Part shown: positions 1 through 64,000 of the stretch, piece after piece
Position numbering within the stretch: the first letter of the stretch is position 1
How the letters are laid out: every line of letters starts with the position of its first letter
Assembly: GCA_016786665.1 (NCBI GenBank)
Contig: JAEUVZ010000029.1
Coordinates: 1 to 64,000 of the forward strand
Reading direction: 5' to 3'
Source of the DNA: Flavipsychrobacter sp.
Lineage (GTDB): Bacteria > Bacteroidota > Bacteroidia > Chitinophagales > Chitinophagaceae
Length of the DNA stretch: 64,000 nt
Notes under the pieces: model-generated
Told to the model about the DNA's origin: nothing
What the model saw: only the letters and a program-made list of their open reading frames with translations
Databases searched by the model: none
Made by a program: the position numbers and the translations under genes

Positions 1-63
1 AAAGCTAAAAAAGAAAAAAACTCTCTAATGGTATTCTATTTCGCAAACCAACTCCTAAAACGC

Positions 64-95
64 AAAAAGGTAACAGCCTAAGCCATTACCTTTTT
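64..95 (-). terminator. Intrinsic terminator beyond rho
   Basis: A perfect 10-base inverted repeat (AAAAAGGTAA / TTACCTTTTT) with a 12-base loop. Read on the minus strand it ends in a run of five T, so it could end rho mRNA. The A-run on the other arm would also make it work for a plus-strand transcript entering from the right. Confidence 0.75.
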
Positions 96-100
96 ACTGT

Positions 101-137
101 TTATTTTAAACCCGGTAATCCTTTATCCCTTGCCGGG
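101..137 (-). terminator. Hairpin just after the rho stop codon
   Basis: CCCGGTAA (111-118) pairs with TTGCCGGG (130-137) with one G-U. On the minus strand the stem is followed by a TTTAAAATAAA tract. It lies between the rho stop and the stronger hairpin at 64-95, so rho seems to be followed by two hairpins in series. Confidence 0.5.
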
Positions 138-155
138 CGTCAGGCCGGTTCAGAC

Positions 156-1826
156 TTACTTATTCATCGTAGCCAAAAACTCTTCATTGCTCTTGGTACC
201 ACGCATCTGCTGGAGTAGGAAGTTCATTGCCTCATCGGTATGCATATCGGCTATGTGATTGCGGAGCAGCCACATCTTGTTCTGCACATCTTTCTCCAGC
301 AGCAGGTCGTCGCGGCGCGTAGAGGAAGAAGTGATATCAATAGCAGGGAATACACGCTTGTTGGCCAGGCGGCGATCCAGCTGCAGTTCCATGTTACCGG
401 TACCTTTAAATTCTTCAAAGATCACCTCATCCATTTTAGATCCGGTATCTATCAGGGCTGTTGCCAGTATGGTGAGCGAGCCACCGTTCTCTATCTTACG
501 GGCAGCACCAAAGAACTGCTTCGGCTTCTGCATGGCGTTGGCTTCCACACCACCACTCAGTACCTTACCGCTGGCGGGGGCTACTGTATTGTGGGCGCGG
601 GCCAGGCGGGTGATGGAGTCCAGCAGTATCACTACATCGTGCCCCACTTCTACCAGGCGCTTTGCTTTCTGCAACGCAATGGTAGATACTTTTACGTGTT
701 TGTCGGCCGGTTCGTCAAAGGTAGAGGCTATTACTTCCGCCCGTACGCTGCGCTGCATATCCGTCACCTCTTCCGGGCGTTCGTCTACCAGTACTATCAT
801 CAGGTAACACTCGGGGTGGTTAGCGGCAATAGCGTTGGCTACTTCTTTCAGCAGCATTGTCTTACCCGTTTTAGGCTGGGCTACTATCAGTCCGCGCTGC
901 CCTTTACCTATAGGGGTAAAGAGGTCCATAATGCGCGTGCTGTAGTTATTACCAGTGCTGGTAAGGTTTAGTTTCTCAAAGGGGAAAAGCGGTGTCAGGT
1001 AATCGAACGGCACCCGGTCGCGTATCTCATCGGGCAGCTTGCCGTTAATGGTATCCACCTTCAGGAGCGCGAAATATTTTTCCCCTTCCTTTGGCGGGCG
1101 TACAGTGCCTTTCACCGTGTCGCCGGTCTTGAGGCCAAACAGTTTTATCTGCGATGGGGATACATAAATATCATCGGGGGAGCTAAGATAGTTGTAGTCG
1201 CTGCTGCGGAGGAAACCATAGCCGTCCTGCATCATTTCCAGAACGCCCTCGCTGGCCACAATACCATCGAAATCGAGATTAAAGTTACTCTGGCGATGGC
1301 GGTTTTGCTGATGCTGGTGACCGCCACGTTGCTGCTGCGGCGCTTCTGTTTCTATCACTACCGGTGGCTTTTGCTCACCATCGGTTTCCGCTGCCGGCAT
1401 TATAATACCGGAGTCTTCGGGCTGTTGCGGAGCACTTGTGTGCGCGGCATCTTCATGCTCCTCCTGCTCCTGCTGGCTGCCTTCCGGCATAGCGGCTGTT
1501 GTTTCTTGTTCGGCCTCTTCGATTTTAGGTTTCCGGCCACGGCGCTTTTTATCTTCACCCTCTGCCGGTTCACCGGCTTCCGCCGCTTTCTTTTTGTCGT
1601 GCCCTATTTTCTGGGTGGGAGCTGCACCTTCGGCCTTGGGCTTACGGGCGCGGCGCTTTTTATCTTCGTTGTTATCTGCACCTGGCGTCATGGCTTGGCT
1701 GTCTAGTATTTTGTAAATCAATGTTTGTTTGTCTAACGTGCGGAAATTGGCGATTTTCATACTCTCCGCTATGTCGATAAGCTCAGGAACGAGTAAATCG
1801 TTCAACTGCGTAATGTCGTAAGGCAT
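156..1826 (-). CDS. rho: Transcription termination factor Rho
   Basis: Rho is the hexameric RNA helicase that ends transcription of many genes and untranslated RNAs. Visible domains: an N-terminal Rho_N helical domain (about residues 3-45), a long charged low-complexity insert (about 48-180), the cold-shock-like RNA-binding domain (about 190-260, with [13 protein letters not shown]) and the RecA-like ATPase with Walker A AQPKTGKT (316-323) and Walker B VVILLD (398-403). At 556 residues it is much longer than the E. coli protein of about 419; the excess is the insert, which holds two copies of a KKRRxRKPK motif. The ATG at 1826 is the only start upstream of the Rho_N domain. It stands alone, with two hairpins after its stop. 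Confidence 0.97.
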
Positions 1827-2013
1827 GCTACGTATTTTCTATAACCTTTTTGTGTGCTTTGTGCTAACCCTTTTTAGGAAGATGTCTCTTTTCAGGAGAA
1901 AAAACCAACTAACAAAAAACAGGGAAAAATTAGAATGTGTTGATGATTGGACAGAACAAAAATCGTTCCTCTTTTGCAAGATTACAAATATTTCGCTGAA
2001 ATAACCAATTTCT

Positions 2014-3003
2014 TTAACGCTTTTTGGGGTGTTCTTTCAAAAAGGCATCAGCCATACGGCGCACGGTTTCCGGCAGGGGGGTGTAGCTAAACCCGGGGAA
2101 AAACCGCAAAAACTTGGTGTTATCGTAATAGTTTTTGCGCTGTGCGGTGGCCGCGGTTTCCCGGGTAATTGTCACCGGGCGGCCCGTAAGTGCATTTTTC
2201 AACGCATTGAACCGCCATACCAGCCCCGACATAAACGGAGAAGCCCTGATGTGGGGCGGCTTTTTGCCCAGCGCATCAGCCATCATTGTAAACACCTCTT
2301 TGTAGGCATGATTCCCCACACTTAGTATAAATCGCTCCCCACACACCTCACTCTGCATCAAGGTATAAGCGGCGGCTACTACATCCCGAACGTCTACCCA
2401 TGCGGTAACCCCTTCAGTATAAAAGGGGAATTCGCCATACACCACCGTCATCAGCCGGGCGGAACCTTCCTCCCAATTACCTTCTCCCAATACCGGTGCC
2501 GGGTTAATGATCGCCGCATTCAGCCCCTCGCCTATGCCGCGCCACACCTCCATTTCGGCCAGGTATTTGCTTTGGGCGTACGCTGAGTTGTGCTTGCTCT
2601 CTTCCCACTCCACATCCTCCGTTATTTCCAGCCCGCTTTCCGTTGCCCTGCCCAGTGCCGCTATGGAGCTGAGGTACACCATTTTGCGGATGCCCTGCTC
2701 CAGCGCCTGGTTTACCAGGTTGGCCGTACTTTCCACATTAAAGTGCATCATCTCTTCCCGGTGCGCGGGGTCGAATGATACGCGCGCCGCACAATGATAT
2801 ACTTCAGTTACGTTGTACATCGCCTCGGCAACGTCATACACATCCAGCAAATCGTACTTGTACCAATCTACGTTGGGCAATTCTTTCAGCTCCTGGCCAG
2901 GTGCGTTGCGGTGATACAGCGCCCGGACATTTGCCCCCCGGGAAGAGAGCAGCCTAACCAGATGCTGACCAATAAATCCGCTTGCGCCTGTAACAAGTAC
3001 CAT
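2014..3003 (-). CDS. NAD-dependent epimerase/dehydratase (extended SDR)
   Basis: An extended short-chain dehydrogenase related to dihydroflavonol 4-reductase-like and nucleoside-sugar epimerase families. The N-terminus carries the NAD(P)-binding Rossmann motif VTGASGFIGQHLV, and the catalytic tyrosine and lysine lie in SAYAQSKYLAEME near residue 145, with the upstream serines in VYLSSIAALG. Length (329 aa) is normal. There is no signal peptide, so it should be cytosolic. It starts 46 bases after the pheS stop on the same strand and probably shares its transcript. The substrate cannot be read from the sequence. Confidence 0.85.
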   Translation of the reverse strand: MVLVTGASGFIGQHLVRLLSSRGANVRALYHRNAPGQELKELPNVDWYKYDLLDVYDVAEAMYNVTEVYHCAARVSFDPAHREEMMHFNVESTANLVNQALEQGIRKMVYLSSIAALGRATESGLEITEDVEWEESKHNSAYAQSKYLAEMEVWRGIGEGLNAAIINPAPVLGEGNWEEGSARLMTVVYGEFPFYTEGVTAWVDVRDVVAAAYTLMQSEVCGERFILSVGNHAYKEVFTMMADALGKKPPHIRASPFMSGLVWRFNALKNALTGRPVTITRETAATAQRKNYYDNTKFLRFFPGFSYTPLPETVRRMADAFLKEHPKKR

Positions 3004-3049
3004 TGAAAAAATAAAGTCAAAAGCTGCCTTTTGACTTTGGGATATGCGT

Positions 3050-4075
3050 TTATAAAGATTGGAATTGTTTCAAAAATCGTACATCATTTTGCGAATAAAG
3101 CCTCAGGTCGTTCACCTGGTATTTTATCTGCGTGATGCGCTCTACACCCATCCCAAATGCAAACCCTGTATAGACCTCGGGGTCTATGCCAAAATTCCGG
3201 AGCATGTTGGGGTGCACCATACCGCAACCTAATATCTCTACCCAACCGGTGTGCTTGCACAGGTTACAACCGCTTCCGCCGCAAACCGTGCACGATATGT
3301 CCATTTCCGCGCTAGGCTCGGTAAAGGGGAAATAAGAGGGCCGGAAACGGACTTTGGTATCCGCGCCAAACATCTCGGTAACGAAATAATAAAGCGTTTG
3401 CTTCAGGTCGGCGAAGGATACATCCTTATCAATATATAGCCCCTCGCACTGGTGAAAAAAGCAATGCGCCCGCGCCGAAATGGTCTCATTGCGGTACACG
3501 CGGCCCGGGCAGATAACCCGCACGGGCAGTTCTCCTTTTTCCATGATGCGCGCCTGTACCGATGACGTGTGTGTACGCAATACCCAATCAGGGTTTTGAG
3601 AAACATAGAACGTATCCTGCATATCGCGGGCCGGGTGATGCTCGGGCATGTTCAGCGAGGTAAAGTTGTGCCAGTCATCCTCTATTTCCGGGCCGGTGGC
3701 TACACTAAATCCAATCTTCTCAAATATAGAAACGATCTCATTTTCCACCACGCGCAGCGGGTGGCGCGTACCTAAAGGCATATCATTTCCGGGAAGGGTA
3801 ATATCTACCGCCGGGCCTTTCTTTGAGCCACCGTCCTGCAGGTGCCGGAACTCCTCATACTTACCTTCCGCCAACTGCTTAAAGGCATTGAGTATTTGCC
3901 CGGCTTCCTTCTTTTGCTCCACCGGCACATTCTTCATTTCCCCGAAAACCGACTTCACTATGCCTTTAGAGCCCAGGAACTTTATGCGATAAGCTTCCAA
4001 CGCCGCAGCATCTGCGGGCTGAAAAGCATTGATTTCTTCTTCGTGTGATTTAATTATGTCCTGTAAGGATTGCAT
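3050..4075 (-). CDS. pheS: Phenylalanine--tRNA ligase alpha subunit
   Basis: The alpha subunit of the (alpha-beta)2 class II synthetase that charges tRNA-Phe in the cytosol. An N-terminal coiled-coil arm (about residues 1-90) is followed by the catalytic core with GTRHPL, the HNFTSLNMPEHHPARDMQDT segment, a Cys-rich loop (SCTVCGGSGCNLCKHTGW) and motif 3 in GFAFGMGVERITQIKY. Length of 341 aa is typical. pheT is not in the window, so the two subunits are encoded apart. The ATG at 4075 lies four bases after a perfect TATCTTTGC promoter element, which fixes this start and implies an almost leaderless mRNA. Confidence 0.97.
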   Translation of the reverse strand: MQSLQDIIKSHEEEINAFQPADAAALEAYRIKFLGSKGIVKSVFGEMKNVPVEQKKEAGQILNAFKQLAEGKYEEFRHLQDGGSKKGPAVDITLPGNDMPLGTRHPLRVVENEIVSIFEKIGFSVATGPEIEDDWHNFTSLNMPEHHPARDMQDTFYVSQNPDWVLRTHTSSVQARIMEKGELPVRVICPGRVYRNETISARAHCFFHQCEGLYIDKDVSFADLKQTLYYFVTEMFGADTKVRFRPSYFPFTEPSAEMDISCTVCGGSGCNLCKHTGWVEILGCGMVHPNMLRNFGIDPEVYTGFAFGMGVERITQIKYQVNDLRLYSQNDVRFLKQFQSL

Positions 4076-4079
4076 GGTG

Positions 4080-4088
4080 GCAAAGATA
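4080..4088 (-). promoter_or_regulatory. -7 element TATCTTTGC of pheS
   Basis: It matches the Bacteroidota -7 consensus TAnnTTTG plus the trailing C seen throughout this window. Only four bases separate it from the pheS ATG, so the transcription start should lie at or within a few bases of the start codon. Confidence 0.7.
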
Positions 4089-4160
4089 TAGTAAATGCTA
4101 TTAAACCCGGCATGGCAGTGCGGGCCGGTGAACTATTACCAGCATCTAATCAGTAGCAGG

Positions 4161-4730
4161 TTACGGCAGTATATTAATAGGGGCTCCCACCTCCACATGC
4201 CGGTATAGCTCGTCTATCTCCCTGTTGGTAACGGCTATGCAGCCTTCGGTCCAGTCGTAGCGGGCATGTGAGGAACCCAGGTAGCCTTTGCCATTAGGGA
4301 GGCCATGTATCTTAATATCGCCACCCGGGGAACGACCGTTACGCCGGGCACGGGCGCGGTCGTTGTCATTAGGGTACGATATTCCCAGGTTCTTATGGTA
4401 GTCGCTGAAGGGATTCTTATCTTCTATATAATAAAGCCCTTCCGGGGTACGGTTATCACCTTTATAGCGCTTACGGCCTACCGGCGAAGGGCCAAGGGCA
4501 ATGCGGTACGACTTTACAAATTCCCCCTCTTGGTACACACACATTTTTCGTTGTTTTTTGTGTACTACAATGCTATCTATTACTACATATCCCGGCAGCC
4601 CGGCCTTGGCTTCTGTTGCCAGTAAAGCCAAAATGATAAACACCAGTACAAAACGCATAGGGGACAAAGCCGCGCGCTTGTGAGCCGAACGCCCGGCGAA
4701 ACCTGGTAATTGTGTGTGTAGATTTATCAT
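4161..4730 (-). CDS. L,D-transpeptidase (YkuD domain), exported
   Basis: A YkuD-fold L,D-transpeptidase, the class that makes 3-3 cross-links in peptidoglycan or attaches proteins to it. A hydrophobic segment near residues 25-45 (LSPMRFVLVFIILALLATEA) suits a signal peptide or anchor after a basic N-terminus. The catalytic signature is present: the conserved His in IKIHGLPN and the nucleophilic Cys in WTEGCIAVTN about 25 residues later. Some relatives carry a long peptidoglycan-binding region; this one is catalytic domain only (189 aa). A start at M26 would give a tighter signal peptide. It stands alone between pheS and an outer-membrane barrel gene. Confidence 0.87.
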   Translation of the reverse strand: MINLHTQLPGFAGRSAHKRAALSPMRFVLVFIILALLATEAKAGLPGYVVIDSIVVHKKQRKMCVYQEGEFVKSYRIALGPSPVGRKRYKGDNRTPEGLYYIEDKNPFSDYHKNLGISYPNDNDRARARRNGRSPGGDIKIHGLPNGKGYLGSSHARYDWTEGCIAVTNREIDELYRHVEVGAPINILP

Positions 4731-4826
4731 AGTTCAATCATTAAATTTCTCTCAAAACATAACAATTAACTATTGCGTACATAAGCCACGGGGCTACTAT
4801 TAATGCGTGTCTCTTAAGCGGCAAAA

Positions 4827-4858
4827 AAATACCTTGCTTAAAGTTAAGCAAGGTATTT
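4827..4858 (-). terminator. Strong terminator of the barrel gene at 4881-5579
   Basis: A perfect inverted repeat (AAATACCTTGCTTAA, two-base centre, TTAAGCAAGGTATTT) lies 22 bases past the stop. On the minus strand it runs into seven T residues. Confidence 0.85.
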
Positions 4859-4880
4859 GGTATAAAAAAGTTGATTTGTA

Positions 4881-5579
4881 CTAAGGAATGATAAAGTTCC
4901 GGTTACCGCCAAATATATAACCTACGGTGAGGCTCATAGACGAGGACTGGTAATTGAGGTTAGAATACGGAGCACGATTAGCAAAACCCTTGCTGTAGCC
5001 GGCACGAATGAACAAACCTACAGGGAACTCGAATGCCACATTAGCCTGTGCGCCATAGTCAAGGCGAGCCAGGGAGCTGGGGTTCTTTCCACCGTAATCA
5101 ATTGCATTGGAGAGTGTGATGGTTTCACCCGCATAGTAGCTGTAGGGAACCGCGTTGTAGTCGGTATTCTCCAGGCGGCCGCCCATACCATAGCTTGCAT
5201 AACCACCTACGGCAAACCACAAGCGGTGATGTCCTTCCTGGTGTGTTTTCAGTACGAAGTTAACCGGCAGTTCTATAGAGTTGATGCGCCATGTGTAATC
5301 ATTGGCTTTGTTGTTCAGGTACGTTTGCGATGCATTGCTGGTGCGCATATCCCAAAACAGGCCCGGCTGAAAATACCAGTGATTGGAAAAAGGCACTTCA
5401 AGCATACCACCTATCTTAACGCCTAATCCGCTGGAAGAGCTGGTACCAAAACCGGCAGCATCGTTCTGAAAAGACAACTGCGACATAGTAGCACCTATTT
5501 CAGGGCCAAAGTATAGCTGTGCGTTTGCTGTTTGAGATAACGTGAAAACAGTAGCTGCTAAAAGAAAAAGTTTCTTCAT
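4881..5579 (-). CDS. Outer-membrane beta-barrel protein, PorT-like
   Basis: A small predicted eight-strand barrel of the Bacteroidota PorT/OmpX-like superfamily. A clear Sec signal peptide (MKKLFLLAATVFTLSQTANA) is followed by alternating hydrophobic and polar strands such as LYFGPEIGATMSQLSF and LGVKIGGMLEVPF, and the protein ends in SMSLTVGYIFGGNRNFIIP, with aromatic residues placed as in barrel strands. The length of 232 aa is usual for the family. The function is unknown; related proteins are generic surface barrels. It is monocistronic, with its own strong terminator. Confidence 0.8.
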   Translation of the reverse strand: MKKLFLLAATVFTLSQTANAQLYFGPEIGATMSQLSFQNDAAGFGTSSSSGLGVKIGGMLEVPFSNHWYFQPGLFWDMRTSNASQTYLNNKANDYTWRINSIELPVNFVLKTHQEGHHRLWFAVGGYASYGMGGRLENTDYNAVPYSYYAGETITLSNAIDYGGKNPSSLARLDYGAQANVAFEFPVGLFIRAGYSKGFANRAPYSNLNYQSSSMSLTVGYIFGGNRNFIIP

Positions 5580-5667
5580 GTTCTATTCGTTTATGAATAC
5601 TTTGTTGGCTTATCCTGGGCCAAAATTTTCACCAAGATAAGCAGCAGAACGCTAAAATAAAATAGAT

Positions 5668-6495
5668 TTAGAAAATAATAGCAGAAAATCTTTGGGTAGC
5701 ACTACCCGTAAACAGCGTGTTTTCTACAGATTTCACCCATTTTATGCCCCGGATAGCGTTGGTAAGGAAGACTTCGTCGGCATCCATGAGTTCGGGCACC
5801 GGCAGCGGTTTTTCTGTAATTGTCACTCCTTTTGCCGCCGCACGCTCTATTATCCAGGCCCTCATAACCCCGGCTACACAGCCTTCCGACAGCGGGGGGG
5901 TATAAATTCGGTCGTTTTTTATCCAAAACAGGTTGGCAATAGATGTTTCTATAATATGTTGCCGGGTGTTACATACCAAAGCATCATTCCATTTCTGTTC
6001 CCGGGCCTGCTGGGCCGCCATGGCGTATATCAGCCCGCCCGCCGACTTCAGGTTGGCATTTTGGTCCGGGCTTTTTTCCAGGCCCTCAGCTATACCTAGC
6101 ACCAGTCCGTTCTCATTCAGCCGGGTAACCTGTTCCTGCAGGGGTAGGGCCTCTATCACGAAGGCCGGCTGAAAACTATCCCCATCGTAGAGTCCGCCAT
6201 TACCGGGAAATACTTGCAGGCGGATACGGGACAGTTGCTCCAGTCCATTCTTCCTGGCCGTACGCAACACCTCTTCCTCCAGCATGCGGGGGGTAAAATG
6301 CTTCGGCAGAACGAACTTTAGCTGCTCCAGGCCGCGCCATAGCCGCTGCCAGTGGTATTCCCGCAGGCTGATAGCCCCATCGCGCAGCAGCATGGTCTCA
6401 ACAAGCCCATAACCATAGCGAAACGACCGATTGCCGGCATTCAATACCGGCTGTGCGTCCTCCAGGAGTTTCCCATCCAGGTTTACAAATGCCAT
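5668..6495 (-). CDS. Aminotransferase class IV (pabC/ilvE-like)
   Basis: A fold-type IV PLP enzyme, the group of branched-chain aminotransferases, D-amino-acid aminotransferases and 4-amino-4-deoxychorismate lyase. It begins MAFVNLDGKLLEDAQPVL, has the typical RSFRYGYGLVETMLLRDG segment, and the likely PLP lysine is in NANLKSAGGLIYAM; the phosphate-binding region is SEGCVAGVMRAWI. I chose the ATG at 6495 rather than 6564 because the 23 extra residues do not belong to the family and run into the divergent lpxD promoter. At 275 aa it is closer in size to aminodeoxychorismate lyase than to IlvE (about 300-350). The substrate is not settled. Confidence 0.83.
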   Translation of the reverse strand: MAFVNLDGKLLEDAQPVLNAGNRSFRYGYGLVETMLLRDGAISLREYHWQRLWRGLEQLKFVLPKHFTPRMLEEEVLRTARKNGLEQLSRIRLQVFPGNGGLYDGDSFQPAFVIEALPLQEQVTRLNENGLVLGIAEGLEKSPDQNANLKSAGGLIYAMAAQQAREQKWNDALVCNTRQHIIETSIANLFWIKNDRIYTPPLSEGCVAGVMRAWIIERAAAKGVTITEKPLPVPELMDADEVFLTNAIRGIKWVKSVENTLFTGSATQRFSAIIF

Positions 6496-6553
6496 GCGCT
6501 GCAAATTAGAGTAATTGAGGTAAAATTGGTCGTTTACGATGTGGCGCTTATTG

Positions 6554-6562
6554 TACTTTTGC
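6554..6562 (+). promoter_or_regulatory. -7 element TACTTTTGC of the lpxD-type gene
   Basis: Perfect TAnnTTTGC, 16 bases before the ATG at 6579. It lies in the 83-base divergent region shared with the aminotransferase gene. Confidence 0.65.
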
Positions 6563-6578
6563 ACAAACTTATTGACGT

Positions 6579-7547
6579 ATGAAGTTTGACAAGGCAGTGC
6601 CTGTGCAATGGCTGGCTGAATTTACCGGGGCGAAACTGGTAGGTAACACGGAACAGGAGGCGACCGGCATTAACGAGATACATAAGGTTACCGCCGGTGA
6701 CATTTCATTCGTTGACTTTGAAAAGTACTACAATGCCAGCCTGAACTCCGCCGCCACTATCATCATTATCAATAAGGAAGTGGCCTGCCCCGAAGGGAAG
6801 ACCCTACTGGTGCACCCTGACCCGTTCAGCACTTATGTAAAGCTCGTGCAGCGCTTCAGGCCCTTTGAACCAGCCACCAAGATGATCAGCGACAGCGCGG
6901 TGATAGGTGGAGGCACACACATACAACCCGGCACTTTTGTAGGCAACCACGTACGGATAGGACAAAACTGCCTGATACATGCCAACGTAACCATCTACGA
7001 CCATACGGTAATAGGCGACAACGTAACCATACACGCCGGCACGGTACTGGGTGCAGATGCATTCTATTTTAAGCGCCGCAAAGAACGTGAAGTTCAGTAC
7101 GACAAAATGCTCAGTTGCGGGCGCGTAGTGATACACGACGATGTAGAAATAGGCGCTGGCTGCACCATTGACAAAGGAGTAAGTGGCGACACCATTATAG
7201 GTCAAGGCACCAAACTGGACAACCACATACATGTGGGCCATGGAGCGGTGATTGGCAAAAACGCCCTGTTTGCCGCCCAGGTTGGCATTGGGGGCAAAGC
7301 TATTATAGAAGATGAGGTTATTCTCTGGGGACAGGTAGGCGTAAGCAAAGACCTGACCATAGGCAAAGGAGCCATCGTTTACGCTCAGAGCGGGGTGGCA
7401 TCAAGCATTGAAGGGGGTAAAATCTATTTTGGCAGCCCGGTAGAAGACGCCAAGACCAAAATGAAAGAACTGAACTGGATAAAGCGCATCCCCGAAATAT
7501 GGGAACGCCTGAAAGCCGCTGCAAAAAGCGAGAATGAAGAGCAGTAA
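6579..7547 (+). CDS. lpxD: UDP-3-O-acylglucosamine N-acyltransferase (LpxD-type)
   Basis: A left-handed beta-helix acyltransferase of the LpxD family, which adds the second acyl chain (N-linked 3-hydroxyacyl) in lipid A synthesis in the cytosol. The N-terminal uridine-binding domain (about residues 1-105) is followed by many hexapeptide repeats (for example IQPGTFVGNHVRIGQNCLIH). The catalytic His is in LDNHIHVGHGAVIG near residue 220. A C-terminal helix ends the protein at 322 aa, the normal length. Many Bacteroidota carry two LpxD-like genes; this may be the stand-alone copy, since no lpxA, lpxC or fabZ is adjacent. Confidence 0.87.
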   Translation: MKFDKAVPVQWLAEFTGAKLVGNTEQEATGINEIHKVTAGDISFVDFEKYYNASLNSAATIIIINKEVACPEGKTLLVHPDPFSTYVKLVQRFRPFEPATKMISDSAVIGGGTHIQPGTFVGNHVRIGQNCLIHANVTIYDHTVIGDNVTIHAGTVLGADAFYFKRRKEREVQYDKMLSCGRVVIHDDVEIGAGCTIDKGVSGDTIIGQGTKLDNHIHVGHGAVIGKNALFAAQVGIGGKAIIEDEVILWGQVGVSKDLTIGKGAIVYAQSGVASSIEGGKIYFGSPVEDAKTKMKELNWIKRIPEIWERLKAAAKSENEEQ

Positions 7548-7565
7548 TGCCTGTAAAGAAAAGGC

Positions 7566-8117
7566 TTACAGCAGCAGTGGTTGCCACTCACTCTTCAGCA
7601 GGCCGGTAACCACCAGGTCTTCCAGCTTACCGTCTTTCAGGTAACTCTGGCGCAAAACACCTTCTACCTTGCAGCCCAGGCGCTCCGCTACTCTTGCGCT
7701 GCGGGTATTTTGCGGCATAAAGCTCACCTCCACTTTGTTGAGTGATACCTTACTGAATAGAAAATCGATAAAGCGCACCAGGCATTTGTACGTAATACTT
7801 TTCCCCTGGTATTCCTTGCTTATCCAGTAGCCTAGTTGTCCTTTCCCGAGTTTTTGGTCCCAATGGTGCAACCCTACTTCACCTATTATCTGCGTTCCTT
7901 TAAAAATGCCCAGTACCAGGGCCTGCTGGTCGTCTTGCCACTGCATGCACTGGTGTATGTACTGTAGCGAGTGGTCGGCCCTTGTAGTCACGTCTACCCA
8001 GCTAAGCCATGGGCGCAAGTGCTGCCTGGAAGCCTCTACCGCCTCAAATAATATTGCCGCATCTTCCACCGTGTAGCTGCGCAGCAATATATCATTGTCT
8101 ATGAGAACAGAGACCAT
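7566..8117 (-). CDS. GNAT family N-acetyltransferase (RimJ/RimL-like)
   Basis: A Gcn5-related acetyltransferase (Acetyltransf_3 type) that would transfer acetyl from acetyl-CoA to an amine, possibly a ribosomal protein N-terminus as in RimJ/RimL. Family features include the strand IIGEVGLHHWDQKLGKGQLG, the acetyl-CoA loop region YWISKEYQGKSITYKCL, and the C-terminal NTRSARVAERLGCKVEGVL. The 183 aa length is standard. It starts 15 bases after the purH stop on the same strand and is probably co-transcribed, though no functional link to purine synthesis is evident. The substrate is unknown. Confidence 0.82.
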   Translation of the reverse strand: MVSVLIDNDILLRSYTVEDAAILFEAVEASRQHLRPWLSWVDVTTRADHSLQYIHQCMQWQDDQQALVLGIFKGTQIIGEVGLHHWDQKLGKGQLGYWISKEYQGKSITYKCLVRFIDFLFSKVSLNKVEVSFMPQNTRSARVAERLGCKVEGVLRQSYLKDGKLEDLVVTGLLKSEWQPLLL

Positions 8118-8132
8118 TGTACCTGAAAATAA

Positions 8133-9647
8133 TTAGTGCTTAAAGTGTCGCTGCCCGGTAATGACCAATGCCATGTCGTGTGCTTTACAATACTCTATCG
8201 TATCGTTGTCGCGCATGGAGCCACCCGGCTGTATCACTGCTTTTATTCCTGCTTCGTCCGCCATCTGTACGCAGTCGTTGAACGGGAAGAAGGCATCGGA
8301 GGCCATCACTGCGCCTTCCAGCGAGAAGCCGAACTGCCCGGCCTTGATGATTGCCTGGCGCAGGGCGTCCACCCGGCTGGTCTGACCGCACCCCTTGCCT
8401 ATCAACTGCCGGTTCTTTACCAGGGCGATGGCGTTCGACTTCAAGTGTTTACAGACAATGTTGGCAAACTCCAGGTCAGCCCTCTCTACATCCGAGCAAT
8501 TACGAGCCCCTGCTTCCGTCCACGTATCGAAACTGGTGGTATCGGCATCTTGCACCAGCACACCATTCAGAATGCGCTTAAACTCGCGCCTTGGGGCAAC
8601 AGCGCGTTTCTGCTGAAGCAGGATACGGTTCTTTTTGCCTTTCAGCACCGCGAGTGCATCATCGCTAAAGGCGGGTGCTATCAGTATTTCGAAGAACAGC
8701 TCATTGATTTTTTCGGCGGTTTCCTTTTCTATTGTCCGGTTGGTAGCCAGTACACCGCCAAACGCACTCTCGGGGTCCCCGGCAAGCGCGTCTACCCATG
8801 CATCCGCTACATTATCCCTTTCCGCCAGTCCGCATACATTCGTATGCTTTACCACCGCAAAGGCCGGATTTTTAAATTCTGCAATTACCTGGCACGCGGC
8901 ATCCACATCTACCAGGTTGTTGTAAGACAGCTCCTTGCCGTTCAGCTTATTGAAAATGTGGTCTATATCCCCGTAAAAAGCTGCTGGCTGATGCGGGTTT
9001 TCTCCATAGCGCAGCACCTGCTTGTTGCCAAAGGATAGCTGAAAATTAGCGCTGTCGGTATCATGGTTAAAATAGTCGGAAATAGCCACATCGTAGTGGG
9101 CGCATTCCATAAAGGCCGCGGCGGCCATTTGTCTTCTGTCGCCCAGGCCGGTAACGCCACCCTGCGTCTCCAGCAGGTTAAGCAGATAGCCATACTGGCT
9201 GCGCGAGGCCACAATGCACACATCCTTATAGTTCTTGGCGGCCGCCCTGATTAGTGACACACCGCCTATATCTATCTTCTCAATTATTTTTCGTTCGTCG
9301 GTACTGGCTTTTACAGTCTCTTCAAAGGGATAGAGGTCTACAATTACCAGGTCAAGCATTGGTATCTCGTATTCCTTTACATGCGCCTCATCTTCAGGCA
9401 GGTCGCGGCGGGCGAGGATGCCGCCAAATACTTTCGGGTGCAGCGTCTTTACACGGCCGCCCAATATAGAAGGATAGTTCGTTACCGACTCCACCGCCGT
9501 GCACGGGATGCCCAGTTCCTCTATAAATGTTTGTGTACCACCGGTAGAATAGATGGTCACGCCCAGTTCATTGAGCTTGCGGACAACAGGCTCCAGGCCT
9601 TCTTTGTAAAATACGGATATCAGTGCTGATTGTATCGTGCGTTCCAT
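8133..9647 (-). CDS. purH: Bifunctional AICAR transformylase / IMP cyclohydrolase
   Basis: Catalyses the last two steps of de novo purine synthesis in the cytosol: formylation of AICAR from 10-formyl-THF and ring closure to IMP. The N-terminal MGS-like cyclohydrolase domain (about residues 1-195) shows IYSTGGTQTFIEELGIP and GGRVKTLHPKVFGGIL. The C-terminal transformylase domain has the catalytic Lys-His pair in AVVKHTNVCG and the Ser-Ala-Phe-Gly segment in DPESAFGGVLATN. The length of 504 aa is standard. A promoter element lies about 55 bases upstream, and a GNAT gene follows after 15 bases. Confidence 0.97.
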   Translation of the reverse strand: MERTIQSALISVFYKEGLEPVVRKLNELGVTIYSTGGTQTFIEELGIPCTAVESVTNYPSILGGRVKTLHPKVFGGILARRDLPEDEAHVKEYEIPMLDLVIVDLYPFEETVKASTDERKIIEKIDIGGVSLIRAAAKNYKDVCIVASRSQYGYLLNLLETQGGVTGLGDRRQMAAAAFMECAHYDVAISDYFNHDTDSANFQLSFGNKQVLRYGENPHQPAAFYGDIDHIFNKLNGKELSYNNLVDVDAACQVIAEFKNPAFAVVKHTNVCGLAERDNVADAWVDALAGDPESAFGGVLATNRTIEKETAEKINELFFEILIAPAFSDDALAVLKGKKNRILLQQKRAVAPRREFKRILNGVLVQDADTTSFDTWTEAGARNCSDVERADLEFANIVCKHLKSNAIALVKNRQLIGKGCGQTSRVDALRQAIIKAGQFGFSLEGAVMASDAFFPFNDCVQMADEAGIKAVIQPGGSMRDNDTIEYCKAHDMALVITGQRHFKH

Positions 9648-9702
9648 ACCAGAAAAATATTAAATTAAATTGAAGAGCGGAGCCAAACCCTGGCTGGCGA
9701 GC

Positions 9703-9711
9703 GCGAAGATA
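9703..9711 (-). promoter_or_regulatory. -7 element TATCTTCGC of purH
   Basis: A TAnnTTCGC variant of the window-wide -7 motif, giving a leader of roughly 50 bases before the purH ATG. No purine-riboswitch core is recognisable in that leader. Confidence 0.5.
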
Positions 9712-9732
9712 GTAAGGATATGGTAAATGCTG

Positions 9733-11811
9733 CTATTCTTCCAGCACAAATGCGCCGTCATTCACTGCATGCAGGTCTACTCCCATCTTCTGACAGAAGG
9801 CCCTCCAACTATTAAGCTCATCACCTCCCAATGTACTGCTAACCACAATAGCCGCAGGATGATATACCTCACATATACGCTGCACCTGCGTCAGCCTTGC
9901 ACTGTAAGCTACAATGGCATAATCTACATCGGCAGATGGCCTGCTAAAGCTGGTATCCCGCAGAATGACCACGTCGTGTCCTCCTATGGCGAGAACAGAT
10001 GGCGACCAGGCGGGCGCCTCCTCCAGCGCCTGCCAGCCTATATGTGCCAGCCTGCTAACATATTCCTTTTTCTCCGGCGCTGTGGTATCGCTTTCCAGTA
10101 TCCGGAACGTTCGTCCTGAAATATGCTCTATGTGCCGGGCCTTACCTACGTTATACACCACCAGCCGGTTCTGCCGCCCATCGCGGTACCAATGTGCTGC
10201 CAACAGCACACCCACTGCAACACCACAAGCTACCGCGGCATACAGTGCCGGACGGTAGCGGCGTAAAAGGAATGCCGCTGCACCGGCAATGAACGCATAG
10301 ACCAGCAATGTTTCCGCAAGCGAAAGCCGGAGTGTCTGCAATGCAGCCACCTCCAGTTGCTGGAGCCACTCTATTACCCCAAAGAATACTTTTACTATCC
10401 AGCAGGTGACCGCTCCCAGTACTGAGGCAACGCCAGGTAAGGCGCTGATACCCAGTATAGCCATGCCCAGTATCAGAACAAGGCCCATCAGCGCTACGGC
10501 CACCACATTAGAGACCACGAATGTTAAAGGGAAAGAATGAAAGTAATAAATTACCAGCGGTGCTACCAGCACTTCCGCCGCTATACTGGCCGCGGCAACA
10601 CTCCAAAGCTTCCGTACCAGTTTATTAGCCGGGGTTACCCACCTGTATACATGCCGGTAGAACAGCACCAATGATAGCACGGCCACAAACGATAGTTGAA
10701 AACCGATAGCATACAGCCATAAGGGCTTAACCAGCAGTAACAGGAATGCCGAAGCAAATAGATGATTGAGCGTATTGGTATCCCTCCGCCGGTACAGCAG
10801 GAATCCCGCTGACAATATAGAGAACATTAACGCCGCCCTGGCTGCTGACGGAGCCCCGCCTGCCATCACTACGTAAAACCAGACTACGGGCATAGCGAGC
10901 AGGTACTTTATCCACAGGTATTTCTTGTTTCTTATCCATGCCAGCAAACCCAGTATCAGCACAAATAACATAGCTATGTGACCACCCGATATGGCTATTA
11001 CATGCACGATGCCCGTATCGGAAAACGAATCCTTTGTATCCTTATCCAGGTTTGTTTCATCACCTACCAGCATCGCCTGTATGAGCCCGAGCGCTCGTGC
11101 GTCATCTATAAAACGGGCCAGTGTTTCCATGCTCCAGTCATGAGCCTTTTCTGTAGTGCCGCTTATCGAAGGGTCTGCCCAGCGTATCTCCCGCACATCA
11201 TCATAGTCGATAAACTGTTGGTGAAAAATATTGTTCCGGGCACTATACAGTGCATAGTCGAATTCGAAAGGATTTCCGGTATTGCCTACTGGCATCCACC
11301 TGTTGGCTACCAGCAAAGAATCGCCTTTGGCGGGTGGCCGCATTATAGGGTCTTTATACAGGTACACCAGTGCTTCGCCTCTTGTATCCAGTAAATCTGC
11401 GGGCAACTGGCTTTTATACACATTCACCCGCAGCTTCCATGCCTGCTCCTTTTCCAGCGGCGTTTCTTTAATGTGCACCCAAAAGAAATCAGCCTTATTA
11501 AGGGTATGCCCATACCAGCTTTTGCACGAACGGACATCATCGGCAGCGCAAAGAAACACCCCGAGGCATAACAACAGCACATGAACGAGCATCGCCGGCC
11601 AAAGCTTTCGCTTATCAACTCCCGCACGATGCAGCACAAAAGCAACCACCAGCAAATAAATACTTAGCGCACAGGAAAGGAACGTCCAGCGTTGCTCCGA
11701 AAATGCCGGGTGCAATAAAACACCCGCCACCAAAGGAAGCAGTAAAGCAAAGAATGGCGCGGACTCCCAAAACCGGGCGCGCCTTAATGGCCAGCGTTTC
11801 ATAGCTGGCAT
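9733..11811 (-). CDS. ComEC/Rec2-family DNA uptake channel protein
   Basis: A polytopic inner-membrane protein of the ComEC/Rec2 family, which forms the channel for single-stranded DNA during natural transformation. The N-terminus has two or three hydrophobic segments and a DUF4131-like periplasmic domain (OB fold, about residues 90-210), followed by the competence domain with signature VHVIAISGGHIAMLFVLILG near residue 270 and about eight further membrane segments. After residue 560 there is a soluble tail, but it has no HxHxDH metallo-beta-lactamase motif, so the nuclease-like C-terminal domain is missing or degenerate. It starts 19 bases after the TPR gene on the same strand. Confidence 0.88.
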   Translation of the reverse strand: MPAMKRWPLRRARFWESAPFFALLLPLVAGVLLHPAFSEQRWTFLSCALSIYLLVVAFVLHRAGVDKRKLWPAMLVHVLLLCLGVFLCAADDVRSCKSWYGHTLNKADFFWVHIKETPLEKEQAWKLRVNVYKSQLPADLLDTRGEALVYLYKDPIMRPPAKGDSLLVANRWMPVGNTGNPFEFDYALYSARNNIFHQQFIDYDDVREIRWADPSISGTTEKAHDWSMETLARFIDDARALGLIQAMLVGDETNLDKDTKDSFSDTGIVHVIAISGGHIAMLFVLILGLLAWIRNKKYLWIKYLLAMPVVWFYVVMAGGAPSAARAALMFSILSAGFLLYRRRDTNTLNHLFASAFLLLLVKPLWLYAIGFQLSFVAVLSLVLFYRHVYRWVTPANKLVRKLWSVAAASIAAEVLVAPLVIYYFHSFPLTFVVSNVVAVALMGLVLILGMAILGISALPGVASVLGAVTCWIVKVFFGVIEWLQQLEVAALQTLRLSLAETLLVYAFIAGAAAFLLRRYRPALYAAVACGVAVGVLLAAHWYRDGRQNRLVVYNVGKARHIEHISGRTFRILESDTTAPEKKEYVSRLAHIGWQALEEAPAWSPSVLAIGGHDVVILRDTSFSRPSADVDYAIVAYSARLTQVQRICEVYHPAAIVVSSTLGGDELNSWRAFCQKMGVDLHAVNDGAFVLEE

Positions 11812-11830
11812 TAATATACAAAATAGAATC

Positions 11831-13675
11831 TTACGGAAGCGAGGCCGGCTGGCTTAATTCTTTCAGTCGTTTACGGGCGGTTTGCACGTAGGTACTGCCC
11901 GGGTACCGGACGATCAGGTCTTCATAATAGCGCCGGGCGTCCTCTGGCTTGTTCAGTTTTACATCATAGAGCTGTGCCGATTGAAATATCGCGTCATCGC
12001 CCAGCACATCAGTACCATACTTATTCACCACTTTCTCGTAGTACGTCAGCGCCCTTGCATAATCCCGGTGTTTATCCGCAATGCGCGCATGCAGCATTAG
12101 TATATCATCCTGCAGGCTGTGCTTCGGGAATGCCTCTGAAATGCTATCCAGCAGCGCGGCAGCCTCCTTGTCTTTGTTCTGGAAAAGCAGCAGGTCGGCG
12201 TAAGCAAACCGCGCCAGCGCATCGGTATTACTGTCTTTCGAGTTTTCGGTTATCAGAACCGAAAGCGAAAGCGCATCGTTGGCTATCAGTTCGCTGGTAG
12301 AAGCCTTCAGTACTTTTAGCTGGCCCTGCGCCCAGGTAAAGTCCCCGCGATAGTACGACAGCTTCGCATTCCTGAAACGGGCTTCCTCACCCAGCATGTC
12401 CTCGCGGTTGGCCTTATCTACCTGGCTGTAAAGCAGCGAGGCTTCCCAGATATTACCAAGCAGCACTTGGTAGTCGCCCATCTGCAGCTTAGCCATACCG
12501 GAAATGTCCTTGCGAACGTGTGGTTGACTGATGACCAGCTGCAATACGTCGATTCCCTTCTGTGGCTCGTTGGCATATAAGGCCAGCAACGTAGCATACT
12601 CCCTGGCTGTTTCTGTAGCATAATAGTGCGGAACGTCTTTCAGAAATGCCTCATAGGCGGCGGAAAGACGAGCTACGTCCGGCTCTGTGTATGCGGGGTT
12701 CTCTTGCAATTGCTGGAACTGCATGGAAAGTTTTTCCGAACCAGCCGTGGTATAGAACTGCTTCTCCGTTCCTTTCTCCAGTACAGCGTCATATGCCTTA
12801 GTGGCCACTTCATACCGGCGCTCTTTACGGGCTATCCGCGCAAACTCCATCAGCCGGAGGCCCTCCTCCCGGTTTCTTTGGTCTACGGCCTGCACTTGCA
12901 CCAGGGCTCCCTCCCAGTCATTCTTATGGGTGTAGAGCCAGGTCAGCAACTCCACATAATTTGCATTGTTGGGCTGCTCATTAATTTTTTTAATCAGCGC
13001 TTTCTGTAGTTGCTGCATTGCCTTCGCATCATTACCTACCAGCTCCAGCAAAGTCGCCTTTGTACTTTCCAATCCACCCTGCTGCCAGGGGCTGCTCTGT
13101 ATAAAGGTTACAACCGCCTTTTCCAGTTCTCCTTTTTTTGCATATAGTCGTGCCAGTTGCTCCCCGTAGAAATAGGGGTTGTTCAGTATAGAGCGGGCGC
13201 GTTCATACGTTTGTACACTATAGTCATCCAACTCCATCCGCTGAAACAAATTCACCATACGGATGGTGATCATCTCGTCGCCTGTTATGAGGCCAAGTGC
13301 CTGGTCAAATAAATCATTGGCTCTTTTAGTTTTACCCTGTGCCAGTTCTATTCGTCCCTGGTTAATCAGTTCTACGGCTTTTAGTCGCTCTTGCACCGGC
13401 GCCCTGGGAAGTAGCTTTTCCGCATCTTTATATTTCTTTGCCTTCAGTAGCGCATCAAAGTATTCTTCAAAGAGTTCCGCATTGGGTTCCGCCGCATAGA
13501 GGCGCTCATATAGTTCTATAGCTTCCGGGTATTTCTTATCCAGGGCAAGATGACGCGCCTTTTGCAAATCGCCACCCTGGGCACCAGCCGGTGCGGGGGC
13601 CAATACCAATAGTAAGGCCAGCGACATAGTGCCAAGAAAAAGGTTCCACCTGTATGCGATACGGGAAAGAGTCAT
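11831..13675 (-). CDS. Exported TPR-repeat protein
   Basis: A secreted or periplasmic tetratricopeptide-repeat protein of 614 aa. A signal peptide is visible (hydrophobic LFLGTMSLALLLVLAPAPAG then AQGG). Many degenerate TPR units follow, such as KKYPEAIELYERLYAAEPNA near the start and KHRDYARALTYYEKVVNKYG, DDAIFQSAQLYDVKLNKPED and ARRYYEDLIVRYPGSTYVQT near the end. The C-terminal repeats resemble the YfgC/BamD type. It is the promoter-proximal partner of comEC, with a 19-base gap. I infer a scaffolding role at the envelope; nothing more specific can be read. Confidence 0.8.
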   Translation of the reverse strand: MTLSRIAYRWNLFLGTMSLALLLVLAPAPAGAQGGDLQKARHLALDKKYPEAIELYERLYAAEPNAELFEEYFDALLKAKKYKDAEKLLPRAPVQERLKAVELINQGRIELAQGKTKRANDLFDQALGLITGDEMITIRMVNLFQRMELDDYSVQTYERARSILNNPYFYGEQLARLYAKKGELEKAVVTFIQSSPWQQGGLESTKATLLELVGNDAKAMQQLQKALIKKINEQPNNANYVELLTWLYTHKNDWEGALVQVQAVDQRNREEGLRLMEFARIARKERRYEVATKAYDAVLEKGTEKQFYTTAGSEKLSMQFQQLQENPAYTEPDVARLSAAYEAFLKDVPHYYATETAREYATLLALYANEPQKGIDVLQLVISQPHVRKDISGMAKLQMGDYQVLLGNIWEASLLYSQVDKANREDMLGEEARFRNAKLSYYRGDFTWAQGQLKVLKASTSELIANDALSLSVLITENSKDSNTDALARFAYADLLLFQNKDKEAAALLDSISEAFPKHSLQDDILMLHARIADKHRDYARALTYYEKVVNKYGTDVLGDDAIFQSAQLYDVKLNKPEDARRYYEDLIVRYPGSTYVQTARKRLKELSQPASLP

Positions 13676-13728
13676 TTACGCAAATTATGGATTTTAATCG
13701 GGCTAAACCGACAATGCCCGGGAAGGGG

Positions 13729-14580
13729 TCAATTATTTAGGTTTTCTTTATAAACAAACTCGCGGCCATTGAACTGGTAGACATGATACCTTTTCTCATC
13801 CTTCGATACCGGAGCCTTTACATTAGCGCTGCGCACCACCGGAACATAGATAGAACGCCCGTCGGGGCTTATTTTAATATTGGTGTCATCTTCCGACCAG
13901 TTGCCCCTGATAGCCTTGTCTTTACTCACTTTCAGCGTCGTCTTCAGTTCACCATAAAAATTAAATACCGCAACCGGGGCCAGCACGGAATCTATCGCAA
14001 ACGCCTGTATCTCGTGTGCGCCCTCGTGCCCTTCATTGATACTGAAGGACATCACCAGGTATATAGGCCGGTTGTCTTTATCATATACGGTGTTTATCTC
14101 TGAGTAGCAGTCCTGTACATTTCCCATCTTACCGGGCTTTTCGGCTATATCGGCCCAGGTTACCCTTTCTATCGCATCTCCTACCCGGTACTGTACCAGT
14201 GAGTTAAACCGGTGCACTTTCTTGCTGGTCCAGGTATCCCAGCAATACACACGCAGCTTCTTATCCTCAGAGGTTACAATATTGATTCCCTGGAGGTTGC
14301 CGTCTATATCGCCTACTTTCTGAAATTCTTCATAAATAATGCCGGGCTTCACATCGCACATGTTCTTCAGGTAGGCCATCAGACCTATGTTGGCGGCCCA
14401 CAGGTTCTTCCGGCCCTCATTCGTGGTGTCTGCCGCGTGAGTGTCTATATCATCCAGGTATTCGCCCATGGTCTGCTCCATAGCTACCCGGTGTACTTCC
14501 TGTGCCATGATGGAACCGCCTGCCACAACGTAAGCAATCAGCGAAAAAAAATGAAAAATGGCCTTTACACGCACAAACAA
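13729..14580 (-). CDS. Exported protein of unknown family, paralogue of next gene
   Basis: I do not recognise the family. The N-terminus is a signal peptide (FFSLIAYVVAGG then SIMAQ). The remaining 255 residues look like a compact beta-rich domain and share motifs with the neighbouring gene at 14626-15462: SEDKKLRVYCWDT, an RFNSLVQY block and PDGRSIYVPVV followed by a C-terminal FNGREFVY. The start is uncertain: the most upstream candidate is TTG at 14580, eight bases after an AGGG, with GTG at 14574 also possible. A TAAATTTGC promoter element lies just upstream, so the gene may be transcribed alone as well as from the upstream lipoprotein gene. Confidence 0.75.
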   Translation of the reverse strand: MFVRVKAIFHFFSLIAYVVAGGSIMAQEVHRVAMEQTMGEYLDDIDTHAADTTNEGRKNLWAANIGLMAYLKNMCDVKPGIIYEEFQKVGDIDGNLQGINIVTSEDKKLRVYCWDTWTSKKVHRFNSLVQYRVGDAIERVTWADIAEKPGKMGNVQDCYSEINTVYDKDNRPIYLVMSFSINEGHEGAHEIQAFAIDSVLAPVAVFNFYGELKTTLKVSKDKAIRGNWSEDDTNIKISPDGRSIYVPVVRSANVKAPVSKDEKRYHVYQFNGREFVYKENLNN

Positions 14581-14592
14581 ATCAGTTTCCCT

Positions 14593-14601
14593 GCAAATTT
14601 A
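14593..14601 (-). promoter_or_regulatory. -7 element TAAATTTGC before 13729-14580
   Basis: Perfect TAnnTTTGC in the 45-base gap between the two paralogous genes. The predicted leader is only about 5-10 bases, whichever of the TTG or GTG starts is used. Confidence 0.55.
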
Positions 14602-14625
14602 ACAGTTGAAAGCCAAGCTCAAAAC

Positions 14626-15462
14626 TTAACGGGCATGTTTATCAAAAACGAAATAGTCACCATCAAATTTATAGACGAGCGAGCGTGATGTCACCTGCTC
14701 ATTATCACCCACTATCGGAACGTACAGCGTCCTTTTATCCTCGCTCAACCGCAACGTGTTCCGCTGCGCTCCGGTGCTGTCATCTATATTGGAGTGGTAA
14801 TCGTAGGAGTAGCTGATATCATTAAGATTTTTTGTGGCTGTCTTAAAAGCAACAATACTATCATTCAGGCGTCCGTCATCCGCTATGGCATATGCGGAAA
14901 TACCATCGGCCACATCTCTGCTGGAAGCGATAGCACGAGTATGCGCCAGGTAAATTGTACCCCGTGTTTGCGTAGTTATCGTGTGCAATTTCGGATACCA
15001 TACACCTATATCGCCCGATGCTATATCGTTAAAGGTCATCGTCGCTGCGCCTGTGTTGGTACTGTATTGGGCCACACTATTGAAGAACCGCATCGTACCC
15101 CCGGTCCGGGTGTCCCAGCAATAGATACGAAACTTCCGGTCGTCCGAAGTGAGAATGGCCATGCCCAACGTGTCCACACCCGGGAAATCCACATTCAACA
15201 AAGCGGGATAAGTCACAGAGGCATACTCCAGGTACCTGAGTAATGCTGCATTTACTATTGCCAGCGTATCGTAATTATCGTTCTCTTTTGCCCCGTCAAT
15301 AGCTAGTAGGTAAGCCCTGATGGAATCAGCAAATGCGGGTAGCTCCTTTGAGGGCTCCACCCTCACGCCTTCCTGTTTCGCTGCTACGCCTTTCTCTTCC
15401 GGCTGCGACGCACATCCGGCTACCAAACAAATTATCGCCAGTAAATACAATAGCTGGCGCAT
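14626..15462 (-). CDS. Lipoprotein of unknown family, paralogue of previous gene
   Basis: A predicted lipoprotein: MRQLLYLLAIICLVAGCASQ gives a signal peptide with lipobox VAGC, so the mature chain starts at Cys17 and is membrane-anchored. Its core aligns by eye with the gene at 13729-14580: SDDRKFRIYCWDTRTGG, RFFNSVAQY, the LSEDKRTLYVPIVGDN block, and a final YKFDGDYFVF. The pair therefore looks like a tandem duplication, one copy soluble and one lipid-anchored. It begins one base after the fadN-type gene ends, so it is probably co-transcribed with it. No known function. Confidence 0.78.
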   Translation of the reverse strand: MRQLLYLLAIICLVAGCASQPEEKGVAAKQEGVRVEPSKELPAFADSIRAYLLAIDGAKENDNYDTLAIVNAALLRYLEYASVTYPALLNVDFPGVDTLGMAILTSDDRKFRIYCWDTRTGGTMRFFNSVAQYSTNTGAATMTFNDIASGDIGVWYPKLHTITTQTRGTIYLAHTRAIASSRDVADGISAYAIADDGRLNDSIVAFKTATKNLNDISYSYDYHSNIDDSTGAQRNTLRLSEDKRTLYVPIVGDNEQVTSRSLVYKFDGDYFVFDKHAR

Positions 15463-15463
15463 A

Positions 15464-17902
15464 CTAGTTTCGCAAGGGTTTACCTGTCTGTAATATACTT
15501 TGCAGGCGCTCCAGGGTCTTCCGTTGCCCGCACAGGCTCAGGAAGGCCTCGCGTTCCAGGTCCAGCAGGTATTGTTCCGATACGTAGCTGGCGCTGCTAA
15601 GGTCGCCGCCACACATTACATAGGCCAGTTTCTCTGCAATATATTTGTCGTAGTCTGAAATATACTTCCCTCTCCACATACCGTGAACTCCAGCCATCAA
15701 GCCGCCCAGGCCACCCCTACCCTGCACTTTCACTTGTGTCTTGGGCAATGGTTGCGTATAGCCTCGCTCCCACAGCTCCAGCACTTTACGCTTGGCATCT
15801 GCTACGCGCCTGTCCAGGTTTACCGATATGGAATCATGTCCCGGTCGCAGCACAAAATTATCGAAAGCCTCGTGCGCCGACGTAGAGACTTTAGCGGTGC
15901 CTACGTTAATAAATAGTTGCTGCAGGTAATTTACCTCTACGTCTTCCTTTATATTTCGTTCCCATGCGCGCACAGCCATCTCTTTGGTGCCGCCCCCACC
16001 GGGTATCACACCCACACCCACTTCTACCAGCCCTATGTAGCTTTCAGCGGCAGCCTGCACTGCATCTGCATGCAGGCACATTTCGCAGCCCCCCCCCAGC
16101 GTAAGGCCATGCGGAGCCACCACTACAGGTACCGAACTATACCGCATACGCATAGTAGTAGCCTGGAACTGGCGGATGGCGAAATCCAGCTCGTCATATT
16201 CCTGCTCAGCGGCAAACATAAAGATGAGTCCCACATTTGCCCCGGCACTGAAGTTAGCGCCGGAATTGGCTATTACCAGTCCCTTGTACTTCTCTTCGGC
16301 AATGGCTATACTCTTTTGTATCCCCTCCAGCACTTCGCCCCCTATGCTGTTCATTTTTGTATTCCAACTGAGGGCTACTACGTCGTCACCTATGTCAACC
16401 AACTTGCATACTGCGTTCTTCCAAACGATCTTTTCGTCCAGGTGTTCAAGGAGTATGAGATTGCCGGTACCCGGTATGGGCTGATATTCACTCTTACGGA
16501 TATCGTAGTATTTGCGTTCGCCGTTCTCTGTTTTGTAGAAGGACTTAATGCCTTTCTCCAGCATTTGCGGAACCCAGTCGGCTACTTTGTAGCCACCCGC
16601 TTTCATTTGCTCCAGCACTTTGGCTACCCCCAGCGTATCCCAGCTTTCAAAGGCGCCTATTTCCCACCCAAAACCTGCCTTCAGCGCATCATCAATCTTA
16701 TACAGTTCATCGCTAATCTCCGGTATGCGGTGCGAGATATAGGAAAACAGCAGATGGTGAAATTTTTGATAAAACGCACCGGCCTTATCCTGCCCACCGT
16801 ACAGCATCGTTAGCCGCTGCTTCAAATCGTCAACCGGTTTGGTAGCTTCCAGCGTAGCAAACTTTGTTTTCTGCTTGGGGGCATACTCCATTGTTTGCAG
16901 GTTCAGGGTATATATCTCCGATCTGGGCTTGCCAATCGGTGCTGCCTTTTTCTCATCGCCCCTGCTTTCCGGGGACATGGTGAAACCCGCCTCTTTATTC
17001 TCAGGCGGCGGAGGGAGCGTTACTTTTTTATAAAAGCCCTGTCCGGTTTTATCACCGAGCCATTTATTTTCCACCATCTTCTCCAGGAAGGCGGGCATTT
17101 TGAAAATATCCTTTGCTTCATCCTCGGGTGCATTCTCGGGTAGCGCTTTCGCCACATGCACCAGCGTATCCAGCCCCACAATATCGCCGGTGCGGAAAGT
17201 TGCCGACTTAGGCCTTCCCAGCACCGGGCCGGTTAGTGTATCAATTTCATCTACGGTCAATCCCAGTTCCTGCATCGCTTTAAAAACGGCCATGAACCCG
17301 AAAACACCCACCCGGTTGGCAATGAAGGCGGGCGTGTCTTTGCACAGTACCGTTTGCTTGCCAAGGTGCCGGCTGCCATATTCCATTAGGAAATCAACAA
17401 CCTCCTTTTTGGTATCGGGTGCTGGGATGATTTCCAGTAGGCGCAGGTAACGCGGGGGGTTAAAAAAGTGCGTACCGCAGAAGTGCTGCTGAAAGTCTTC
17501 GCTGCGTCCCTGGGTCATCAGGTGAATAGGTATGCCCGAAGTATTGGATGTGATAAGTGTGCCGGGTTTACGGTGCTTTTCTATTTTATCAAAAACTTGC
17601 TGTTTAATGTCCAGCCGCTCTATAACTACTTCTATTATCCAGTCGCAGTCGGAAATGCGGTGCAGATCGTCCTCTGTATTACCTGTCTTTATCCTCGAGG
17701 CTACCTCTTTGGTGTACACAGCGGAAGGTTTGCTTTTCAGCATCGCCTGGAAAGCGTCGTTGACGATCTTGTTGCGGTCGCCTTCTTTAGCGGGGATATC
17801 TAATAGTAAAACCTCTACTCCTATACCAGCAAAATGTGCTGCTATCCGGCTGCCCATCACACCGCTGCCTATGACGGCTACCTTACGAATTGCCCTGTTC
17901 AT
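15464..17902 (-). CDS. 3-hydroxyacyl-CoA dehydrogenase / enoyl-CoA hydratase (FadN-type)
   Basis: A beta-oxidation enzyme that combines hydration of enoyl-CoA with NAD-dependent oxidation of 3-hydroxyacyl-CoA. The dehydrogenase comes first (NAD motif VIGSGVMGSRIAAHFAG at residues 10-26, HFFNPPRYLRLLEIIP near 145, then a second 3HCDH domain), and the crotonase domain follows at about residues 470-690, with oxyanion-hole segments FSAGANVGL and GLTLGGGCEMCLHADAVQ and catalytic glutamates in VEVGVGVIPGGGGTKEM. This order matches Bacillus FadN and is the reverse of E. coli FadB. The 812 aa length fits. No thiolase or acyl-CoA dehydrogenase gene is adjacent. Confidence 0.92.
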   Translation of the reverse strand: MNRAIRKVAVIGSGVMGSRIAAHFAGIGVEVLLLDIPAKEGDRNKIVNDAFQAMLKSKPSAVYTKEVASRIKTGNTEDDLHRISDCDWIIEVVIERLDIKQQVFDKIEKHRKPGTLITSNTSGIPIHLMTQGRSEDFQQHFCGTHFFNPPRYLRLLEIIPAPDTKKEVVDFLMEYGSRHLGKQTVLCKDTPAFIANRVGVFGFMAVFKAMQELGLTVDEIDTLTGPVLGRPKSATFRTGDIVGLDTLVHVAKALPENAPEDEAKDIFKMPAFLEKMVENKWLGDKTGQGFYKKVTLPPPPENKEAGFTMSPESRGDEKKAAPIGKPRSEIYTLNLQTMEYAPKQKTKFATLEATKPVDDLKQRLTMLYGGQDKAGAFYQKFHHLLFSYISHRIPEISDELYKIDDALKAGFGWEIGAFESWDTLGVAKVLEQMKAGGYKVADWVPQMLEKGIKSFYKTENGERKYYDIRKSEYQPIPGTGNLILLEHLDEKIVWKNAVCKLVDIGDDVVALSWNTKMNSIGGEVLEGIQKSIAIAEEKYKGLVIANSGANFSAGANVGLIFMFAAEQEYDELDFAIRQFQATTMRMRYSSVPVVVAPHGLTLGGGCEMCLHADAVQAAAESYIGLVEVGVGVIPGGGGTKEMAVRAWERNIKEDVEVNYLQQLFINVGTAKVSTSAHEAFDNFVLRPGHDSISVNLDRRVADAKRKVLELWERGYTQPLPKTQVKVQGRGGLGGLMAGVHGMWRGKYISDYDKYIAEKLAYVMCGGDLSSASYVSEQYLLDLEREAFLSLCGQRKTLERLQSILQTGKPLRN

Positions 17903-18071
17903 CTCATTACATTTTAAACCTCACACAATTTAACCACGTTTCTCTACATTTTGGCGATTTATCTGGCGGAATACCGCACATCGGGGACAGGCAAAATAGT
18001 TTAGTATGTTTTTAACTTATCTACTGCTGTGCCAGCGCCTTAATGTAGCAAATGATGGCTATTTTCACGCT

Positions 18072-18977
18072 ATGTTAAGTATTCGCCACATCGTAAAGCA
18101 GTATGCGGGGCAGCGCGCGCTGGACGATGTAAGTATGGAGATAGAAAAAGGAAAAATATTTGGGCTGCTGGGCCCTAACGGAGCCGGCAAAACCTCCCTT
18201 ATCCGCATCATCAACCAGATTACCGCGCCGGACTCCGGCGAGATACTCTTCAACGGCAAGCACCTGAACCAATCGCATATAGAACGAATAGGTTACCTGC
18301 CGGAAGAACGAGGCCTGTACAAAAAAATGCAGATAGGCGAGCAGACCGTATACCTCGCACGGCTTAAGGGCCTCAGCCAGCAGGAAGCCACCAAACGGGC
18401 GAAAGACTGGTTTGTAAAGCTGGGCATTGAAAGCTGGTGGACCAAAAAGATAGAAGAACTCTCAAAAGGGATGGCGCAAAAGGCGCAATTTGTCTCTACC
18501 GTTATTCACAACCCTGAGCTCATCATACTGGATGAGCCCTTCAGCGGTTTCGACCCGGTAAACGCCGAGGTGATCAAAAACGAGATACTGGAACTAAACC
18601 GGCAGGGCGCTACCATCATCTTTTCTACACACCGCATGGAAACCGTGGAAGAGCTCTGCGACTCCATAGCCCTGATACATAAGTCAAAGAAAATACTGGA
18701 CGGGCGGGTAAAAACTATTAAACGGGCTTACCGCAACAATACCTACAAACTGGAGTACCACGGCGCAGAACTGGCAGTAACCGATGATGCCCCCTTCGAG
18801 GTAACCAGCCGTAAGAACACCGAAGACGGACACGAAATGACCGTACAGTTAAAAGAGGGCCGAAGCGTGAATGACGCCCTCCTCTACGTCATGCCACTAA
18901 CCGCTCTTACCGGGTTTCATGAGGTAGTGCCAACCATGCACGAGATCTTTATTGAGAAAGTAAACGAATTACACTAA
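18072..18977 (+). CDS. ABC transporter ATP-binding protein (NatA-like)
   Basis: The ATPase of an ABC-2 type exporter. Walker A GPNGAGKTS, Q-loop region ITAPDSG, signature LSKGMAQK, Walker B LIILDEPFSGFDP and the H-loop in FSTHRMETVEELCD are all present. The C-terminal 80 residues match the DUF4162 extension found on NatA-like proteins. I place the start at ATG 18072 (MLSIRHIVKQY), since the 22 residues before it are not part of the family. The permease gene begins three bases after the stop. The likely role is export of sodium or another small solute, by analogy with NatAB; the substrate is not certain. Confidence 0.92.
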   Translation: MLSIRHIVKQYAGQRALDDVSMEIEKGKIFGLLGPNGAGKTSLIRIINQITAPDSGEILFNGKHLNQSHIERIGYLPEERGLYKKMQIGEQTVYLARLKGLSQQEATKRAKDWFVKLGIESWWTKKIEELSKGMAQKAQFVSTVIHNPELIILDEPFSGFDPVNAEVIKNEILELNRQGATIIFSTHRMETVEELCDSIALIHKSKKILDGRVKTIKRAYRNNTYKLEYHGAELAVTDDAPFEVTSRKNTEDGHEMTVQLKEGRSVNDALLYVMPLTALTGFHEVVPTMHEIFIEKVNELH

Positions 18978-18980
18978 AGC

Positions 18981-20315
18981 ATGAACAAGATACTACTCAT
19001 CATACAGCGCGAATATCTTTCCCGCGTAAAGAAGAAGTCATTTATATGGATGACCCTCCTGGTACCGGTGCTTTTTATAGGTATGTACTCATTGCTTATT
19101 TACACCGCGGTAAAAGGCGATGAGCTGGGCGACCTGAAAACGGTACTGGTGGTAGACGAGAGCGGGCTGGTAAAAGACAAATTGAAAAACACCACCAATA
19201 TCACATTCGCCTACAGCACCAAAACATACGCCGACGAACGGAGCGGCTTTAAGGATTCAAAATACAATTACCTGCTGCGGCTGCCTGCCACACTAAGCGG
19301 CGCACAGATACTGGGCGAAAAGAAACCCGGCGCTTCCCTGACCGGCAACATAGAAAGCCAGGTGAACGAACTGCTTAAGAACAAGAAACTGCTGGATGCC
19401 GGAATTGACATCAACATACTGAAGGAGGCGGAAAAAGGAATAAACATTGAAGCGCTGCAGATAACCGACGAAGGCGAAAAGGAAGCCAACGCTATGGTAG
19501 CCTACGGGCTTGGCTTTATCGCTGCCATACTTATATACATGTCGTTGTTCATTTACGGCGCACAGGTAATGAGGGGCGTAATAGAAGAAAAGACCAGCAG
19601 GGTAATAGAAGTAATTATCTCCTCCGTAAAGCCCTTCCAGCTCATGCTCGGTAAAATCATAGGAGTGGGAATGGTAGGGCTCACACAGTTCATACTCTGG
19701 ATTGTTATCAGTGGCGGACTGATAATAGGAGCCGGAGCAATGCTCGGTAGCGGGAAAACGGCTGAGCTGGCACAAACGCAGCAGGTATCGGCCGGATACG
19801 CTCCCGGCGCACCCAATACAGTGCAGATAGCCAGCGCCACCGACAGCCCCGATAAGCTGGCCAAATTGCAACGCCAGCTGGCCGATATACCCGTAGGCTA
19901 TACCCTGGGGATATTCCTGTTCTATTTCATCTTTGGCTACCTTATTTACAGCGCTGTATTTGCTGCCGTAGGCTCCGCGGTAGATAACGAAACCGAAACG
20001 CAGCAGTTCATGATACCCATTACCCTACCCCTTATATTCACTTTCGCCTTCTCCCTGGGTTTCATTATCAACAACCCTGATAGCTCCATATCCGTCTGGC
20101 TGTCTATGATACCCCTCACTTCACCCATCGCCATGATGGTTCGCCTGCAATACGATGTTCCCGCATGGCAGCTTATTACCTCTATGGCCTTGCTCGTGGG
20201 CGGATTCATATTCACCACCTGGGTGGCCGCCCGCATCTACAGGGTAGGCATCCTGATGTATGGCAAAAAGGTAACGTACAAAGAACTGGCCAAATGGTTC
20301 TTCTACAAAGAGTAA
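18981..20315 (+). CDS. ABC-2 type permease (NatB-like)
   Basis: The membrane partner of the preceding ATPase. One membrane helix at residues 22-45 is followed by a soluble extracytoplasmic loop (about 45-175), then a C-terminal bundle of five or six helices (for example GFIAAILIYMSLFIYGAQV, IILWIVISGGLIIGAGA-like, FTFAFSLGFIINN). The conserved RVIEVIISSVKPFQLMLGKI segment is the ABC2_membrane_3 hallmark that contacts the ATPase. An Ala/Pro/Thr-rich loop lies at about residues 265-300. It sits three bases downstream of the ATPase gene and ahead of a strong terminator, so the two form a complete exporter operon. Confidence 0.92.
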   Translation: MNKILLIIQREYLSRVKKKSFIWMTLLVPVLFIGMYSLLIYTAVKGDELGDLKTVLVVDESGLVKDKLKNTTNITFAYSTKTYADERSGFKDSKYNYLLRLPATLSGAQILGEKKPGASLTGNIESQVNELLKNKKLLDAGIDINILKEAEKGINIEALQITDEGEKEANAMVAYGLGFIAAILIYMSLFIYGAQVMRGVIEEKTSRVIEVIISSVKPFQLMLGKIIGVGMVGLTQFILWIVISGGLIIGAGAMLGSGKTAELAQTQQVSAGYAPGAPNTVQIASATDSPDKLAKLQRQLADIPVGYTLGIFLFYFIFGYLIYSAVFAAVGSAVDNETETQQFMIPITLPLIFTFAFSLGFIINNPDSSISVWLSMIPLTSPIAMMVRLQYDVPAWQLITSMALLVGGFIFTTWVAARIYRVGILMYGKKVTYKELAKWFFYKE

Positions 20316-20337
20316 CCCTGTATCTGGAATTTCCCCG

Positions 20338-20373
20338 GTAAAAGGGATTGGCCTGACGGTCAATCCCTTTTAC
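20338..20373 (+). terminator. Terminator of the NatAB-like operon
   Basis: A perfect 13-base stem (GTAAAAGGGATTG / CAATCCCTTTTAC) around a 10-base loop, 22 bases after the permease stop. The U-tract is short (CTTTTAC within the arm), but stem symmetry is strong. Confidence 0.8.
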
Positions 20374-20424
20374 TTGTTTACCCGGCAAGTCAAATATTAA
20401 TCGTGGTTAATCCGGGTTCTGAAC

Positions 20425-20433
20425 TATTTTTGC
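20425..20433 (+). promoter_or_regulatory. -7 element TATTTTTGC of gltX
   Basis: Perfect TAnnTTTGC, with only six bases between it and the gltX ATG at 20440. Transcription would start at or next to the start codon, implying a leaderless mRNA. Confidence 0.7.
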
Positions 20434-20439
20434 AGCCTT

Positions 20440-21969
20440 ATGAGTAATAAAGTTCGTGTTCGATTTGCCCCCAGCCCTACCGGTGGCCTGCATCTGGGTG
20501 GCGTGCGTACTGTTTTGTACAATTATCTTTTTGCCCGGCATCATGGCGGTGAGTTTGTACTCCGCATAGAAGATACTGACCAGACGCGCTTTGTAGAGGG
20601 CGCTGAAGAGTACATTTACAAATGCCTGGAATGGTGCGGATTGGAACCCGACGAAAGCACGAAGAAAGGCGGGCCTTACGCTCCGTACCGGCAAAGTGAG
20701 CGCAAACACCTCTACTACCAGTATGCGCAACAACTTGTAGACAAAGGCTATGCCTACTATGCATTCGATACGCCGGAAGAACTGGAGCGCAGGCGCTCAG
20801 AAATGGCCAAAGACGGGCATGCCGGTACCAACTTCCAGTACGACGCCACTACCCGTAGACAAATGCGGAATTCGCTATCGCTGAGTACTGCTGAAGTTCT
20901 GGAACTACTGGACAAGAACACACCCTATGTGATACGCATAAAAGTGCCCTTTGGGCAAACTGTAACATTTACCGACATGATACGGGGCGAGATAACCTTC
21001 GACACCTCACTGGTAGATGATAAAGTACTGCTGAAAGCCGACGGCATGCCCACTTATCACCTGGCGGTGGTAGTGGATGATTACCTGATGAAGATTACCC
21101 ACGCCTTCCGGGGCGAAGAATGGCTCCCAAGCGCACCCGTACACCTCCTCCTATGGAAATACCTGGGCTGGGAGGCAGACATGCCTCAGTGGGCGCACCT
21201 GCCACTGATATTGAAACCCGATGGAAACGGCAAGCTCAGCAAGCGTGATGGTGACAGGCTGGGCTTCCCCGTATTCGCTATGGACTGGAATGACCCTAAA
21301 ACAGGCGAAACCACCAGGGGTTTTAAGGAAATAGGCTTCCTGCCGGAAGCGTTTGTAAATATGCTGGCCATGCTGGGCTGGAACCCCGGCAAGGAGCAGG
21401 AGCTGTTCTCGCTCAGCGAACTGGTACAATATTTCTCCATAGAGCGCGTGCACAAGGGTGGTGCTAAGTTTGACTACGAGAAAGCAAAATGGTATAACCA
21501 GCAACACATACACCACAGCAGCGACGAAAAACTGCTGCCATTGGTAAAGCCATACATTGTGGCTCATGCCCCTGCGGTTGACGATACATATCTACTGAAA
21601 GTCATCGGCCTGGTAAAGGAGCGCTGCGGACTGCTACCCGACTTCTGGGAGCAGGGGCACTTCTTCTTCGAAACACCGGAGATAAAGGAACTGGATGCTA
21701 TAAAAGCAAAGTGGGATGACAACAAACGTTCATTCTTCAATTCATGGAAAGAAAACCTTAGTAGCGTTTCTGATTGGGAACATACAACCATTGAACAGAC
21801 CTTTACGGATAGCCTGCAACAGCATGGCCTTAAAAAAGGTGATATCATGCTGCCATTGCGCATTATGCTGGTAGGTGGCAAATATGGCCCCGGAGTATTT
21901 GTAATAGCCGAGATGATAGGCAAGGAGGAGACACTAAAGCGTATTCAGAACGCGCTTAGCCTGTTGTAA
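20440..21969 (+). CDS. gltX: Glutamate--tRNA ligase
   Basis: A class I synthetase charging tRNA-Glu in the cytosol. The N-terminus reads VRFAPSPTGGLHLGGVRTVL with the HIGH-like LHLG, followed by the Rossmann catalytic domain (EDTDQTRFVEGAEEYIYKCL). The KMSKS-like loop is GKLSKRDGDRLGF near residue 265, and the C-terminal helical anticodon-binding domain follows. The length (509 aa) is normal for the non-split bacterial enzyme. The ATG at 20440 is the only sensible start and is six bases from its promoter element. It is monocistronic, and a bidirectional terminator follows. Confidence 0.97.
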   Translation: MSNKVRVRFAPSPTGGLHLGGVRTVLYNYLFARHHGGEFVLRIEDTDQTRFVEGAEEYIYKCLEWCGLEPDESTKKGGPYAPYRQSERKHLYYQYAQQLVDKGYAYYAFDTPEELERRRSEMAKDGHAGTNFQYDATTRRQMRNSLSLSTAEVLELLDKNTPYVIRIKVPFGQTVTFTDMIRGEITFDTSLVDDKVLLKADGMPTYHLAVVVDDYLMKITHAFRGEEWLPSAPVHLLLWKYLGWEADMPQWAHLPLILKPDGNGKLSKRDGDRLGFPVFAMDWNDPKTGETTRGFKEIGFLPEAFVNMLAMLGWNPGKEQELFSLSELVQYFSIERVHKGGAKFDYEKAKWYNQQHIHHSSDEKLLPLVKPYIVAHAPAVDDTYLLKVIGLVKERCGLLPDFWEQGHFFFETPEIKELDAIKAKWDDNKRSFFNSWKENLSSVSDWEHTTIEQTFTDSLQQHGLKKGDIMLPLRIMLVGGKYGPGVFVIAEMIGKEETLKRIQNALSLL

Positions 21970-22037
21970 GAAATCAGTCACCAGGTGACGCGTTTATTCT
22001 CCTGGTGGTTCATCAAACAGGGACTATACTAAAAGAA

Positions 22038-22063
22038 AAAGCCACTCAATACAGAGTGGCTTT
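22038..22063. terminator. Bidirectional terminator between gltX and coxA
   Basis: A perfect stem AAAGCCACTC / GAGTGGCTTT with a 6-base loop lies between the convergent gltX and coxA genes. The minus-strand side is flanked by a T-rich tract (TTTTTCTTTT), making it the likely end of the long respiratory operon. Confidence 0.85.
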
Positions 22064-22093
22064 CCTATTTGATTTAACTGTTAAGACGATATT

Positions 22094-23923
22094 CTAGTGC
22101 GCTTCCTCACCAGGACGAAGCGGGGTGGTCTGCATAATGAAATCATTACCGTTTCCGTCATCCTTGTAGTCATAAGCCCAGCGGTGTACTTCAGGTATTT
22201 CACCAGGCCAGTTGCCGTGTCCGGGACGGATTGGAGTTGTCCACTCCAGCGTTGGCGAACCCCATGGGTTCATTGTAGTCACCTTACGTCCACGCCAGAT
22301 GCTGGCGAAGAAGTTGACAACAAACAACAGCTGGGCGAAGAATACAGCTATTGCAGCGATACTGATGAAAGCATTGAGGCCATCAAACTTATTGAACGAC
22401 ACCCACGCACTGTAATCATAGTAACGACGAGGCATACCGGCGATACCTTCATAGTGCATTGGCCAGAAGATCAGGTACGCGCCTATAATGGTAGCAAAGA
22501 AGTGTATGTAACCCAAGGTAGGATTCATGAAGCGGCCAAACATCTTAGGGAACCAATGATAGATACCGGCGAACATACCAAAGAATGCAGATACACCCAT
22601 TACAATGTGGAAGTGCGCTACAACGAAGTAGGTATCGTGCAGGTGATAGTCAAGCGCTGAGTTACCCAGGAAGATACCGGTAAGGCCACCAGAGATGAAC
22701 AGCGACACGAAACCTATCGCAAACAGCATCGGAACCGTAAAGCGGATGTTTCCTTTCCACATGGTAGTCAGCCAGTTGAACACTTTAACCGCAGAAGGAA
22801 CAGCGATAAGTAATGTTAACAGTACAAAGATAGAACCCAGGAACGGACTCATACCGGTAACGAACATGTGGTGCGCCCAAACCAGGAACGCCAGTACCGC
22901 GATACCCGTCAGCGAAATGATCATGGCAAAGTAACCAAAGATAGGCTTCCGGCTGTTGCACGAAAGAACTTCAGATGCCATACCCATACCCGGCAGCATA
23001 ATGATATACACTTCGGGGTGTCCTAAGAACCAGAATAAGTGCTGGTAAAGGATAGCGGAACCTCCGATGTTCGGCAGAGCCTTACCGCCAACGAATATCT
23101 CGGAAAGGTAGAAGCTGGTACCGAAATTACGGTCAAATATCAGCAGTACGAAACCAGAGAATAATACGGGGAAGGAAAGTACACCCAGTATTGCGGTAAA
23201 GAACAGCGCCCAGATGGTAAGTGGCAGGCGCGTCATGGTCATACCTTTCGTACGCATGTTCAGTATCGTAGCAATGTAGTTAAGACCACCCAGCAACGAC
23301 GACACAACGAACAATGCCATACTTATCAACCATAAGTCCATACCCAGGCCAGACCCCATGGAAGCTTCCTTCAGGGCACTGAGTGGCGGATAAGTGGTCC
23401 ACCCTCCCGATGCAGGACCTGTTTGTATAAACAGGGAAACAAACATGAACACACTGGATATAAAGAAGAACCAGTAAGAAAGCATATTCATGAACGGAGA
23501 TGCCATATCACGGGCGCCTACTTGCAGGGGTATAAGTATATTGGCGAAAGTACCGCTCAAGCCCGCCGTAAGTACGAAGAACACGAGGATGGTACCGTGC
23601 ATGGTTACCAGTGCGTAATAGAATTCTGGATTCAGTTTACCACCTTTAGCCCACTCACCCAGGAACTTCTCCATAATCGGGAATGTATCGTTGGGGAAAC
23701 CAAGCTGGAGGCGGAAGAATACAGAAAACAGCGCACCAATGATAGCCCAGATGATACCGGTCACCAGGAATTGCTTACCGATGATCTTGTGATCCTGGCT
23801 GAAAATATACTTTGTAATAAAATGCTGCTCATGGTGCTCATGACCATGGTGATCATCATGCCCTGAATGCGTATGGGCTACATTCGGCCCTTGAATTATT
23901 ACTTCGCTCATTTTTATACTCAT
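22094..23923 (-). CDS. ctaD: Cytochrome c oxidase subunit I (aa3-type)
   Basis: The catalytic haem-copper oxidase subunit, which reduces O2 to water at a haem a3-CuB centre while pumping protons. It is a 12-helix membrane protein. The CuB His and cross-linked Tyr lie in FWFLGHPEVYIIMLPGMG, the other CuB His pair in VWAHHMFVTG, and the haem a/a3 ligands in DTYFVVAHFHIVMG. A His-rich N-terminal stretch (AHTHSGHDDHHGHEHHEQH) precedes the first helix. I use ATG 23923; the upstream candidate at 23953 is a TTG, and ATG 23911 is also possible. It is the last gene of the complex III-oxidase operon, and the bidirectional terminator follows. Confidence 0.96.
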   Translation of the reverse strand: MSIKMSEVIIQGPNVAHTHSGHDDHHGHEHHEQHFITKYIFSQDHKIIGKQFLVTGIIWAIIGALFSVFFRLQLGFPNDTFPIMEKFLGEWAKGGKLNPEFYYALVTMHGTILVFFVLTAGLSGTFANILIPLQVGARDMASPFMNMLSYWFFFISSVFMFVSLFIQTGPASGGWTTYPPLSALKEASMGSGLGMDLWLISMALFVVSSLLGGLNYIATILNMRTKGMTMTRLPLTIWALFFTAILGVLSFPVLFSGFVLLIFDRNFGTSFYLSEIFVGGKALPNIGGSAILYQHLFWFLGHPEVYIIMLPGMGMASEVLSCNSRKPIFGYFAMIISLTGIAVLAFLVWAHHMFVTGMSPFLGSIFVLLTLLIAVPSAVKVFNWLTTMWKGNIRFTVPMLFAIGFVSLFISGGLTGIFLGNSALDYHLHDTYFVVAHFHIVMGVSAFFGMFAGIYHWFPKMFGRFMNPTLGYIHFFATIIGAYLIFWPMHYEGIAGMPRRYYDYSAWVSFNKFDGLNAFISIAAIAVFFAQLLFVVNFFASIWRGRKVTTMNPWGSPTLEWTTPIRPGHGNWPGEIPEVHRWAYDYKDDGNGNDFIMQTTPLRPGEEAH

Positions 23924-23954
23924 TATGGCCAATACTCCGGCCGATTTCTTCAAA

Positions 23955-25001
23955 TTAGTTTTTTGATGCTACAGGTTTAGTTGTATCAGCTGATGGAGCT
24001 ACAGGGTTAGTTTCCGGTACGGAAGGAGCTTGCGTTTCCGCATAGTAGGTCTTCTGAGAAGCCAACCACTTGTCATACTCTTCCTGTGTCTCCACTATTA
24101 TGGTACCGCGCATAGAGTAGTGGCCTTTACCACACATCTGGTCGCACGATATTTCATACACGAAATTCGGGTCGTTTGTCTTCTTTCTCATTTCCGCAGT
24201 AGTAAAGCGTGGGGTGAACCACATAGTGGTAACAATACCCGGCACGGCATCCATCTTCATACGGAAGTGCGGCAGGCCTACGTCGTGAATCACATCGCGG
24301 GAGCCGATTATCAGCTTCACCGGGCGATTCACTACCAGGTGCATCTCACCATTTTGCGCTACTATATCATCGTGGTTTTTCTGGTCGTTCCAGTCCATAC
24401 CCATCACATTGTTCGCATCATCAATCTTGCGGAAGTCGCGGGCGCCCAAAGCACCATCTTTGCCCGGGTAACGCACCAGCCAGTTAAATTGCTTGCCTAT
24501 TATCTCTACGGTTGCGTGCCCTTTAGGCGCTTCGTCAGTTACTTTAAACCAGTATTTCAAACCTATTGCTACCAGCGCGGCCATCGCTATCGCCGGTATG
24601 GTGGTCCAGATGATTTCCAGTTTGTTATTGTGGGCGTAGTAGAATGCAGTACGTTTCTCAGTAGCCTGGTAACGGTAAGCGAACCAAAACAGTATTGCCT
24701 GTGTTGCCAGGAAAACGGTACCCGTCACCCACATGGTGGTAGCAAACATGTTGTCATATTCCTCTCCCTCAACGGAAGCAGAATCAGGCAACAGGCGGCC
24801 TTTCAGTGCCTCGTGGCACTCCCATATTCCCCACAAGCCCAGGAAGAAGAACGCCACCAGCAACCAGGCCATCAGCCGGTTGGTCTGCGCGTTCACCTTC
24901 GTTTCGTCACGAAGTATGGTAGCGTACTCGCTTGCTTTCGCAATCTGGTAAACGATAATAAAAACCAGAAGTATCAATACTATAGTTAAGGATCCCGACA
25001 T
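23955..25001 (-). CDS. coxB: Cytochrome c oxidase subunit II
   Basis: The CuA-bearing subunit that takes electrons from cytochrome c. The N-terminal part has three hydrophobic segments (residues 2-16, about 45-65 and about 95-115), followed by the periplasmic cupredoxin domain. The CuA ligands are in VGLPHFRMKM and in CDQMCGKGHYSMRG (CxxxCxxxHxxM). There is no fused cytochrome c domain, so the electron donor must be a separate protein, most simply the monohaem ActE or the extra haem domain on ActA. The 348 aa length and the Thr/Ala/Pro-rich C-terminus are normal for Bacteroidota. It abuts the coxA gene. Confidence 0.95.
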   Translation of the reverse strand: MSGSLTIVLILLVFIIVYQIAKASEYATILRDETKVNAQTNRLMAWLLVAFFFLGLWGIWECHEALKGRLLPDSASVEGEEYDNMFATTMWVTGTVFLATQAILFWFAYRYQATEKRTAFYYAHNNKLEIIWTTIPAIAMAALVAIGLKYWFKVTDEAPKGHATVEIIGKQFNWLVRYPGKDGALGARDFRKIDDANNVMGMDWNDQKNHDDIVAQNGEMHLVVNRPVKLIIGSRDVIHDVGLPHFRMKMDAVPGIVTTMWFTPRFTTAEMRKKTNDPNFVYEISCDQMCGKGHYSMRGTIIVETQEEYDKWLASQKTYYAETQAPSVPETNPVAPSADTTKPVASKN

Positions 25002-25072
25002 GGTCAGTTCAGCTTATTATTTACTTAAATTATTTATTCAATTTCAATCTTCTATCTAAAACACTTTAGCTA

Positions 25073-26305
25073 TTAGCTTTGGTGTATCACCGCCTCTTTC
25101 AACAACACGTTATTAGTAGGTACCAGTGACGATTTAGATAATGTAGTGGCAACGCTCAGTATCAGTACACCTACGAAACCAGCGAATATTCCCATTTCAT
25201 ACCAGCTCAGGTGCCAGTTTACACCCAGTGGCTCTGGCATGATCATGTTGTAGAAATCCAGCCAGTGGCCGAAGATGATGAGCATAGCCATAAACGTTAC
25301 CGTAAAATAGTTGCGCTTGCTCGGGCGTGCCATCAGTATCAGTATCGGCATTACGAAGTTGATAATAAAGATAGCGTAGAACAGGATGCTGTATGGGCCC
25401 TGCTGGCGCAGCTTGAAATAAATCGTTTCTTCCGGAATGTTACCGTACCATATCAGCATGTACTGGGCAAACCATACATACGTCCAGAAAATAGAGAATG
25501 CGAACATGAATTTACCCAGGTCGTGCATGTGCTCTTTGGTTACCAGTTCCAGGTTGCCCTGATTCTTCAGGTAGATAACAAATAACAGTATCAGCGACAT
25601 ACCGCTTACGAACGCACTGGCAAAGGTGTACCAGCTAAACATCGTAGAGTACCAGTGTGGCTGCACGCTCATTATCCACATCCACGGCGTAGTGCTCATT
25701 TGGGTGAGGGCATACACTACCAGGAAGCCACCGGCCCATTTCATAGAGTTCCAGTAGATTTTAGTGCTGTTCTTGGCAGCTTTCTCCTGCGCCAGCGACA
25801 ACGAACGGAACTTGCGGCCAAAAAATGCCCACAGAGAAACAGTAGCGATAGTGAAGCCGGCGAACATGTACGGGTTCAGGAAGGCCTTCTTACCCATCAG
25901 TATGTTATCACCTTCCGGGTGTACCCAGTGGTAAATAGGATTATGTCCGTCAATATTAAACACGAAAGCTACACACAGCAGCACTACAGCGGCTATGGCG
26001 CCAAATATCCATACGTTAGCGCCTATCGCTTCGGGCACACGCCTGTAAGCTACTATCCAGCCACCCTGTGCCAGGGTAGAGGCCGCCTGTATGAATACAC
26101 TCACGGTGCATATCATCACGAAAAACACAGCGTTCTGAAGCAGTACAGCCCAGAAACGGGTCTTATCTGCGTGTTGCAATGTATGGTCGGCATTATTGCT
26201 TCCCAATAAGGTAAATACGCCCACCAGCAGGGTTATGATGCCGACAGCTATAAGCGCTAAACTCATATTTCTCAACCTCGCCGGTACCTGAAAACGTTCG
26301 TTCAT
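25073..26305 (-). CDS. actF: Alternative complex III subunit ActF
   Basis: An integral membrane subunit of alternative complex III, the quinol:electron-acceptor oxidoreductase that replaces the cytochrome bc1 complex. It has about ten hydrophobic segments spread over 410 aa (for example LALIAVGIITLLVGVFTLLG near residues 16-35 and FMAMLIIFGHWLDFYNMIMP near the end). ActF belongs to the quinol:cytochrome c oxidoreductase quinone-binding subunit 2 family and resembles a shortened ActC. The order actE-actF-coxB is the usual one. It lies between cytochrome c gene actE and the oxidase genes, with gaps of 47 and 71 bases. Confidence 0.9.
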   Translation of the reverse strand: MNERFQVPARLRNMSLALIAVGIITLLVGVFTLLGSNNADHTLQHADKTRFWAVLLQNAVFFVMICTVSVFIQAASTLAQGGWIVAYRRVPEAIGANVWIFGAIAAVVLLCVAFVFNIDGHNPIYHWVHPEGDNILMGKKAFLNPYMFAGFTIATVSLWAFFGRKFRSLSLAQEKAAKNSTKIYWNSMKWAGGFLVVYALTQMSTTPWMWIMSVQPHWYSTMFSWYTFASAFVSGMSLILLFVIYLKNQGNLELVTKEHMHDLGKFMFAFSIFWTYVWFAQYMLIWYGNIPEETIYFKLRQQGPYSILFYAIFIINFVMPILILMARPSKRNYFTVTFMAMLIIFGHWLDFYNMIMPEPLGVNWHLSWYEMGIFAGFVGVLILSVATTLSKSSLVPTNNVLLKEAVIHQS

Positions 26306-26352
26306 TTGAAAACTTTTATTAGAAGTACGTTTAATTTTCTTTTACTCTTTTA

Positions 26353-27012
26353 TTAATGTTTCGCTACTGCCGCCGAATCAACTTTGGTAGTGTCGACAGC
26401 CGGAGTAGTGGTTCCGCTGGCGCCAAATGTGTATGCTGCACCATTATTCTCACTCTGCACTTTCTTAATGTAAGCCACTATCATCCAGCGTTGCTTTATG
26501 TCCAGTTGGCTGGCGTAAGAGCCCATTTTATTCTTGCCATACTTTATAGCGGCATATATCTGGCCGGCGGGCATGTTCAGGTAGTTGCCTTCTTTAAAGT
26601 TGGCCGGCTTAGCCGCAAATTTACCTTCACCTCCTGCATACAGCGGACCGTTACCGTCCAGTTGCTGACCGTGGCAAATACCGCAATAGATGTCGTATAT
26701 GCGTTTTGCCTCCTTTATATCCGCGTCATTAAAGCGCAGCGCGGTAGTATAAGACTTATAAGCCAGGGTATCGCCCTCTTTAAGGTGATCCGGCAGTTCA
26801 TGGCCCATTGCTATAGTACCTTCTACCGGCTTGCGGCTGCTCATACTATCAGCAAAATTCGGGTTGTATGTATAAGCATCGTAAGCCTGAGAGTAGGTCA
26901 TATCCGGAGCGTATATCTTGCCCGGATTCCTGCGCATATTGCCGCTGTTGCAGGCCGTAAGTCCCAGTCCTACCAGCAGGGTTGCTACTACTATGCTTTT
27001 GGTCCTATTCAT
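26353..27012 (-). CDS. actE: Alternative complex III subunit ActE, monohaem cytochrome c lipoprotein
   Basis: A membrane-anchored monohaem cytochrome c of alternative complex III. A lipoprotein signal ends in lipobox LTAC (residues 17-20 from the chosen start), so the mature protein carries a lipid anchor. The haem site is CGICHG, followed by a Met ligand region (KMGSYASQLDIKQRWMIVAY). A proline-poor linker and a short Ala/Thr-rich tail complete 219 aa. I use ATG 27012, because it puts MNRTK directly before the hydrophobic core; 27030 adds six residues. It carries electrons from the complex toward the oxidase. Confidence 0.91.
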   Translation of the reverse strand: MNRTKSIVVATLLVGLGLTACNSGNMRRNPGKIYAPDMTYSQAYDAYTYNPNFADSMSSRKPVEGTIAMGHELPDHLKEGDTLAYKSYTTALRFNDADIKEAKRIYDIYCGICHGQQLDGNGPLYAGGEGKFAAKPANFKEGNYLNMPAGQIYAAIKYGKNKMGSYASQLDIKQRWMIVAYIKKVQSENNGAAYTFGASGTTTPAVDTTKVDSAAVAKH

Positions 27013-27066
27013 AAAAAAGTTCTGATTCAATTTTCTTAATGTCTAAAAAGTGTTGTTCTGCTGCAA

Positions 27067-27639
27067 CTAGCTTAATTCGTAAGCTTCTTTTTTATCCCAG
27101 CGTCCGTACCACCACTCTGACTCCGCTACCTGTATGTTTGTTTCGATAGCTCCGGTTGACTTCAGGTAATCTAAAGCTTCCTGTTCGCTGGTTTCGTCGT
27201 TTATCTCCAGCACTATCAGGAACAGGTCATCGGTCTGCCGCGGATGGAATACGTGCTTCTTTACTCCAGGCATTATCTGGTTAAGATAGCAGAACGTAAG
27301 TACCATACCTACTGCCGCGAATAATACCGTTAGCTCGAACGTGATGGGTATAAATGCAGGCAGTGAAAAGTGAGGCTTACCGCCAAAGTTTACCGGCCAG
27401 TCCGACAGGAATATCCACGACATGAAGCCGACAGCCGTACTGGTGCCGCAAAGACCGTAAATGAAGCCGGCGATGTGCAGGTCTGTTTCCTTCAGTCCTA
27501 GTGCGCCATCAAGGCCGTGCACCGGGAATGGGGTATACACATCATGCAACTTATATCCGCTGTTACGCACTTTCTTTACCGCAGGAAACAGTACTTCCTC
27601 GTCATCGTAAGCCGCTACCGCAAATTTCTTTATAGCCAT
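27067..27639 (-). CDS. actD: Alternative complex III subunit ActD (DUF3341)
   Basis: A small membrane subunit of alternative complex III in the DUF3341 family. It has a soluble N-terminal region, two membrane helices (AGFIYGLCGTSTAVGFMSWI and ELTVLFAAVGMVLTFCYLNQ) and a soluble C-terminus. The length of 190 aa is typical. In solved complex III structures (known for the family, not seen here) ActD packs against ActC with no cofactor of its own. It stands between actC and actE in the canonical order, with a 90-base gap before it and a 54-base gap after it. Confidence 0.9.
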   Translation of the reverse strand: MAIKKFAVAAYDDEEVLFPAVKKVRNSGYKLHDVYTPFPVHGLDGALGLKETDLHIAGFIYGLCGTSTAVGFMSWIFLSDWPVNFGGKPHFSLPAFIPITFELTVLFAAVGMVLTFCYLNQIMPGVKKHVFHPRQTDDLFLIVLEINDETSEQEALDYLKSTGAIETNIQVAESEWWYGRWDKKEAYELS

Positions 27640-27729
27640 TGTATTAATTTGTCAATCAGGCGTTTCGCCAATTAATCAATATTTTATTATCAGCAGCGAT
27701 GGTCGTTATCCGCCGCCGGGTTGTTCACT

Positions 27730-29163
27730 TTAGTGTGCGTGAGCCTGCTCGTGCACAAAATCTTCCAGGCTCTTCTCTTCTATCACATTCATCTTCTGCT
27801 TGTAGCTCTCGCCAGATGTCTTCAGTACAAACTTGATTTCCGCAACAGCGATTACAGGGAAGTACTTGGCAAACAGGAAGTAGCAGGTGAAGAACAGGCC
27901 GAACGTTCCCAGGTAGAAACCTACTTCCGGCCACGTTGGGCTGTAGTAAGTCCAGCTACCGGGTATGTAGTCGCGGTAAAGCGAGGTAACGATGATTACG
28001 AAACGCTCAAACCACATACCTATATTCACCACTATCGACATGATGAAGGTAAACGGAATGTTACGACGGAGTTTCTTGAACCAGAAAAGCTGAGGCGACA
28101 CCACGTTACAGGTCATCATTGCCCAGTAGCTCCACCAGTATGGACCCATGATACGCCATTTGAAGGCTTCTTGTTCGTACAACACGCCGGAGTACCACGC
28201 CATGAAGAGCTCAGTAAGGTAAGCCACACCCACGATAGAACCCGTAAGTACGATTACTTTGTTCATCGCTTCCAGGTGCCCTACGGTAATGTAGTCTTCC
28301 AGGCCCAGTATTTTACGGGTAACTACCAGCAGGGTATTCACCATCGCGAACCCGGAGAAGATCGCACCCGCAACGAAGTACGGAGGGAAGATGGTAGTGT
28401 GCCAGCCCGGTATTACAGAGGTAGCAAAGTCAAAAGATACGATAGTGTGTACCGAAAGTACCAGGGGGGTAGAAAGACCCGCCAGTACCAGGGCAAGGGC
28501 TTCCTGGCGCTGCCAGTTTTTGGCAGTACCCGTCCAGCCGAAAGAAGCTAAACCATAAAGGCGTTTGCGCAGCTTGGTTTTAGCACGGTCGCGGATAGTT
28601 GCGAAATCCGGGATAAGGCCAGAGTACCAGAACAGCAGTGATACGGTAAAGTACGTAGAGATCGCAAATACGTCCCAAAGGAGTGCCGAGTTGAAGTTAG
28701 GCCAAAGCGGTCCACGGCTGTTAGGCAGTGGCAGTACCCACATCGCATCCCATACACGTCCCATGTGGAATATCGGGAACTGGCCCGCACACATTACGGC
28801 GAAGATGGTCATCGCTTCTGCGGCTCGGTTTACACCCGTACGCCATCCCTGGCGGAACAGCAGCAGTATAGCGGAGATAAGCGTACCGGCGTGACCGATA
28901 CCTACCCACCATACGAAGTTGGTGATATCCCAACCCCAGCCTACTGTACGGTTAATACCCCATACACCAATACCGAAGTAAACTTCCCAAAACACCGAGA
29001 ATACGCCGAACAGAAGAAGTGCAACCGAGAAAAAGAAGCCCACATACCACATGCGGCCCGGTTTCTTTTCAATTGGGCTGATAATATCTTCCGTGACGTC
29101 GTGATAAGTCTTATGACCATCTACCAGCGGTTCCCGTACAAACGATTCGTACTTAGTATGCAT
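27730..29163 (-). CDS. actC: Alternative complex III subunit ActC (NrfD-like)
   Basis: The NrfD/PsrC-like membrane subunit of alternative complex III that holds the quinol site and the presumed proton path. It has ten hydrophobic segments across 477 aa, beginning RMWYVGFFFSVALLLFGVFS and including the SVHTIVSFDFATSVIPGWHT and FVAGAIFSGFAMVNTLLVVT helices that mark the NrfD superfamily. An N-terminal charged stretch and a final His/Glu-rich tail are soluble. It follows actB by 97 bases and begins with ATG at 29163. Confidence 0.93.
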   Translation of the reverse strand: MHTKYESFVREPLVDGHKTYHDVTEDIISPIEKKPGRMWYVGFFFSVALLLFGVFSVFWEVYFGIGVWGINRTVGWGWDITNFVWWVGIGHAGTLISAILLLFRQGWRTGVNRAAEAMTIFAVMCAGQFPIFHMGRVWDAMWVLPLPNSRGPLWPNFNSALLWDVFAISTYFTVSLLFWYSGLIPDFATIRDRAKTKLRKRLYGLASFGWTGTAKNWQRQEALALVLAGLSTPLVLSVHTIVSFDFATSVIPGWHTTIFPPYFVAGAIFSGFAMVNTLLVVTRKILGLEDYITVGHLEAMNKVIVLTGSIVGVAYLTELFMAWYSGVLYEQEAFKWRIMGPYWWSYWAMMTCNVVSPQLFWFKKLRRNIPFTFIMSIVVNIGMWFERFVIIVTSLYRDYIPGSWTYYSPTWPEVGFYLGTFGLFFTCYFLFAKYFPVIAVAEIKFVLKTSGESYKQKMNVIEEKSLEDFVHEQAHAH

Positions 29164-29260
29164 AGCACGTAATTAGTAAAAGTTCTTTATATACCGTGGC
29201 TTTTAAGGGCCACTTTACTTGTTCAATTATTTCAAAAATTCACTTCCTGCCAGTTCCGCA

Positions 29261-32200
29261 CTATGCGTGTGGGCGCTGAGAGAAATCATCGTTAGGGAAA
29301 ATGGTCTCATGTCCCTTTTCTACACCAGCCGCATTTACCAAGTCTGTGTTACGAACCTTAGACAAGTAGTTGATGTTCGGCAGGGTGTGTATTTGTTCCA
29401 GTACATAGAAGGTACGCTCCTTCTGCTCTTCCTTGCGGATTTTCGAGATCTTGCTTTCCGGGTCGTTTACGTTACCGAATACGATACAACCGGAAGCGCA
29501 AGCCTGCTGGCAGGCGGTACGGGCTTCCCCGTCTTTCACAGGGCGGCCTTCCTTCTTGGCGGTAAGCTTGGCATCCTGCAGGCGCTGAACGCAGAAGCTA
29601 CATTTTTCCATTACACCACGGCTGCGGACAGTTACATCCGGATTCAGCACCATGCGGGTAAGATCGTCGTTGATGTCATCGCGGCGGTAGTCTTCATACA
29701 GGTTGTCATCAAAGCAGTCAGCGCCGTTCCAGTCCATCCAGTTAAAGTGACGCACTTTATACGGACAGTTGTTCGCGCAATATTTGGTACCAATACAGCG
29801 GTTATACGCCATTTGGTTAATGCCTTCTGAACTGTGGTTGGTAGCGGATACCGGGCAAACGTTCTCACAAGGAGCGTTGTCGCAATGCTGGCACAGCATC
29901 GGCTGGAAGATGGTCTGGATGCTATCCGGATCTTCTACCTTACCGGCGAAATAGCGGTCGATACGCAGCCAGTGCATTTCATGCGACTGGATAACGTGTG
30001 TTTTACCTACTACCGAAATGTTATTTTCAGCCTGGCAGGCTATCACGCACGCACCGCAACCCGTACAGCTATTCGTGTCTATCGACATTCCCCAGTGAAT
30101 ACCCAGGTGCTCGTAATCAGGGTAAAGAGTACCGTTCTTGCGGAATCCTTCTTCATCAGGTACCGCGCTTGCGGCAGCTACAGCGTGGCCCGCAGCGGCA
30201 GCGGCATGTGTGTCATGTCCTGCTTCGGCGCCTTCATGCGCACCACCATGGTGCTCAGCGTCCTTTTCCCAGGGCAGGGCCGCATATTTATTTATCTCTG
30301 CAGCACGCTCGTTCAGCAGTGCGTTAGGATCTTTTTTGAATTCTTCAAGCGTAAATTCGTGCAGTATCGGGCGGCCTTCATAGCTGGCGTGCGTTTGCAC
30401 CTGCGCTATCGCATGTACTGTATCCGTCTTGGTTACGGTAGCAGTAGCTGAATATGCATTAAAGGTTGTGCCGTTTGAGGATATCAGGGGATATGCGTTC
30501 TGTCCGGTCTTCGCGGCGGCGCGGCCCACTTTTTCGTCACGTCCGTAACCCAGGGCTACAGCAACTACTTCGTTGTGCATACCAGGCACTACCATTACCG
30601 GCAGTTTTATTTCCGTGTCGTTTATCTTGATGCTTACTACACGCTTTTCAGGTACTACTTCGTTAAGCGCGGTAAGCTCTGCATCCATTTTCTTCGCCAG
30701 CACGGGAGACATACATGCGTAGTTGTCCCAGGTGGCCCTTGTTATCGGGTCAGGCATTTCCTGCAGCCATGGGTTATTGCTCCATGCGCCACCGTAGCCT
30801 ATCGATACCTTCTCATACACCATCACCTCTACTGCGGCACCCTGAGTAGCCTGTATAGCTGCGGTAGCAGCCGCCAGGTTGCCAGCAAAGGAGCCACCAC
30901 CCATTGGCATGGCAGCAGGTTCTATTACACCATTTTGCAGGGCACGGTCAAAGTTCTCCTGGCTGCCCAGTTTACCCGTCCAGTAGCTCTGCCAATAGTC
31001 ACCATAAGTAGTGGTTTCACCAGCCCATATCAGGAGGCTATCCTGGAACGCGCGTGTTTTGAACAGCGGCGCTATGGCTGGCTGCATCAGGCTATAGTAG
31101 CCCGATTTAGGTTCCGCATCACCCCAGCTTTCCAGGAAGTGATGGTCAGGAACGATGAATTTACATTTCTGAGCGGTCTCATCCATGCGGTCAGCGAAAG
31201 ACACTGTAACCGGCACTTTGGCGAGGCCTGCCTCAAATTTCTTGCTGTCGAAGTATTCATATACCGGGTTCAGTCCGTGAATGAACAGTGCGCCTACCTG
31301 GCCGTTGTTCATCGCGTCTACCAGCATCATCATATCTCCGTCTATACCCTGCTTGTAGTTGCTGGTTACTGCGCGGTTTATGGTGGTGCCATCAGCGCCT
31401 ATCGCACTGTTAATAGCGTTTACTACCGTTTGTACATGTACGTCGTTCGATCCGCAAACTACCAGGCCATTGCCCTTCTTCAGGTCAGCGGCGGCCTGGG
31501 TGATCATCGCCTTCAGCTTCGCGCTGCCGGTAGCAGGAGCGGCACCAGTGGTAATGGCATTGTACAGAGCTACTACTACAGCGCCCATTTCAGATGGCTT
31601 GCAGGTAGCGCGCTCATCCGCAGCGGCACCGGTAATGGTATGGTTCGACTCTATATGGTAGTGCTTAGACATTTCCGTATTCCGGGCGCTGATGTTGCGG
31701 CCTTTGGAATACTGCCAGGAGAATTCTACCGGAGACAGCCAGGTACCAAGGAAGTCGGCTCCGAGGCTGACAATTGTCTTTGCTTTATCGAAATGGTAAG
31801 AGGGTAAAGCACGTTTTCCATAGCTGGCCTCATTTGCCAGCAGCATGCCCGAGTAAGAAACCGGGTCGTAAGTTACGTGCTTGGCAGAAGGATACTTGGC
31901 TATGAATTTGGCTATTACGTCTTTAGTGGTCGGGCTCAGGATGGTAGAAGTAAGGATATAGGCAGGTGCGGTATTACCAGCCAGTGCTTCTTTAATTTGG
32001 CGGTCAAGCGCGTCAAAGGTTACTTCTTTGCCTTCCGCAGCGGGGAAACGCTGGCGGGTTTTATCATACAGGTTCAGTACCGAGGCCTGTATGCGGGCCG
32101 ACGTACCACCACCGGTAATAGTAGAAAGCTCATTACCTTCTATCTTAATGGGGCGGCCATCGCGTGTTTTTACTACTATCGGTGCATAATCGCCACCGTC

Positions 32201-32485
32201 TGCAAAAGTAGACGCGTAGTAATTAGGCACACCGGGCACAATGTCTTCCGGCTTAATAGCGTAAGGAATCACCTTCCGTACAGGCATTTCGCAACTGGCA
32301 GCCAGGGTGGCCGCGGCGGTGCTGAAACCTAAGAACTTCAAGAAGTCGCGGCGGGGAGTGGTAGCATCAAGCAGGTTACCGCTCAGGTCAAACGGCAGAG
32401 ACTCATTAAACTCATCTGCCACCTCATTTTCTGCTGCAGGGTTCTGCAACTGTCCAATGCCCTTCCAATATTGTTTTTGACTCAT
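29261..32485 (-). CDS. actB: Alternative complex III subunit ActB (TAT-signal iron-sulfur subunit)
   Basis: The large periplasmic subunit of alternative complex III. A twin-arginine motif (RRDFLKFLG) followed by a hydrophobic stretch and Cys gives export in the folded state. The first about 720 residues resemble a molybdopterin oxidoreductase but this family has no molybdenum cofactor. An Ala/His-rich linker leads to the C-terminal ferredoxin-like domain, with four cysteine clusters: CTGCGACVIACQAE, CQHCDNAPCENVCP, KYCANNCP and CSFCVQRL plus ACQQACASGC. These would bind three [4Fe-4S] and one [3Fe-4S] clusters in known homologues. I use ATG 32485 (MSQKQYWKGIGQ), which starts just before the conserved N-terminus; 18 extra residues would precede it otherwise. 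Confidence 0.94.
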   Translation of the reverse strand: MSQKQYWKGIGQLQNPAAENEVADEFNESLPFDLSGNLLDATTPRRDFLKFLGFSTAAATLAASCEMPVRKVIPYAIKPEDIVPGVPNYYASTFADGGDYAPIVVKTRDGRPIKIEGNELSTITGGGTSARIQASVLNLYDKTRQRFPAAEGKEVTFDALDRQIKEALAGNTAPAYILTSTILSPTTKDVIAKFIAKYPSAKHVTYDPVSYSGMLLANEASYGKRALPSYHFDKAKTIVSLGADFLGTWLSPVEFSWQYSKGRNISARNTEMSKHYHIESNHTITGAAADERATCKPSEMGAVVVALYNAITTGAAPATGSAKLKAMITQAAADLKKGNGLVVCGSNDVHVQTVVNAINSAIGADGTTINRAVTSNYKQGIDGDMMMLVDAMNNGQVGALFIHGLNPVYEYFDSKKFEAGLAKVPVTVSFADRMDETAQKCKFIVPDHHFLESWGDAEPKSGYYSLMQPAIAPLFKTRAFQDSLLIWAGETTTYGDYWQSYWTGKLGSQENFDRALQNGVIEPAAMPMGGGSFAGNLAAATAAIQATQGAAVEVMVYEKVSIGYGGAWSNNPWLQEMPDPITRATWDNYACMSPVLAKKMDAELTALNEVVPEKRVVSIKINDTEIKLPVMVVPGMHNEVVAVALGYGRDEKVGRAAAKTGQNAYPLISSNGTTFNAYSATATVTKTDTVHAIAQVQTHASYEGRPILHEFTLEEFKKDPNALLNERAAEINKYAALPWEKDAEHHGGAHEGAEAGHDTHAAAAAGHAVAAASAVPDEEGFRKNGTLYPDYEHLGIHWGMSIDTNSCTGCGACVIACQAENNISVVGKTHVIQSHEMHWLRIDRYFAGKVEDPDSIQTIFQPMLCQHCDNAPCENVCPVSATNHSSEGINQMAYNRCIGTKYCANNCPYKVRHFNWMDWNGADCFDDNLYEDYRRDDINDDLTRMVLNPDVTVRSRGVMEKCSFCVQRLQDAKLTAKKEGRPVKDGEARTACQQACASGCIVFGNVNDPESKISKIRKEEQKERTFYVLEQIHTLPNINYLSKVRNTDLVNAAGVEKGHETIFPNDDFSQRPHA

Positions 32486-32570
32486 ATTGTTCGATTCGGT
32501 ATAAATTGTTTCCGAATAATTTTTAAAAAATCTTTTCAATTAAGCCGCCGAAGCGGGTACTGTGCTGGCT

Positions 32571-33824
32571 TTAGTAGTGACAACGCTGACACTCCAGGCC
32601 ACCTATGTCTTCTACAGTTACGCCTTCACGCTCACCCGATTTCAGTTCTTTATGATATTTTTCGAAGATCGAGTAGTAGTTGTTGCTCTCAAACTGCACC
32701 TTGGTCTGGCGGTGACAGTTGATACACCAGCCCATCGACAATGGAGAGAACTGGTACACTTCGTCCATATTCTGAATGTCACCATGGCACTGCTGGCACT
32801 GTACTTTACCTACCGCTACGTGCTGAGAGTGGTTGAAGTACACGTGGTCGGCCAGGTTGTGGATTTTAGTCCAGGGTATCGGGCGGGAGTCGATTTCACC
32901 ATTAGGCTTACGCTTGTAGGTACCGGTCTTTTCATCCCAGCCTGCGTAGTCATACAGTTTTTTGATTTCCTCGGTACCGTTCACCTTCACGCCCTCTGCA
33001 GTATACAGCGGATGCGTTTCTTCGCTGGTGTACTCGTTTATCTGCATGTGGCAGTTCATACACACGTTGGCGGAAGGTATCATCGCCTGGCGGCTCTTTT
33101 CAGCGCCGGCGTGACAGTAAAGACAGTTTACCTGGTTAATACCCGCGTGTACCTTGTGTGAGTAGAAGATAGGTTGTTCTGGCTGGTAGTTTTGCTGGCG
33201 GCCCATTTCTATCGCGCCGTTTACTATCCAGTAACCGCAGAAGATAAATACAACGATACAGGTAAGGGCTATCACCACTTTGTTGCGGTACAGGGGAATT
33301 TCATCTTCAGTAGGGATACCTTCTTTCTGGTGAGCCGCACGACGAAGGCCGCTGTTCACACGCCACAGGATAACACCCAGCAGGAACAGGATACCGGTTA
33401 AAACACCATACAACCAGGTATTATCCTCTTTAGGGGCAGTTGCACCACCGCCGGCAGGAACTGCAGTTGTAGGCGCTTTATAAGAATTAACATACCCTAC
33501 TATCGCGTCAATCTCCTCGTCAGTGAGGTTAGGGAACGCGGTCATCGCGGTCTTGTTATACTCATTGTATATCTTCTGGGCGTATTCATCGCCACTGGCG
33601 ATCATACCGGCCGAGTTTCTTACCCATTTGTGGAGCCACTCCTTGCTGGGAACGCGACCGTCCACCCCTTGCAGGGCAGGGCCGGTAGATTTCTTCACCG
33701 GGTGGTGACAAGAGGCGCAATTTGAGGTAAAAAGAGCCTTGCCATCCGGCTGGGCGATTGCCGTGCTGTTTATTAAAAGGACACTAAAGAATATAAAAGC
33801 GCGCTGGGCGAATCTCCGGATCAT
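32571..33824 (-). CDS. actA: Alternative complex III subunit ActA, multihaem cytochrome c
   Basis: The membrane-anchored multihaem subunit that moves electrons out of alternative complex III. From the start at 33824 it has a signal peptide, then a monohaem domain (CASCH) and a linker with two hydrophobic helices (WLYGVLTGILFLLGVILW and a second one ending CGYWIVNGAIEMG). The C-terminal half has five more CXXCH sites (CLYCH, CMNCH, CQQCH, CINCH, CQRCH), so six in all. It is the first gene of the eight-gene operon. I chose 33824 because a promoter element lies about 65 bases upstream and the ORF start at 33923 would lie upstream of it. Length is 417 aa. Confidence 0.92.
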   Translation of the reverse strand: MIRRFAQRAFIFFSVLLINSTAIAQPDGKALFTSNCASCHHPVKKSTGPALQGVDGRVPSKEWLHKWVRNSAGMIASGDEYAQKIYNEYNKTAMTAFPNLTDEEIDAIVGYVNSYKAPTTAVPAGGGATAPKEDNTWLYGVLTGILFLLGVILWRVNSGLRRAAHQKEGIPTEDEIPLYRNKVVIALTCIVVFIFCGYWIVNGAIEMGRQQNYQPEQPIFYSHKVHAGINQVNCLYCHAGAEKSRQAMIPSANVCMNCHMQINEYTSEETHPLYTAEGVKVNGTEEIKKLYDYAGWDEKTGTYKRKPNGEIDSRPIPWTKIHNLADHVYFNHSQHVAVGKVQCQQCHGDIQNMDEVYQFSPLSMGWCINCHRQTKVQFESNNYYSIFEKYHKELKSGEREGVTVEDIGGLECQRCHY

Positions 33825-33888
33825 TGGCTTAATTGATTCTGACACAGGAATAAATTTGAAATTTAACTTTCCGTTTAGACAAAGCTGG

Positions 33889-33897
33889 GCAAAACTA
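33889..33897 (-). promoter_or_regulatory. -7 element TAGTTTTGC of the actA-coxA operon
   Basis: Perfect TAnnTTTGC about 65 bases before the chosen actA ATG, at the upstream edge of the whole respiratory block. It excludes the more upstream in-frame start at 33923. Confidence 0.65.
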
Positions 33898-34110
33898 CAA
33901 CATGAACGGCAAAAGTTGTACACATTTTATAAAAAATGTTTTTCAGTACTGGCGCGGCTTTCAGCATGTTTTTTGTTATTAATTAAAACCAAATGTCATT
34001 TTTATGTCACCCTAAAAATGACCATCTAAGTCATGGATTTGTAACGAATAAGGCGGGGCTCTTTCCCGATTATGAAAATGGCAACCCCGGCTTCGCGTCC
34101 CACTTCCACC

Positions 34111-34899
34111 TTAAATGCTGCCGGTTCTGCCCCCATCCACCGGTATGCTCGTACCGTTCACATATCCCGCTGCCGGCGAGGCCAGGAAAGCGACCATTGC
34201 CGCTATTTCCTCCGGCTTCCCAAAGCGCCGGGCTGGTATCTCGTCTATCATCTCCTGGGCTACAGCATCTTGGCTGTGGCCGGTTTTAGAGGCTTTGTTG
34301 GTTATTATCGCCTCCAGCCGGCCGGTTGAGGTGGCTCCGGGCAGCACGTTGTTCACCGTTATGCCAAAGGCCGCCAGCTCGTTCGCCATCGTTTTGGCCC
34401 ACGAGGCTACCGCGCCGCGTATGGTGTTAGAGACACCCAGCCCCTTCAACGGTATTTTTACCGACGTGGAGACCACATTTATGATACGCCCGTAGCCCGA
34501 GGCTTTCATTCCCGGTACACATGCCTGGGCCAGTATATGGTTGCAGATAAGATGTTGCTCAAATGCCAACAGGAACGCCGCCGTAGTAGCTTCCGCTATG
34601 GGGCCGGCCGGCGGCCCTCCTGTATTGTTCACTAGTATATGTACCTGGTTATCCGCCAGGAACGGCTGCAGCACTCCTGCAAGGCTCTCTGGCTGGCTAA
34701 AATCGGCCACCAGGTAGCCATGAGCCTGCCCGGCGGGTTGGGCCAGTGTGGCCACTGCTTCTTTCAGCCGCTCTTCGTTCCGGGCTATCAATAGGCACCT
34801 GGTCCCCAGTTCCGACAGGGCTTGCGCACTCGCCAGCCCTATACCTTGCGTACTTCCGGCCACCAGCGCGGTCTTCCCCGTCAAATCCATTGAAAGCAT
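34111..34899 (-). CDS. SDR-family protein with altered active site
   Basis: A classical short-chain dehydrogenase fold: NAD(P) motif GSTQGIG at residues 15-21, LVNNTGGPPAG near 89-99 and IINVVSTSV near 140. However, the usual YxxxK catalytic pair is replaced by SNTIR (residues 157-161), so Tyr becomes Ser and Lys becomes Arg. A subgroup of BKR-like SDRs is known to share this kind of substitution, and those I recall are poorly characterised. The C-terminal FLASPAAGYVNGTSIPVDGG is fully conserved, so the gene is not decayed. It may start at 34890. It is monocistronic and divergent from the next gene. Confidence 0.85.
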   Translation of the reverse strand: MLSMDLTGKTALVAGSTQGIGLASAQALSELGTRCLLIARNEERLKEAVATLAQPAGQAHGYLVADFSQPESLAGVLQPFLADNQVHILVNNTGGPPAGPIAEATTAAFLLAFEQHLICNHILAQACVPGMKASGYGRIINVVSTSVKIPLKGLGVSNTIRGAVASWAKTMANELAAFGITVNNVLPGATSTGRLEAIITNKASKTGHSQDAVAQEMIDEIPARRFGKPEEIAAMVAFLASPAAGYVNGTSIPVDGGRTGSI

Positions 34900-34920
34900 G
34901 ATTCAGTCGTTTTATGAAGG

Positions 34921-34929
34921 GCGAAAATA
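34921..34929 (-). promoter_or_regulatory. -7 element TATTTTCGC of the SDR gene
   Basis: A TTCGC variant of the window motif, about 20 bases before the SDR start at 34899. Confidence 0.45.
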
Positions 34930-35029
34930 GCATGTCTGCGGCAATTACCTTAACATAATTGCTCGTTAAGCAATAGCAAAGCCGGCGTTAACCATCGCCG
35001 TTTATTTGGTCTTCCCACCATCACGGGGC

Positions 35030-35038
35030 CATCTTTGC
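35030..35038 (+). promoter_or_regulatory. -7/-33 promoter of 35062-35421
   Basis: CATCTTTGC (one mismatch to TAnnTTTGC) with a TTG at 35006-35008, a spacing of 21 bases. A SD-like AAGAGGA stands seven bases before the ATG at 35062, which supports this start over the upstream one at 35035. Confidence 0.55.
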
Positions 35039-35061
35039 TCCAGCAAACAAAACAAGAGGAC

Positions 35062-35421
35062 ATGAAACAGCTTATTTTCTTACTGATGCTCCTGCCAGGG
35101 CTGGTAAAGGCAGACTCCTTCCAATACAATCGACTCATCACCTCGGTGGAAGGCAGCGACAACTTCTCTATGGATAAAAACAGCGAAGCCCGGGTAGCGG
35201 GAATTATTGAAGTCGCCACCGACCGGATAGCCATAGACGGCGCCAGCTACGAGCTGAAACCCATGAAAAAGGAAAATTGCTTCAAAAGCAAGAACAGCAT
35301 ATTCCGCCTGGTTTATTCCGGCAGCAAACTCTTGTACGTACAGCACTTCAGCAGGGGCAAGGTTTACAGCTACCGCATACAGCACCAGGCGCAGCCCGCC
35401 ACAGGCCGAAACGCCGGGTAA
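35062..35421 (+). CDS. Small exported protein of unknown function
   Basis: A 119-residue protein with a clean signal peptide (MKQLIFLLMLLPGLVKADS). The mature part has several short beta-strand-like stretches such as GIIEVATDRIAIDGASYELK and NSIFRLVYSGSKLLYVQHF. I recognise no family. The last 20 residues (HQAQPATGRNAG) look unstructured. The start at ATG 35062 is preceded by an AAGAGGA ribosome-binding site. A strong terminator follows, so it is monocistronic. It may be an extracytoplasmic stress or adhesion factor, but no function can be assigned. Confidence 0.65.
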   Translation: MKQLIFLLMLLPGLVKADSFQYNRLITSVEGSDNFSMDKNSEARVAGIIEVATDRIAIDGASYELKPMKKENCFKSKNSIFRLVYSGSKLLYVQHFSRGKVYSYRIQHQAQPATGRNAG

Positions 35422-35460
35422 CCGATACTTTATAAACAAGAAAGGAGAAACACAAACCAA

Positions 35461-35490
35461 AAAGCGCCCCCTGTTCGTGGGGGGCGCTTT
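35461..35490 (+). terminator. Terminator of the small exported gene
   Basis: A GC-rich perfect stem AAAGCGCCCCC / GGGGGCGCTTT with an 8-base loop and a TTGCTTTTC tail, 40 bases past the stop. Confidence 0.85.
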
Positions 35491-35530
35491 GCTTTTCAGG
35501 CAGGCGCTTCCTTATCCAGTGCCTATTCCT

Positions 35531-35539
35531 TATTTTTAC
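35531..35539 (+). promoter_or_regulatory. -7-like TATTTTTAC before 35564
   Basis: Matches TAnnTTTG except for A in place of G, 24 bases before the ATG at 35564. Confidence 0.4.
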
Positions 35540-35563
35540 CATTGAGAACCAGCGTAACAGACT

Positions 35564-36121
35564 ATGGCATTACTAAGATTCAGGGTTTATTGGGAAGACG
35601 ATGACCAGATATACCGCGATATAGAGATAAAGGCAACCCAGACTTTCCTGGAGTTTCACAAGGTCATACTGACGGCTTACGAGTTTGACGGCAAGCATAC
35701 CGCTTCGTTCTTTGAAAGCAACGATCGCTGGGACCGCGGCCGGGAGCTCCACTCCGAGGTACTCGTGAATAAAAAAGACGCTCCCGCGCTAAGTATGATG
35801 CGTACTCCCGTAAGTGCGCTGGTAGCCAAGCCCGACCAGAAATTTGTGTACGTTTACGACCCTGCCAAAAACTGGAGCTTCCTGGTAGAGCTCATTGGCG
35901 TGGTGAAAGATGAAGACCCCAAGCACACCTACCCGCGTGTCTTTCGCAAAGAGGGAGTAGGGCCCGCCCAGTATGGTGTTAAGGGCGTGAACCCCGACAA
36001 GCTGATGGAAATAGAGGAAAAGTACGACCTCAGCAACGAGGATATGATGGAAGGCTTTGGCAACGAGGGCGAAGACGGCACTACCAGCTTTGGCGGAGAC
36101 GAATCATACAGCGAAGAATAA
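35564..36121 (+). CDS. IS1096-passenger / pRiA4b ORF3-like protein
   Basis: A 185-aa protein of the plasmid pRiA4b ORF-3-like family, also annotated as IS1096 element passenger TnpR-like. The family signature is clear: LLRFRVYWEDDDQIYRDIEI at the N-terminus, FFESNDRWDRGRE, VYVYDPAKNWSFLVEL and the acidic C-terminal tail. Despite the transposon name there is no transposase, inverted repeat or target duplication here. The family is widespread in Bacteroidota chromosomes and its function is unknown. The end overlaps the longest possible miaA reading frame, although miaA may start later. Confidence 0.82.
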   Translation: MALLRFRVYWEDDDQIYRDIEIKATQTFLEFHKVILTAYEFDGKHTASFFESNDRWDRGRELHSEVLVNKKDAPALSMMRTPVSALVAKPDQKFVYVYDPAKNWSFLVELIGVVKDEDPKHTYPRVFRKEGVGPAQYGVKGVNPDKLMEIEEKYDLSNEDMMEGFGNEGEDGTTSFGGDESYSEE

Positions 36122-36152
36122 CAACTCAACTCCCCGGGAAACCAATTCAATT

Positions 36153-37058
36153 TTGCACGCCTCTACTCCGATAGTTTACGTCATAGCCGGGCCAACTGCG
36201 GTGGGGAAATCAGCCATTGCTATTAACCTGGCCAGGCGGCTGGCTACCGCTATTGTTTCGGCCGATAGCAGGCAATGCTATATGGGCATGGCCATAGGCA
36301 CGGCGCAGCCTGCTGAGGAAGAACGGCAGGGCGTTCCGCACTATTTTATCAATGAGTTCCCCGTTACCCGCCACATTACTGCTGCCGGCTACGAGGAGCT
36401 GGCACTATCTTACCTCAGCGATATATTCAGCACCCGCACCACGGCCGTGGTATGCGGGGGAACGGGGCTCTATATCAAAGCCCTCTGCCAGGGGCTGGAC
36501 GATATGCCGGAAATAGACGACAGCGTTGCACAGCAGGTAAACGCCGCATACCACGCCGAAGGCCTGGCCTGGCTGCAGCAAAGGGTAGCGGAAGAAGACC
36601 CGGAGTTCTATGCCATGGCTGAAACCGGCAATCCTGCCCGCCTGCTGCGGGCGCTCATTTTCAAGCGATCTACAGGTAAAGGCATACTAAGCTACCGCAG
36701 TGGCCAACCCAAAAAGAGAAACTTCCGGACCCTAAAGATTGGACTGGAGCTGCCGCGGGAACTACTCTACCAACGGATAAACGAACGGGTGGACAATATG
36801 ATGGCAGATGGCTTGCTCAATGAAGTAAGGGACTTGTATCCGCAGCGCCACCTGAAAAATCTGCAAACCGTGGGATACACCGAACTGTTTGAGTACCTGG
36901 AGGGCTCTTGTAGCCTGCAGGAAGCAGTAGCCCGCATAAAGCAACACACGCGAAACTATGCCAAGCGGCAAATGACATGGTTCAAAAAAGACAAGGAGTT
37001 TACCTGGCTGGATGCCAGAGATGAAGGAATAGCAGAGAAGATATTAGCCATAAAGTAA
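36153..37058 (+). CDS. miaA: tRNA dimethylallyltransferase
   Basis: MiaA transfers the dimethylallyl group from DMAPP to A37 of tRNAs that read codons beginning with U. P-loop IAGPTAVGKSAIAINLARRL, then IVSADSRQCYMGMAIGTAQP, and the substrate-binding VVCGGTGLYIKALCQGLDDM are all family motifs. The C-terminal TVGYTELFEYLEGSCSLQEA and TRNYAKRQMTWFKKD are standard. I place the start at TTG 36153, which gives a typical family N-terminus; the ATG at 36057 would add 32 residues and overlap the preceding gene by 65 bases. No strong SD is visible. Length is 302 aa. A strong terminator follows. Confidence 0.9.
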   Translation: MHASTPIVYVIAGPTAVGKSAIAINLARRLATAIVSADSRQCYMGMAIGTAQPAEEERQGVPHYFINEFPVTRHITAAGYEELALSYLSDIFSTRTTAVVCGGTGLYIKALCQGLDDMPEIDDSVAQQVNAAYHAEGLAWLQQRVAEEDPEFYAMAETGNPARLLRALIFKRSTGKGILSYRSGQPKKRNFRTLKIGLELPRELLYQRINERVDNMMADGLLNEVRDLYPQRHLKNLQTVGYTELFEYLEGSCSLQEAVARIKQHTRNYAKRQMTWFKKDKEFTWLDARDEGIAEKILAIK

Positions 37059-37088
37059 AGCGGCTGCCTTTGTAAGGGCAGCCGCTTT
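37057..37088 (+). terminator. Terminator of miaA
   Basis: A perfect 12-base stem AAAGCGGCTGCC / GGCAGCCGCTTT begins within the miaA stop region. It sits between miaA and the convergent Cys-rich gene and may serve both. Confidence 0.88.
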
Positions 37089-37107
37089 GCTTTATACGGT
37101 GTTAACA

Positions 37108-37380
37108 CTATTTAGCTTTAGACGCGGTAGTGCTGGAAGAAGATGAAGACGATGATGAAGATGATGTTGTTGTTTTAGACGAAGCGGTTGTTTCGTGCTT
37201 ATCAGTGCACGCAGTGGCCTTCGCATCACCATCCTTCTTGCAACAGGCTTTCGCGGAAGCTTCCTTCTTGCAGCAAGCTTTGTCACCTTTCTGATCTTTC
37301 TTGCAGCAGCTCTTTCCATCACCGGCAAATGCTCCACCAGCAATCATTACCGTCGCTAATAACAATGTGAGTTTTTTCAT
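37108..37380 (-). CDS. Small exported Cys-rich protein with CCKK repeats
   Basis: A 90-residue protein with a typical signal peptide (MKKLTLLLATVMIAGGAFAG). The mature region holds three CCKK motifs (CCKKDQKGDKA, CCKKEASAKA, CCKKDGDAKA), one more Cys, and a low-complexity Ser/Thr tail with 11 consecutive serines. It resembles small Bacteroidota Cys/Lys-rich exported proteins that I recall only as hypothetical. The vicinal cysteines suggest binding of a soft metal such as copper or zinc; this is inference. The gene is the last in the CPBP-cdsA-psd direction and has a TAATATTGC promoter-like element about 40 bases upstream. Confidence 0.72.
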   Translation of the reverse strand: MKKLTLLLATVMIAGGAFAGDGKSCCKKDQKGDKACCKKEASAKACCKKDGDAKATACTDKHETTASSKTTTSSSSSSSSSSSTTASKAK

Positions 37381-37420
37381 TTCTATTAAATTAAGATAAT
37401 TTCAAAATCGATAAGCAATA

Positions 37421-38077
37421 TTACGACAAATGCGCCAATACGGTCACACCGCCTTTTACTACATCTCCTATTTTAACATCTACTTTGGTTCCTGCCGGCA
37501 GGTACACGTCCACCCTTGAGCCAAACTGTATAAAGCCAAACTCATCATTTTGTTTCACCTGCTGCCCTTCTTTTACATAATATTTTATGCGGCGGGCAAG
37601 CGCACCGGCTATCTGGCGCATCAGTAGTTCTACGCGGTCGTTTCCTATTACCAGCGTAGTACGTTCATTTTCCGTAGACGATTTAGGATGCCACGCCACC
37701 AGGTACTTGCCCGGGTGGTACTTCATATACTTTACCACACCGCTTATCGGGTTGCGGTTTACGTGTACATTCAGCGGCGACATAAAGATGGATACCTGCA
37801 GGCGCTTATCTTTAAAGTACTCTGTTTCAGTGGTTTCCTCTATCACCACTACTTTGCCGTCTGCCGGGGCTACTATCAGGTACTCCCCCTCCGCATGTTG
37901 GCGGTTAGGCAGTCGGAAAAACCACAATACCCAAAACCACAGCAAAAAGAACACAACGTTCAGCGCAACATTGATAACAGGCCAGTCTACCAGGAACCGA
38001 ACCAGCACAAAACCCAGTAAAGCCCAGATAGCCGACGCTATCAACACGTATTTATAACCCTCGCGGTGTAGTTTCAT
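37421..38077 (-). CDS. psd: Phosphatidylserine decarboxylase
   Basis: The pyruvoyl-dependent enzyme that makes phosphatidylethanolamine from phosphatidylserine at the inner membrane. It is the short (archaeal-type) form of 218 aa. Two N-terminal hydrophobic segments are followed by MSPLNVHVNRNPISG, IAGALARRIKYYVKEG and the self-cleavage site in IQFGSRVDVYLP, where the chain splits between Gly and Ser to form the pyruvoyl cofactor. I use ATG 38077 (MKLHREGYKYV), since the promoter element four bases upstream excludes 38095. The partner pssA is not in the window. Confidence 0.93.
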   Translation of the reverse strand: MKLHREGYKYVLIASAIWALLGFVLVRFLVDWPVINVALNVVFFLLWFWVLWFFRLPNRQHAEGEYLIVAPADGKVVVIEETTETEYFKDKRLQVSIFMSPLNVHVNRNPISGVVKYMKYHPGKYLVAWHPKSSTENERTTLVIGNDRVELLMRQIAGALARRIKYYVKEGQQVKQNDEFGFIQFGSRVDVYLPAGTKVDVKIGDVVKGGVTVLAHLS

Positions 38078-38081
38078 GGGG

Positions 38082-38090
38082 GCAAAAGTA
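38082..38090 (-). promoter_or_regulatory. -7 element TACTTTTGC of psd
   Basis: Perfect TAnnTTTGC, four bases before the psd ATG, so the mRNA should be leaderless. It also gives psd its own transcription start separate from cdsA. Confidence 0.7.
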
Positions 38091-38186
38091 ACCACGATTC
38101 TGTTGATTTTGATGATTTGCCCCTATAATTGGTAAATAATGTTATGCCGCGGCTCTGGCAATGGCCAATCAACTTTTAATATGGGC

Positions 38187-39008
38187 TTAAAACATAAACA
38201 GGTATGCATACACAAAGGCAAACGGGGTGGCTACCAGCAGCGAGTCGAACCGGTCTAGTGCGCCGCCATGGCCAGGCATCATAGTACCACTGTCTTTTAC
38301 TCCCGCCAGCCGCTTCAGCTTGCTTTCCAGCAGGTCGCCGGCGGTACCGGCCACGGAAGCACATAGGGCCAGCATTATCCAGTCCACCATCCGGTATTCG
38401 CCGGTATAGTACCCAAATGCAGCTGCGCCCGCTATGGTCAGCAGGGCCCCTCCGGCGGTGCCTTCCCAGGTCTTTTTAGGCGATATGGGAGAGAAGGGCG
38501 TTTTACCAATAAACGAACCCACCAGGTACGCCATCGTATCATTCGTCCACAGCATCAGTATCAGGGCCAGCGGCAGTATATATCCTTCCCGCCGGTACAT
38601 GATTACCAGCATCACCATAGGCAGGAATATGTAAAACAGCCCTGCCAGCGCCTGCAACGCCGCCGCCAGCGCTGTGCGCTTGTCCAGCACCGCCAGCAGC
38701 AATATCAGTATGGGGAAGAACAACAGGAAGAAGAACGGCGCGGGCGTCAGGCCTTTAAAGAAAGAAGACAGCAACCACACCCAAACAAAACAGATGACTT
38801 GTACGGTATTCTCCATCCAGTCGGGCCAGTAGGTATCGGGCTGTATTTTTCGTACCAGCGAAAAGTATTCCCGGAAACAAAGTAGCTGGATAACGCTCAC
38901 CAGTGCCACAAACCCGGTATCATTCCAAAGCAATCCCGTCATCATTATGATGCAGAAAATGATCGCGCTCCCAAGGCGGGTAAAGAAAGTAGGCCAATTC
39001 AGTGGCAT
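38187..39008 (-). CDS. cdsA: Phosphatidate cytidylyltransferase
   Basis: CDP-diacylglycerol synthase, which activates phosphatidic acid with CTP at the inner membrane, the branch point for phospholipids. Seven to eight hydrophobic segments across 273 aa. The C-terminal family signature SKLKRLAGVKDSGTMMPGHG, followed by GALDRFDS, is fully present, and PKKTWEGTAGGAL is the usual upstream block. It starts 22 bases after the CPBP protease gene on the same strand and precedes psd, so the three genes form a phospholipid group. Predicted by family to need Mg2+. Confidence 0.94.
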   Translation of the reverse strand: MPLNWPTFFTRLGSAIIFCIIMMTGLLWNDTGFVALVSVIQLLCFREYFSLVRKIQPDTYWPDWMENTVQVICFVWVWLLSSFFKGLTPAPFFFLLFFPILILLLAVLDKRTALAAALQALAGLFYIFLPMVMLVIMYRREGYILPLALILMLWTNDTMAYLVGSFIGKTPFSPISPKKTWEGTAGGALLTIAGAAAFGYYTGEYRMVDWIMLALCASVAGTAGDLLESKLKRLAGVKDSGTMMPGHGGALDRFDSLLVATPFAFVYAYLFMF

Positions 39009-39030
39009 CAGTGAGATTTAGATAGCTAAG

Positions 39031-39978
39031 TTAAACCGCTTTTTCAGAAAGTTCCTGTTCTGTGTAATCATCCGCCCACGACAGGGGCATCGGGGTACGG
39101 TTCCGTATAAGCAGGTACAACGACACCGCGAACACAAGAGCACCCGCTACGGTAACGTACGGCGGCAGTTGGTCGTTGGCTATCATCCCTTTTACAGAGG
39201 CGCTCCCGCTACTGCCTATATAGAGCAGGATTACCTGCAGCCCGTTATTCAGAAAGTGGCCCAATATAGAGAGATATAAAGAACCCGTAAGGTAATAGAT
39301 GGTACCCAATAACGCTCCCGCCAGGAAGATTGCTGGAAGGCCATATATATTGTTGTGTACCAGCGCGAACATTACCGAGCTTAGTAGTATCGGGAATACA
39401 ACACTCCGGCTGCGCCGGGCCGCGAAACGCATAAACACTCCCCGGAACAGGAGTTCTTCGCCTATGGCGGGAAGTACCGCCATTATCAGCAGCACTTTGG
39501 CAAAAGAACCAACACCCGACATCCGCAGCATTGTCTCCAGCGATGCCTCATACGCCTTTTGCTGCGCCGCCACTTCCGGCCCAAAGTCAATCAGCTTCAT
39601 CCAGTTCCCTATCTGTAGAATAATGGGTATTGCCCCTACCATCAGGAAAAGCACCAGCACCCATTGCACCGGCTTTCCGGGTTTCCGCAAGCCCAGGTAC
39701 CCGGCTGGCCGGGGATGGGTAAAGTACGCGAACAGCAACGACGAAAGAAGGAACACGCTGATGGAAAAAAGTACCTGCAAAACGAACGCGGCATTAATAA
39801 CCTTCACCGGGGCACTGGCATCTATCTTCACCAGTTCGCTCAGGTCCACATCCATGATGCGCGGCACCAGACCATAGCCCAGCCCGAACACAAAAAAGAA
39901 GAACAAGATGGAAATCAGTAGTATCAACTGTATCAATTGCATCCACCAGGGATAACTTCGCCAATATCTATTGAACAT
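39031..39978 (-). CDS. CPBP-family intramembrane metalloprotease
   Basis: A membrane protein of the CPBP (CAAX protease and bacteriocin-processing) family with about eight helices in 315 aa. The conserved motifs are EELLFRGVFMRF (Glu pair), FALVHNN (His) and LGHFLNNGLQ (His and Asn), as expected for the intramembrane glutamic/metallo-protease site. Physiological substrates are unknown for most bacterial members. It starts at ATG 39978, about 20 bases after a TACCTTTGC element, and is followed after 22 bases by cdsA, so it could be the first gene of that transcript. Confidence 0.88.
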   Translation of the reverse strand: MFNRYWRSYPWWMQLIQLILLISILFFFFVFGLGYGLVPRIMDVDLSELVKIDASAPVKVINAAFVLQVLFSISVFLLSSLLFAYFTHPRPAGYLGLRKPGKPVQWVLVLFLMVGAIPIILQIGNWMKLIDFGPEVAAQQKAYEASLETMLRMSGVGSFAKVLLIMAVLPAIGEELLFRGVFMRFAARRSRSVVFPILLSSVMFALVHNNIYGLPAIFLAGALLGTIYYLTGSLYLSILGHFLNNGLQVILLYIGSSGSASVKGMIANDQLPPYVTVAGALVFAVSLYLLIRNRTPMPLSWADDYTEQELSEKAV

Positions 39979-39996
39979 TCGCTTTATAATTACCGG

Positions 39997-40005
39997 GCAA
40001 AGGTA
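39997..40005 (-). promoter_or_regulatory. -7 element TACCTTTGC of the CPBP-cdsA transcript
   Basis: Perfect TAnnTTTGC about 19 bases before the ATG at 39978, in the divergent gap next to the thioredoxin gene. Confidence 0.65.
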
Positions 40006-40103
40006 GGATACTTATAACCAAGCGTTAAATCCAATTTACGGTTAGGCTAAAAATCAAATGATGACTATATTGTTTTCTAAAATCCTATTCTGAAACTTTT
40101 CCT

Positions 40104-40931
40104 ATGAAACTTTTCTTAAAGACACTTATTGTAGTGTCTATTTTATCAGTCTCAACCGGTTTTGTCCGTAACTGGAGTCTGTCTATCGACCTATTTGTAA
40201 GTTTTGGAGCCTTTTTCCTTGCCACATGGTATTTCACAAACAAAGTCAAATCCATAAATACGCTTCTGCTTCTTTTAGTAAATATCTTGCTGATAAACGT
40301 AGTCGTCACATACCTATTAGACGGTAAACTACCGCTGCTTGGCCTACCTAATATCTTGTGTATGATAGCGGGAACTTTGACCGGTTATTTCTTTTATACA
40401 GCAGCAAAAAAAGTCCATAAAATCATCACGCTTCTGCTGGGAGCTATTACCTGTATCTCCTTATATGCGACGCATGAAAAATGGGTTCACTATTTAAATT
40501 TCGGGAATATTTCAGGCAGCGTCGCTGAACCTGGCATTTCAGATGTTAGGTTTTATAACAAGCAGGGCGAGACGATTAATGCAACCGACTATACCAGCAA
40601 AATAGCCATTCTCGATTTTTGGAACAGGGGATGCCTGGTGTGCTATCAAAAGTTTCCTAAACTACAGCAACTGTACAATAAATATAAATCCGACCCGCGA
40701 ATCGTAATTCAGGCAGTTAATATTCCTTTAGAAGGGGACAATGCAGGAATAGCTTTCGATATCGTTGAACAAAAAGGTTATACATTCCCTGTAATAATCG
40801 GCGCTAATAATGCTGACTCTATTTTTCAGATTAATGTCTACCCAACAGTTATTCTGATAAATAATGGCAAAATAATTTACCGGGGAGGGATTGAACCGGC
40901 AATGGCAGTTGTAGAAGATTTACTTCGTTAG
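40104..40931 (+). CDS. Membrane protein with C-terminal TlpA-like thioredoxin domain
   Basis: A 275-residue fusion of an N-terminal membrane region (about residues 1-130, four or five hydrophobic segments such as IDLFVSFGAFFLATWYF and TLLLLLVNILLINVVVTYLL) and a C-terminal redoxin domain. The thioredoxin active site reads CLVC (in NRGCLVCYQKFP), and the cis-proline region is NVYPTVIL. The family would reduce or shuffle disulfides at the outer face of the membrane. Base composition is striking: three 60-base lines I counted give 35-42 percent GC, against about 60 percent in the adjacent dxs gene, suggesting horizontal acquisition. No operon partner. Confidence 0.8.
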   Translation: MKLFLKTLIVVSILSVSTGFVRNWSLSIDLFVSFGAFFLATWYFTNKVKSINTLLLLLVNILLINVVVTYLLDGKLPLLGLPNILCMIAGTLTGYFFYTAAKKVHKIITLLLGAITCISLYATHEKWVHYLNFGNISGSVAEPGISDVRFYNKQGETINATDYTSKIAILDFWNRGCLVCYQKFPKLQQLYNKYKSDPRIVIQAVNIPLEGDNAGIAFDIVEQKGYTFPVIIGANNADSIFQINVYPTVILINNGKIIYRGGIEPAMAVVEDLLR

Positions 40932-41090
40932 GCTATCTTTTATACCCCAGCCCAACCATTAGCATTTTCACCTTTATTAACCTGTACCCTATACCAATAC
41001 CTGCAACTTTTCCGTTCTCGTATCTGTTAATGTGTTATAAAAAGGAACATAATATCCCTTGAAGCATCGTAATCTTTCGCTAATTTTGCC

Positions 41091-41099
41091 CATTAAACA
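41091..41099 (+). promoter_or_regulatory. -7 element TAATTTTGC of dxs
   Basis: Perfect TAnnTTTGC that lies inside the longer ORF beginning at 41059, so the true dxs start must be downstream at 41116. Confidence 0.65.
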
Positions 41100-41115
41100 T
41101 TCCCCAGGGAACACA

Positions 41116-43032
41116 ATGGAAATACCCGCAGGGCCACTACTCAGCCAGATAAACTATCCCGCCGACCTTAAAAAGCTGGATAAAACACAATTGCAGCAGG
41201 TATGTAATGAATTAAGGCAATTCATTATAGACTGCGTAAGCGTGCATGGCGGCCACTTTGGCGCCAGCCTGGGCGTTGTGGAGCTTACCGTAGCGCTCCA
41301 TTATGTGTTCAACACCCCCGACGACCAACTGGTATGGGACGTAGGCCACCAGGCTTATGGCCATAAAATACTTACTGGCCGCCGTCAGCAGTTTCATACC
41401 AACAGGAAGTATGGCGGGCTCAGCGGCTTCCCTAAGCGCACCGAGAGCGAATACGATGCATTCGGCGTAGGCCACTCCTCCACCTCCATTTCGGCGGCGC
41501 TGGGTATGGCCATTGCCTCTAAGCTCAATGGCGGCCTCCACCGGCAGCACGTAGCCATTATAGGCGATGGCGCAATGACCGCCGGACTGCCCTTTGAAGC
41601 GCTCAACCACGCAGGCGTCAGCAATGCCAACGTGCTGATTATCCTCAACGACAACAACATGTCCATAGACCCCAATGTGGGCGCCCTTAAGGAATACCTT
41701 ACCGACATTACCACTTCGCATACCTGGAACAAGCTGCGCGATGATGTGTGGCACTTGCTGGGCAAGCTGCCCGGTAAGGAATTCCAGAAAATTGGCTCCA
41801 AGCTGGAAGCGGGCCTCAAAGGGATGATTTCCAAATCCAGCAATCTGTTTGAGGCTCTTGGCCTTAGGTATTTTGGCCCTACTGATGGCCACAATGTGCT
41901 GAAACTTGCAGAAATCCTCTCCGACCTTCGCGATATACCCGGCCCTAAGCTGCTGCACATCAAAACAGTGAAAGGGAAAGGCTACGACCTGGCCGAAAAA
42001 GACCAGACGCTGTGGCACGCACCCGGCACTTTCGATAAGATAACCGGAAAGATCAACAAAAAAGTAGTAACTGTACCCGAACCACCCAAATACCAGGACG
42101 TGTTCGGCCATACTATTATAGAACTGGCGGAAAAAAACCCGAAGATAATGGGCATCACCCCCGCCATGCCTTCCGGCTGCTCCCTCAAGTACATGATGGA
42201 AGCCATGCCCGACCGCGCACTGGATGTAGGCATTGCCGAGCAGCATGCCGTAACACTCAGCGCCGGCCTGGCCACGCAGGGCATGAGGGTTTTTTGCAAC
42301 ATCTATAGCTCCTTCATGCAGCGGGCATACGATATGGTGGTGCACGATGTAGCCATACAAAAGCTCCCGGTGGTTTTTTGCCTAGACAGGGCGGGCCTGG
42401 TAGGCGACGATGGCCCTACACACCACGGCGCGTACGATATTCCCTTCATGCGGTGCATACCCAACATGATAGTGAGCGCCCCAATGAACGAAGCCGAACT
42501 CCGCAACCTCATGTACACCGCGCAGCTGGAGCAGACGAAGTATCCCTTCGTTATCCGCTACCCACGCGGCCAGGGCGTAATGCCCGAGTGGCGCACCCCC
42601 TTCCAGGAAATAGAAATCGGTACGGGACGCATGATTAAGGACGGCAGCGATGTAGCCATCCTTACCATTGGCCACCCGGGAAACTTCGCGGTAGAAGCCT
42701 GCAGGCAACTGGCCGCGGAAGGACTGGACGTGGCACACTACGATATGCGTTTCGCCAAACCGCTCGATGAAAAGCTGCTGCACAGCATAGCGGGCAGGTT
42801 CCATAAGATTATTACCGTAGAAGACGGCACTATTGTGGGCGGATTCGGTAGCGCCGTTCTGGAGTTCTTATCAGAACACCACTACACACCCGAGGTACGC
42901 ATGCTCGGCATCCCCGACCGCATAGTAGAGCACGGTAAACCGGAAGAGTTACACCGCGAATGTGGATACGATGCACAGGCTATTGCCACCGCAGTTCAGG
43001 CTCTTGTAGCCGCCGCGCCTTCACTCGCATAG
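41116..43032 (+). CDS. dxs: 1-deoxy-D-xylulose-5-phosphate synthase
   Basis: The thiamine-diphosphate enzyme that condenses pyruvate and glyceraldehyde 3-phosphate in the first step of the MEP isoprenoid pathway. The TPP motif is IGDGAMTAGLPFEALNHAG followed by ILNDNNMSI, the His is in HTVKGKGYD-like LLHIKTVKGKGYDLAE, and the transketolase C-half carries the substrate motif FCLDRAGLVGDDGPTHHGAY. At 638 aa the length is normal. The start at ATG 41116 is fixed by the promoter element at 41091. MiaA, which uses the DMAPP product of this pathway, lies about 4 kb upstream. Confidence 0.97.
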   Translation: MEIPAGPLLSQINYPADLKKLDKTQLQQVCNELRQFIIDCVSVHGGHFGASLGVVELTVALHYVFNTPDDQLVWDVGHQAYGHKILTGRRQQFHTNRKYGGLSGFPKRTESEYDAFGVGHSSTSISAALGMAIASKLNGGLHRQHVAIIGDGAMTAGLPFEALNHAGVSNANVLIILNDNNMSIDPNVGALKEYLTDITTSHTWNKLRDDVWHLLGKLPGKEFQKIGSKLEAGLKGMISKSSNLFEALGLRYFGPTDGHNVLKLAEILSDLRDIPGPKLLHIKTVKGKGYDLAEKDQTLWHAPGTFDKITGKINKKVVTVPEPPKYQDVFGHTIIELAEKNPKIMGITPAMPSGCSLKYMMEAMPDRALDVGIAEQHAVTLSAGLATQGMRVFCNIYSSFMQRAYDMVVHDVAIQKLPVVFCLDRAGLVGDDGPTHHGAYDIPFMRCIPNMIVSAPMNEAELRNLMYTAQLEQTKYPFVIRYPRGQGVMPEWRTPFQEIEIGTGRMIKDGSDVAILTIGHPGNFAVEACRQLAAEGLDVAHYDMRFAKPLDEKLLHSIAGRFHKIITVEDGTIVGGFGSAVLEFLSEHHYTPEVRMLGIPDRIVEHGKPEELHRECGYDAQAIATAVQALVAAAPSLA

Positions 43033-43136
43033 CGCAACCCCATCAACAACTGAATAAATTACATAAAACAATATTCGTTTGTGCTATGGTTTTTATGCTA
43101 ATATTTATTAATATTGGTAAAACAACCAGTATAGAT

Positions 43137-44264
43137 ATGAAAAAAGTATACGCTCTTTCGCTGGCGTTGGCTTCCTTTGGAACCGCACTAGCGCAGAATA
43201 ATGTTTCTACAGGCACTACGAAATATGTATTGCTGGAAGAAGGTACCGGCACATGGTGCCAATATTGCCCTGATGGACAGGTAGTTATGATGCAGATATT
43301 GGCCAACTCCGCCAACCAGAACCGCGTAGTGGCGGTAGCACTGCACGATGGAGACGCTATGGCAGTTCCAGCTATCAATACTATGATAGACACATACCTC
43401 CCTAACTGGCCAAATGGCGGCGTAGACAGGGTGCTGAATACAACCTCCAATAAGGTCTTCATGAGCCGTGGTTCATGGCAGCAATACGTAACACAACAGT
43501 TAGCGGTAGCTCCAGGCTTTCAGGTAGATATACTCCACGATTACAACAATACCACCCGTGCATTAACTGTTACCGTTCGGGCAAAAGCGCTTACTGCTCA
43601 AACTGGTGATTACAATATCAACTGCTATATAGTAGAGGACAGCGTAACCGGTACCGGCTCAGGCTACAACCAAATTAATGCATATAACAATACAGCGGGG
43701 CATCCTTTCTACCAGGCAGGTAACCCAATCGTAGGGTTTGTACACCGCCACGTGGCGCGCGCTACACTAGGCGGGTCGTGGGGCACTACTGGCGTTATAG
43801 CCACCAATCCTCCTGCAAATGGAACATATGCCAAAACATACAGCTACACACTGCCAGGTACTACAAACTATTCCCGCTTTAAGATTGTAGCATTTGTTAC
43901 TAAACACGACGCTACTACCCCCAACAATCGCATTGTGAAGAATTCCATGGAAGCTCACGTAACACCTGGCTCAGGCAACACCCTGGCAGTTTCAGAAGTA
44001 GTCAACAATATTTCTGAAGTTACCATATTCCCCAATCCTGCTTCCGAAGAAGTATTTGTAAATGGCATCATCACCGAAACCAGTGATGTGAATATCTCCA
44101 TTACTAATTCAGTAGGACAGATAGTTGCTGCAAAAAATATTTCAAAGGTTTCCGGCGAACTGAACACTTCTATGCAACTTGAGGAACTCTCTGGAGGGCT
44201 CTATTTCATTACAATCACCACCAATAACAGTAAAAAGACAGAACGCCTCGTTATCAACAGGTAA
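43137..44264 (+). CDS. Omp28-related secreted protein with T9SS sorting domain
   Basis: A 375-aa exported protein. After a signal peptide (MKKVYALSLALASFGTALAQ), an Omp28-like domain follows, with a thioredoxin-like CxxC site in TGTWCQYCPDGQVVM and the VVAVALHDGDAMAVPAINTM block of that family. The last about 80 residues match a type IX secretion (Por) C-terminal sorting domain, beginning EVTIFPNPASEEVFVNG and ending in KKTERLVINR. It should cross the outer membrane through the T9SS and stay on the cell surface. The start is the ATG before the signal peptide at 43137, which excludes the 59 upstream residues of the longer ORF. Confidence 0.84.
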   Translation: MKKVYALSLALASFGTALAQNNVSTGTTKYVLLEEGTGTWCQYCPDGQVVMMQILANSANQNRVVAVALHDGDAMAVPAINTMIDTYLPNWPNGGVDRVLNTTSNKVFMSRGSWQQYVTQQLAVAPGFQVDILHDYNNTTRALTVTVRAKALTAQTGDYNINCYIVEDSVTGTGSGYNQINAYNNTAGHPFYQAGNPIVGFVHRHVARATLGGSWGTTGVIATNPPANGTYAKTYSYTLPGTTNYSRFKIVAFVTKHDATTPNNRIVKNSMEAHVTPGSGNTLAVSEVVNNISEVTIFPNPASEEVFVNGIITETSDVNISITNSVGQIVAAKNISKVSGELNTSMQLEELSGGLYFITITTNNSKKTERLVINR

Positions 44265-44285
44265 TCCGTACAATACCATTTCCGG

Positions 44286-44317
44286 AAACGCTGCAGCTAC
44301 ACGGCTGCGGCGTTTTT
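44286..44317 (+). terminator. Terminator of the Omp28/T9SS gene
   Basis: Stem AAACGC(t)GCAG / CTGC(g)GCGTTT with one symmetric mismatch and an 8-base loop, followed by a T-rich tract, 22 bases past the stop. Confidence 0.8.
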
Positions 44318-44344
44318 GTTTTATGGTTACTAACAACATTTCCC

Positions 44345-44353
44345 TATATTTGC
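44345..44353 (+). promoter_or_regulatory. -7 element TATATTTGC of the DUF4290-murA transcript
   Basis: Perfect TAnnTTTGC, giving a leader of about 130 bases before the ATG at 44485. It is the longest leader in the window apart from nrdJ. Confidence 0.55.
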
Positions 44354-44484
44354 TTTAGCGTAACCCCCTGCAACACTCCGCCACACCTCCACGGCAGATA
44401 CGTGCACTCTTTCAATCTTTTTACGCTTGCAATGCTAACGGTGCTTTCCTTTAGCCAATTCATTCAACTTTTTTAAAAACGAAC

Positions 44485-45177
44485 ATGGAATATAATACAA
44501 CACGAAGCCGGATGCTGATGCCCGAATACGGCCGGAATGTGCAGAAAATGGTAGAGTACCTGCTCACCATAGAAGACCGCGCCGTACGCCTTCGCAATGC
44601 CGAAGCTGTAATAGAACTGATGGGCACACTAAACCCACACCTGAAAGTAATAGAAGATTATAAGCACAAGCTCTGGGATCACCTCCACCAGATGACCGAT
44701 TTTCAGCTGGATGTGGACTCACCCTACCCTAAGCCTACCCGCGAAGAGGTATTTCAGAAGCCCCAGGTGCTGGAGTACCCCCAGAAAAAGATAGCCAACC
44801 GCCACCTCGGTATCAACCTGGAGCAACTGCTGAAAATGGCCCTGGAAGAAAAAGATGCCGAAAAAAGGCAGGGCCTCACCCAGGCCATAGGCTACTACAT
44901 GAAGCTGGCATACACCAACTGGCACCGCGAGCCCGTACACGATGATATGATCAAGAATGAACTGGCCCTGCTGTCCAATGGCTTGCTGCAATACGAAACC
45001 GGGGGCTATCGGGTACCGTTCGATAACCGCACCAACTTCAAGCAGCGCCCGCAGGGTGGTGGCGGCAACCGCAACTTTAAAGGCAACAACAACAATGGTG
45101 GCAACCGCAACTACGGAAATGGTGGTGGCGCCGGCGGAGGCTATAAGAACCGAAATAAATTCAAGAACAAAAAATAA
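44485..45177 (+). CDS. DUF4290 protein with Gly/Asn-rich tail
   Basis: A Bacteroidota-specific DUF4290 protein of 230 aa. The first about 185 residues are helical (MEYNTTRSRMLMPEYGRNVQ and EDYKHKLWDHLHQMTDFQL), with no membrane segment or signal peptide, so cytosolic. The final about 40 residues are low complexity, rich in Gly, Asn and Lys, resembling RGG-type RNA-binding tails, though this is inference. The murA gene starts 17 bases after its stop and the pair is probably co-transcribed. I recall this pairing being conserved in Bacteroidota. Function is unknown. Confidence 0.83.
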   Translation: MEYNTTRSRMLMPEYGRNVQKMVEYLLTIEDRAVRLRNAEAVIELMGTLNPHLKVIEDYKHKLWDHLHQMTDFQLDVDSPYPKPTREEVFQKPQVLEYPQKKIANRHLGINLEQLLKMALEEKDAEKRQGLTQAIGYYMKLAYTNWHREPVHDDMIKNELALLSNGLLQYETGGYRVPFDNRTNFKQRPQGGGGNRNFKGNNNNGGNRNYGNGGGAGGGYKNRNKFKNKK

Positions 45178-45194
45178 GCAGTCCTTTTACTACT

Positions 45195-46505
45195 ATGGGT
45201 GCATTCGAAATTCGCGGAGGCCGCCCCTTGAGCGGCAGCATTATTCCACAGGGCGCTAAAAACGAAGCGCTGCAGGTATTGTGTGCGGCACTGCTTACAG
45301 GCGAGCCGGTCACCTATACCAACGTCCCTTCCATACTGGACGTAAACACGCTGATAGAGCTGCTGGAAGACATGGGCGTAAAGGTGACCCGCCCCGAACC
45401 AAACACCGTTATCCTGCAGGCAGACAATGTGAACCCCGATTTCTTTATTGATAAAACATTCAAGAAGAAATCCGGGAAACTCCGCGGCGCCGTAATGCTC
45501 GCGGGGCCGCTGCTTTCCCGCTTCGGCAAGGCACACATTCCACAGCCCGGGGGCGATAAGATAGGGCGCCGCCGGCTCGATACCCACATCCGGGGCTTTG
45601 AACGCCTCAGCGTGAAGTTCGACTACGATGCGGAGGAAAGCCTCTTTGTACTCGATGGTTCTGAAATGAAAGGCGCCCACATCTTGCTGGAGGAACCCTC
45701 TGTTACCGGTACTGCCAATATCATTATGGCTGCCGTGCTCACCCCCGGCATCACCACCATATATAATGCCGCCTGCGAGCCATACGTGCAGCAGCTCTGC
45801 AAAATGCTCAACAGCATGGGCGCGCGCATACAGGGCATCGGCTCCAACTTCGTTACCGTAGAGGGTGTCGACAGGCTTCATGGCTGCACCCACCGGCTCC
45901 TGACAGATATGATTGAGGTAGGCTCTTTTATTGGCCTCGCCGCAATGACCAAAAGCGAACTGACCATAAAGAACGCCGATGTAGCCCATCTCGGCATTAT
46001 ACCCGAAACATTTCAGCGCCTGGGTATTGAGCTGTCCATACAGGGCGATGACATCTACATACCCGCACAGGAGAACTACCGCATTCATAAATTTATTGAC
46101 GGGGGCCTCCTCACCGTTTACGATCATCCCTGGCCAGGTTTCACCCCCGATTTGCTCAGCATCGTCCTCGTGGTAGCCACACAGGCCAGAGGAACCGTAT
46201 TGGTACACCAGAAGATGTTCGAAAGCCGGCTGTTCTTTGTCGATAAACTCATAGAGATGGGAGCCCAGATAGTATTGTGCGACCCACACCGCGCCGTAGT
46301 CATCGGCCTCGACCGCCAGATTCCGCTGCGCGGCATTACTATGGTATCCCCCGATATACGGGCCGGGGTAGCCCTGCTTATCGCCGCACTCTCCGCGCAG
46401 GGCAAAAGCATCATACAGAACATAGACCAGATAGACCGCGGTTACGAACGAATTGACGAACGACTCATAGCATTAGGAGCCGACATAAAACGAATAGAAC
46501 AATGA
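45195..46505 (+). CDS. murA: UDP-N-acetylglucosamine 1-carboxyvinyltransferase
   Basis: The first committed enzyme of peptidoglycan synthesis, transferring enolpyruvate from PEP to UDP-GlcNAc in the cytosol. The EPSP-synthase fold is clear: FEIRGGRPLSGSIIPQGAKN at the N-terminus and PLLSRFGKAHIPQPGGDKIG, which holds the catalytic loop but with Asp or other replacement of the usual fosfomycin-reactive Cys (GKAHIPQPGG has no Cys), as in several Bacteroidota. VSPDIRAGVALLIAALSAQG is in the C-terminal domain. Length of 436 aa is normal. A small lipoprotein gene overlaps its stop (ATGA). Confidence 0.95.
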   Translation: MGAFEIRGGRPLSGSIIPQGAKNEALQVLCAALLTGEPVTYTNVPSILDVNTLIELLEDMGVKVTRPEPNTVILQADNVNPDFFIDKTFKKKSGKLRGAVMLAGPLLSRFGKAHIPQPGGDKIGRRRLDTHIRGFERLSVKFDYDAEESLFVLDGSEMKGAHILLEEPSVTGTANIIMAAVLTPGITTIYNAACEPYVQQLCKMLNSMGARIQGIGSNFVTVEGVDRLHGCTHRLLTDMIEVGSFIGLAAMTKSELTIKNADVAHLGIIPETFQRLGIELSIQGDDIYIPAQENYRIHKFIDGGLLTVYDHPWPGFTPDLLSIVLVVATQARGTVLVHQKMFESRLFFVDKLIEMGAQIVLCDPHRAVVIGLDRQIPLRGITMVSPDIRAGVALLIAALSAQGKSIIQNIDQIDRGYERIDERLIALGADIKRIEQ

Positions 46506-46663
46506 AATGGATAATATCCCTGGCCATAGCCGCCACACTCCTTACCAGTTGCGGAGGCAATAACACACCCTCCAAAACCATACCCGGCGCAGCCGGTGTA
46601 CACCTGTACGATATGATGGACGAAGACTCCACCGAACAAAAAACAGACACCACTAAAAAATAA
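46502..46663 (+). CDS. Small lipoprotein overlapping the murA stop
   Basis: A 53-residue gene whose ATG shares bases with the murA stop (ATGA), a sign of translational coupling. The protein begins MKWIISLAIAATLLTSCGGN with a lipobox LTSC, so the mature chain would start at Cys17 and be only about 37 residues long, with a hydrophilic D/E/K/T-rich tail. No family is recognised. A terminator follows five bases after the stop. It may be an envelope component co-produced with MurA, which is inference from position only. Confidence 0.7.
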   Translation: MKWIISLAIAATLLTSCGGNNTPSKTIPGAAGVHLYDMMDEDSTEQKTDTTKK

Positions 46664-46668
46664 TAACG

Positions 46669-46700
46669 AAGATGCCCCCGCAAATTGCGAGGGCATCTTT
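46669..46700. terminator. Terminator between the murA operon and the T9SS propeller gene
   Basis: A long stem AAGATGCCC / GGGCATCTT with an inner CGCAA / TTGCG pair, positioned between the converging genes and usable in both directions. TTTCTG on the right and an AAC tail on the left flank it. Confidence 0.85.
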
Positions 46701-46708
46701 CTGAAAGC

Positions 46709-48328
46709 CTATTCATTAGTCAGCACTATTTTTTGAGTTGCTCTGTCGGCATCGCTATATACCGTCACATAATACACGCCTGGCGAGGTGTCTATCTCCA
46801 CAGAATACTTCCTTGTCTGCGGCCTTTCTAAGCTAATTATCCGACCTAGCACATCTGTAACTGTCAATTGACGTATGATTTCATTACAACTCACATATAT
46901 CTTTCCCGTTGTAGGATTGGGGAAAGTGGTAAGCACAATATTCCCGCTAGAGATCAAGGGGACATTCATCGGGTTGACCCATTTAAACAAAAACCCATTT
47001 TGAGTATATGGATAGGTACTAAGTTGATATACACCCGCTCCCGGATCAAAATCTACCGTATCCTGATAGCTTCCGAAGGCAACGATGTTGCTATGACTGT
47101 CTAGTATGCATTGTCCAACACCTTCATCCCTTTTACTACCTATCTGGTGGACCCAAACCAAATCACCGGAAGCATCCAATTTCAACAAGAAGAGATCCAT
47201 GTCATTAATTCCATCCGTTTGCGCGGTAAGGTTATGTTGCTGAGGGCCAGGGTCAAAGTCGCAGGTACTTTGAAAATCCCCATATAAGTAAATATTACCT
47301 ACCCCATCAATGATTGCCGAAGTAGCACGTTCTATTCCGGCTCCTCCTATCTGTTTTACCCATACCATAGACCCTGACATATCTAGTTTTAACAGAAAAA
47401 TATCCCACATGCCAAAGCTGGTAAGGCTAAACGTTCCTGGCCCTGGATCAAAATCCGAAGTGCCGGTAAATATGCCAGAGACAAATAAAGCGTTATCACC
47501 TATTGTTACTCTACCGAAACTGACACCACCATCCATCTGCTTCGACCAAACAGGTGTCCCGTTGCTATTCAACTTAGTAATATTTACCACCGGCTCTTTA
47601 CTTATCACATATACATTCCCAAGCACATCAACATCCACACCATATGCTTCATCGTCCAAAGCTGTACCACTTACGTACGCCCATACAAAATCACCTGCCG
47701 CATCCAGCTTTATTACAAACACATCACGGTTACCTGCCGCAGTATCGATATATATACCCGGGCCGGGGTCTAGATCCGTTGTCCATTCGTAGGTTCCTAC
47801 TACAAAAATATTACCGTTGTTGTCCGGCTTTATTTGGCTGCCATCTGAGGCACCCCCATCACCTATTTGCTTTACCCACTGGAAAGTACCCGACGAATCA
47901 AGTTTTAGTATGTAGCAGTCAGGGCCATAAATAGATGTGAGGGTTTGCGTACCGGGACCGGGATCAAAATCAATCGTACCAGAGAAAGCTCCAGTAAGAA
48001 AAATATTGCCCATATCATCAGTCGCCATATGACGAACCGACACGTCCAGTCGCTTGACCCAAATAAAGTTGCCATTTGCATCTAGTTTCTGAATAAATTT
48101 ACTTGCTGAACCAGTCATCGTATAACTCCCAGGCCCAGGGTCAAAGTCAACTGTTCCAGAAAAAGAGCCATCGGTATAGAGGTTATCAGATGCGTCCTTA
48201 CATAAAAACCCTGCAACGAAGTCACTCTGGCTATCACTAACAAAATCTTTCGCCCACAAGAAACCTTGTGCCCGCACGCTCGGCCCTGCAATCAACAACC
48301 ATATCAGGCACGCTACTATTCTTTTCAT
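46709..48328 (-). CDS. Secreted beta-propeller with DFDPG repeats and T9SS sorting domain
   Basis: A 539-aa secreted protein. A signal peptide (MKRIVACLIWLLIAGPSVRA then QG) is followed by tandem units of about 60 to 75 residues, each ending in a TVDFDPGPG-like motif; six copies can be seen (DFDPGPG, DFDPGPG, DLDPGPG, DFDPGPG, DFDPGPQ, DFDPGAG). The third and fourth are twice as far apart, so one unit seems to lack the motif. This matches SBBP-type propeller proteins. The last about 80 residues form a type IX sorting domain (VLTTFPNPTTGKIYVS and YYVTVYSDADRATQKIVLTN). I start at ATG 48328, since the 41 residues before it precede a proper signal peptide. Confidence 0.86.
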   Translation of the reverse strand: MKRIVACLIWLLIAGPSVRAQGFLWAKDFVSDSQSDFVAGFLCKDASDNLYTDGSFSGTVDFDPGPGSYTMTGSASKFIQKLDANGNFIWVKRLDVSVRHMATDDMGNIFLTGAFSGTIDFDPGPGTQTLTSIYGPDCYILKLDSSGTFQWVKQIGDGGASDGSQIKPDNNGNIFVVGTYEWTTDLDPGPGIYIDTAAGNRDVFVIKLDAAGDFVWAYVSGTALDDEAYGVDVDVLGNVYVISKEPVVNITKLNSNGTPVWSKQMDGGVSFGRVTIGDNALFVSGIFTGTSDFDPGPGTFSLTSFGMWDIFLLKLDMSGSMVWVKQIGGAGIERATSAIIDGVGNIYLYGDFQSTCDFDPGPQQHNLTAQTDGINDMDLFLLKLDASGDLVWVHQIGSKRDEGVGQCILDSHSNIVAFGSYQDTVDFDPGAGVYQLSTYPYTQNGFLFKWVNPMNVPLISSGNIVLTTFPNPTTGKIYVSCNEIIRQLTVTDVLGRIISLERPQTRKYSVEIDTSPGVYYVTVYSDADRATQKIVLTNE

Positions 48329-48459
48329 AACGATAGCTTTACTCCTATAATACACGAATAAAGATACTATATTATAAATATTATTACGCGTCTCCTGCCT
48401 TTCTTTCAAAGCCCAATCCTGCGCAACCGGAAACACAGTACCCGAAAACAATACACTAA

Positions 48460-48484
48460 GAAGCCCCGCAAATAGCAGGGCTTC
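48460..48484 (-). terminator. Terminator of the MBL-rhodanese gene
   Basis: Stem GAAGCCC / GGGCTTC with an 11-base loop, 40 bases past the stop. The T-tract is short, so confidence is moderate. Confidence 0.6.
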
Positions 48485-48525
48485 CTGGTACTAAAGTAGA
48501 GTTATATCCTTTAGGCGGCGAAGGG

Positions 48526-49923
48526 CTACACTTCCACCTTCGGCGTTACAATAGGCATGGTCTTCACCTGCTTCATTTTGGCAAATCCGCCCAATACGTT
48601 TCTCAGGTTATCATATCCCTGCCGCTTGAACAGTGAAGCCGCTATCACCGAGCGGTAACCGCCCGCGCAGTGTATATACAGGTTGTTGTCCATTTCTACC
48701 GATGCGATGTTGGCTACATCCGTCAGTGTATCCAGGGGTATGTTCACCGCCCCTTTCACGTGGCCGGCTTCATACTCGGTCGGCTTGCGCACGTCCAGCA
48801 CTTCCAGCCGGCTATCATGCGGAATGTCCATAGCCAGCTCGTCGGCATCTATATCAATGATCATATCTATCTCTTCACCGGCGGCTTTCCATGCCTGTAG
48901 GCCGCCATCCAGGTAGCCCTGCACGTTATCAATTCCCACCCGCGCCAGTCGGATGATACTCTCTTCTTCTTTCCCTTCCTCGGTTACCAGCACCAGCGGC
49001 TGGTTAAAGGGTAAGATACTGCCCGCCCATTCCGCAAAGCGTCCGTCAAGGCCTATGCTGATGGCGTCGGGCACAAACTCCTGCGTAAACACCGTAGCTG
49101 GCCGCGTATCCAGTATCCACGCACCACCGGCCACCTTGTCTTTAAAGGCCTCCACGGTCAGCGCCTGCATCGCCACGCCCATCACTTCGTCCATAGTAGT
49201 ATAGCCCTCCTTATTAATGCGGGCATTAATGGGGAAATACGCAGGTGGCGTAGAAAGCCCGGAAGTTACCGCGTTAACAAATTCTTCGCGGCTCATATCC
49301 TGGAGGGCGTAATTGCTTTCTGCCTGCGCGGCCATGGTGCTGTATGTTTCCGGGCCCAGGTTTTTTCCGCACGAGGAGCCGGGTCCGTGAGCAGGGTACA
49401 CGATAACATTTCCGGGTAGCCCTTTTATCTTCTGCAGGGAGTCATACATCATCGAGGCCAGCTCTTCTTTGGTCATGTTTCCGCTAAACAAGTCCGGACG
49501 GCCTACATCACCTACAAACAGGGTATCACCGGTAAATACGCAGTAAGGCTTATCCTCTTCATCGTTCAGCAGGTAGCAGGTGCTTTCCAGTGTATGCCCC
49601 GGCGTATGTATCGCCTTTAGCTTCAGCTTGCCTATGGCGAAAACCTCCCCGTCCGTGGCCTCATGTATCGGGAAGCCCGCTTTGGTTTTCGGGCCGTACA
49701 CTATCGGGGCCCCGGTAGCTTTGGCCAGTTCCAGGTGGCCGCTCACAAAGTCAGCATGAAAGTGGGTCTCAAAAATGTACTTGATGGTTACACCCATTTC
49801 TTCGGCTTTCTTCAGGTACGTGTCCACATCACGGAGCGGGTCTATTACAGCCGCCTCGCCTTCACTGGCTATAAAGTATGCTGCCTCACTCAGGCAGTTG
49901 GTATATAATTGTTCTACGTGCAT
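48526..49923 (-). CDS. Persulfide-dioxygenase-like MBL protein fused to two rhodanese domains
   Basis: An N-terminal metallo-beta-lactamase domain of the ETHE1/Blh persulfide dioxygenase group (ETHFHADFVSGH, HTPGHTLEST, GDTLFVGDVGRPDLFSG) is followed by two rhodanese domains. The first (about residues 270-350) has no Cys at the active site, but the second carries the loop HCAGGYRS with the catalytic Cys. Such fusions oxidise glutathione persulfide or related sulfane sulfur and pass sulfur on, by family knowledge. I start at ATG 49923 (MHVEQLYTNCLSEAAYFI), since the longer ORF adds 13 unconserved residues. The TACCTTTGA promoter lies about 55 bases upstream. Confidence 0.9.
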   Translation of the reverse strand: MHVEQLYTNCLSEAAYFIASEGEAAVIDPLRDVDTYLKKAEEMGVTIKYIFETHFHADFVSGHLELAKATGAPIVYGPKTKAGFPIHEATDGEVFAIGKLKLKAIHTPGHTLESTCYLLNDEEDKPYCVFTGDTLFVGDVGRPDLFSGNMTKEELASMMYDSLQKIKGLPGNVIVYPAHGPGSSCGKNLGPETYSTMAAQAESNYALQDMSREEFVNAVTSGLSTPPAYFPINARINKEGYTTMDEVMGVAMQALTVEAFKDKVAGGAWILDTRPATVFTQEFVPDAISIGLDGRFAEWAGSILPFNQPLVLVTEEGKEEESIIRLARVGIDNVQGYLDGGLQAWKAAGEEIDMIIDIDADELAMDIPHDSRLEVLDVRKPTEYEAGHVKGAVNIPLDTLTDVANIASVEMDNNLYIHCAGGYRSVIAASLFKRQGYDNLRNVLGGFAKMKQVKTMPIVTPKVEV

Positions 49924-49982
49924 ATGCATTGTTTCTAGAGAATGTAAATAATGGTGCTGCATTTCGCATTATTCCCAGCCGT

Positions 49983-49990
49983 CAAAGGTA
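49983..49990 (-). promoter_or_regulatory. -7 element TACCTTTG of the MBL-rhodanese gene
   Basis: Matches TAnnTTTG, with A rather than C after it. The leader would be about 50-55 bases. Confidence 0.5.
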
Positions 49991-50024
49991 CGTTTTATCC
50001 CAAAATCGCTCTACGGGTATAACA

Positions 50025-50059
50025 AAAGCCAATGGCGGTATCAGGGCGCCATTGGCTTT
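50025..50059 (-). terminator. Terminator of the zinc metallopeptidase gene
   Basis: A perfect 13-base stem AAAGCCAATGGCG / CGCCATTGGCTTT with a 9-base loop, 28 bases past the stop codon on the minus strand, followed by TGTTATACCC. Confidence 0.88.
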
Positions 50060-50086
50060 CACGGTCAGCTATCTACCGAGCAGGCG

Positions 50087-50788
50087 TTAATCGTCTCTCC
50101 GGTTCAGAAATATCATTATGTAATACAGCAGGGTGGCCAGCGAGCTGATAGCAGCTACCACATAGGTACGCGCCGCCCATTTCAGCGCGTCTTCCGCCTG
50201 CTCGTGTTCACCGCGGGAGGTGAGGCCCGTGCTTTCCATCCACTTCAGCGCGCGAGAGCTGGCATCATACTCTACCGGCAGGGTCACAAAGGTGAAAATA
50301 GTGGAAAAGGCGAACAGGGCTATGCCTATCAGCAATACGGTTTGGTTCCCTACCCCAAAGCCCAGCACGCCAAGCCCCGCCAGTAGCACCCACTGCGACA
50401 GCGTGGTGGTAATGTTTACAATAGGCACCAGCTTGCTCCGCAGTTGCAGCATACTGTAGGCCGTAGCATGCTGCACCGCGTGGCCGCACTCATGCGCCGC
50501 TACCGCTGCCGCTGCTATGCTTCTGCCGGCGTATACATCCGGGCTCAGGTTCACGGTCTTATTAGCCGGATTGTAGTGGTCGCTCAGGAAGCCCCCTACC
50601 GATACTACCTGCACGTCGTGTATGCCATTGTCATGCAGCATGCGTTCCGCTACTTCTTTACCACTCAGCCCTTCACTCAGCGGCACCTGCGCGTATTCAT
50701 GAAATTTACGCTTCAGTTTTCCACTCACCGCCATACCGATGAACATCAGTATCGCAGCCAATACCATATATCCCATGTAAGCACTCAT
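50087..50788 (-). CDS. Zinc metallopeptidase, membrane-bound (YugP-like)
   Basis: A 233-aa membrane protein of the Zn_peptidase_2 family (PF04298, YugP-like). An N-terminal helix (MVLAAILMFIGMAVSG) is followed by the zinc motif AAHECGHAVQHATAYS (HExxH-like HECGH). Two further helix pairs occur at about residues 130-180 and near the end (VVAAISSLATLLYYIMIFL). The motif order matches the family, but its substrates are unknown. I place the start at ATG 50788 (MSAYMGYMVLAAI), since 17 residues upstream are not part of the family. Single gene with its own terminator. Confidence 0.87.
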   Translation of the reverse strand: MSAYMGYMVLAAILMFIGMAVSGKLKRKFHEYAQVPLSEGLSGKEVAERMLHDNGIHDVQVVSVGGFLSDHYNPANKTVNLSPDVYAGRSIAAAAVAAHECGHAVQHATAYSMLQLRSKLVPIVNITTTLSQWVLLAGLGVLGFGVGNQTVLLIGIALFAFSTIFTFVTLPVEYDASSRALKWMESTGLTSRGEHEQAEDALKWAARTYVVAAISSLATLLYYIMIFLNRRDD

Positions 50789-50941
50789 CGTTCTATCTTT
50801 TTTACGTTTTAGTACATCAAATTCCCTACCAATTGGCAAAATGGCAGCAACGGGTAGTAAGGCGTCACGGCAAAGCCACGCGTTTTATACTTTGCTTAAC
50901 AAATGGTGCCACCACATGACAAAACGCCACTGAAAAAAGCC

Positions 50942-53900
50942 CTACCGTCGTTTCTTCGGCGCGGGTTTCTTCACCGGCGGTTTCGCGCCGGTCTGGCTCA
51001 TATGTAGTTTCTGGCGGTCGTAGTTCACGGGCAGTCCCAGTGCCTCATATATATAGTCCTGCGCCACGGTACGCACACTCAGGCTGTTTATCTTGCCATT
51101 CTCCGCCGATGGGTTCACCCGGTTAGAGAGAAACACGAATACTACACCCGTTCCCGGGTCGGCCCAGGCGCAGGTACCGGTAAAGCCCTGGTGCCCGAAG
51201 GTATATCCCGTAGCGCGGTTGCCCGCAGGCCCGCCGTCATCCCGGCTCTTTTCCGCTTTGTCAAATCCATAGCCTCTCCGGCTGATGGCCGAATTGTATG
51301 AAGTGAACAGCTTCACCGTCGCTTCTTTAAAATACCGCTTGCCGTTGTAGGTGCCCTTGTTCAGCAGCATCTGGAAAATTACCGCCACGTCGCGGGCATT
51401 GGAAAATACTCCGGCATGCCCAGCCACGCCGCCAAACATTGCCGCTCCCGGGTCGTGAACGTATCCTTGCAGCAGCTGACCGCGATATAGTTTATCATCT
51501 TCCGTAGGCGCTATCTCCTGGGCCGGGAATTTCGCCAGCGGGCGGTAGGTCATCGTGGTCAGCCCCAGTGGTTTGTAGAATTGCTCGTCCACATATGCGT
51601 CTATCTTCTTGCCCGTTAGCTCTTCCACTATCGCCGCAAGGAAGTAGAAGTCCAGGTCGCTGTAGGTATACTTCCGGCTTTCCAGGGGGCTGGCCAGTAT
51701 GGTCTCCCATATTTTTGCAGGGTAGTCTTTTTGCAGGTACATGTTCCTGGCCACTTCCACGGTGTGGTCGTTATCTCTGCTGCTGCTGTACAGGGTGGCA
51801 GAGCCTACCGTCTCTTTGTAGAAGGGTATCCAGCTCTTCAGTCCCGCCTGGTGCAGCAGCAGGTCTTTTATTCTCAGCCCGGCTTTGTTCGTCCCTTTGG
51901 TCCAGTCCAGGTAGTCTCCCAGGGTTTTATTTATATCCAGCTTCCCGGTTTCATACAGCCGCATTACCGCCAGGTTGGTAGAAAGCACTTTGGTCAGCGA
52001 TGCTACATCATATATCGCATCCTTGGTCACTTTTTTGGTTTTCTCATACGTGTAGTACCCAAAGGCCTCGTCATAGAAAACCTTGCCGTTCTTCGCCGCT
52101 ATTATACGACATCCGGGGAAGGCCCGGTCGGCTATGCCCCGCTGTATAAAGAGGTTCAGCTTATCCAGCGCTGTCGGGTCTGTTACACCCGCATCCTGTA
52201 CAAATTCTACTGTTTCCAGTTTGGCGGCCGGCGGCCCCGCAGGCGGTGTCGCCTTTTCCGGCACTGTCACTACAGCGGGCTCCCCGGTGCCAGGCTTCAT
52301 TTCCGGGCAAGGGGTTACGGGTAGCCGGCCCGTGGCCTTTTTCCTGCGCAGCAATACGCGCGCCACGGTCCCTTCCGCAATGTCATCATCTTCATACGCC
52401 ACTATTACGGAACGGGTGTTGCACATCCCCTTCAGCAGGTACGGATTGCCAAACAGCACTATTATCACATTCTTTTTCATCCCCGCCTCCTTCAGAAAGG
52501 CCAGTTGTTTTTTATCCAGTCCATAGCTCCCGCCAGAGGGGTAGAAGGTCAGGTCGTGCACCCCTACCACCACAGCGTCATAATAGTCCAGGTGCTTGCT
52601 CGCAGCCAGGTATTTATCATCACCACTGCCTTTGGCCAACCACTTCGCTTCCACCCTTCCCAGCGAGTCCTTCAGTATCTCATAAAGCGTGCTTCCGGAG
52701 GTGTTGATGCCTACGTACCCTACGCTCATATTCTCGCGCACTTTACCCAGCAGTTCGTTGTTATCTTTTACTAGTGTTACCGCTGCGTTGGTCACCTTTC
52801 GGCGTACCGTTTCTATGTCGCGATTCAGGTCTTGGGTCACATTCTGTGTTGCCAGTGGCTGCCAGTTGGCAAGTCCGGCGTTATACTTCGCGGCCAGTAT
52901 TTTCTTCACGCTGTTTTCCAGGGCCTGCATCGATACGCGACCGCCGGCTAATGCTTCCTTGATCTTTGCGATAGCCGTAGGCACATCCTGCGAAAACAGC
53001 AATACATCATTACCGGCTATAAAGGCCAGCACATCTACTTCTCCCGCAGGGTAGTACTTGGTCACACCCTTCATATTCAGCGCGTCGGTAAATACCAGTC
53101 CGTTAAAGCCCATCTTTCCCCGCAGTTGGTTCACTATAGTATTCCGGGAAAGTGTGGTGGGCGTATTCTTACCCTTCTCCAGTGCGGGCACGTTCAGGTG
53201 GGCGATCATTACACTCTGAACGCCCGATTCTATCAGCCGCTGAAAAGGGTAGAACTCCACCCGCTCCAGCTCAGCCAGCGACTTGTTTATTACCGGCAGG
53301 TCGTGGTGAGAGTCCGCATCTGTGTCACCATGGCCGGGAAAGTGTTTGGCGCAGGCCATCACCCCGTTTTCCTGCAGCCCGCGCATATAGGCTATACCCA
53401 TCTCCGCCACACGCGTCTTATCCTCGCTGAAGGAACGGAAATTGATGATGGGGTTGTTCGGGTTATTGTTCACATCTACTACAGGGGCAAAGTTTATGTG
53501 CACCCCCAGCCGATTGCACTGGCGTGCTACGGCCACCGCCATCTCGTACACCAGGCCGCTGTCACGGGTAGCCCCCAGCATCATCTGCCGCGGAAAATTC
53601 TTTACACCCGTCAGGCGCATACCCAGGCCCCACTCCGCATCCATCCCCACCAGCAGCGGAACGTTCGCTATCTTCTGGTATTTATTGGTCTGTACCGCCT
53701 GGGCCTCCGGTGTACCCTGCATAAATATTACACCGCCTATCTGGCGGTTATTAATAAGCTCTGTTATTTTCCCTTCGTTATAGTCCTTCCCGCCTGAGTA
53801 GGCCGCCACCATAAAGAGCTGGCCTATCTTCTCCTCCAGTGTCAGGCTGTTATACGTATCATTCACCCATTGCTGGCGGGATGGCTGAGCCTGCCCCTCG

Positions 53901-53962
53901 ATGGAAAAAAATAAAATAACCGTCGCAGCTATGGCTGCAACTACACTTTTTACTAACGACAT
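50942..53962 (-). CDS. Secreted GH3 beta-N-acetylglucosaminidase fused to a serine beta-lactamase-like domain
   Basis: A 1006-aa exported two-domain enzyme. After a signal peptide (SVVAAIAATVILFFSIEGQA then Q), a GH3 domain spans about residues 30-560, with the NagZ-type motif KHFPGHGDTDADSHHDLP and nucleophile Asp in FTDALNMKGV. A Pro-rich linker near residue 570-590 leads to a class C beta-lactamase-like/DD-peptidase domain, with SxxK in ASLTKVLS, YSD in YTYSDLDFYF and HQG in FGHQGFTGTCAW. The combination suggests cell-wall turnover in the periplasm: the GH3 part removes GlcNAc while the serine part acts on peptides. Both active sites look intact. The C-terminus is basic (PAPKKRR). Confidence 0.92.
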   Translation of the reverse strand: MSLVKSVVAAIAATVILFFSIEGQAQPSRQQWVNDTYNSLTLEEKIGQLFMVAAYSGGKDYNEGKITELINNRQIGGVIFMQGTPEAQAVQTNKYQKIANVPLLVGMDAEWGLGMRLTGVKNFPRQMMLGATRDSGLVYEMAVAVARQCNRLGVHINFAPVVDVNNNPNNPIINFRSFSEDKTRVAEMGIAYMRGLQENGVMACAKHFPGHGDTDADSHHDLPVINKSLAELERVEFYPFQRLIESGVQSVMIAHLNVPALEKGKNTPTTLSRNTIVNQLRGKMGFNGLVFTDALNMKGVTKYYPAGEVDVLAFIAGNDVLLFSQDVPTAIAKIKEALAGGRVSMQALENSVKKILAAKYNAGLANWQPLATQNVTQDLNRDIETVRRKVTNAAVTLVKDNNELLGKVRENMSVGYVGINTSGSTLYEILKDSLGRVEAKWLAKGSGDDKYLAASKHLDYYDAVVVGVHDLTFYPSGGSYGLDKKQLAFLKEAGMKKNVIIVLFGNPYLLKGMCNTRSVIVAYEDDDIAEGTVARVLLRRKKATGRLPVTPCPEMKPGTGEPAVVTVPEKATPPAGPPAAKLETVEFVQDAGVTDPTALDKLNLFIQRGIADRAFPGCRIIAAKNGKVFYDEAFGYYTYEKTKKVTKDAIYDVASLTKVLSTNLAVMRLYETGKLDINKTLGDYLDWTKGTNKAGLRIKDLLLHQAGLKSWIPFYKETVGSATLYSSSRDNDHTVEVARNMYLQKDYPAKIWETILASPLESRKYTYSDLDFYFLAAIVEELTGKKIDAYVDEQFYKPLGLTTMTYRPLAKFPAQEIAPTEDDKLYRGQLLQGYVHDPGAAMFGGVAGHAGVFSNARDVAVIFQMLLNKGTYNGKRYFKEATVKLFTSYNSAISRRGYGFDKAEKSRDDGGPAGNRATGYTFGHQGFTGTCAWADPGTGVVFVFLSNRVNPSAENGKINSLSVRTVAQDYIYEALGLPVNYDRQKLHMSQTGAKPPVKKPAPKKRR

Positions 53963-53966
53963 GTAA

Positions 53967-53974
53967 CAAAAATA
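53967..53974 (-). promoter_or_regulatory. -7 element TATTTTTG of the GH3/beta-lactamase gene
   Basis: Matches TAnnTTTG. Only four bases separate it from the ATG at 53962, so a leaderless mRNA is predicted. Confidence 0.6.
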
Positions 53975-54089
53975 GCCTTAAATAAACACCTCCCTGCAAA
54001 TCAGGTCATACATTTTTACACTACTATGTGCAAAAAACTCATAAAATACGCCATATCCCACAATGCGGCGCGGGCTGGCATATTTCCGT

Positions 54090-54098
54090 TATTTTTGC
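54090..54098 (+). promoter_or_regulatory. -7 element TATTTTTGC of mutL
   Basis: Perfect TAnnTTTGC, 17 bases before the GTG start at 54116. It rules out the ATG at 54026 that opens the longer ORF. Confidence 0.65.
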
Positions 54099-54115
54099 GC
54101 CAAACCATTACTACG

Positions 54116-55945
54116 GTGCCGGATATTATTCAATTACTGTCAGATCATATTGCCAACCAGATAGCGGCGGGCGAGGTGATTCAGCGCCCGGCATCGGCGG
54201 TGAAGGAACTGATGGAGAACGCCATAGATGCCGGCGCTACCGAAATTCAGCTGGTGGTTAAAGACGCCGGGAAAGAGCTGATACAGGTAATAGACAACGG
54301 TATCGGCATGAGCCCCACCGATGCCCGCATGAGCTTTGAGCGCCATGCCACCTCCAAAATTCGCAACATCAGCGATTTGTTTACCATCCGTACCATGGGC
54401 TTCCGCGGAGAGGCGCTGGCTTCCATAGCCGCCGTGGCACAGGTAGAGTTGCGCACCCGCATAGAGGATATGGATACCGGCACCCGCCTGGTAATAGAAG
54501 GAACGGAAATAAAAACTGCCGAACCCGTCGCCACCGCTAAGGGCACCAACCTGATGGTGAAGAACTTGTTCTACAATGTTCCCGCCCGCAGGCATTTCCT
54601 GAAAAGCAATACCACGGAGTTCCGCCATATTATTGACGAGTTTACCCGAATAGCGCTGGCGCATCCCGGCATAGCGTTTCGCCTGTTTCACAACGGTGCC
54701 GAGCAATTTCACCTGGAGGCCGGCAACCTGAAGACTCGTATCGTAAACCTGCTCGGAAACTCATACGAGAAGAACCTCGTACCCGTAGAAGAAACCACAG
54801 ACCTGCTGCACATCCGCGGGTTTATTGGTAAGCCGGAGGCGGCTACCCGCACCCGGGGCATGCAGTTCTTTTTTATCAATAACCGCTTCATCAGGAATGC
54901 ATACCTGAACCACGCGGTGATGAATGCTTACGAGGGGCTTATAGAAAAAGAGGCTTTCCCTTTCTATGTACTCTTCCTGGAGGTAGACCCCTCCAAGGTA
55001 GACGTGAATGTACACCCCACCAAGCAGGAAGTGAAGTTTGAAGACGACAGGCTGATGTACACCTACCTCAACGCCGCCGTAAAGCATGCTCTCGCCCGCT
55101 ATAATATAGCCCCCTCACTCGATTTTTCCCTGAGCGCTGAAATACAGCAGTTACCTTCGGTCCAGTTGCCGTCCACTCAGCAAAACCGCGAGGACGTGCA
55201 GAAGGGCTATCTCTTCAATAATTTCACCCAAAAGGGACAAGCGCACTTTATTGATAAAAACGACGGCCTGAAGCATTGGCAGGAATTGTACGCCATCGCC
55301 AAACAGCCCGGCTCTTCCGATAATGCCATATCGCTGCCTTCGCAGCCCACGCTCCATGCCGATAACGACGACCCGGCCAATAGCAAGAACGCACTGCTGG
55401 TGCAGGGCTCCATGCTCCTCACCACGGTGAAGTCGGGCCTGATGCTCATACATATTCGCCGCGCGCAGGAACGCATCTGGTACGAGCGGCTATTGGAAGA
55501 ATGGAATTCCGGCAATACGCCTTCTCAGCAGTTGCTGTTTCCCATCACCTACGAAACCGCCACTGCCGATGCGCTGCTGCTTACAGAGGCTTTGCCCGAT
55601 CTGGCACGAATTGGCTTCGATATCGCGCCCTTCGGCCCTAAAACGTTTATCATCCAGGGCACTCCTACGGCACTGCCTTCCGGAGAAGAAAAGAACCTGC
55701 TCGACGAGGTGATAGAGCAACTGAAGCATGGCGCATCCGATGCCGTGAACAACAAACGCTCCGAAATATTGCTCACGCACGTTGCCCGCAGGCTGTCGCG
55801 CAACAAGCAGGGCATACATCAGCCCGAAGCACAACAGGCTCTTATAGATGAGCTTTTTGCATGTACGCAACCTGAGTATACACCCGATGGCAAGCGGGTA
55901 TTTACCATCATCCGCCGGGAGGCGCTCGATGAGATGCTGGGCTAA
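54116..55945 (+). CDS. mutL: DNA mismatch repair protein MutL
   Basis: The mismatch-repair matchmaker, a GHKL ATPase dimer that links MutS to downstream steps. N-terminal motifs are complete: IANQIAAGEVIQRPASAVKE, ELMENAIDAGATEIQL, DNGIGMSP, RHATSKIR and TMGFRGEALASIAAV. The linker runs from about residue 330 to 420. In the C-terminal domain the endonuclease motif DQHA(X)2E(X)4E is not present: the aligned stretch reads HIRRAQERIWYE, and the end has TPDGKRVFTII where CPHGRP would lie. I start at GTG 54116 (VPDIIQLLSDHIANQI), matching the family N-terminus. Length 609 aa. Confidence 0.95.
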   Translation: MPDIIQLLSDHIANQIAAGEVIQRPASAVKELMENAIDAGATEIQLVVKDAGKELIQVIDNGIGMSPTDARMSFERHATSKIRNISDLFTIRTMGFRGEALASIAAVAQVELRTRIEDMDTGTRLVIEGTEIKTAEPVATAKGTNLMVKNLFYNVPARRHFLKSNTTEFRHIIDEFTRIALAHPGIAFRLFHNGAEQFHLEAGNLKTRIVNLLGNSYEKNLVPVEETTDLLHIRGFIGKPEAATRTRGMQFFFINNRFIRNAYLNHAVMNAYEGLIEKEAFPFYVLFLEVDPSKVDVNVHPTKQEVKFEDDRLMYTYLNAAVKHALARYNIAPSLDFSLSAEIQQLPSVQLPSTQQNREDVQKGYLFNNFTQKGQAHFIDKNDGLKHWQELYAIAKQPGSSDNAISLPSQPTLHADNDDPANSKNALLVQGSMLLTTVKSGLMLIHIRRAQERIWYERLLEEWNSGNTPSQQLLFPITYETATADALLLTEALPDLARIGFDIAPFGPKTFIIQGTPTALPSGEEKNLLDEVIEQLKHGASDAVNNKRSEILLTHVARRLSRNKQGIHQPEAQQALIDELFACTQPEYTPDGKRVFTIIRREALDEMLG

Positions 55946-55980
55946 TGTTCCCTGAACGGTGCATATATGTTCATTTTCAG

Positions 55981-55989
55981 TAACTTCGC
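55981..55989 (+). promoter_or_regulatory. -7-like TAACTTCGC before 56015
   Basis: A TTCGC variant of the -7 motif, about 25 bases before the ATG of the ferredoxin-reductase-like gene. Confidence 0.45.
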
Positions 55990-56014
55990 CCTCCTGTAAT
56001 TTATTTAAAGTTCA

Positions 56015-57103
56015 ATGTCTGCGCTTAAATTTTACCAGCTAACAGTTAAGGAGGTACGGCCCGAAACAGCCGATTGCGTATCTGTATCCCTGGAGGTTCC
56101 CGGCGAACTGATGGAACTATTCCGGTTTGCTCCGGGGCAGTACCTCACTTTCCGGAAGCACGTGGCGGATGCCGAAATACGCAGGTCTTATTCCATCTGT
56201 GCCAGCCCGAAAGACAACGAACTGCGCGTAGCCATTAAAAAAGTAGAGGGGGGCCGTTTCTCCGGTTACGCCAACCAGGACCTGAAAAAGGGAGATGTGC
56301 TTGATGTGATGCCGCCTATGGGCAAATTCACACCCAAAGTAACCGATGTAGCACAGAAGGAATACCTCGCTGTGGCCGCCGGCAGCGGCATCACCCCCAT
56401 CATGAGCATCATGAAAACGGTGCTGGAAGATGAACCCAACAGTACATTTACACTTATATACGGCAATCGCAGCCGCAACTCGGTTATTTTCCGCGAGCAG
56501 ATTGAAGGATTGAAAAATAAGTACATGCAGCGGCTTCGCCTGTTCCACATCTTGAGCAGGGAGTATATGGATGTACCTCTCTTCAACGGGCGCATAGACG
56601 CGCAGAAAATAGAAGAACTCGGGAAATCCCTCATATCGGTTCCCGGAATTCACGAAGCATTTATCTGCGGCCCCGAAGACATGATTCTATCGGTAAAGCA
56701 AAAGCTGGTAGACATGGGTATGCCTTCCGCCAATGTTCATATTGAGCTCTTCACTTCGCCCGACCAGCCAAAGCAATCCCATGAAAACTGGGCGGCCGAA
56801 CACGCCACCGACGAGGGGCCAAAGAGTAAAGTAAGCATTACCCTCGATGGAACAACCTTCGATATGGAACTGGCATACAATGGCGAAAGCATTCTTGATG
56901 CGGCACTGCGCCACGGTGCCGACTTGCCGTATGCCTGCAAAGGAGGCGTATGTTGCACCTGCAGGGCCAAGGTAACCGAAGGGCAGGTAGATATGGAAGT
57001 GAATTATGCCCTGGAACCCGACGAAGTGGAAAAGGGCTTCGTACTCACCTGCCAGGCACACCCTAAAACAGACAGGGTCATTATCGACTTTGATGCACGC
57101 TAA
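56015..57103 (+). CDS. Ferredoxin-reductase-like flavoprotein with C-terminal [2Fe-2S] domain (PaaE-type)
   Basis: A 362-aa oxidoreductase of the PaaE/phenylacetyl-CoA epoxidase reductase type. An FAD-binding barrel (RRSYSICASP) is followed by the NAD(P)-binding domain (VAAGSGITPIMSIMKTVLED) and a C-terminal plant-type [2Fe-2S] ferredoxin with cysteines in YACKGGVCCTCRAKV and VLTCQAHP. It passes electrons from NAD(P)H to a partner oxygenase or reductase. No paaABCD or other oxygenase gene lies nearby, so the partner is not known. It follows mutL by 69 bases. Confidence 0.9.
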   Translation: MSALKFYQLTVKEVRPETADCVSVSLEVPGELMELFRFAPGQYLTFRKHVADAEIRRSYSICASPKDNELRVAIKKVEGGRFSGYANQDLKKGDVLDVMPPMGKFTPKVTDVAQKEYLAVAAGSGITPIMSIMKTVLEDEPNSTFTLIYGNRSRNSVIFREQIEGLKNKYMQRLRLFHILSREYMDVPLFNGRIDAQKIEELGKSLISVPGIHEAFICGPEDMILSVKQKLVDMGMPSANVHIELFTSPDQPKQSHENWAAEHATDEGPKSKVSITLDGTTFDMELAYNGESILDAALRHGADLPYACKGGVCCTCRAKVTEGQVDMEVNYALEPDEVEKGFVLTCQAHPKTDRVIIDFDAR

Positions 57104-57143
57104 TGGATCGTTACGGGTATGCACACCGTGCTGCCCACACACT

Positions 57144-57165
57144 GGTCAAAGCATCCGCTTTGACC
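57144..57165. repeat. Perfect hairpin after the ferredoxin-reductase gene
   Basis: GGTCAAAGC / GCTTTGACC with a 4-base ATCC loop, 40 bases after the stop. It is one of two adjacent hairpins. Confidence 0.7.
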
Positions 57166-57172
57166 CAACATA

Positions 57173-57192
57173 GCCGAAGTATTTACTTCGGC
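57173..57192. repeat. Second perfect hairpin next to the first
   Basis: GCCGAAGTA / TACTTCGGC with only a 2-base centre. Neither hairpin has a T-tract, so they could act as a terminator without a U-run, or stabilise the 3' end. Confidence 0.7.
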
Positions 57193-57244
57193 CCGCCCAA
57201 ACCACCTGCACAGCACTCTCCACGAAAACCCAAATACAGATTAA

Positions 57245-57637
57245 CTACCAGTCCTTACGCCTCATCTGCTTTTTCTCCGAAGACCGCCGCTTGTTTTCAA
57301 GCCTTTTCTCCTTTACGGCACGGGGCAGGTTACTCTTCTTCCGCTTCTTGGGCACTACCAGGCTTTGAGTTACCAGCAGCAGCAGCTTCCGGAGCGCTAT
57401 CTGTTTGTTTTCCAGTTGCGAACGGCTTTCCGTAGCTTTTACCGTAAGCAGTCCTTCCTTAGTAATGCGGTTCGCCAGCCGGGTAGCGATACGTTCTTTT
57501 TCTTCCTCGGTAAAAATTACTGAACGGTCAACCTCCCAGCAGGCTTCTGCCGCTGTTTCCACTTTGTTTACATTCTGCCCGCCTTTGCCGCCGCTCCTGG
57601 CCGTGCGATAAAATACCTCGGATGAAAAATCATTCAT
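57245..57637 (-). CDS. arfB: Alternative ribosome-rescue factor ArfB
   Basis: A peptidyl-tRNA hydrolase of the ArfB/YaeJ family that frees ribosomes stalled at the end of nonstop mRNAs. The catalytic GGQ sits in SGGKGGQNVNKVETA near residue 20, and the basic C-terminal tail, rich in Lys and Arg (SSEKKQMRRKDW), inserts into the mRNA channel in known homologues. Length 130 aa from the chosen start. I use ATG 57637 (MNDFSSEVFYRTARSGG), because the TATTTTTGC promoter element six bases away excludes 57658. The mRNA is predicted to be leaderless. Confidence 0.9.
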   Translation of the reverse strand: MNDFSSEVFYRTARSGGKGGQNVNKVETAAEACWEVDRSVIFTEEEKERIATRLANRITKEGLLTVKATESRSQLENKQIALRKLLLLVTQSLVVPKKRKKSNLPRAVKEKRLENKRRSSEKKQMRRKDW

Positions 57638-57643
57638 AGCAGC

Positions 57644-57652
57644 GCAAAAATA
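57644..57652 (-). promoter_or_regulatory. -7 element TATTTTTGC of arfB
   Basis: Perfect TAnnTTTGC, six bases before the arfB ATG and inside the longer ORF. Supports both the start choice and a leaderless mRNA. Confidence 0.7.
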
Positions 57653-57718
57653 CGGCACGGCGGGCCTTACTTGTCCAAATTAATAGCGGCACCGTTAGAA
57701 AATAGGAAACACGCTTAT

Positions 57719-57726
57719 TATATTTG
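57719..57726 (+). promoter_or_regulatory. -7 element TATATTTG of the PAS sensor gene
   Basis: Matches TAnnTTTG, 20 bases before the ATG at 57747. A strong SD-like AGGGGG lies between them, a rare case in this window. Confidence 0.55.
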
Positions 57727-57746
57727 ATGTCATATAGGGGGTTTTA

Positions 57747-58838
57747 ATGAGCCAACAAGAGGACTACAGCAGCTTTTTTGGCCGGGATGATAAGCCAATT
57801 GAGTCTGAGCCGGAACTGGAGGCCTACAGGGAGCGTATCATTGCATCAGAGCGTACAGCCGGTGGCATCAGGGGGCTTATCGTTATCCTGAATGCCATAG
57901 CTTACTTTCTGCTGGTACAGACAGGCTTCTTCCAGCCGGAGCAAATTGAGCATCATCCGTTACTGGCATACATCGTGCTGGGGTTATCCTTTCTGCACGG
58001 AGCCTACATTTATCTCAGTCGCCCGGGCGAGCAGTACCCGGTTATGTTTGTCAGCTACTTCGGGTATGTAGCCGACATTGTATTTATCACCCTTTGGCTG
58101 TACGCCACCGGTGGATACGGTTCTCCTTTCTTCGTGCTCTGGTATGCATCTATTGTGCTTACAGCCTTTCGGTTCAATTGGAGGATTGTGTGGGCCACCT
58201 CCCTCATTTACGTCGTTTCCTATGTATCGCTGGTGCTGGTTCTCAGCCAGGTACACACCTCAGCGCAAATTACGGAGCTATTGCTCCGCTGCGCTTACAT
58301 TGTGGGCTCGGGCTTCATAGCCTCGCTTATCTCCCGGGAAACATTGGTGCAAACACGCGAAAAACTGGAAATGAAGAACATGGCGCGAAGCCTGCTCCTC
58401 ACTCAGCGCGAGCTGGAAGAAAACAAAGAGCAACTGGAAGAACTCACCCGCCTGCTGGAAGCCCGGGTTACAGAGCGCACCAAAGACCTCGATGTCAGCA
58501 CGCGAAATTTCAGCATGCTGCTCGACTCTATCCACTTAATTACCTGGACGACCAATTCCGGGGGTAAGGTCAATTATTTCAACAAGGAATGGGAGCGCTT
58601 CTTCCGTGGCACCATAGACGGGAACAACCTCAGCGACTTCGTGCATCCTGAAGACCTTCCCGGCATGAAACAAAAATGGCTGGGCGTGCTCGAAAATGGC
58701 CAGGAAGCCGGCGGCGAGTTTAGATGGAAACGCCACGATGGCGAATGGCGCCGCATGCTCGTAAATATTATCTGCCTTCGGAACGACCACAATCAAATAG
58801 TTATGTGGATAGGTACCGCAACGGATATAACCGGTTAA
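57747..58838 (+). CDS. Membrane PAS-domain sensor with no output domain
   Basis: A 363-residue membrane protein. About six hydrophobic segments occupy residues 42-210 (for example GLIVILNAIAYFLLVQTGFF and FVLWYASIVLTAFRF), resembling MASE-like sensor domains. A coiled coil (about 215-260) leads to a PAS domain (about 262-362) with LLDSIHLITWTTNSGGKVNY and the PAC end NQIVMWIGTATDITG. The reading frame then stops, and no histidine kinase, GGDEF or other effector follows in this gene or the next. It is thus either a truncated histidine kinase or an adaptor-type sensor. A good AGGGGG ribosome-binding site precedes the start. Confidence 0.8.
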   Translation: MSQQEDYSSFFGRDDKPIESEPELEAYRERIIASERTAGGIRGLIVILNAIAYFLLVQTGFFQPEQIEHHPLLAYIVLGLSFLHGAYIYLSRPGEQYPVMFVSYFGYVADIVFITLWLYATGGYGSPFFVLWYASIVLTAFRFNWRIVWATSLIYVVSYVSLVLVLSQVHTSAQITELLLRCAYIVGSGFIASLISRETLVQTREKLEMKNMARSLLLTQRELEENKEQLEELTRLLEARVTERTKDLDVSTRNFSMLLDSIHLITWTTNSGGKVNYFNKEWERFFRGTIDGNNLSDFVHPEDLPGMKQKWLGVLENGQEAGGEFRWKRHDGEWRRMLVNIICLRNDHNQIVMWIGTATDITG

Positions 58839-58843
58839 AACAC

Positions 58844-58852
58844 TAAATTTAC
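58844..58852 (+). promoter_or_regulatory. -7-like TAAATTTAC before 58885
   Basis: Matches TAnnTTT followed by A instead of G, about 32 bases before the ATG at 58885. Weak alone. Confidence 0.35.
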
Positions 58853-58884
58853 CTTTTAGAACACCTGTTTCGCATATCAAAATC

Positions 58885-59685
58885 ATGAAAAATATACTGA
58901 TGGGCCTTTTGGCCGCTGTTGCACTTACGGCTTCTTACGCTGCCGGTGCCCAAACCGATAAAGCCACACTCGCGAAGGAACTGGAACAAAAGGCCATGGA
59001 AGTGTACCAGCAACGGGCCGACACAGGCATCGCCCTGTTCCGCCAGGCGTCCGACCTCTACAAGCAGGCGGGGAATATGAAAGCGGCCGCGGCCAACCTC
59101 CAGAACGCCGCTATCGTGCACGAACAGGTAAGGCGCGACAACTTCAAATCTATGGAAGTAATGAAAGAGTCGCTCCTGCTCTGGCGACAGACGAAGGATA
59201 GCGCCGGCACCGCCAATGCATATAAATACATCATGTCGCAGCACGCGAAAATGAACGATAACATGAACGCCTTCAAAAAGGCGGATACCGCTATCCGGTA
59301 CTATACTGCGCTCAACGATGCTGGCAATATTTCTGCGGTGTACCTCGCTCTCGCCAATATGTTTGAAAGCCAGCGCCTGCCCGACTCCGCCATCAAGCAA
59401 GCGTTAAAAGCCTACGATATCCAGAAAACGGTAAAAGGTTCTGATGTAGCGCTTTACCGCATCAACAGTACATTGTTCCGCTTATACACAATCTCGGGCA
59501 ATGCCGACGCGGCGAAAGACTTGCTGAAGAAGAATGAAAAAGCAATAAAGAAGCTCACCCTTACCAGCGACGACAAACTCAATCATTATTACTACACCTG
59601 GATGTATTACACAAAGACAGGCGATACTACCAAAGCGGCGGAATACAAGGCTAAGTACGACGCACTACGAAATAGCACCAAATAA
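58885..59685 (+). CDS. Exported TPR-like protein of unknown function
   Basis: A 266-aa protein with a signal peptide (NILMGLLAAVALTASYAAGA then Q). The body consists of alpha-helical pairs that look like tetratricopeptide repeats (for example IALFRQASDLYKQAGNMKAA, DSAGTANAYKYIMSQHAKMN, GNISAVYLALANMFESQRLP), so it should form a superhelical scaffold in the periplasm. I know no specific role for it. Its end overlaps the convergent glycosyltransferase gene by 21 bases. Confidence 0.76.
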   Translation: MKNILMGLLAAVALTASYAAGAQTDKATLAKELEQKAMEVYQQRADTGIALFRQASDLYKQAGNMKAAAANLQNAAIVHEQVRRDNFKSMEVMKESLLLWRQTKDSAGTANAYKYIMSQHAKMNDNMNAFKKADTAIRYYTALNDAGNISAVYLALANMFESQRLPDSAIKQALKAYDIQKTVKGSDVALYRINSTLFRLYTISGNADAAKDLLKKNEKAIKKLTLTSDDKLNHYYYTWMYYTKTGDTTKAAEYKAKYDALRNSTK

Positions 59686-60786
59686 ACTCTCGGTAAAGGT
59701 GGCCCAGCTATATTTTGCCTTCTCGGCCACCAGGTTCTCTTGCAGGCCGGGCAGCGAGTGGGGCTCAAAGAATTTCAGGATTGCATTAGCAATGGCAGCA
59801 GGGTCCGGTTCCGTTACAAAGCCTACTTTGCCGTCAGGAACCACCTCGGGCAGCCCGCCCACATTGCTCACCACCATCGGCTTTTCAAAATGATAGGCCA
59901 CCTGCGATATACCACTCTGCGTCGCATTATGATAGGGCAGCACTACCAGGTCGGAGGCGCAAAAGTAACGGCGCACTTCGCTATCAGGAATGAAATCCGT
60001 AAATAAGTGTATGCGGTCACGTAGCTGGTATTTGTCTATCAGGTCATCATACACCTGCCTGTCGGTATAGAACTCACCGGCTACTATCAGCTTTATACCG
60101 GCGGTTTTCAGCCGCTCATCGCCCATGGCTTCCAGCAATATATCCAGCCCTTTGTACTTGCGTATAAAGCCAAAGAAAAGCAGGTATTTTTCCGTGGGGG
60201 CCAGGCCCAGGGCCCGGCAGGCCTCCTCTTTGCTCAGCAGCGCGCCAAAGTTATCATATAGCGGGTGCGGCGCAAAGGTCGCGGGCTTATCCGTAAACGT
60301 TCTCAGGTCTTGCAATACGTCTTTGCTCATGGTCACAAAGGCGTGTATCGGCTTCAGGAAGTATTGGGTAAAAACCGTGTCTCCCGGCCTCTTTTCATGC
60401 GGTATCACATTGTCTGCTATGCACAGTATGCGGGTATGCTTATTCCGGCGCACGATGCGCAGTATCGTTCCCAGTGCTGGGCCCATAAACGGGAGCCAGT
60501 AGCGCACGATGATAAGATCATGATGGGCCTTTCTCATCCTGGCCCCTACCGAGAACCAGTTGAAGGGATTGACCGAATTAATGACGGTATGTATTTTTAA
60601 TCCGGCGGGAGCGGGGTCGGAGGTGTATTGCGAGGTGCCGGGGAAAAGGAACGAAGGGTATTGCAGCGAGTAGGAGTAAATGCACACCTCGTGGCCCGCC
60701 AGCTGAAGCTCTTCTGCCAGTCGCTGGTTAAAGGTTGCCAATCCGCCACGCAGGGGATGCGCCGGCCCTATTATCGCTACGTTCAT
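59665..60786 (-). CDS. Glycosyltransferase family 4
   Basis: A GT-B fold retaining glycosyltransferase (GT4) of 373 aa. The N-terminal domain begins VAIIGPAHPLRGGLATFNQR and the C-terminal nucleotide-sugar domain has LLFFGFIRKYKGLDILLEAM and the conserved EKPMVVSNVGGLPEVVPDGK. It would add a sugar to a lipid-linked or LPS glycan at the cytosolic face. It is the last gene of a minus-strand group with the nucleotidyltransferase (4-base overlap) and the GHMP kinase, so it may use the heptose nucleotide they make; this is inference. Its 3' end overlaps the TPR gene by 21 bases. Confidence 0.87.
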   Translation of the reverse strand: MNVAIIGPAHPLRGGLATFNQRLAEELQLAGHEVCIYSYSLQYPSFLFPGTSQYTSDPAPAGLKIHTVINSVNPFNWFSVGARMRKAHHDLIIVRYWLPFMGPALGTILRIVRRNKHTRILCIADNVIPHEKRPGDTVFTQYFLKPIHAFVTMSKDVLQDLRTFTDKPATFAPHPLYDNFGALLSKEEACRALGLAPTEKYLLFFGFIRKYKGLDILLEAMGDERLKTAGIKLIVAGEFYTDRQVYDDLIDKYQLRDRIHLFTDFIPDSEVRRYFCASDLVVLPYHNATQSGISQVAYHFEKPMVVSNVGGLPEVVPDGKVGFVTEPDPAAIANAILKFFEPHSLPGLQENLVAEKAKYSWATFTESLFGAIS

Positions 60787-61481
60787 GCAAAGAGTGTTTT
60801 GAAATCTTCCTGCACCTGCAGGTAATCCTCCGGTATGCCAATGTCTATAAAGTACGCTTCGCTGGTGTAGGCGAGAAAAGCACGCTCACCTACATATGCC
60901 TCCAGGAAGTCCTTCTCAAAAGAAAATTTCTCCGGCAGGTTTTTCCCAAGCAGGTAGTTTTTATTAAGGATGTACACCCCGCCGTTAATAAGGCCGCTCT
61001 CCCGCTGCTGCTTCTCTTCAAAAGAGCATATGCGGTGCGCCTCATCCTCGTTTACCACGCCATACCGGCTGAAGTTGGTCATCCGCTTCAGCGCAAGCGT
61101 AGCGGAAGCCTCCGCCGCACGATGGGCCGCAAATTGTTCCGCCAGGTCTACCCGGAACAGGGTATCACCATTCAGCACCGCCACATCGGCATCCTTTGCG
61201 GCTCGCAGCGCCAGTTGTATGCCGCCACCCGTTCCCAGTGGTTCTTCTTCTATTACCCAGCTTATCTCGAACGGCCACTGGTTTTGCTCCAGCCAACCCG
61301 TAATTATCTCATGCTTATAACCCAGCGACAGCACCACCCGGCTGCATCCCTGCTGCTGCAGGTACACGAATAGGTAATGCAGGAATGGCCGTTCATTTAC
61401 CGGCGCCATGCACTTGGGGTAGTCGCCTATAGTGCCGCGTAGCCGCGTACCAAGGCCTCCGGCCAGTATTATACACTCCAT
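60783..61481 (-). CDS. Sugar-1-phosphate nucleotidyltransferase (HddC-like)
   Basis: A 232-aa nucleotidyltransferase with the classic signature at its N-terminus (IILAGGLGTRLRGTIGDYPK, then MAPVNERPFLHY) and metal-binding region VAVLNGDTLFRVD. It resembles D-glycero-alpha-D-manno-heptose 1-phosphate guanylyltransferase (HddC), though other NDP-sugar pyrophosphorylases are not excluded. The gene overlaps the upstream GHMP kinase by 13 bases and the downstream GT4 by 4, so the three are tightly coupled. Together with the kinase this suggests GDP-heptose synthesis for surface glycans. Confidence 0.85.
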   Translation of the reverse strand: MECIILAGGLGTRLRGTIGDYPKCMAPVNERPFLHYLFVYLQQQGCSRVVLSLGYKHEIITGWLEQNQWPFEISWVIEEEPLGTGGGIQLALRAAKDADVAVLNGDTLFRVDLAEQFAAHRAAEASATLALKRMTNFSRYGVVNEDEAHRICSFEEKQQRESGLINGGVYILNKNYLLGKNLPEKFSFEKDFLEAYVGERAFLAYTSEAYFIDIGIPEDYLQVQEDFKTLFA

Positions 61482-62491
61482 GTAGAAAGTCCTTGTTCGG
61501 TAAATTGGTAACGATGGAAATCTCCGCCAAAGGTCGCCAGGGCTGCCCGCACTTTGTAGTGGGTAGTGCCGGGGCAGTAGAACATCATAAATCCGCCCCC
61601 CCCTGCGCCGCTTATCTTGCCACCGGTAGCGCCGGCGCGCAATGCGGTATCATACAGTTCATCCATCGCGGGGTTAGATATCCCCTGCGCCATTTGTTTT
61701 TTGAACCGGAACCCGTAGTCCAGTATCGCGCCTATGTCATCTACTTTGCCTTTCAGCAGGGCCTCCTTCATCATACGGGCCTGCTCCTTCAGTTGGTGCA
61801 TCGCCTCTATCGATTTTTCATTCTTGTCCACCACGTTCTTGCTCTGCGCTTCTATTATGGTAGAGGAGAGGCGGCTGGTAGCCGTAAAGTACAGCAGCAG
61901 GTTATTCTCCAGTTCGTGCAGGTATTTATGTTTTATGCGCAGGGGGTTCACTATTACAGAGTTGTTCCCGTAAAACTCCATAAAGTTGACACCGCCAAAG
62001 GTAGCGGCGTACTGGTCTTGCTTGCCGCCTGCCATTTTAAGTTCTTCTCGTTCTATTTCATACGACATATGGGCAATGTCATATTCTCCCAGGGGCAGGT
62101 TCATCCACTCCCGGAAAGCGCCTAGTATAGCCACCATCAGGGTAGAAGAAGACCCCAGGCCCGAGCCTGCAGGGGCATCTACCGAGGTGGTCAGCTTAAA
62201 GCCCGAGGGTACCGCACCGTAGTCGGCCACTATCCGGTTATATACGCCTTTAGCCAGCTCCAGCCGGCCATCTAGCGGCAGCGAAGGGGTTAGTTCCAGT
62301 TCTACCCTTTCGCTGCGGTCCATTGCTTCCAGTATCACCACCGGCTCATCCAGCGGCTCAATGGAGGCATAGGCATACAGCGAAATGGTCGCGTTCAGTA
62401 TAGCGCCACCATATATATCGCAATAGGGACTCACATCAGTGCCGCCGCCGGCAAGTCCAATACGCAGCGGGGCCTTACTTCGGTAGATCAT
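61469..62491 (-). CDS. GHMP-family sugar kinase (HddA-like)
   Basis: A 340-aa GHMP kinase with N-terminal KAPLRIGLAGGGTDVSPYCD and the ATP-binding motif SVDAPAGSGLGSSSTLMVAI. The C-terminal GKISGAGGGGFMMFYCPG completes the fold. It closely fits D-glycero-D-manno-heptose 7-phosphate kinase (HddA), which makes the 1,7-bisphosphate in GDP-heptose synthesis. GmhA and GmhB, which act before and after it, are not in the window. It overlaps the nucleotidyltransferase gene by 13 bases and starts 35 bases after the VanZ gene stop. Confidence 0.86.
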   Translation of the reverse strand: MIYRSKAPLRIGLAGGGTDVSPYCDIYGGAILNATISLYAYASIEPLDEPVVILEAMDRSERVELELTPSLPLDGRLELAKGVYNRIVADYGAVPSGFKLTTSVDAPAGSGLGSSSTLMVAILGAFREWMNLPLGEYDIAHMSYEIEREELKMAGGKQDQYAATFGGVNFMEFYGNNSVIVNPLRIKHKYLHELENNLLLYFTATSRLSSTIIEAQSKNVVDKNEKSIEAMHQLKEQARMMKEALLKGKVDDIGAILDYGFRFKKQMAQGISNPAMDELYDTALRAGATGGKISGAGGGGFMMFYCPGTTHYKVRAALATFGGDFHRYQFTEQGLSTWSV

Positions 62492-62526
62492 CAGGAACGG
62501 TATTAAACGCGACTAAAATAAGGAAA

Positions 62527-62934
62527 CTATACGGATTTATCGGGTTTGCGCGCACCCAGGGCGCAAAGGTAGAACACCAGTACACCGGCTGCTGCGCCAA
62601 TGGCATCCGCCAGTATGTCCTGCAGGCTCTTACTCCGGCCCAGGGATACGAGCAACCCTTGCACCTCTTCCACCAGCCAGCCCAGTACAGTACCCGCTGC
62701 AAAAGCGATAAGCAAGGCCCGCAGGCGCGTGGATGGCGCCGAACACAACCACAAAAACGAAAACACCCCGAAAAGAAGGAAATGCACCCATTTGTCTATA
62801 AGGGGGATACGCACATCTGGAAACTCCTTCCCGGGCAGGAAGCATAAAATAAAAATGAGCAAGGCCCACAGTACTGTGAAGATCCTTGCTCGCTTTTTAT
62901 AAGGTGATGTAGAAGCAAATGCGTCTTTCAGCAT
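62527..62934 (-). CDS. VanZ-family membrane protein
   Basis: A 135-aa VanZ-like protein with four predicted helices: FTVLWALLIFILCFLPG with the family motif, KWVHFLLFGVFSFLWLCS, ALLIAFAAGTVLGWLVEEVQ and DAIGAAAGVLVFYLC. The motif VEEVQGLLVSLGRSKSLQDI is typical. VanZ proteins are of unclear function outside teicoplanin resistance. Its start lies one base after the end of gcvH, so the two are in the same transcript; I recall gcvH-vanZ adjacency being common in Bacteroidota. Confidence 0.86.
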   Translation of the reverse strand: MLKDAFASTSPYKKRARIFTVLWALLIFILCFLPGKEFPDVRIPLIDKWVHFLLFGVFSFLWLCSAPSTRLRALLIAFAAGTVLGWLVEEVQGLLVSLGRSKSLQDILADAIGAAAGVLVFYLCALGARKPDKSV

Positions 62935-62935
62935 A

Positions 62936-63313
62936 CTAACCTACTAACTCCTGGTAGGCAGCAGCATCCATAAGGTCATTTACCTCGGCCATATTATCAA
63001 TAGTCATTTTTATCATCCAGCCATTGCCGTACGGGTCAGAGTTTACCTCTTCCGGGTTGCTTTCCAGGCCGGGATTCACTTCGGTAATAGTACCGGACAC
63101 AGGCAGGTACAGGTCAGACACGGTCTTTACCGCCTCCACAGAGCCGAAGATTTCATTAGCGCCCAGGCTTTGTCCTTTCGCACTTATATCCACAAAAACT
63201 ATATCACCTAGTTCACGTTGAGCGAAATCAGTGATTCCTACCGTGGCAACATTGCCTTCTACTTTTATCCATTCATGGTCTTTGGTGTACTTGAGCGCTT
63301 CAGGAAACTGCAT
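62936..63313 (-). CDS. gcvH: Glycine cleavage system H protein
   Basis: The lipoyl-carrying shuttle of the glycine cleavage system, 125 aa. The swinging-arm lysine lies in [18 protein letters not shown], in the normal place, and the N-terminus [19 protein letters not shown] and the C-terminal [13 protein letters not shown] are conserved. GcvP and GcvT are not in the window, which is common in this phylum. It begins 23 bases after a promoter-like TATTTTTAC and precedes VanZ by one base. Cytosolic. Confidence 0.96.
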
Positions 63314-63335
63314 AATCGTATTATTTTTTAGTGGC

Positions 63336-63344
63336 GTAAAAATA
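63336..63344 (-). promoter_or_regulatory. -7-like TATTTTTAC of gcvH
   Basis: One change from TAnnTTTG (A for G), 23 bases before the ATG of gcvH. The same variant occurs before the gene at 35564. Confidence 0.4.
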
Positions 63345-63515
63345 AAAGAAATTTATGGTAAAAGCCATCCGGCAAAATTTTGTTTTTATGAATATGTTCT
63401 TGCGGTGATTGTAATCATCTTTTACAGCTAATCAACAGGTTAATCACAGCAAATGAACAAGCTTTTAAACAGAGCTTTAACGGCTGCCTTCCGGGCGGTT
63501 GAGATAAAATATCGG

Positions 63516-63524
63516 TACCTTTGC
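63516..63524 (+). promoter_or_regulatory. -7 element TACCTTTGC upstream of nrdJ
   Basis: Perfect TAnnTTTGC, giving an unusually long leader of about 215 bases to the RNR gene. Confidence 0.55.
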
Positions 63525-63739
63525 ACTACACCCATTGCTTGATGAACCTTATTTATTAAAAATAAAACACAGTTTATTAATATTATCTGCGTTTTCAATT
63601 TCTGGTATTGATTCTATATTTTTCCACACCACCCCTATTCACACCGCGTTAATTACTTCTTTACCAAAAAAAGGGGCGTTTAGATACTTTCGTTGAGCGT
63701 TGCTCGCACAGCGCGTTAAAGATTTATTAACCCCCAATA

Positions 63740-64000
63740 ATGTTTCCAGATATGAGCACCAAACAGGCAAGAGGAAAAGGGCTTTCATTTCCCCGTCACT
63801 ACACCAGCGACAGCATTAGCCCCTACGATATGTTTGAGTACGATTACCGCACCTCGGTAATACGCAACCCAAACGGTGAGAAAGTGTTTGAAATGACCGA
63901 TGTAGAAGTACCAAAGCATTGGTCGCAGATAGCTACAGATATCCTGGCTCAGAAGTACTTCCGCAAGGCGGGCGTGCCGCAGCCGGATGGAACTACAGGA
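63740..64000 (+). CDS. nrdJ: Adenosylcobalamin-dependent ribonucleotide reductase (class II), partial
   Basis: The first 87 codons of a class II ribonucleotide reductase, cut by the window edge. The N-terminal segment MFEYDYRTSVIRNPNGEKV, VEVPKHWSQIATDILAQKYF and RKAGVPQPDG is characteristic of the vitamin B12-dependent NrdJ family, which reduces ribonucleotides to deoxyribonucleotides with or without oxygen. The ATG at 63740 (MFPDMSTKQ) could be replaced by 63752 (MSTKQARG), which would fit most homologues. The frame is open to base 64000. A long leader precedes it. Confidence 0.9.
   Translation, partial: MFPDMSTKQARGKGLSFPRHYTSDSISPYDMFEYDYRTSVIRNPNGEKVFEMTDVEVPKHWSQIATDILAQKYFRKAGVPQPDGTTG

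Follow-up and report, generated by a model that had tools for sequence, protein, structure and literature searches.

A conserved family of exported Cys/Lys-rich peptides encoded behind psd in many Bacteroidia, with a possible role as an envelope metal or thiol buffer

The 64,000-nucleotide stretch of Flavipsychrobacter sp. DNA analyzed in this report (hereafter "the window") carries a small open reading frame (ORF) that starts with ATG and, as read from the window translation, comprises 90 codons (Table 1). The gene lies on the same strand as psd, from which it is separated by a gap of 40 nt, with psd upstream and a cdsA-type gene beyond it. The latter does not reach the cut-off set for the NCBIfam equivalog model. 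The initial annotation of this locus had remarked on the proximity of phospholipid genes, and this is borne out. On its other side, the peptide gene is convergent with miaA. An inverted repeat seen by eye between these two genes, at about 37059-37092, may terminate both.

Table 1. Features at the peptide locus of the window.
Feature	Position	Strand	Remarks
Exported Cys/Lys peptide gene	37108..37380	(-)	90 aa; purifying selection in relatives, conserved position
Predicted signal peptide, residues 1-19 (MKKLTLLLATVMIAGGAFA)	37324..37380	(-)	Crude rule and reading
CCKK module 1, residues 25-28	37297..37308	(-)	Cys25 and Lys27 nearly invariant (23-relative alignment)
CCKK module 2, residues 37-40	37264..37275	(-)	Cys37 invariant (23-relative alignment)
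CCKK module 3, residues 47-50	37234..37245	(-)	Lys49 nearly invariant (23-relative alignment)
11-serine run, residues 73-83	37132..37164	(-)	Private to the window genome
psd, phosphatidylserine decarboxylase	37421..38095	(-)	PF02666, 147 bits; NF003678, 280 bits (cut-off 225)
cdsA-type phosphatidate cytidylyltransferase, upstream of psd	38187..39008	(-)	PF01148, 191.7 bits (cut-off 24)
Membrane-bound thioredoxin-like protein gene	40104..40931		Nearby

The predicted protein begins with a signal-like N-terminus ending in AFA, consistent with the export signal proposed earlier; the call rests on a crude rule and visual inspection. In an alignment of 23 relatives, the initial MKK is invariant and A19 is nearly so. 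No lipobox is found in the window protein, whose first Cys is residue 25 and follows AFA-GDGKS. In some relatives, a Cys comes right after the signal, and a canonical lipobox is again absent by eye. The three CCKK motifs listed in the initial annotation are present, and they are packed more tightly than the "about 35 residues" given there, with an actual span of 26 residues. The seventh Cys is residue 58. The 11-serine stretch also exists as described. However, the window protein is the only one among 79 relatives with at least five consecutive serines, and a polyserine tail as a working part of the peptide is not supported. At the DNA level, the pattern encoding CCKK occurs six times in the window, including three times inside the peptide ORF, compared to a mean of 0.25 and a maximum of 2 in 100 shuffles.

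Neither Pfam nor NCBIfam gave a match to the window peptide above any curated cut-off, and searches of the 23 relatives against Pfam returned nothing beyond weak, scattered matches. A profile search of solved structures yielded three weak matches (E 0.11 to 0.55), which were judged irrelevant. With the window peptide as the sole query, matches were obtained in 62 of 294 genomes of the family. Among the best 30 of these 62 matches, psd lies directly upstream on the same strand at 28 loci, the window included; the exceptions are L020 and L025. Another peptide of the family matched seven named records (six uncultured "Bacteroidetes bacterium" assemblies and one Chitinophagaceae assembly), and psd is directly upstream in all seven.

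A profile built from 23 peptides, with E values up to 1e-6 counted as strong, produced 41 strong matches, each in a different one of the 107 family genomes; the window genome likewise carries a single strong copy. Of these matches, 32 are located behind psd, one is about 1.6 kb from it, and eight are elsewhere. A second profile, made from members found in the class, gave 24 strong matches in 80 class genomes, with 18 directly behind psd, two within 3 kb, and four elsewhere. Because most of the sequences used for both profiles (A1 and A2) were psd-linked copies, the linked shares in these two sets lean upwards. The suggestion in the initial annotation that similar Cys/Lys-rich peptides are common in the phylum is supported across the class.

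Copies away from psd adjoin housekeeping genes, with neighbors named by eye, and no evident metal operon was seen beside them in the same reading. A metal link by way of these neighbors was consequently given up. In three genome pairs (L331/L337, L330/L332, and L338/L339), the unlinked copies adjoin the same housekeeping genes; recurring neighbors, again by eye, are valS, a leucine dehydrogenase-like gene, and a dus-like gene. Given this recurrence, the gene seems to have moved only rarely before staying in place. Two weak profile matches (L342:3808-4458 and L344:3815-4341) are immediately preceded by a different small ORF that is Cys-rich, looks exported, and has no NCBIfam match. In addition, L340:4439-4708 is a Lys-rich exported ORF devoid of Cys that scores 24.9 bits against the Asr (acid shock protein) model, whose cut-off is 50.

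The association was also counted starting from psd, which is present in 105 of the 107 family genomes, 55 of the 60 sampled from the order, 78 of the 80 sampled from the class, and all 61 sampled from the phylum, with these samples overlapping in a few near genomes. A genome was scored as linked if a small ORF starting within 320 nt behind psd satisfied our own criterion for an exported Cys/Lys-rich protein, namely the signal rule plus a mature part with at least three Cys and a Lys content of 8% or more. Exported ORFs light in Cys (e.g., in G013, G043, and G060) were therefore scored as misses. A linked ORF was found in 35 of 101 genomes of the family, after four loci were dropped at contig edges; in 21 of 49 genomes from other families of the order, where one locus was dropped likewise and G320 was left out because its psd runs up to the end of the contig; and in 23 of 78 genomes from other orders of the class, with one locus dropped at an edge. 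Among other classes, the count was 0 of 29, where 29 of 46 genomes were read and the 17 with the least similar psd were left out. As controls, the opposite strand and the interior of psd each gave 0 of 257, and the interval 490-870 nt behind psd gave 2 of 243. Thus, although linkage to psd occurs in a minority of genomes at every taxonomic depth, it is far beyond chance. On a quick tree of the 257 psd proteins, parsimony required 39 changes of the linked state, compared to a mean of 65.6 and a least value of 56 in 200 within-group shuffles. The linkage is inherited, yet it has been gained or lost often.

Other genes also occupy the position behind psd. In five loci of the order (L064, L067, L080, L083, and L206), an exported low-complexity or disordered ORF with few or no Cys is found there. 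By eye, a pssA-type CDP-alcohol phosphatidyltransferase gene follows psd in other classes (L269, L272, L291, L295, L299, and L300) and, within the class, in L281 and L283. One report describes a Pss-Psd cluster as helping gut Bacteroidales under bile stress and calls its genes essential (PMC11300592).

The mature parts of the 79 psd-linked proteins contain 475 Cys residues and have a distinctive composition, with 22.7% Lys, 8.7% Cys, 1.3% His, 0.9% Met, almost no hydrophobic residues, and a mean net charge of about +7. The cysteines also follow a strict arrangement. The CC pair occurs 138 times versus 39.9 in shuffles (3.5-fold enriched), CCKK 73 times versus 2.8, and K.CC 101 times versus 10.8. 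In contrast, CxC is entirely missing (0 versus 39.2 expected from shuffles) and CxxC nearly so (2 versus 38.3). Spacings of 4 and 5 are likewise low (23 and 15 versus 37.6 and 36.9), whereas this does not hold for a spacing of 6 (45 versus 36.2). Because the genomes are related, such shuffles overstate the independence of the sequences.

A CC pair is found in 77 of the 79 proteins, even though our criterion did not require one. The paired cysteines are thus conserved in homologues, and the objection anticipated in the initial annotation, that they might not be, falls away. The same rule is visible in 17 copies that are not directly behind psd, where CC occurs 29 times, CxC 0 times, and CxxC 3 times, compared to 7.8, 7.6, and 7.9 in shuffles; seven of the 17 were chosen by a rule requiring at least one CC, such that the CC excess is partly built in while the CxC count is unaffected. 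Since unlinked copies keep the pattern, the rule goes with the protein rather than with the place. Neither the class-wide adjacency to psd nor this spacing rule was part of the initial annotation.

Comparison of close relatives indicates that selection on the gene is purifying and that it behaves as a protein gene. A dN/dS value was obtained for 19 of 20 close pairs, and 18 of the 19 fall within 0-0.37; the remaining pair gave 0.73 with very few changes. For the window and its nearest relative, dS is saturated (pN 0.18, pS 0.78). Summed over the close pairs, several of which share members, aligned Cys columns keep Cys in 121 of 124 cases. An AlphaFold2 model made from a 23-row alignment has a mean pLDDT of 50, and its sole helix is the signal (residues 4-16). 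This low pLDDT agrees with disorder, although the alignment is too shallow for proof.

The sequences preceding the genes bear on how the psd linkage should be understood. The motif TAnnTTT[AG], which we take to be a Bacteroidota-type promoter element, occurs 20-60 nt before the ATG of 54 of the 79 peptide genes (shuffles: mean 10.3, maximum 19) and before 13 of 39 psd genes (mean 4.3, maximum 10). Its strict form, TAnnTTTG, is found in 28 of 79 gaps versus 3.4 expected. Many copies may therefore be transcribed on their own, and expression can be separate and steady. No promoter-like element was seen by eye in the 40-nt gap of the window, so read-through from psd is possible there. Co-transcription as the cause of the linkage is weakened by the elements before the peptide genes. 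Because over half of the copies have such an element and some copies are elsewhere, the link to psd is best described as genomic.

Given the Lys/Cys composition, the CC blocks, the retained Cys columns, the low pLDDT, and the single strong copies, we tentatively propose that these are exported, disordered, polycationic thiol proteins that act in the envelope as buffers of soft metals or electrophiles. We regard this as a real possibility that falls somewhat short of being probable. The peptide would be exported by Sec and stay unfolded, and its mature part would be a polycation whose vicinal thiol pairs each lie within a K-x-C-C-K-K block. The lysines may keep it at the anionic surface of the envelope and may also make the thiols more reactive, while the thiols could bind Cu+, Zn2+, and similar soft metal ions. 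Such a peptide would be a constitutive metal and thiol buffer of the envelope, and it would lie behind psd because both genes are needed as the envelope grows, rather than because their products share an enzymatic step.

Some observations do not fit easily with this proposal. It is surprising that a metal buffer should avoid CxC and CxxC, the spacings by which cysteines usually chelate. The Cys-free exported ORFs behind psd in the five order loci mentioned above count against buffering of metals or thiols, and the housekeeping, non-metal neighbors of unlinked copies count against a metal buffer. So does the lack of association with known copper-handling families: MNIO enzymes, encoded in 10 of 107 family genomes, occur in 6 of 41 genomes with a strong match versus 4 of 66 without (p 0.18), and the corresponding figures for DUF326 are 5 of 41 and 15 of 66 (p 0.21).

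The near absence of CxC and CxxC, which readily close into disulfides, speaks for a reading in which the CC pairs would serve as a thiol reserve that traps oxidants, aldehydes, or other electrophiles near fresh membrane, or as a redox substrate. Lysine beside cysteine favors the thiolate, as a matter of general chemistry, and the membrane-bound thioredoxin-like protein encoded nearby would suit such a role. However, the conserved CC blocks are more ordered than would be required of a mere reserve, and no VKOR-type oxidase was found in the window genome. An oxidizing periplasm therefore cannot be assumed, and we dropped it as a reason for CxxC avoidance. On balance, a simple thiol reserve seems unlikely. 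A different view would tie the peptide to the phosphatidylethanolamine and phosphatidylserine of its neighbors, as a polycation lying on anionic lipid or lipopolysaccharide whose CC pairs are cross-linked by disulfides or S-acylated. Adjacency to psd that recurs at four taxonomic depths, up to other orders, and that is inherited on the psd tree favors such a lipid partner or envelope glue, and CC beside basic residues resembles eukaryotic S-acylation sites. Yet at least 9 of the 41 strong family matches are not behind psd, more than half of the genes have their own promoter-like element, and we know of no bacterial periplasmic S-acyltransferase for such sites. We consider this view quite unlikely, and more doubtful than a thiol reserve.

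The position behind psd might instead carry no meaning, if an exported Cys-rich protein of any role simply stayed within a block that is slow to rearrange. The separate promoter-like elements and the cysteine rule kept by unlinked copies are both compatible with this. However, parsimony on the psd tree counts no fewer than 39 changes of the linked state, which still recurs in distant orders; the place is thus not frozen, and mere inertia appears to us an improbable explanation. It is far less credible that the peptide is the precursor of a modified copper-binding peptide, a bufferin or a relative. The combination of a Sec signal and a Cys-rich mature part is that reported for bufferins (PMC12452194), but an MNIO enzyme (PF05114) is missing from the window genome and from 35 of the 41 family genomes with a strong match, and there is no Pfam match, DUF2282 included. 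The missing MNIO enzyme led us to reject the bufferin reading.

Little work has been done on the exported Cys-rich proteins of Bacteroidota, and a single-copy family with strict Cys spacing, found beside one and the same lipid gene both within a family and in other orders, offers a concrete target. It also yields the clear prediction that CC counts, not CxC. If metal is bound, the family is likely to be a main player in envelope metal buffering in the class; if not, the spacing rule suggests that vicinal thiols serve some other purpose. A bolder idea, which we think doubtful, is that the CxC-free K-x-C-C-K-K blocks of this Bacteroidia-wide family, undescribed as far as searched, form a distinct code for binding soft metals or lipid surfaces, and that the work of the family is functionally coupled to phosphatidylethanolamine synthesis by psd. 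The family itself is real, conserved, and apparently unnamed: no paper on it was recognized from titles and the starts of abstracts among the papers listed from an open-access library, although one may exist.

Among known systems, bufferins have a Sec signal peptide and a Cys-rich mature part, and bufferins and the Buf_EGKCG/oxazolin peptides have repeated Cys with copper binding proposed or shown (PMC12452194). The window peptide shares a Sec-type signal, by the crude rule, and Cys richness, and it differs in its KxCCKK blocks, in lacking an MNIO or partner gene, and in having no DUF2282 match. Csp1-type copper storage proteins (DUF326) are also Cys-rich and may be exported. However, they form a helical bundle, whereas the window peptide is modeled as disordered, and DUF326 (PF03860) has no match in the peptide or elsewhere in the window genome. 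Replacement of DUF326 or MNIO proteins by the peptide was considered and rejected because, with no significant association, it neither accompanies nor replaces them.

SilE, PcoE, SmbP, and Hpn-type proteins are exported, disordered metal-binding proteins that use His or Met ligands. The peptide resembles them in its low complexity and in a predicted signal peptide or repeats, and it may also share their unfolded state, with the signal called by rule and the pLDDT of 50 coming from a shallow alignment. It differs in its scarcity of His and Met, in having no family match, and in its neighbors in the window, which are psd, cdsA, and miaA rather than a metal operon. Metallothioneins are small, Cys-rich, and disordered without metal, and vicinal CC pairs occur in them. 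Their other hallmarks are dense Cys with CxC or CxxC, of which the 475 Cys of the peptides include 0 and 2 instances, respectively, and a Pfam or NCBIfam match, of which none was above cut-off. The peptide family is like metallothioneins in small size, Cys richness, CC pairs, and predicted disorder, and differs from them in being exported, Lys-rich, poorer in Cys, and free of CxC.
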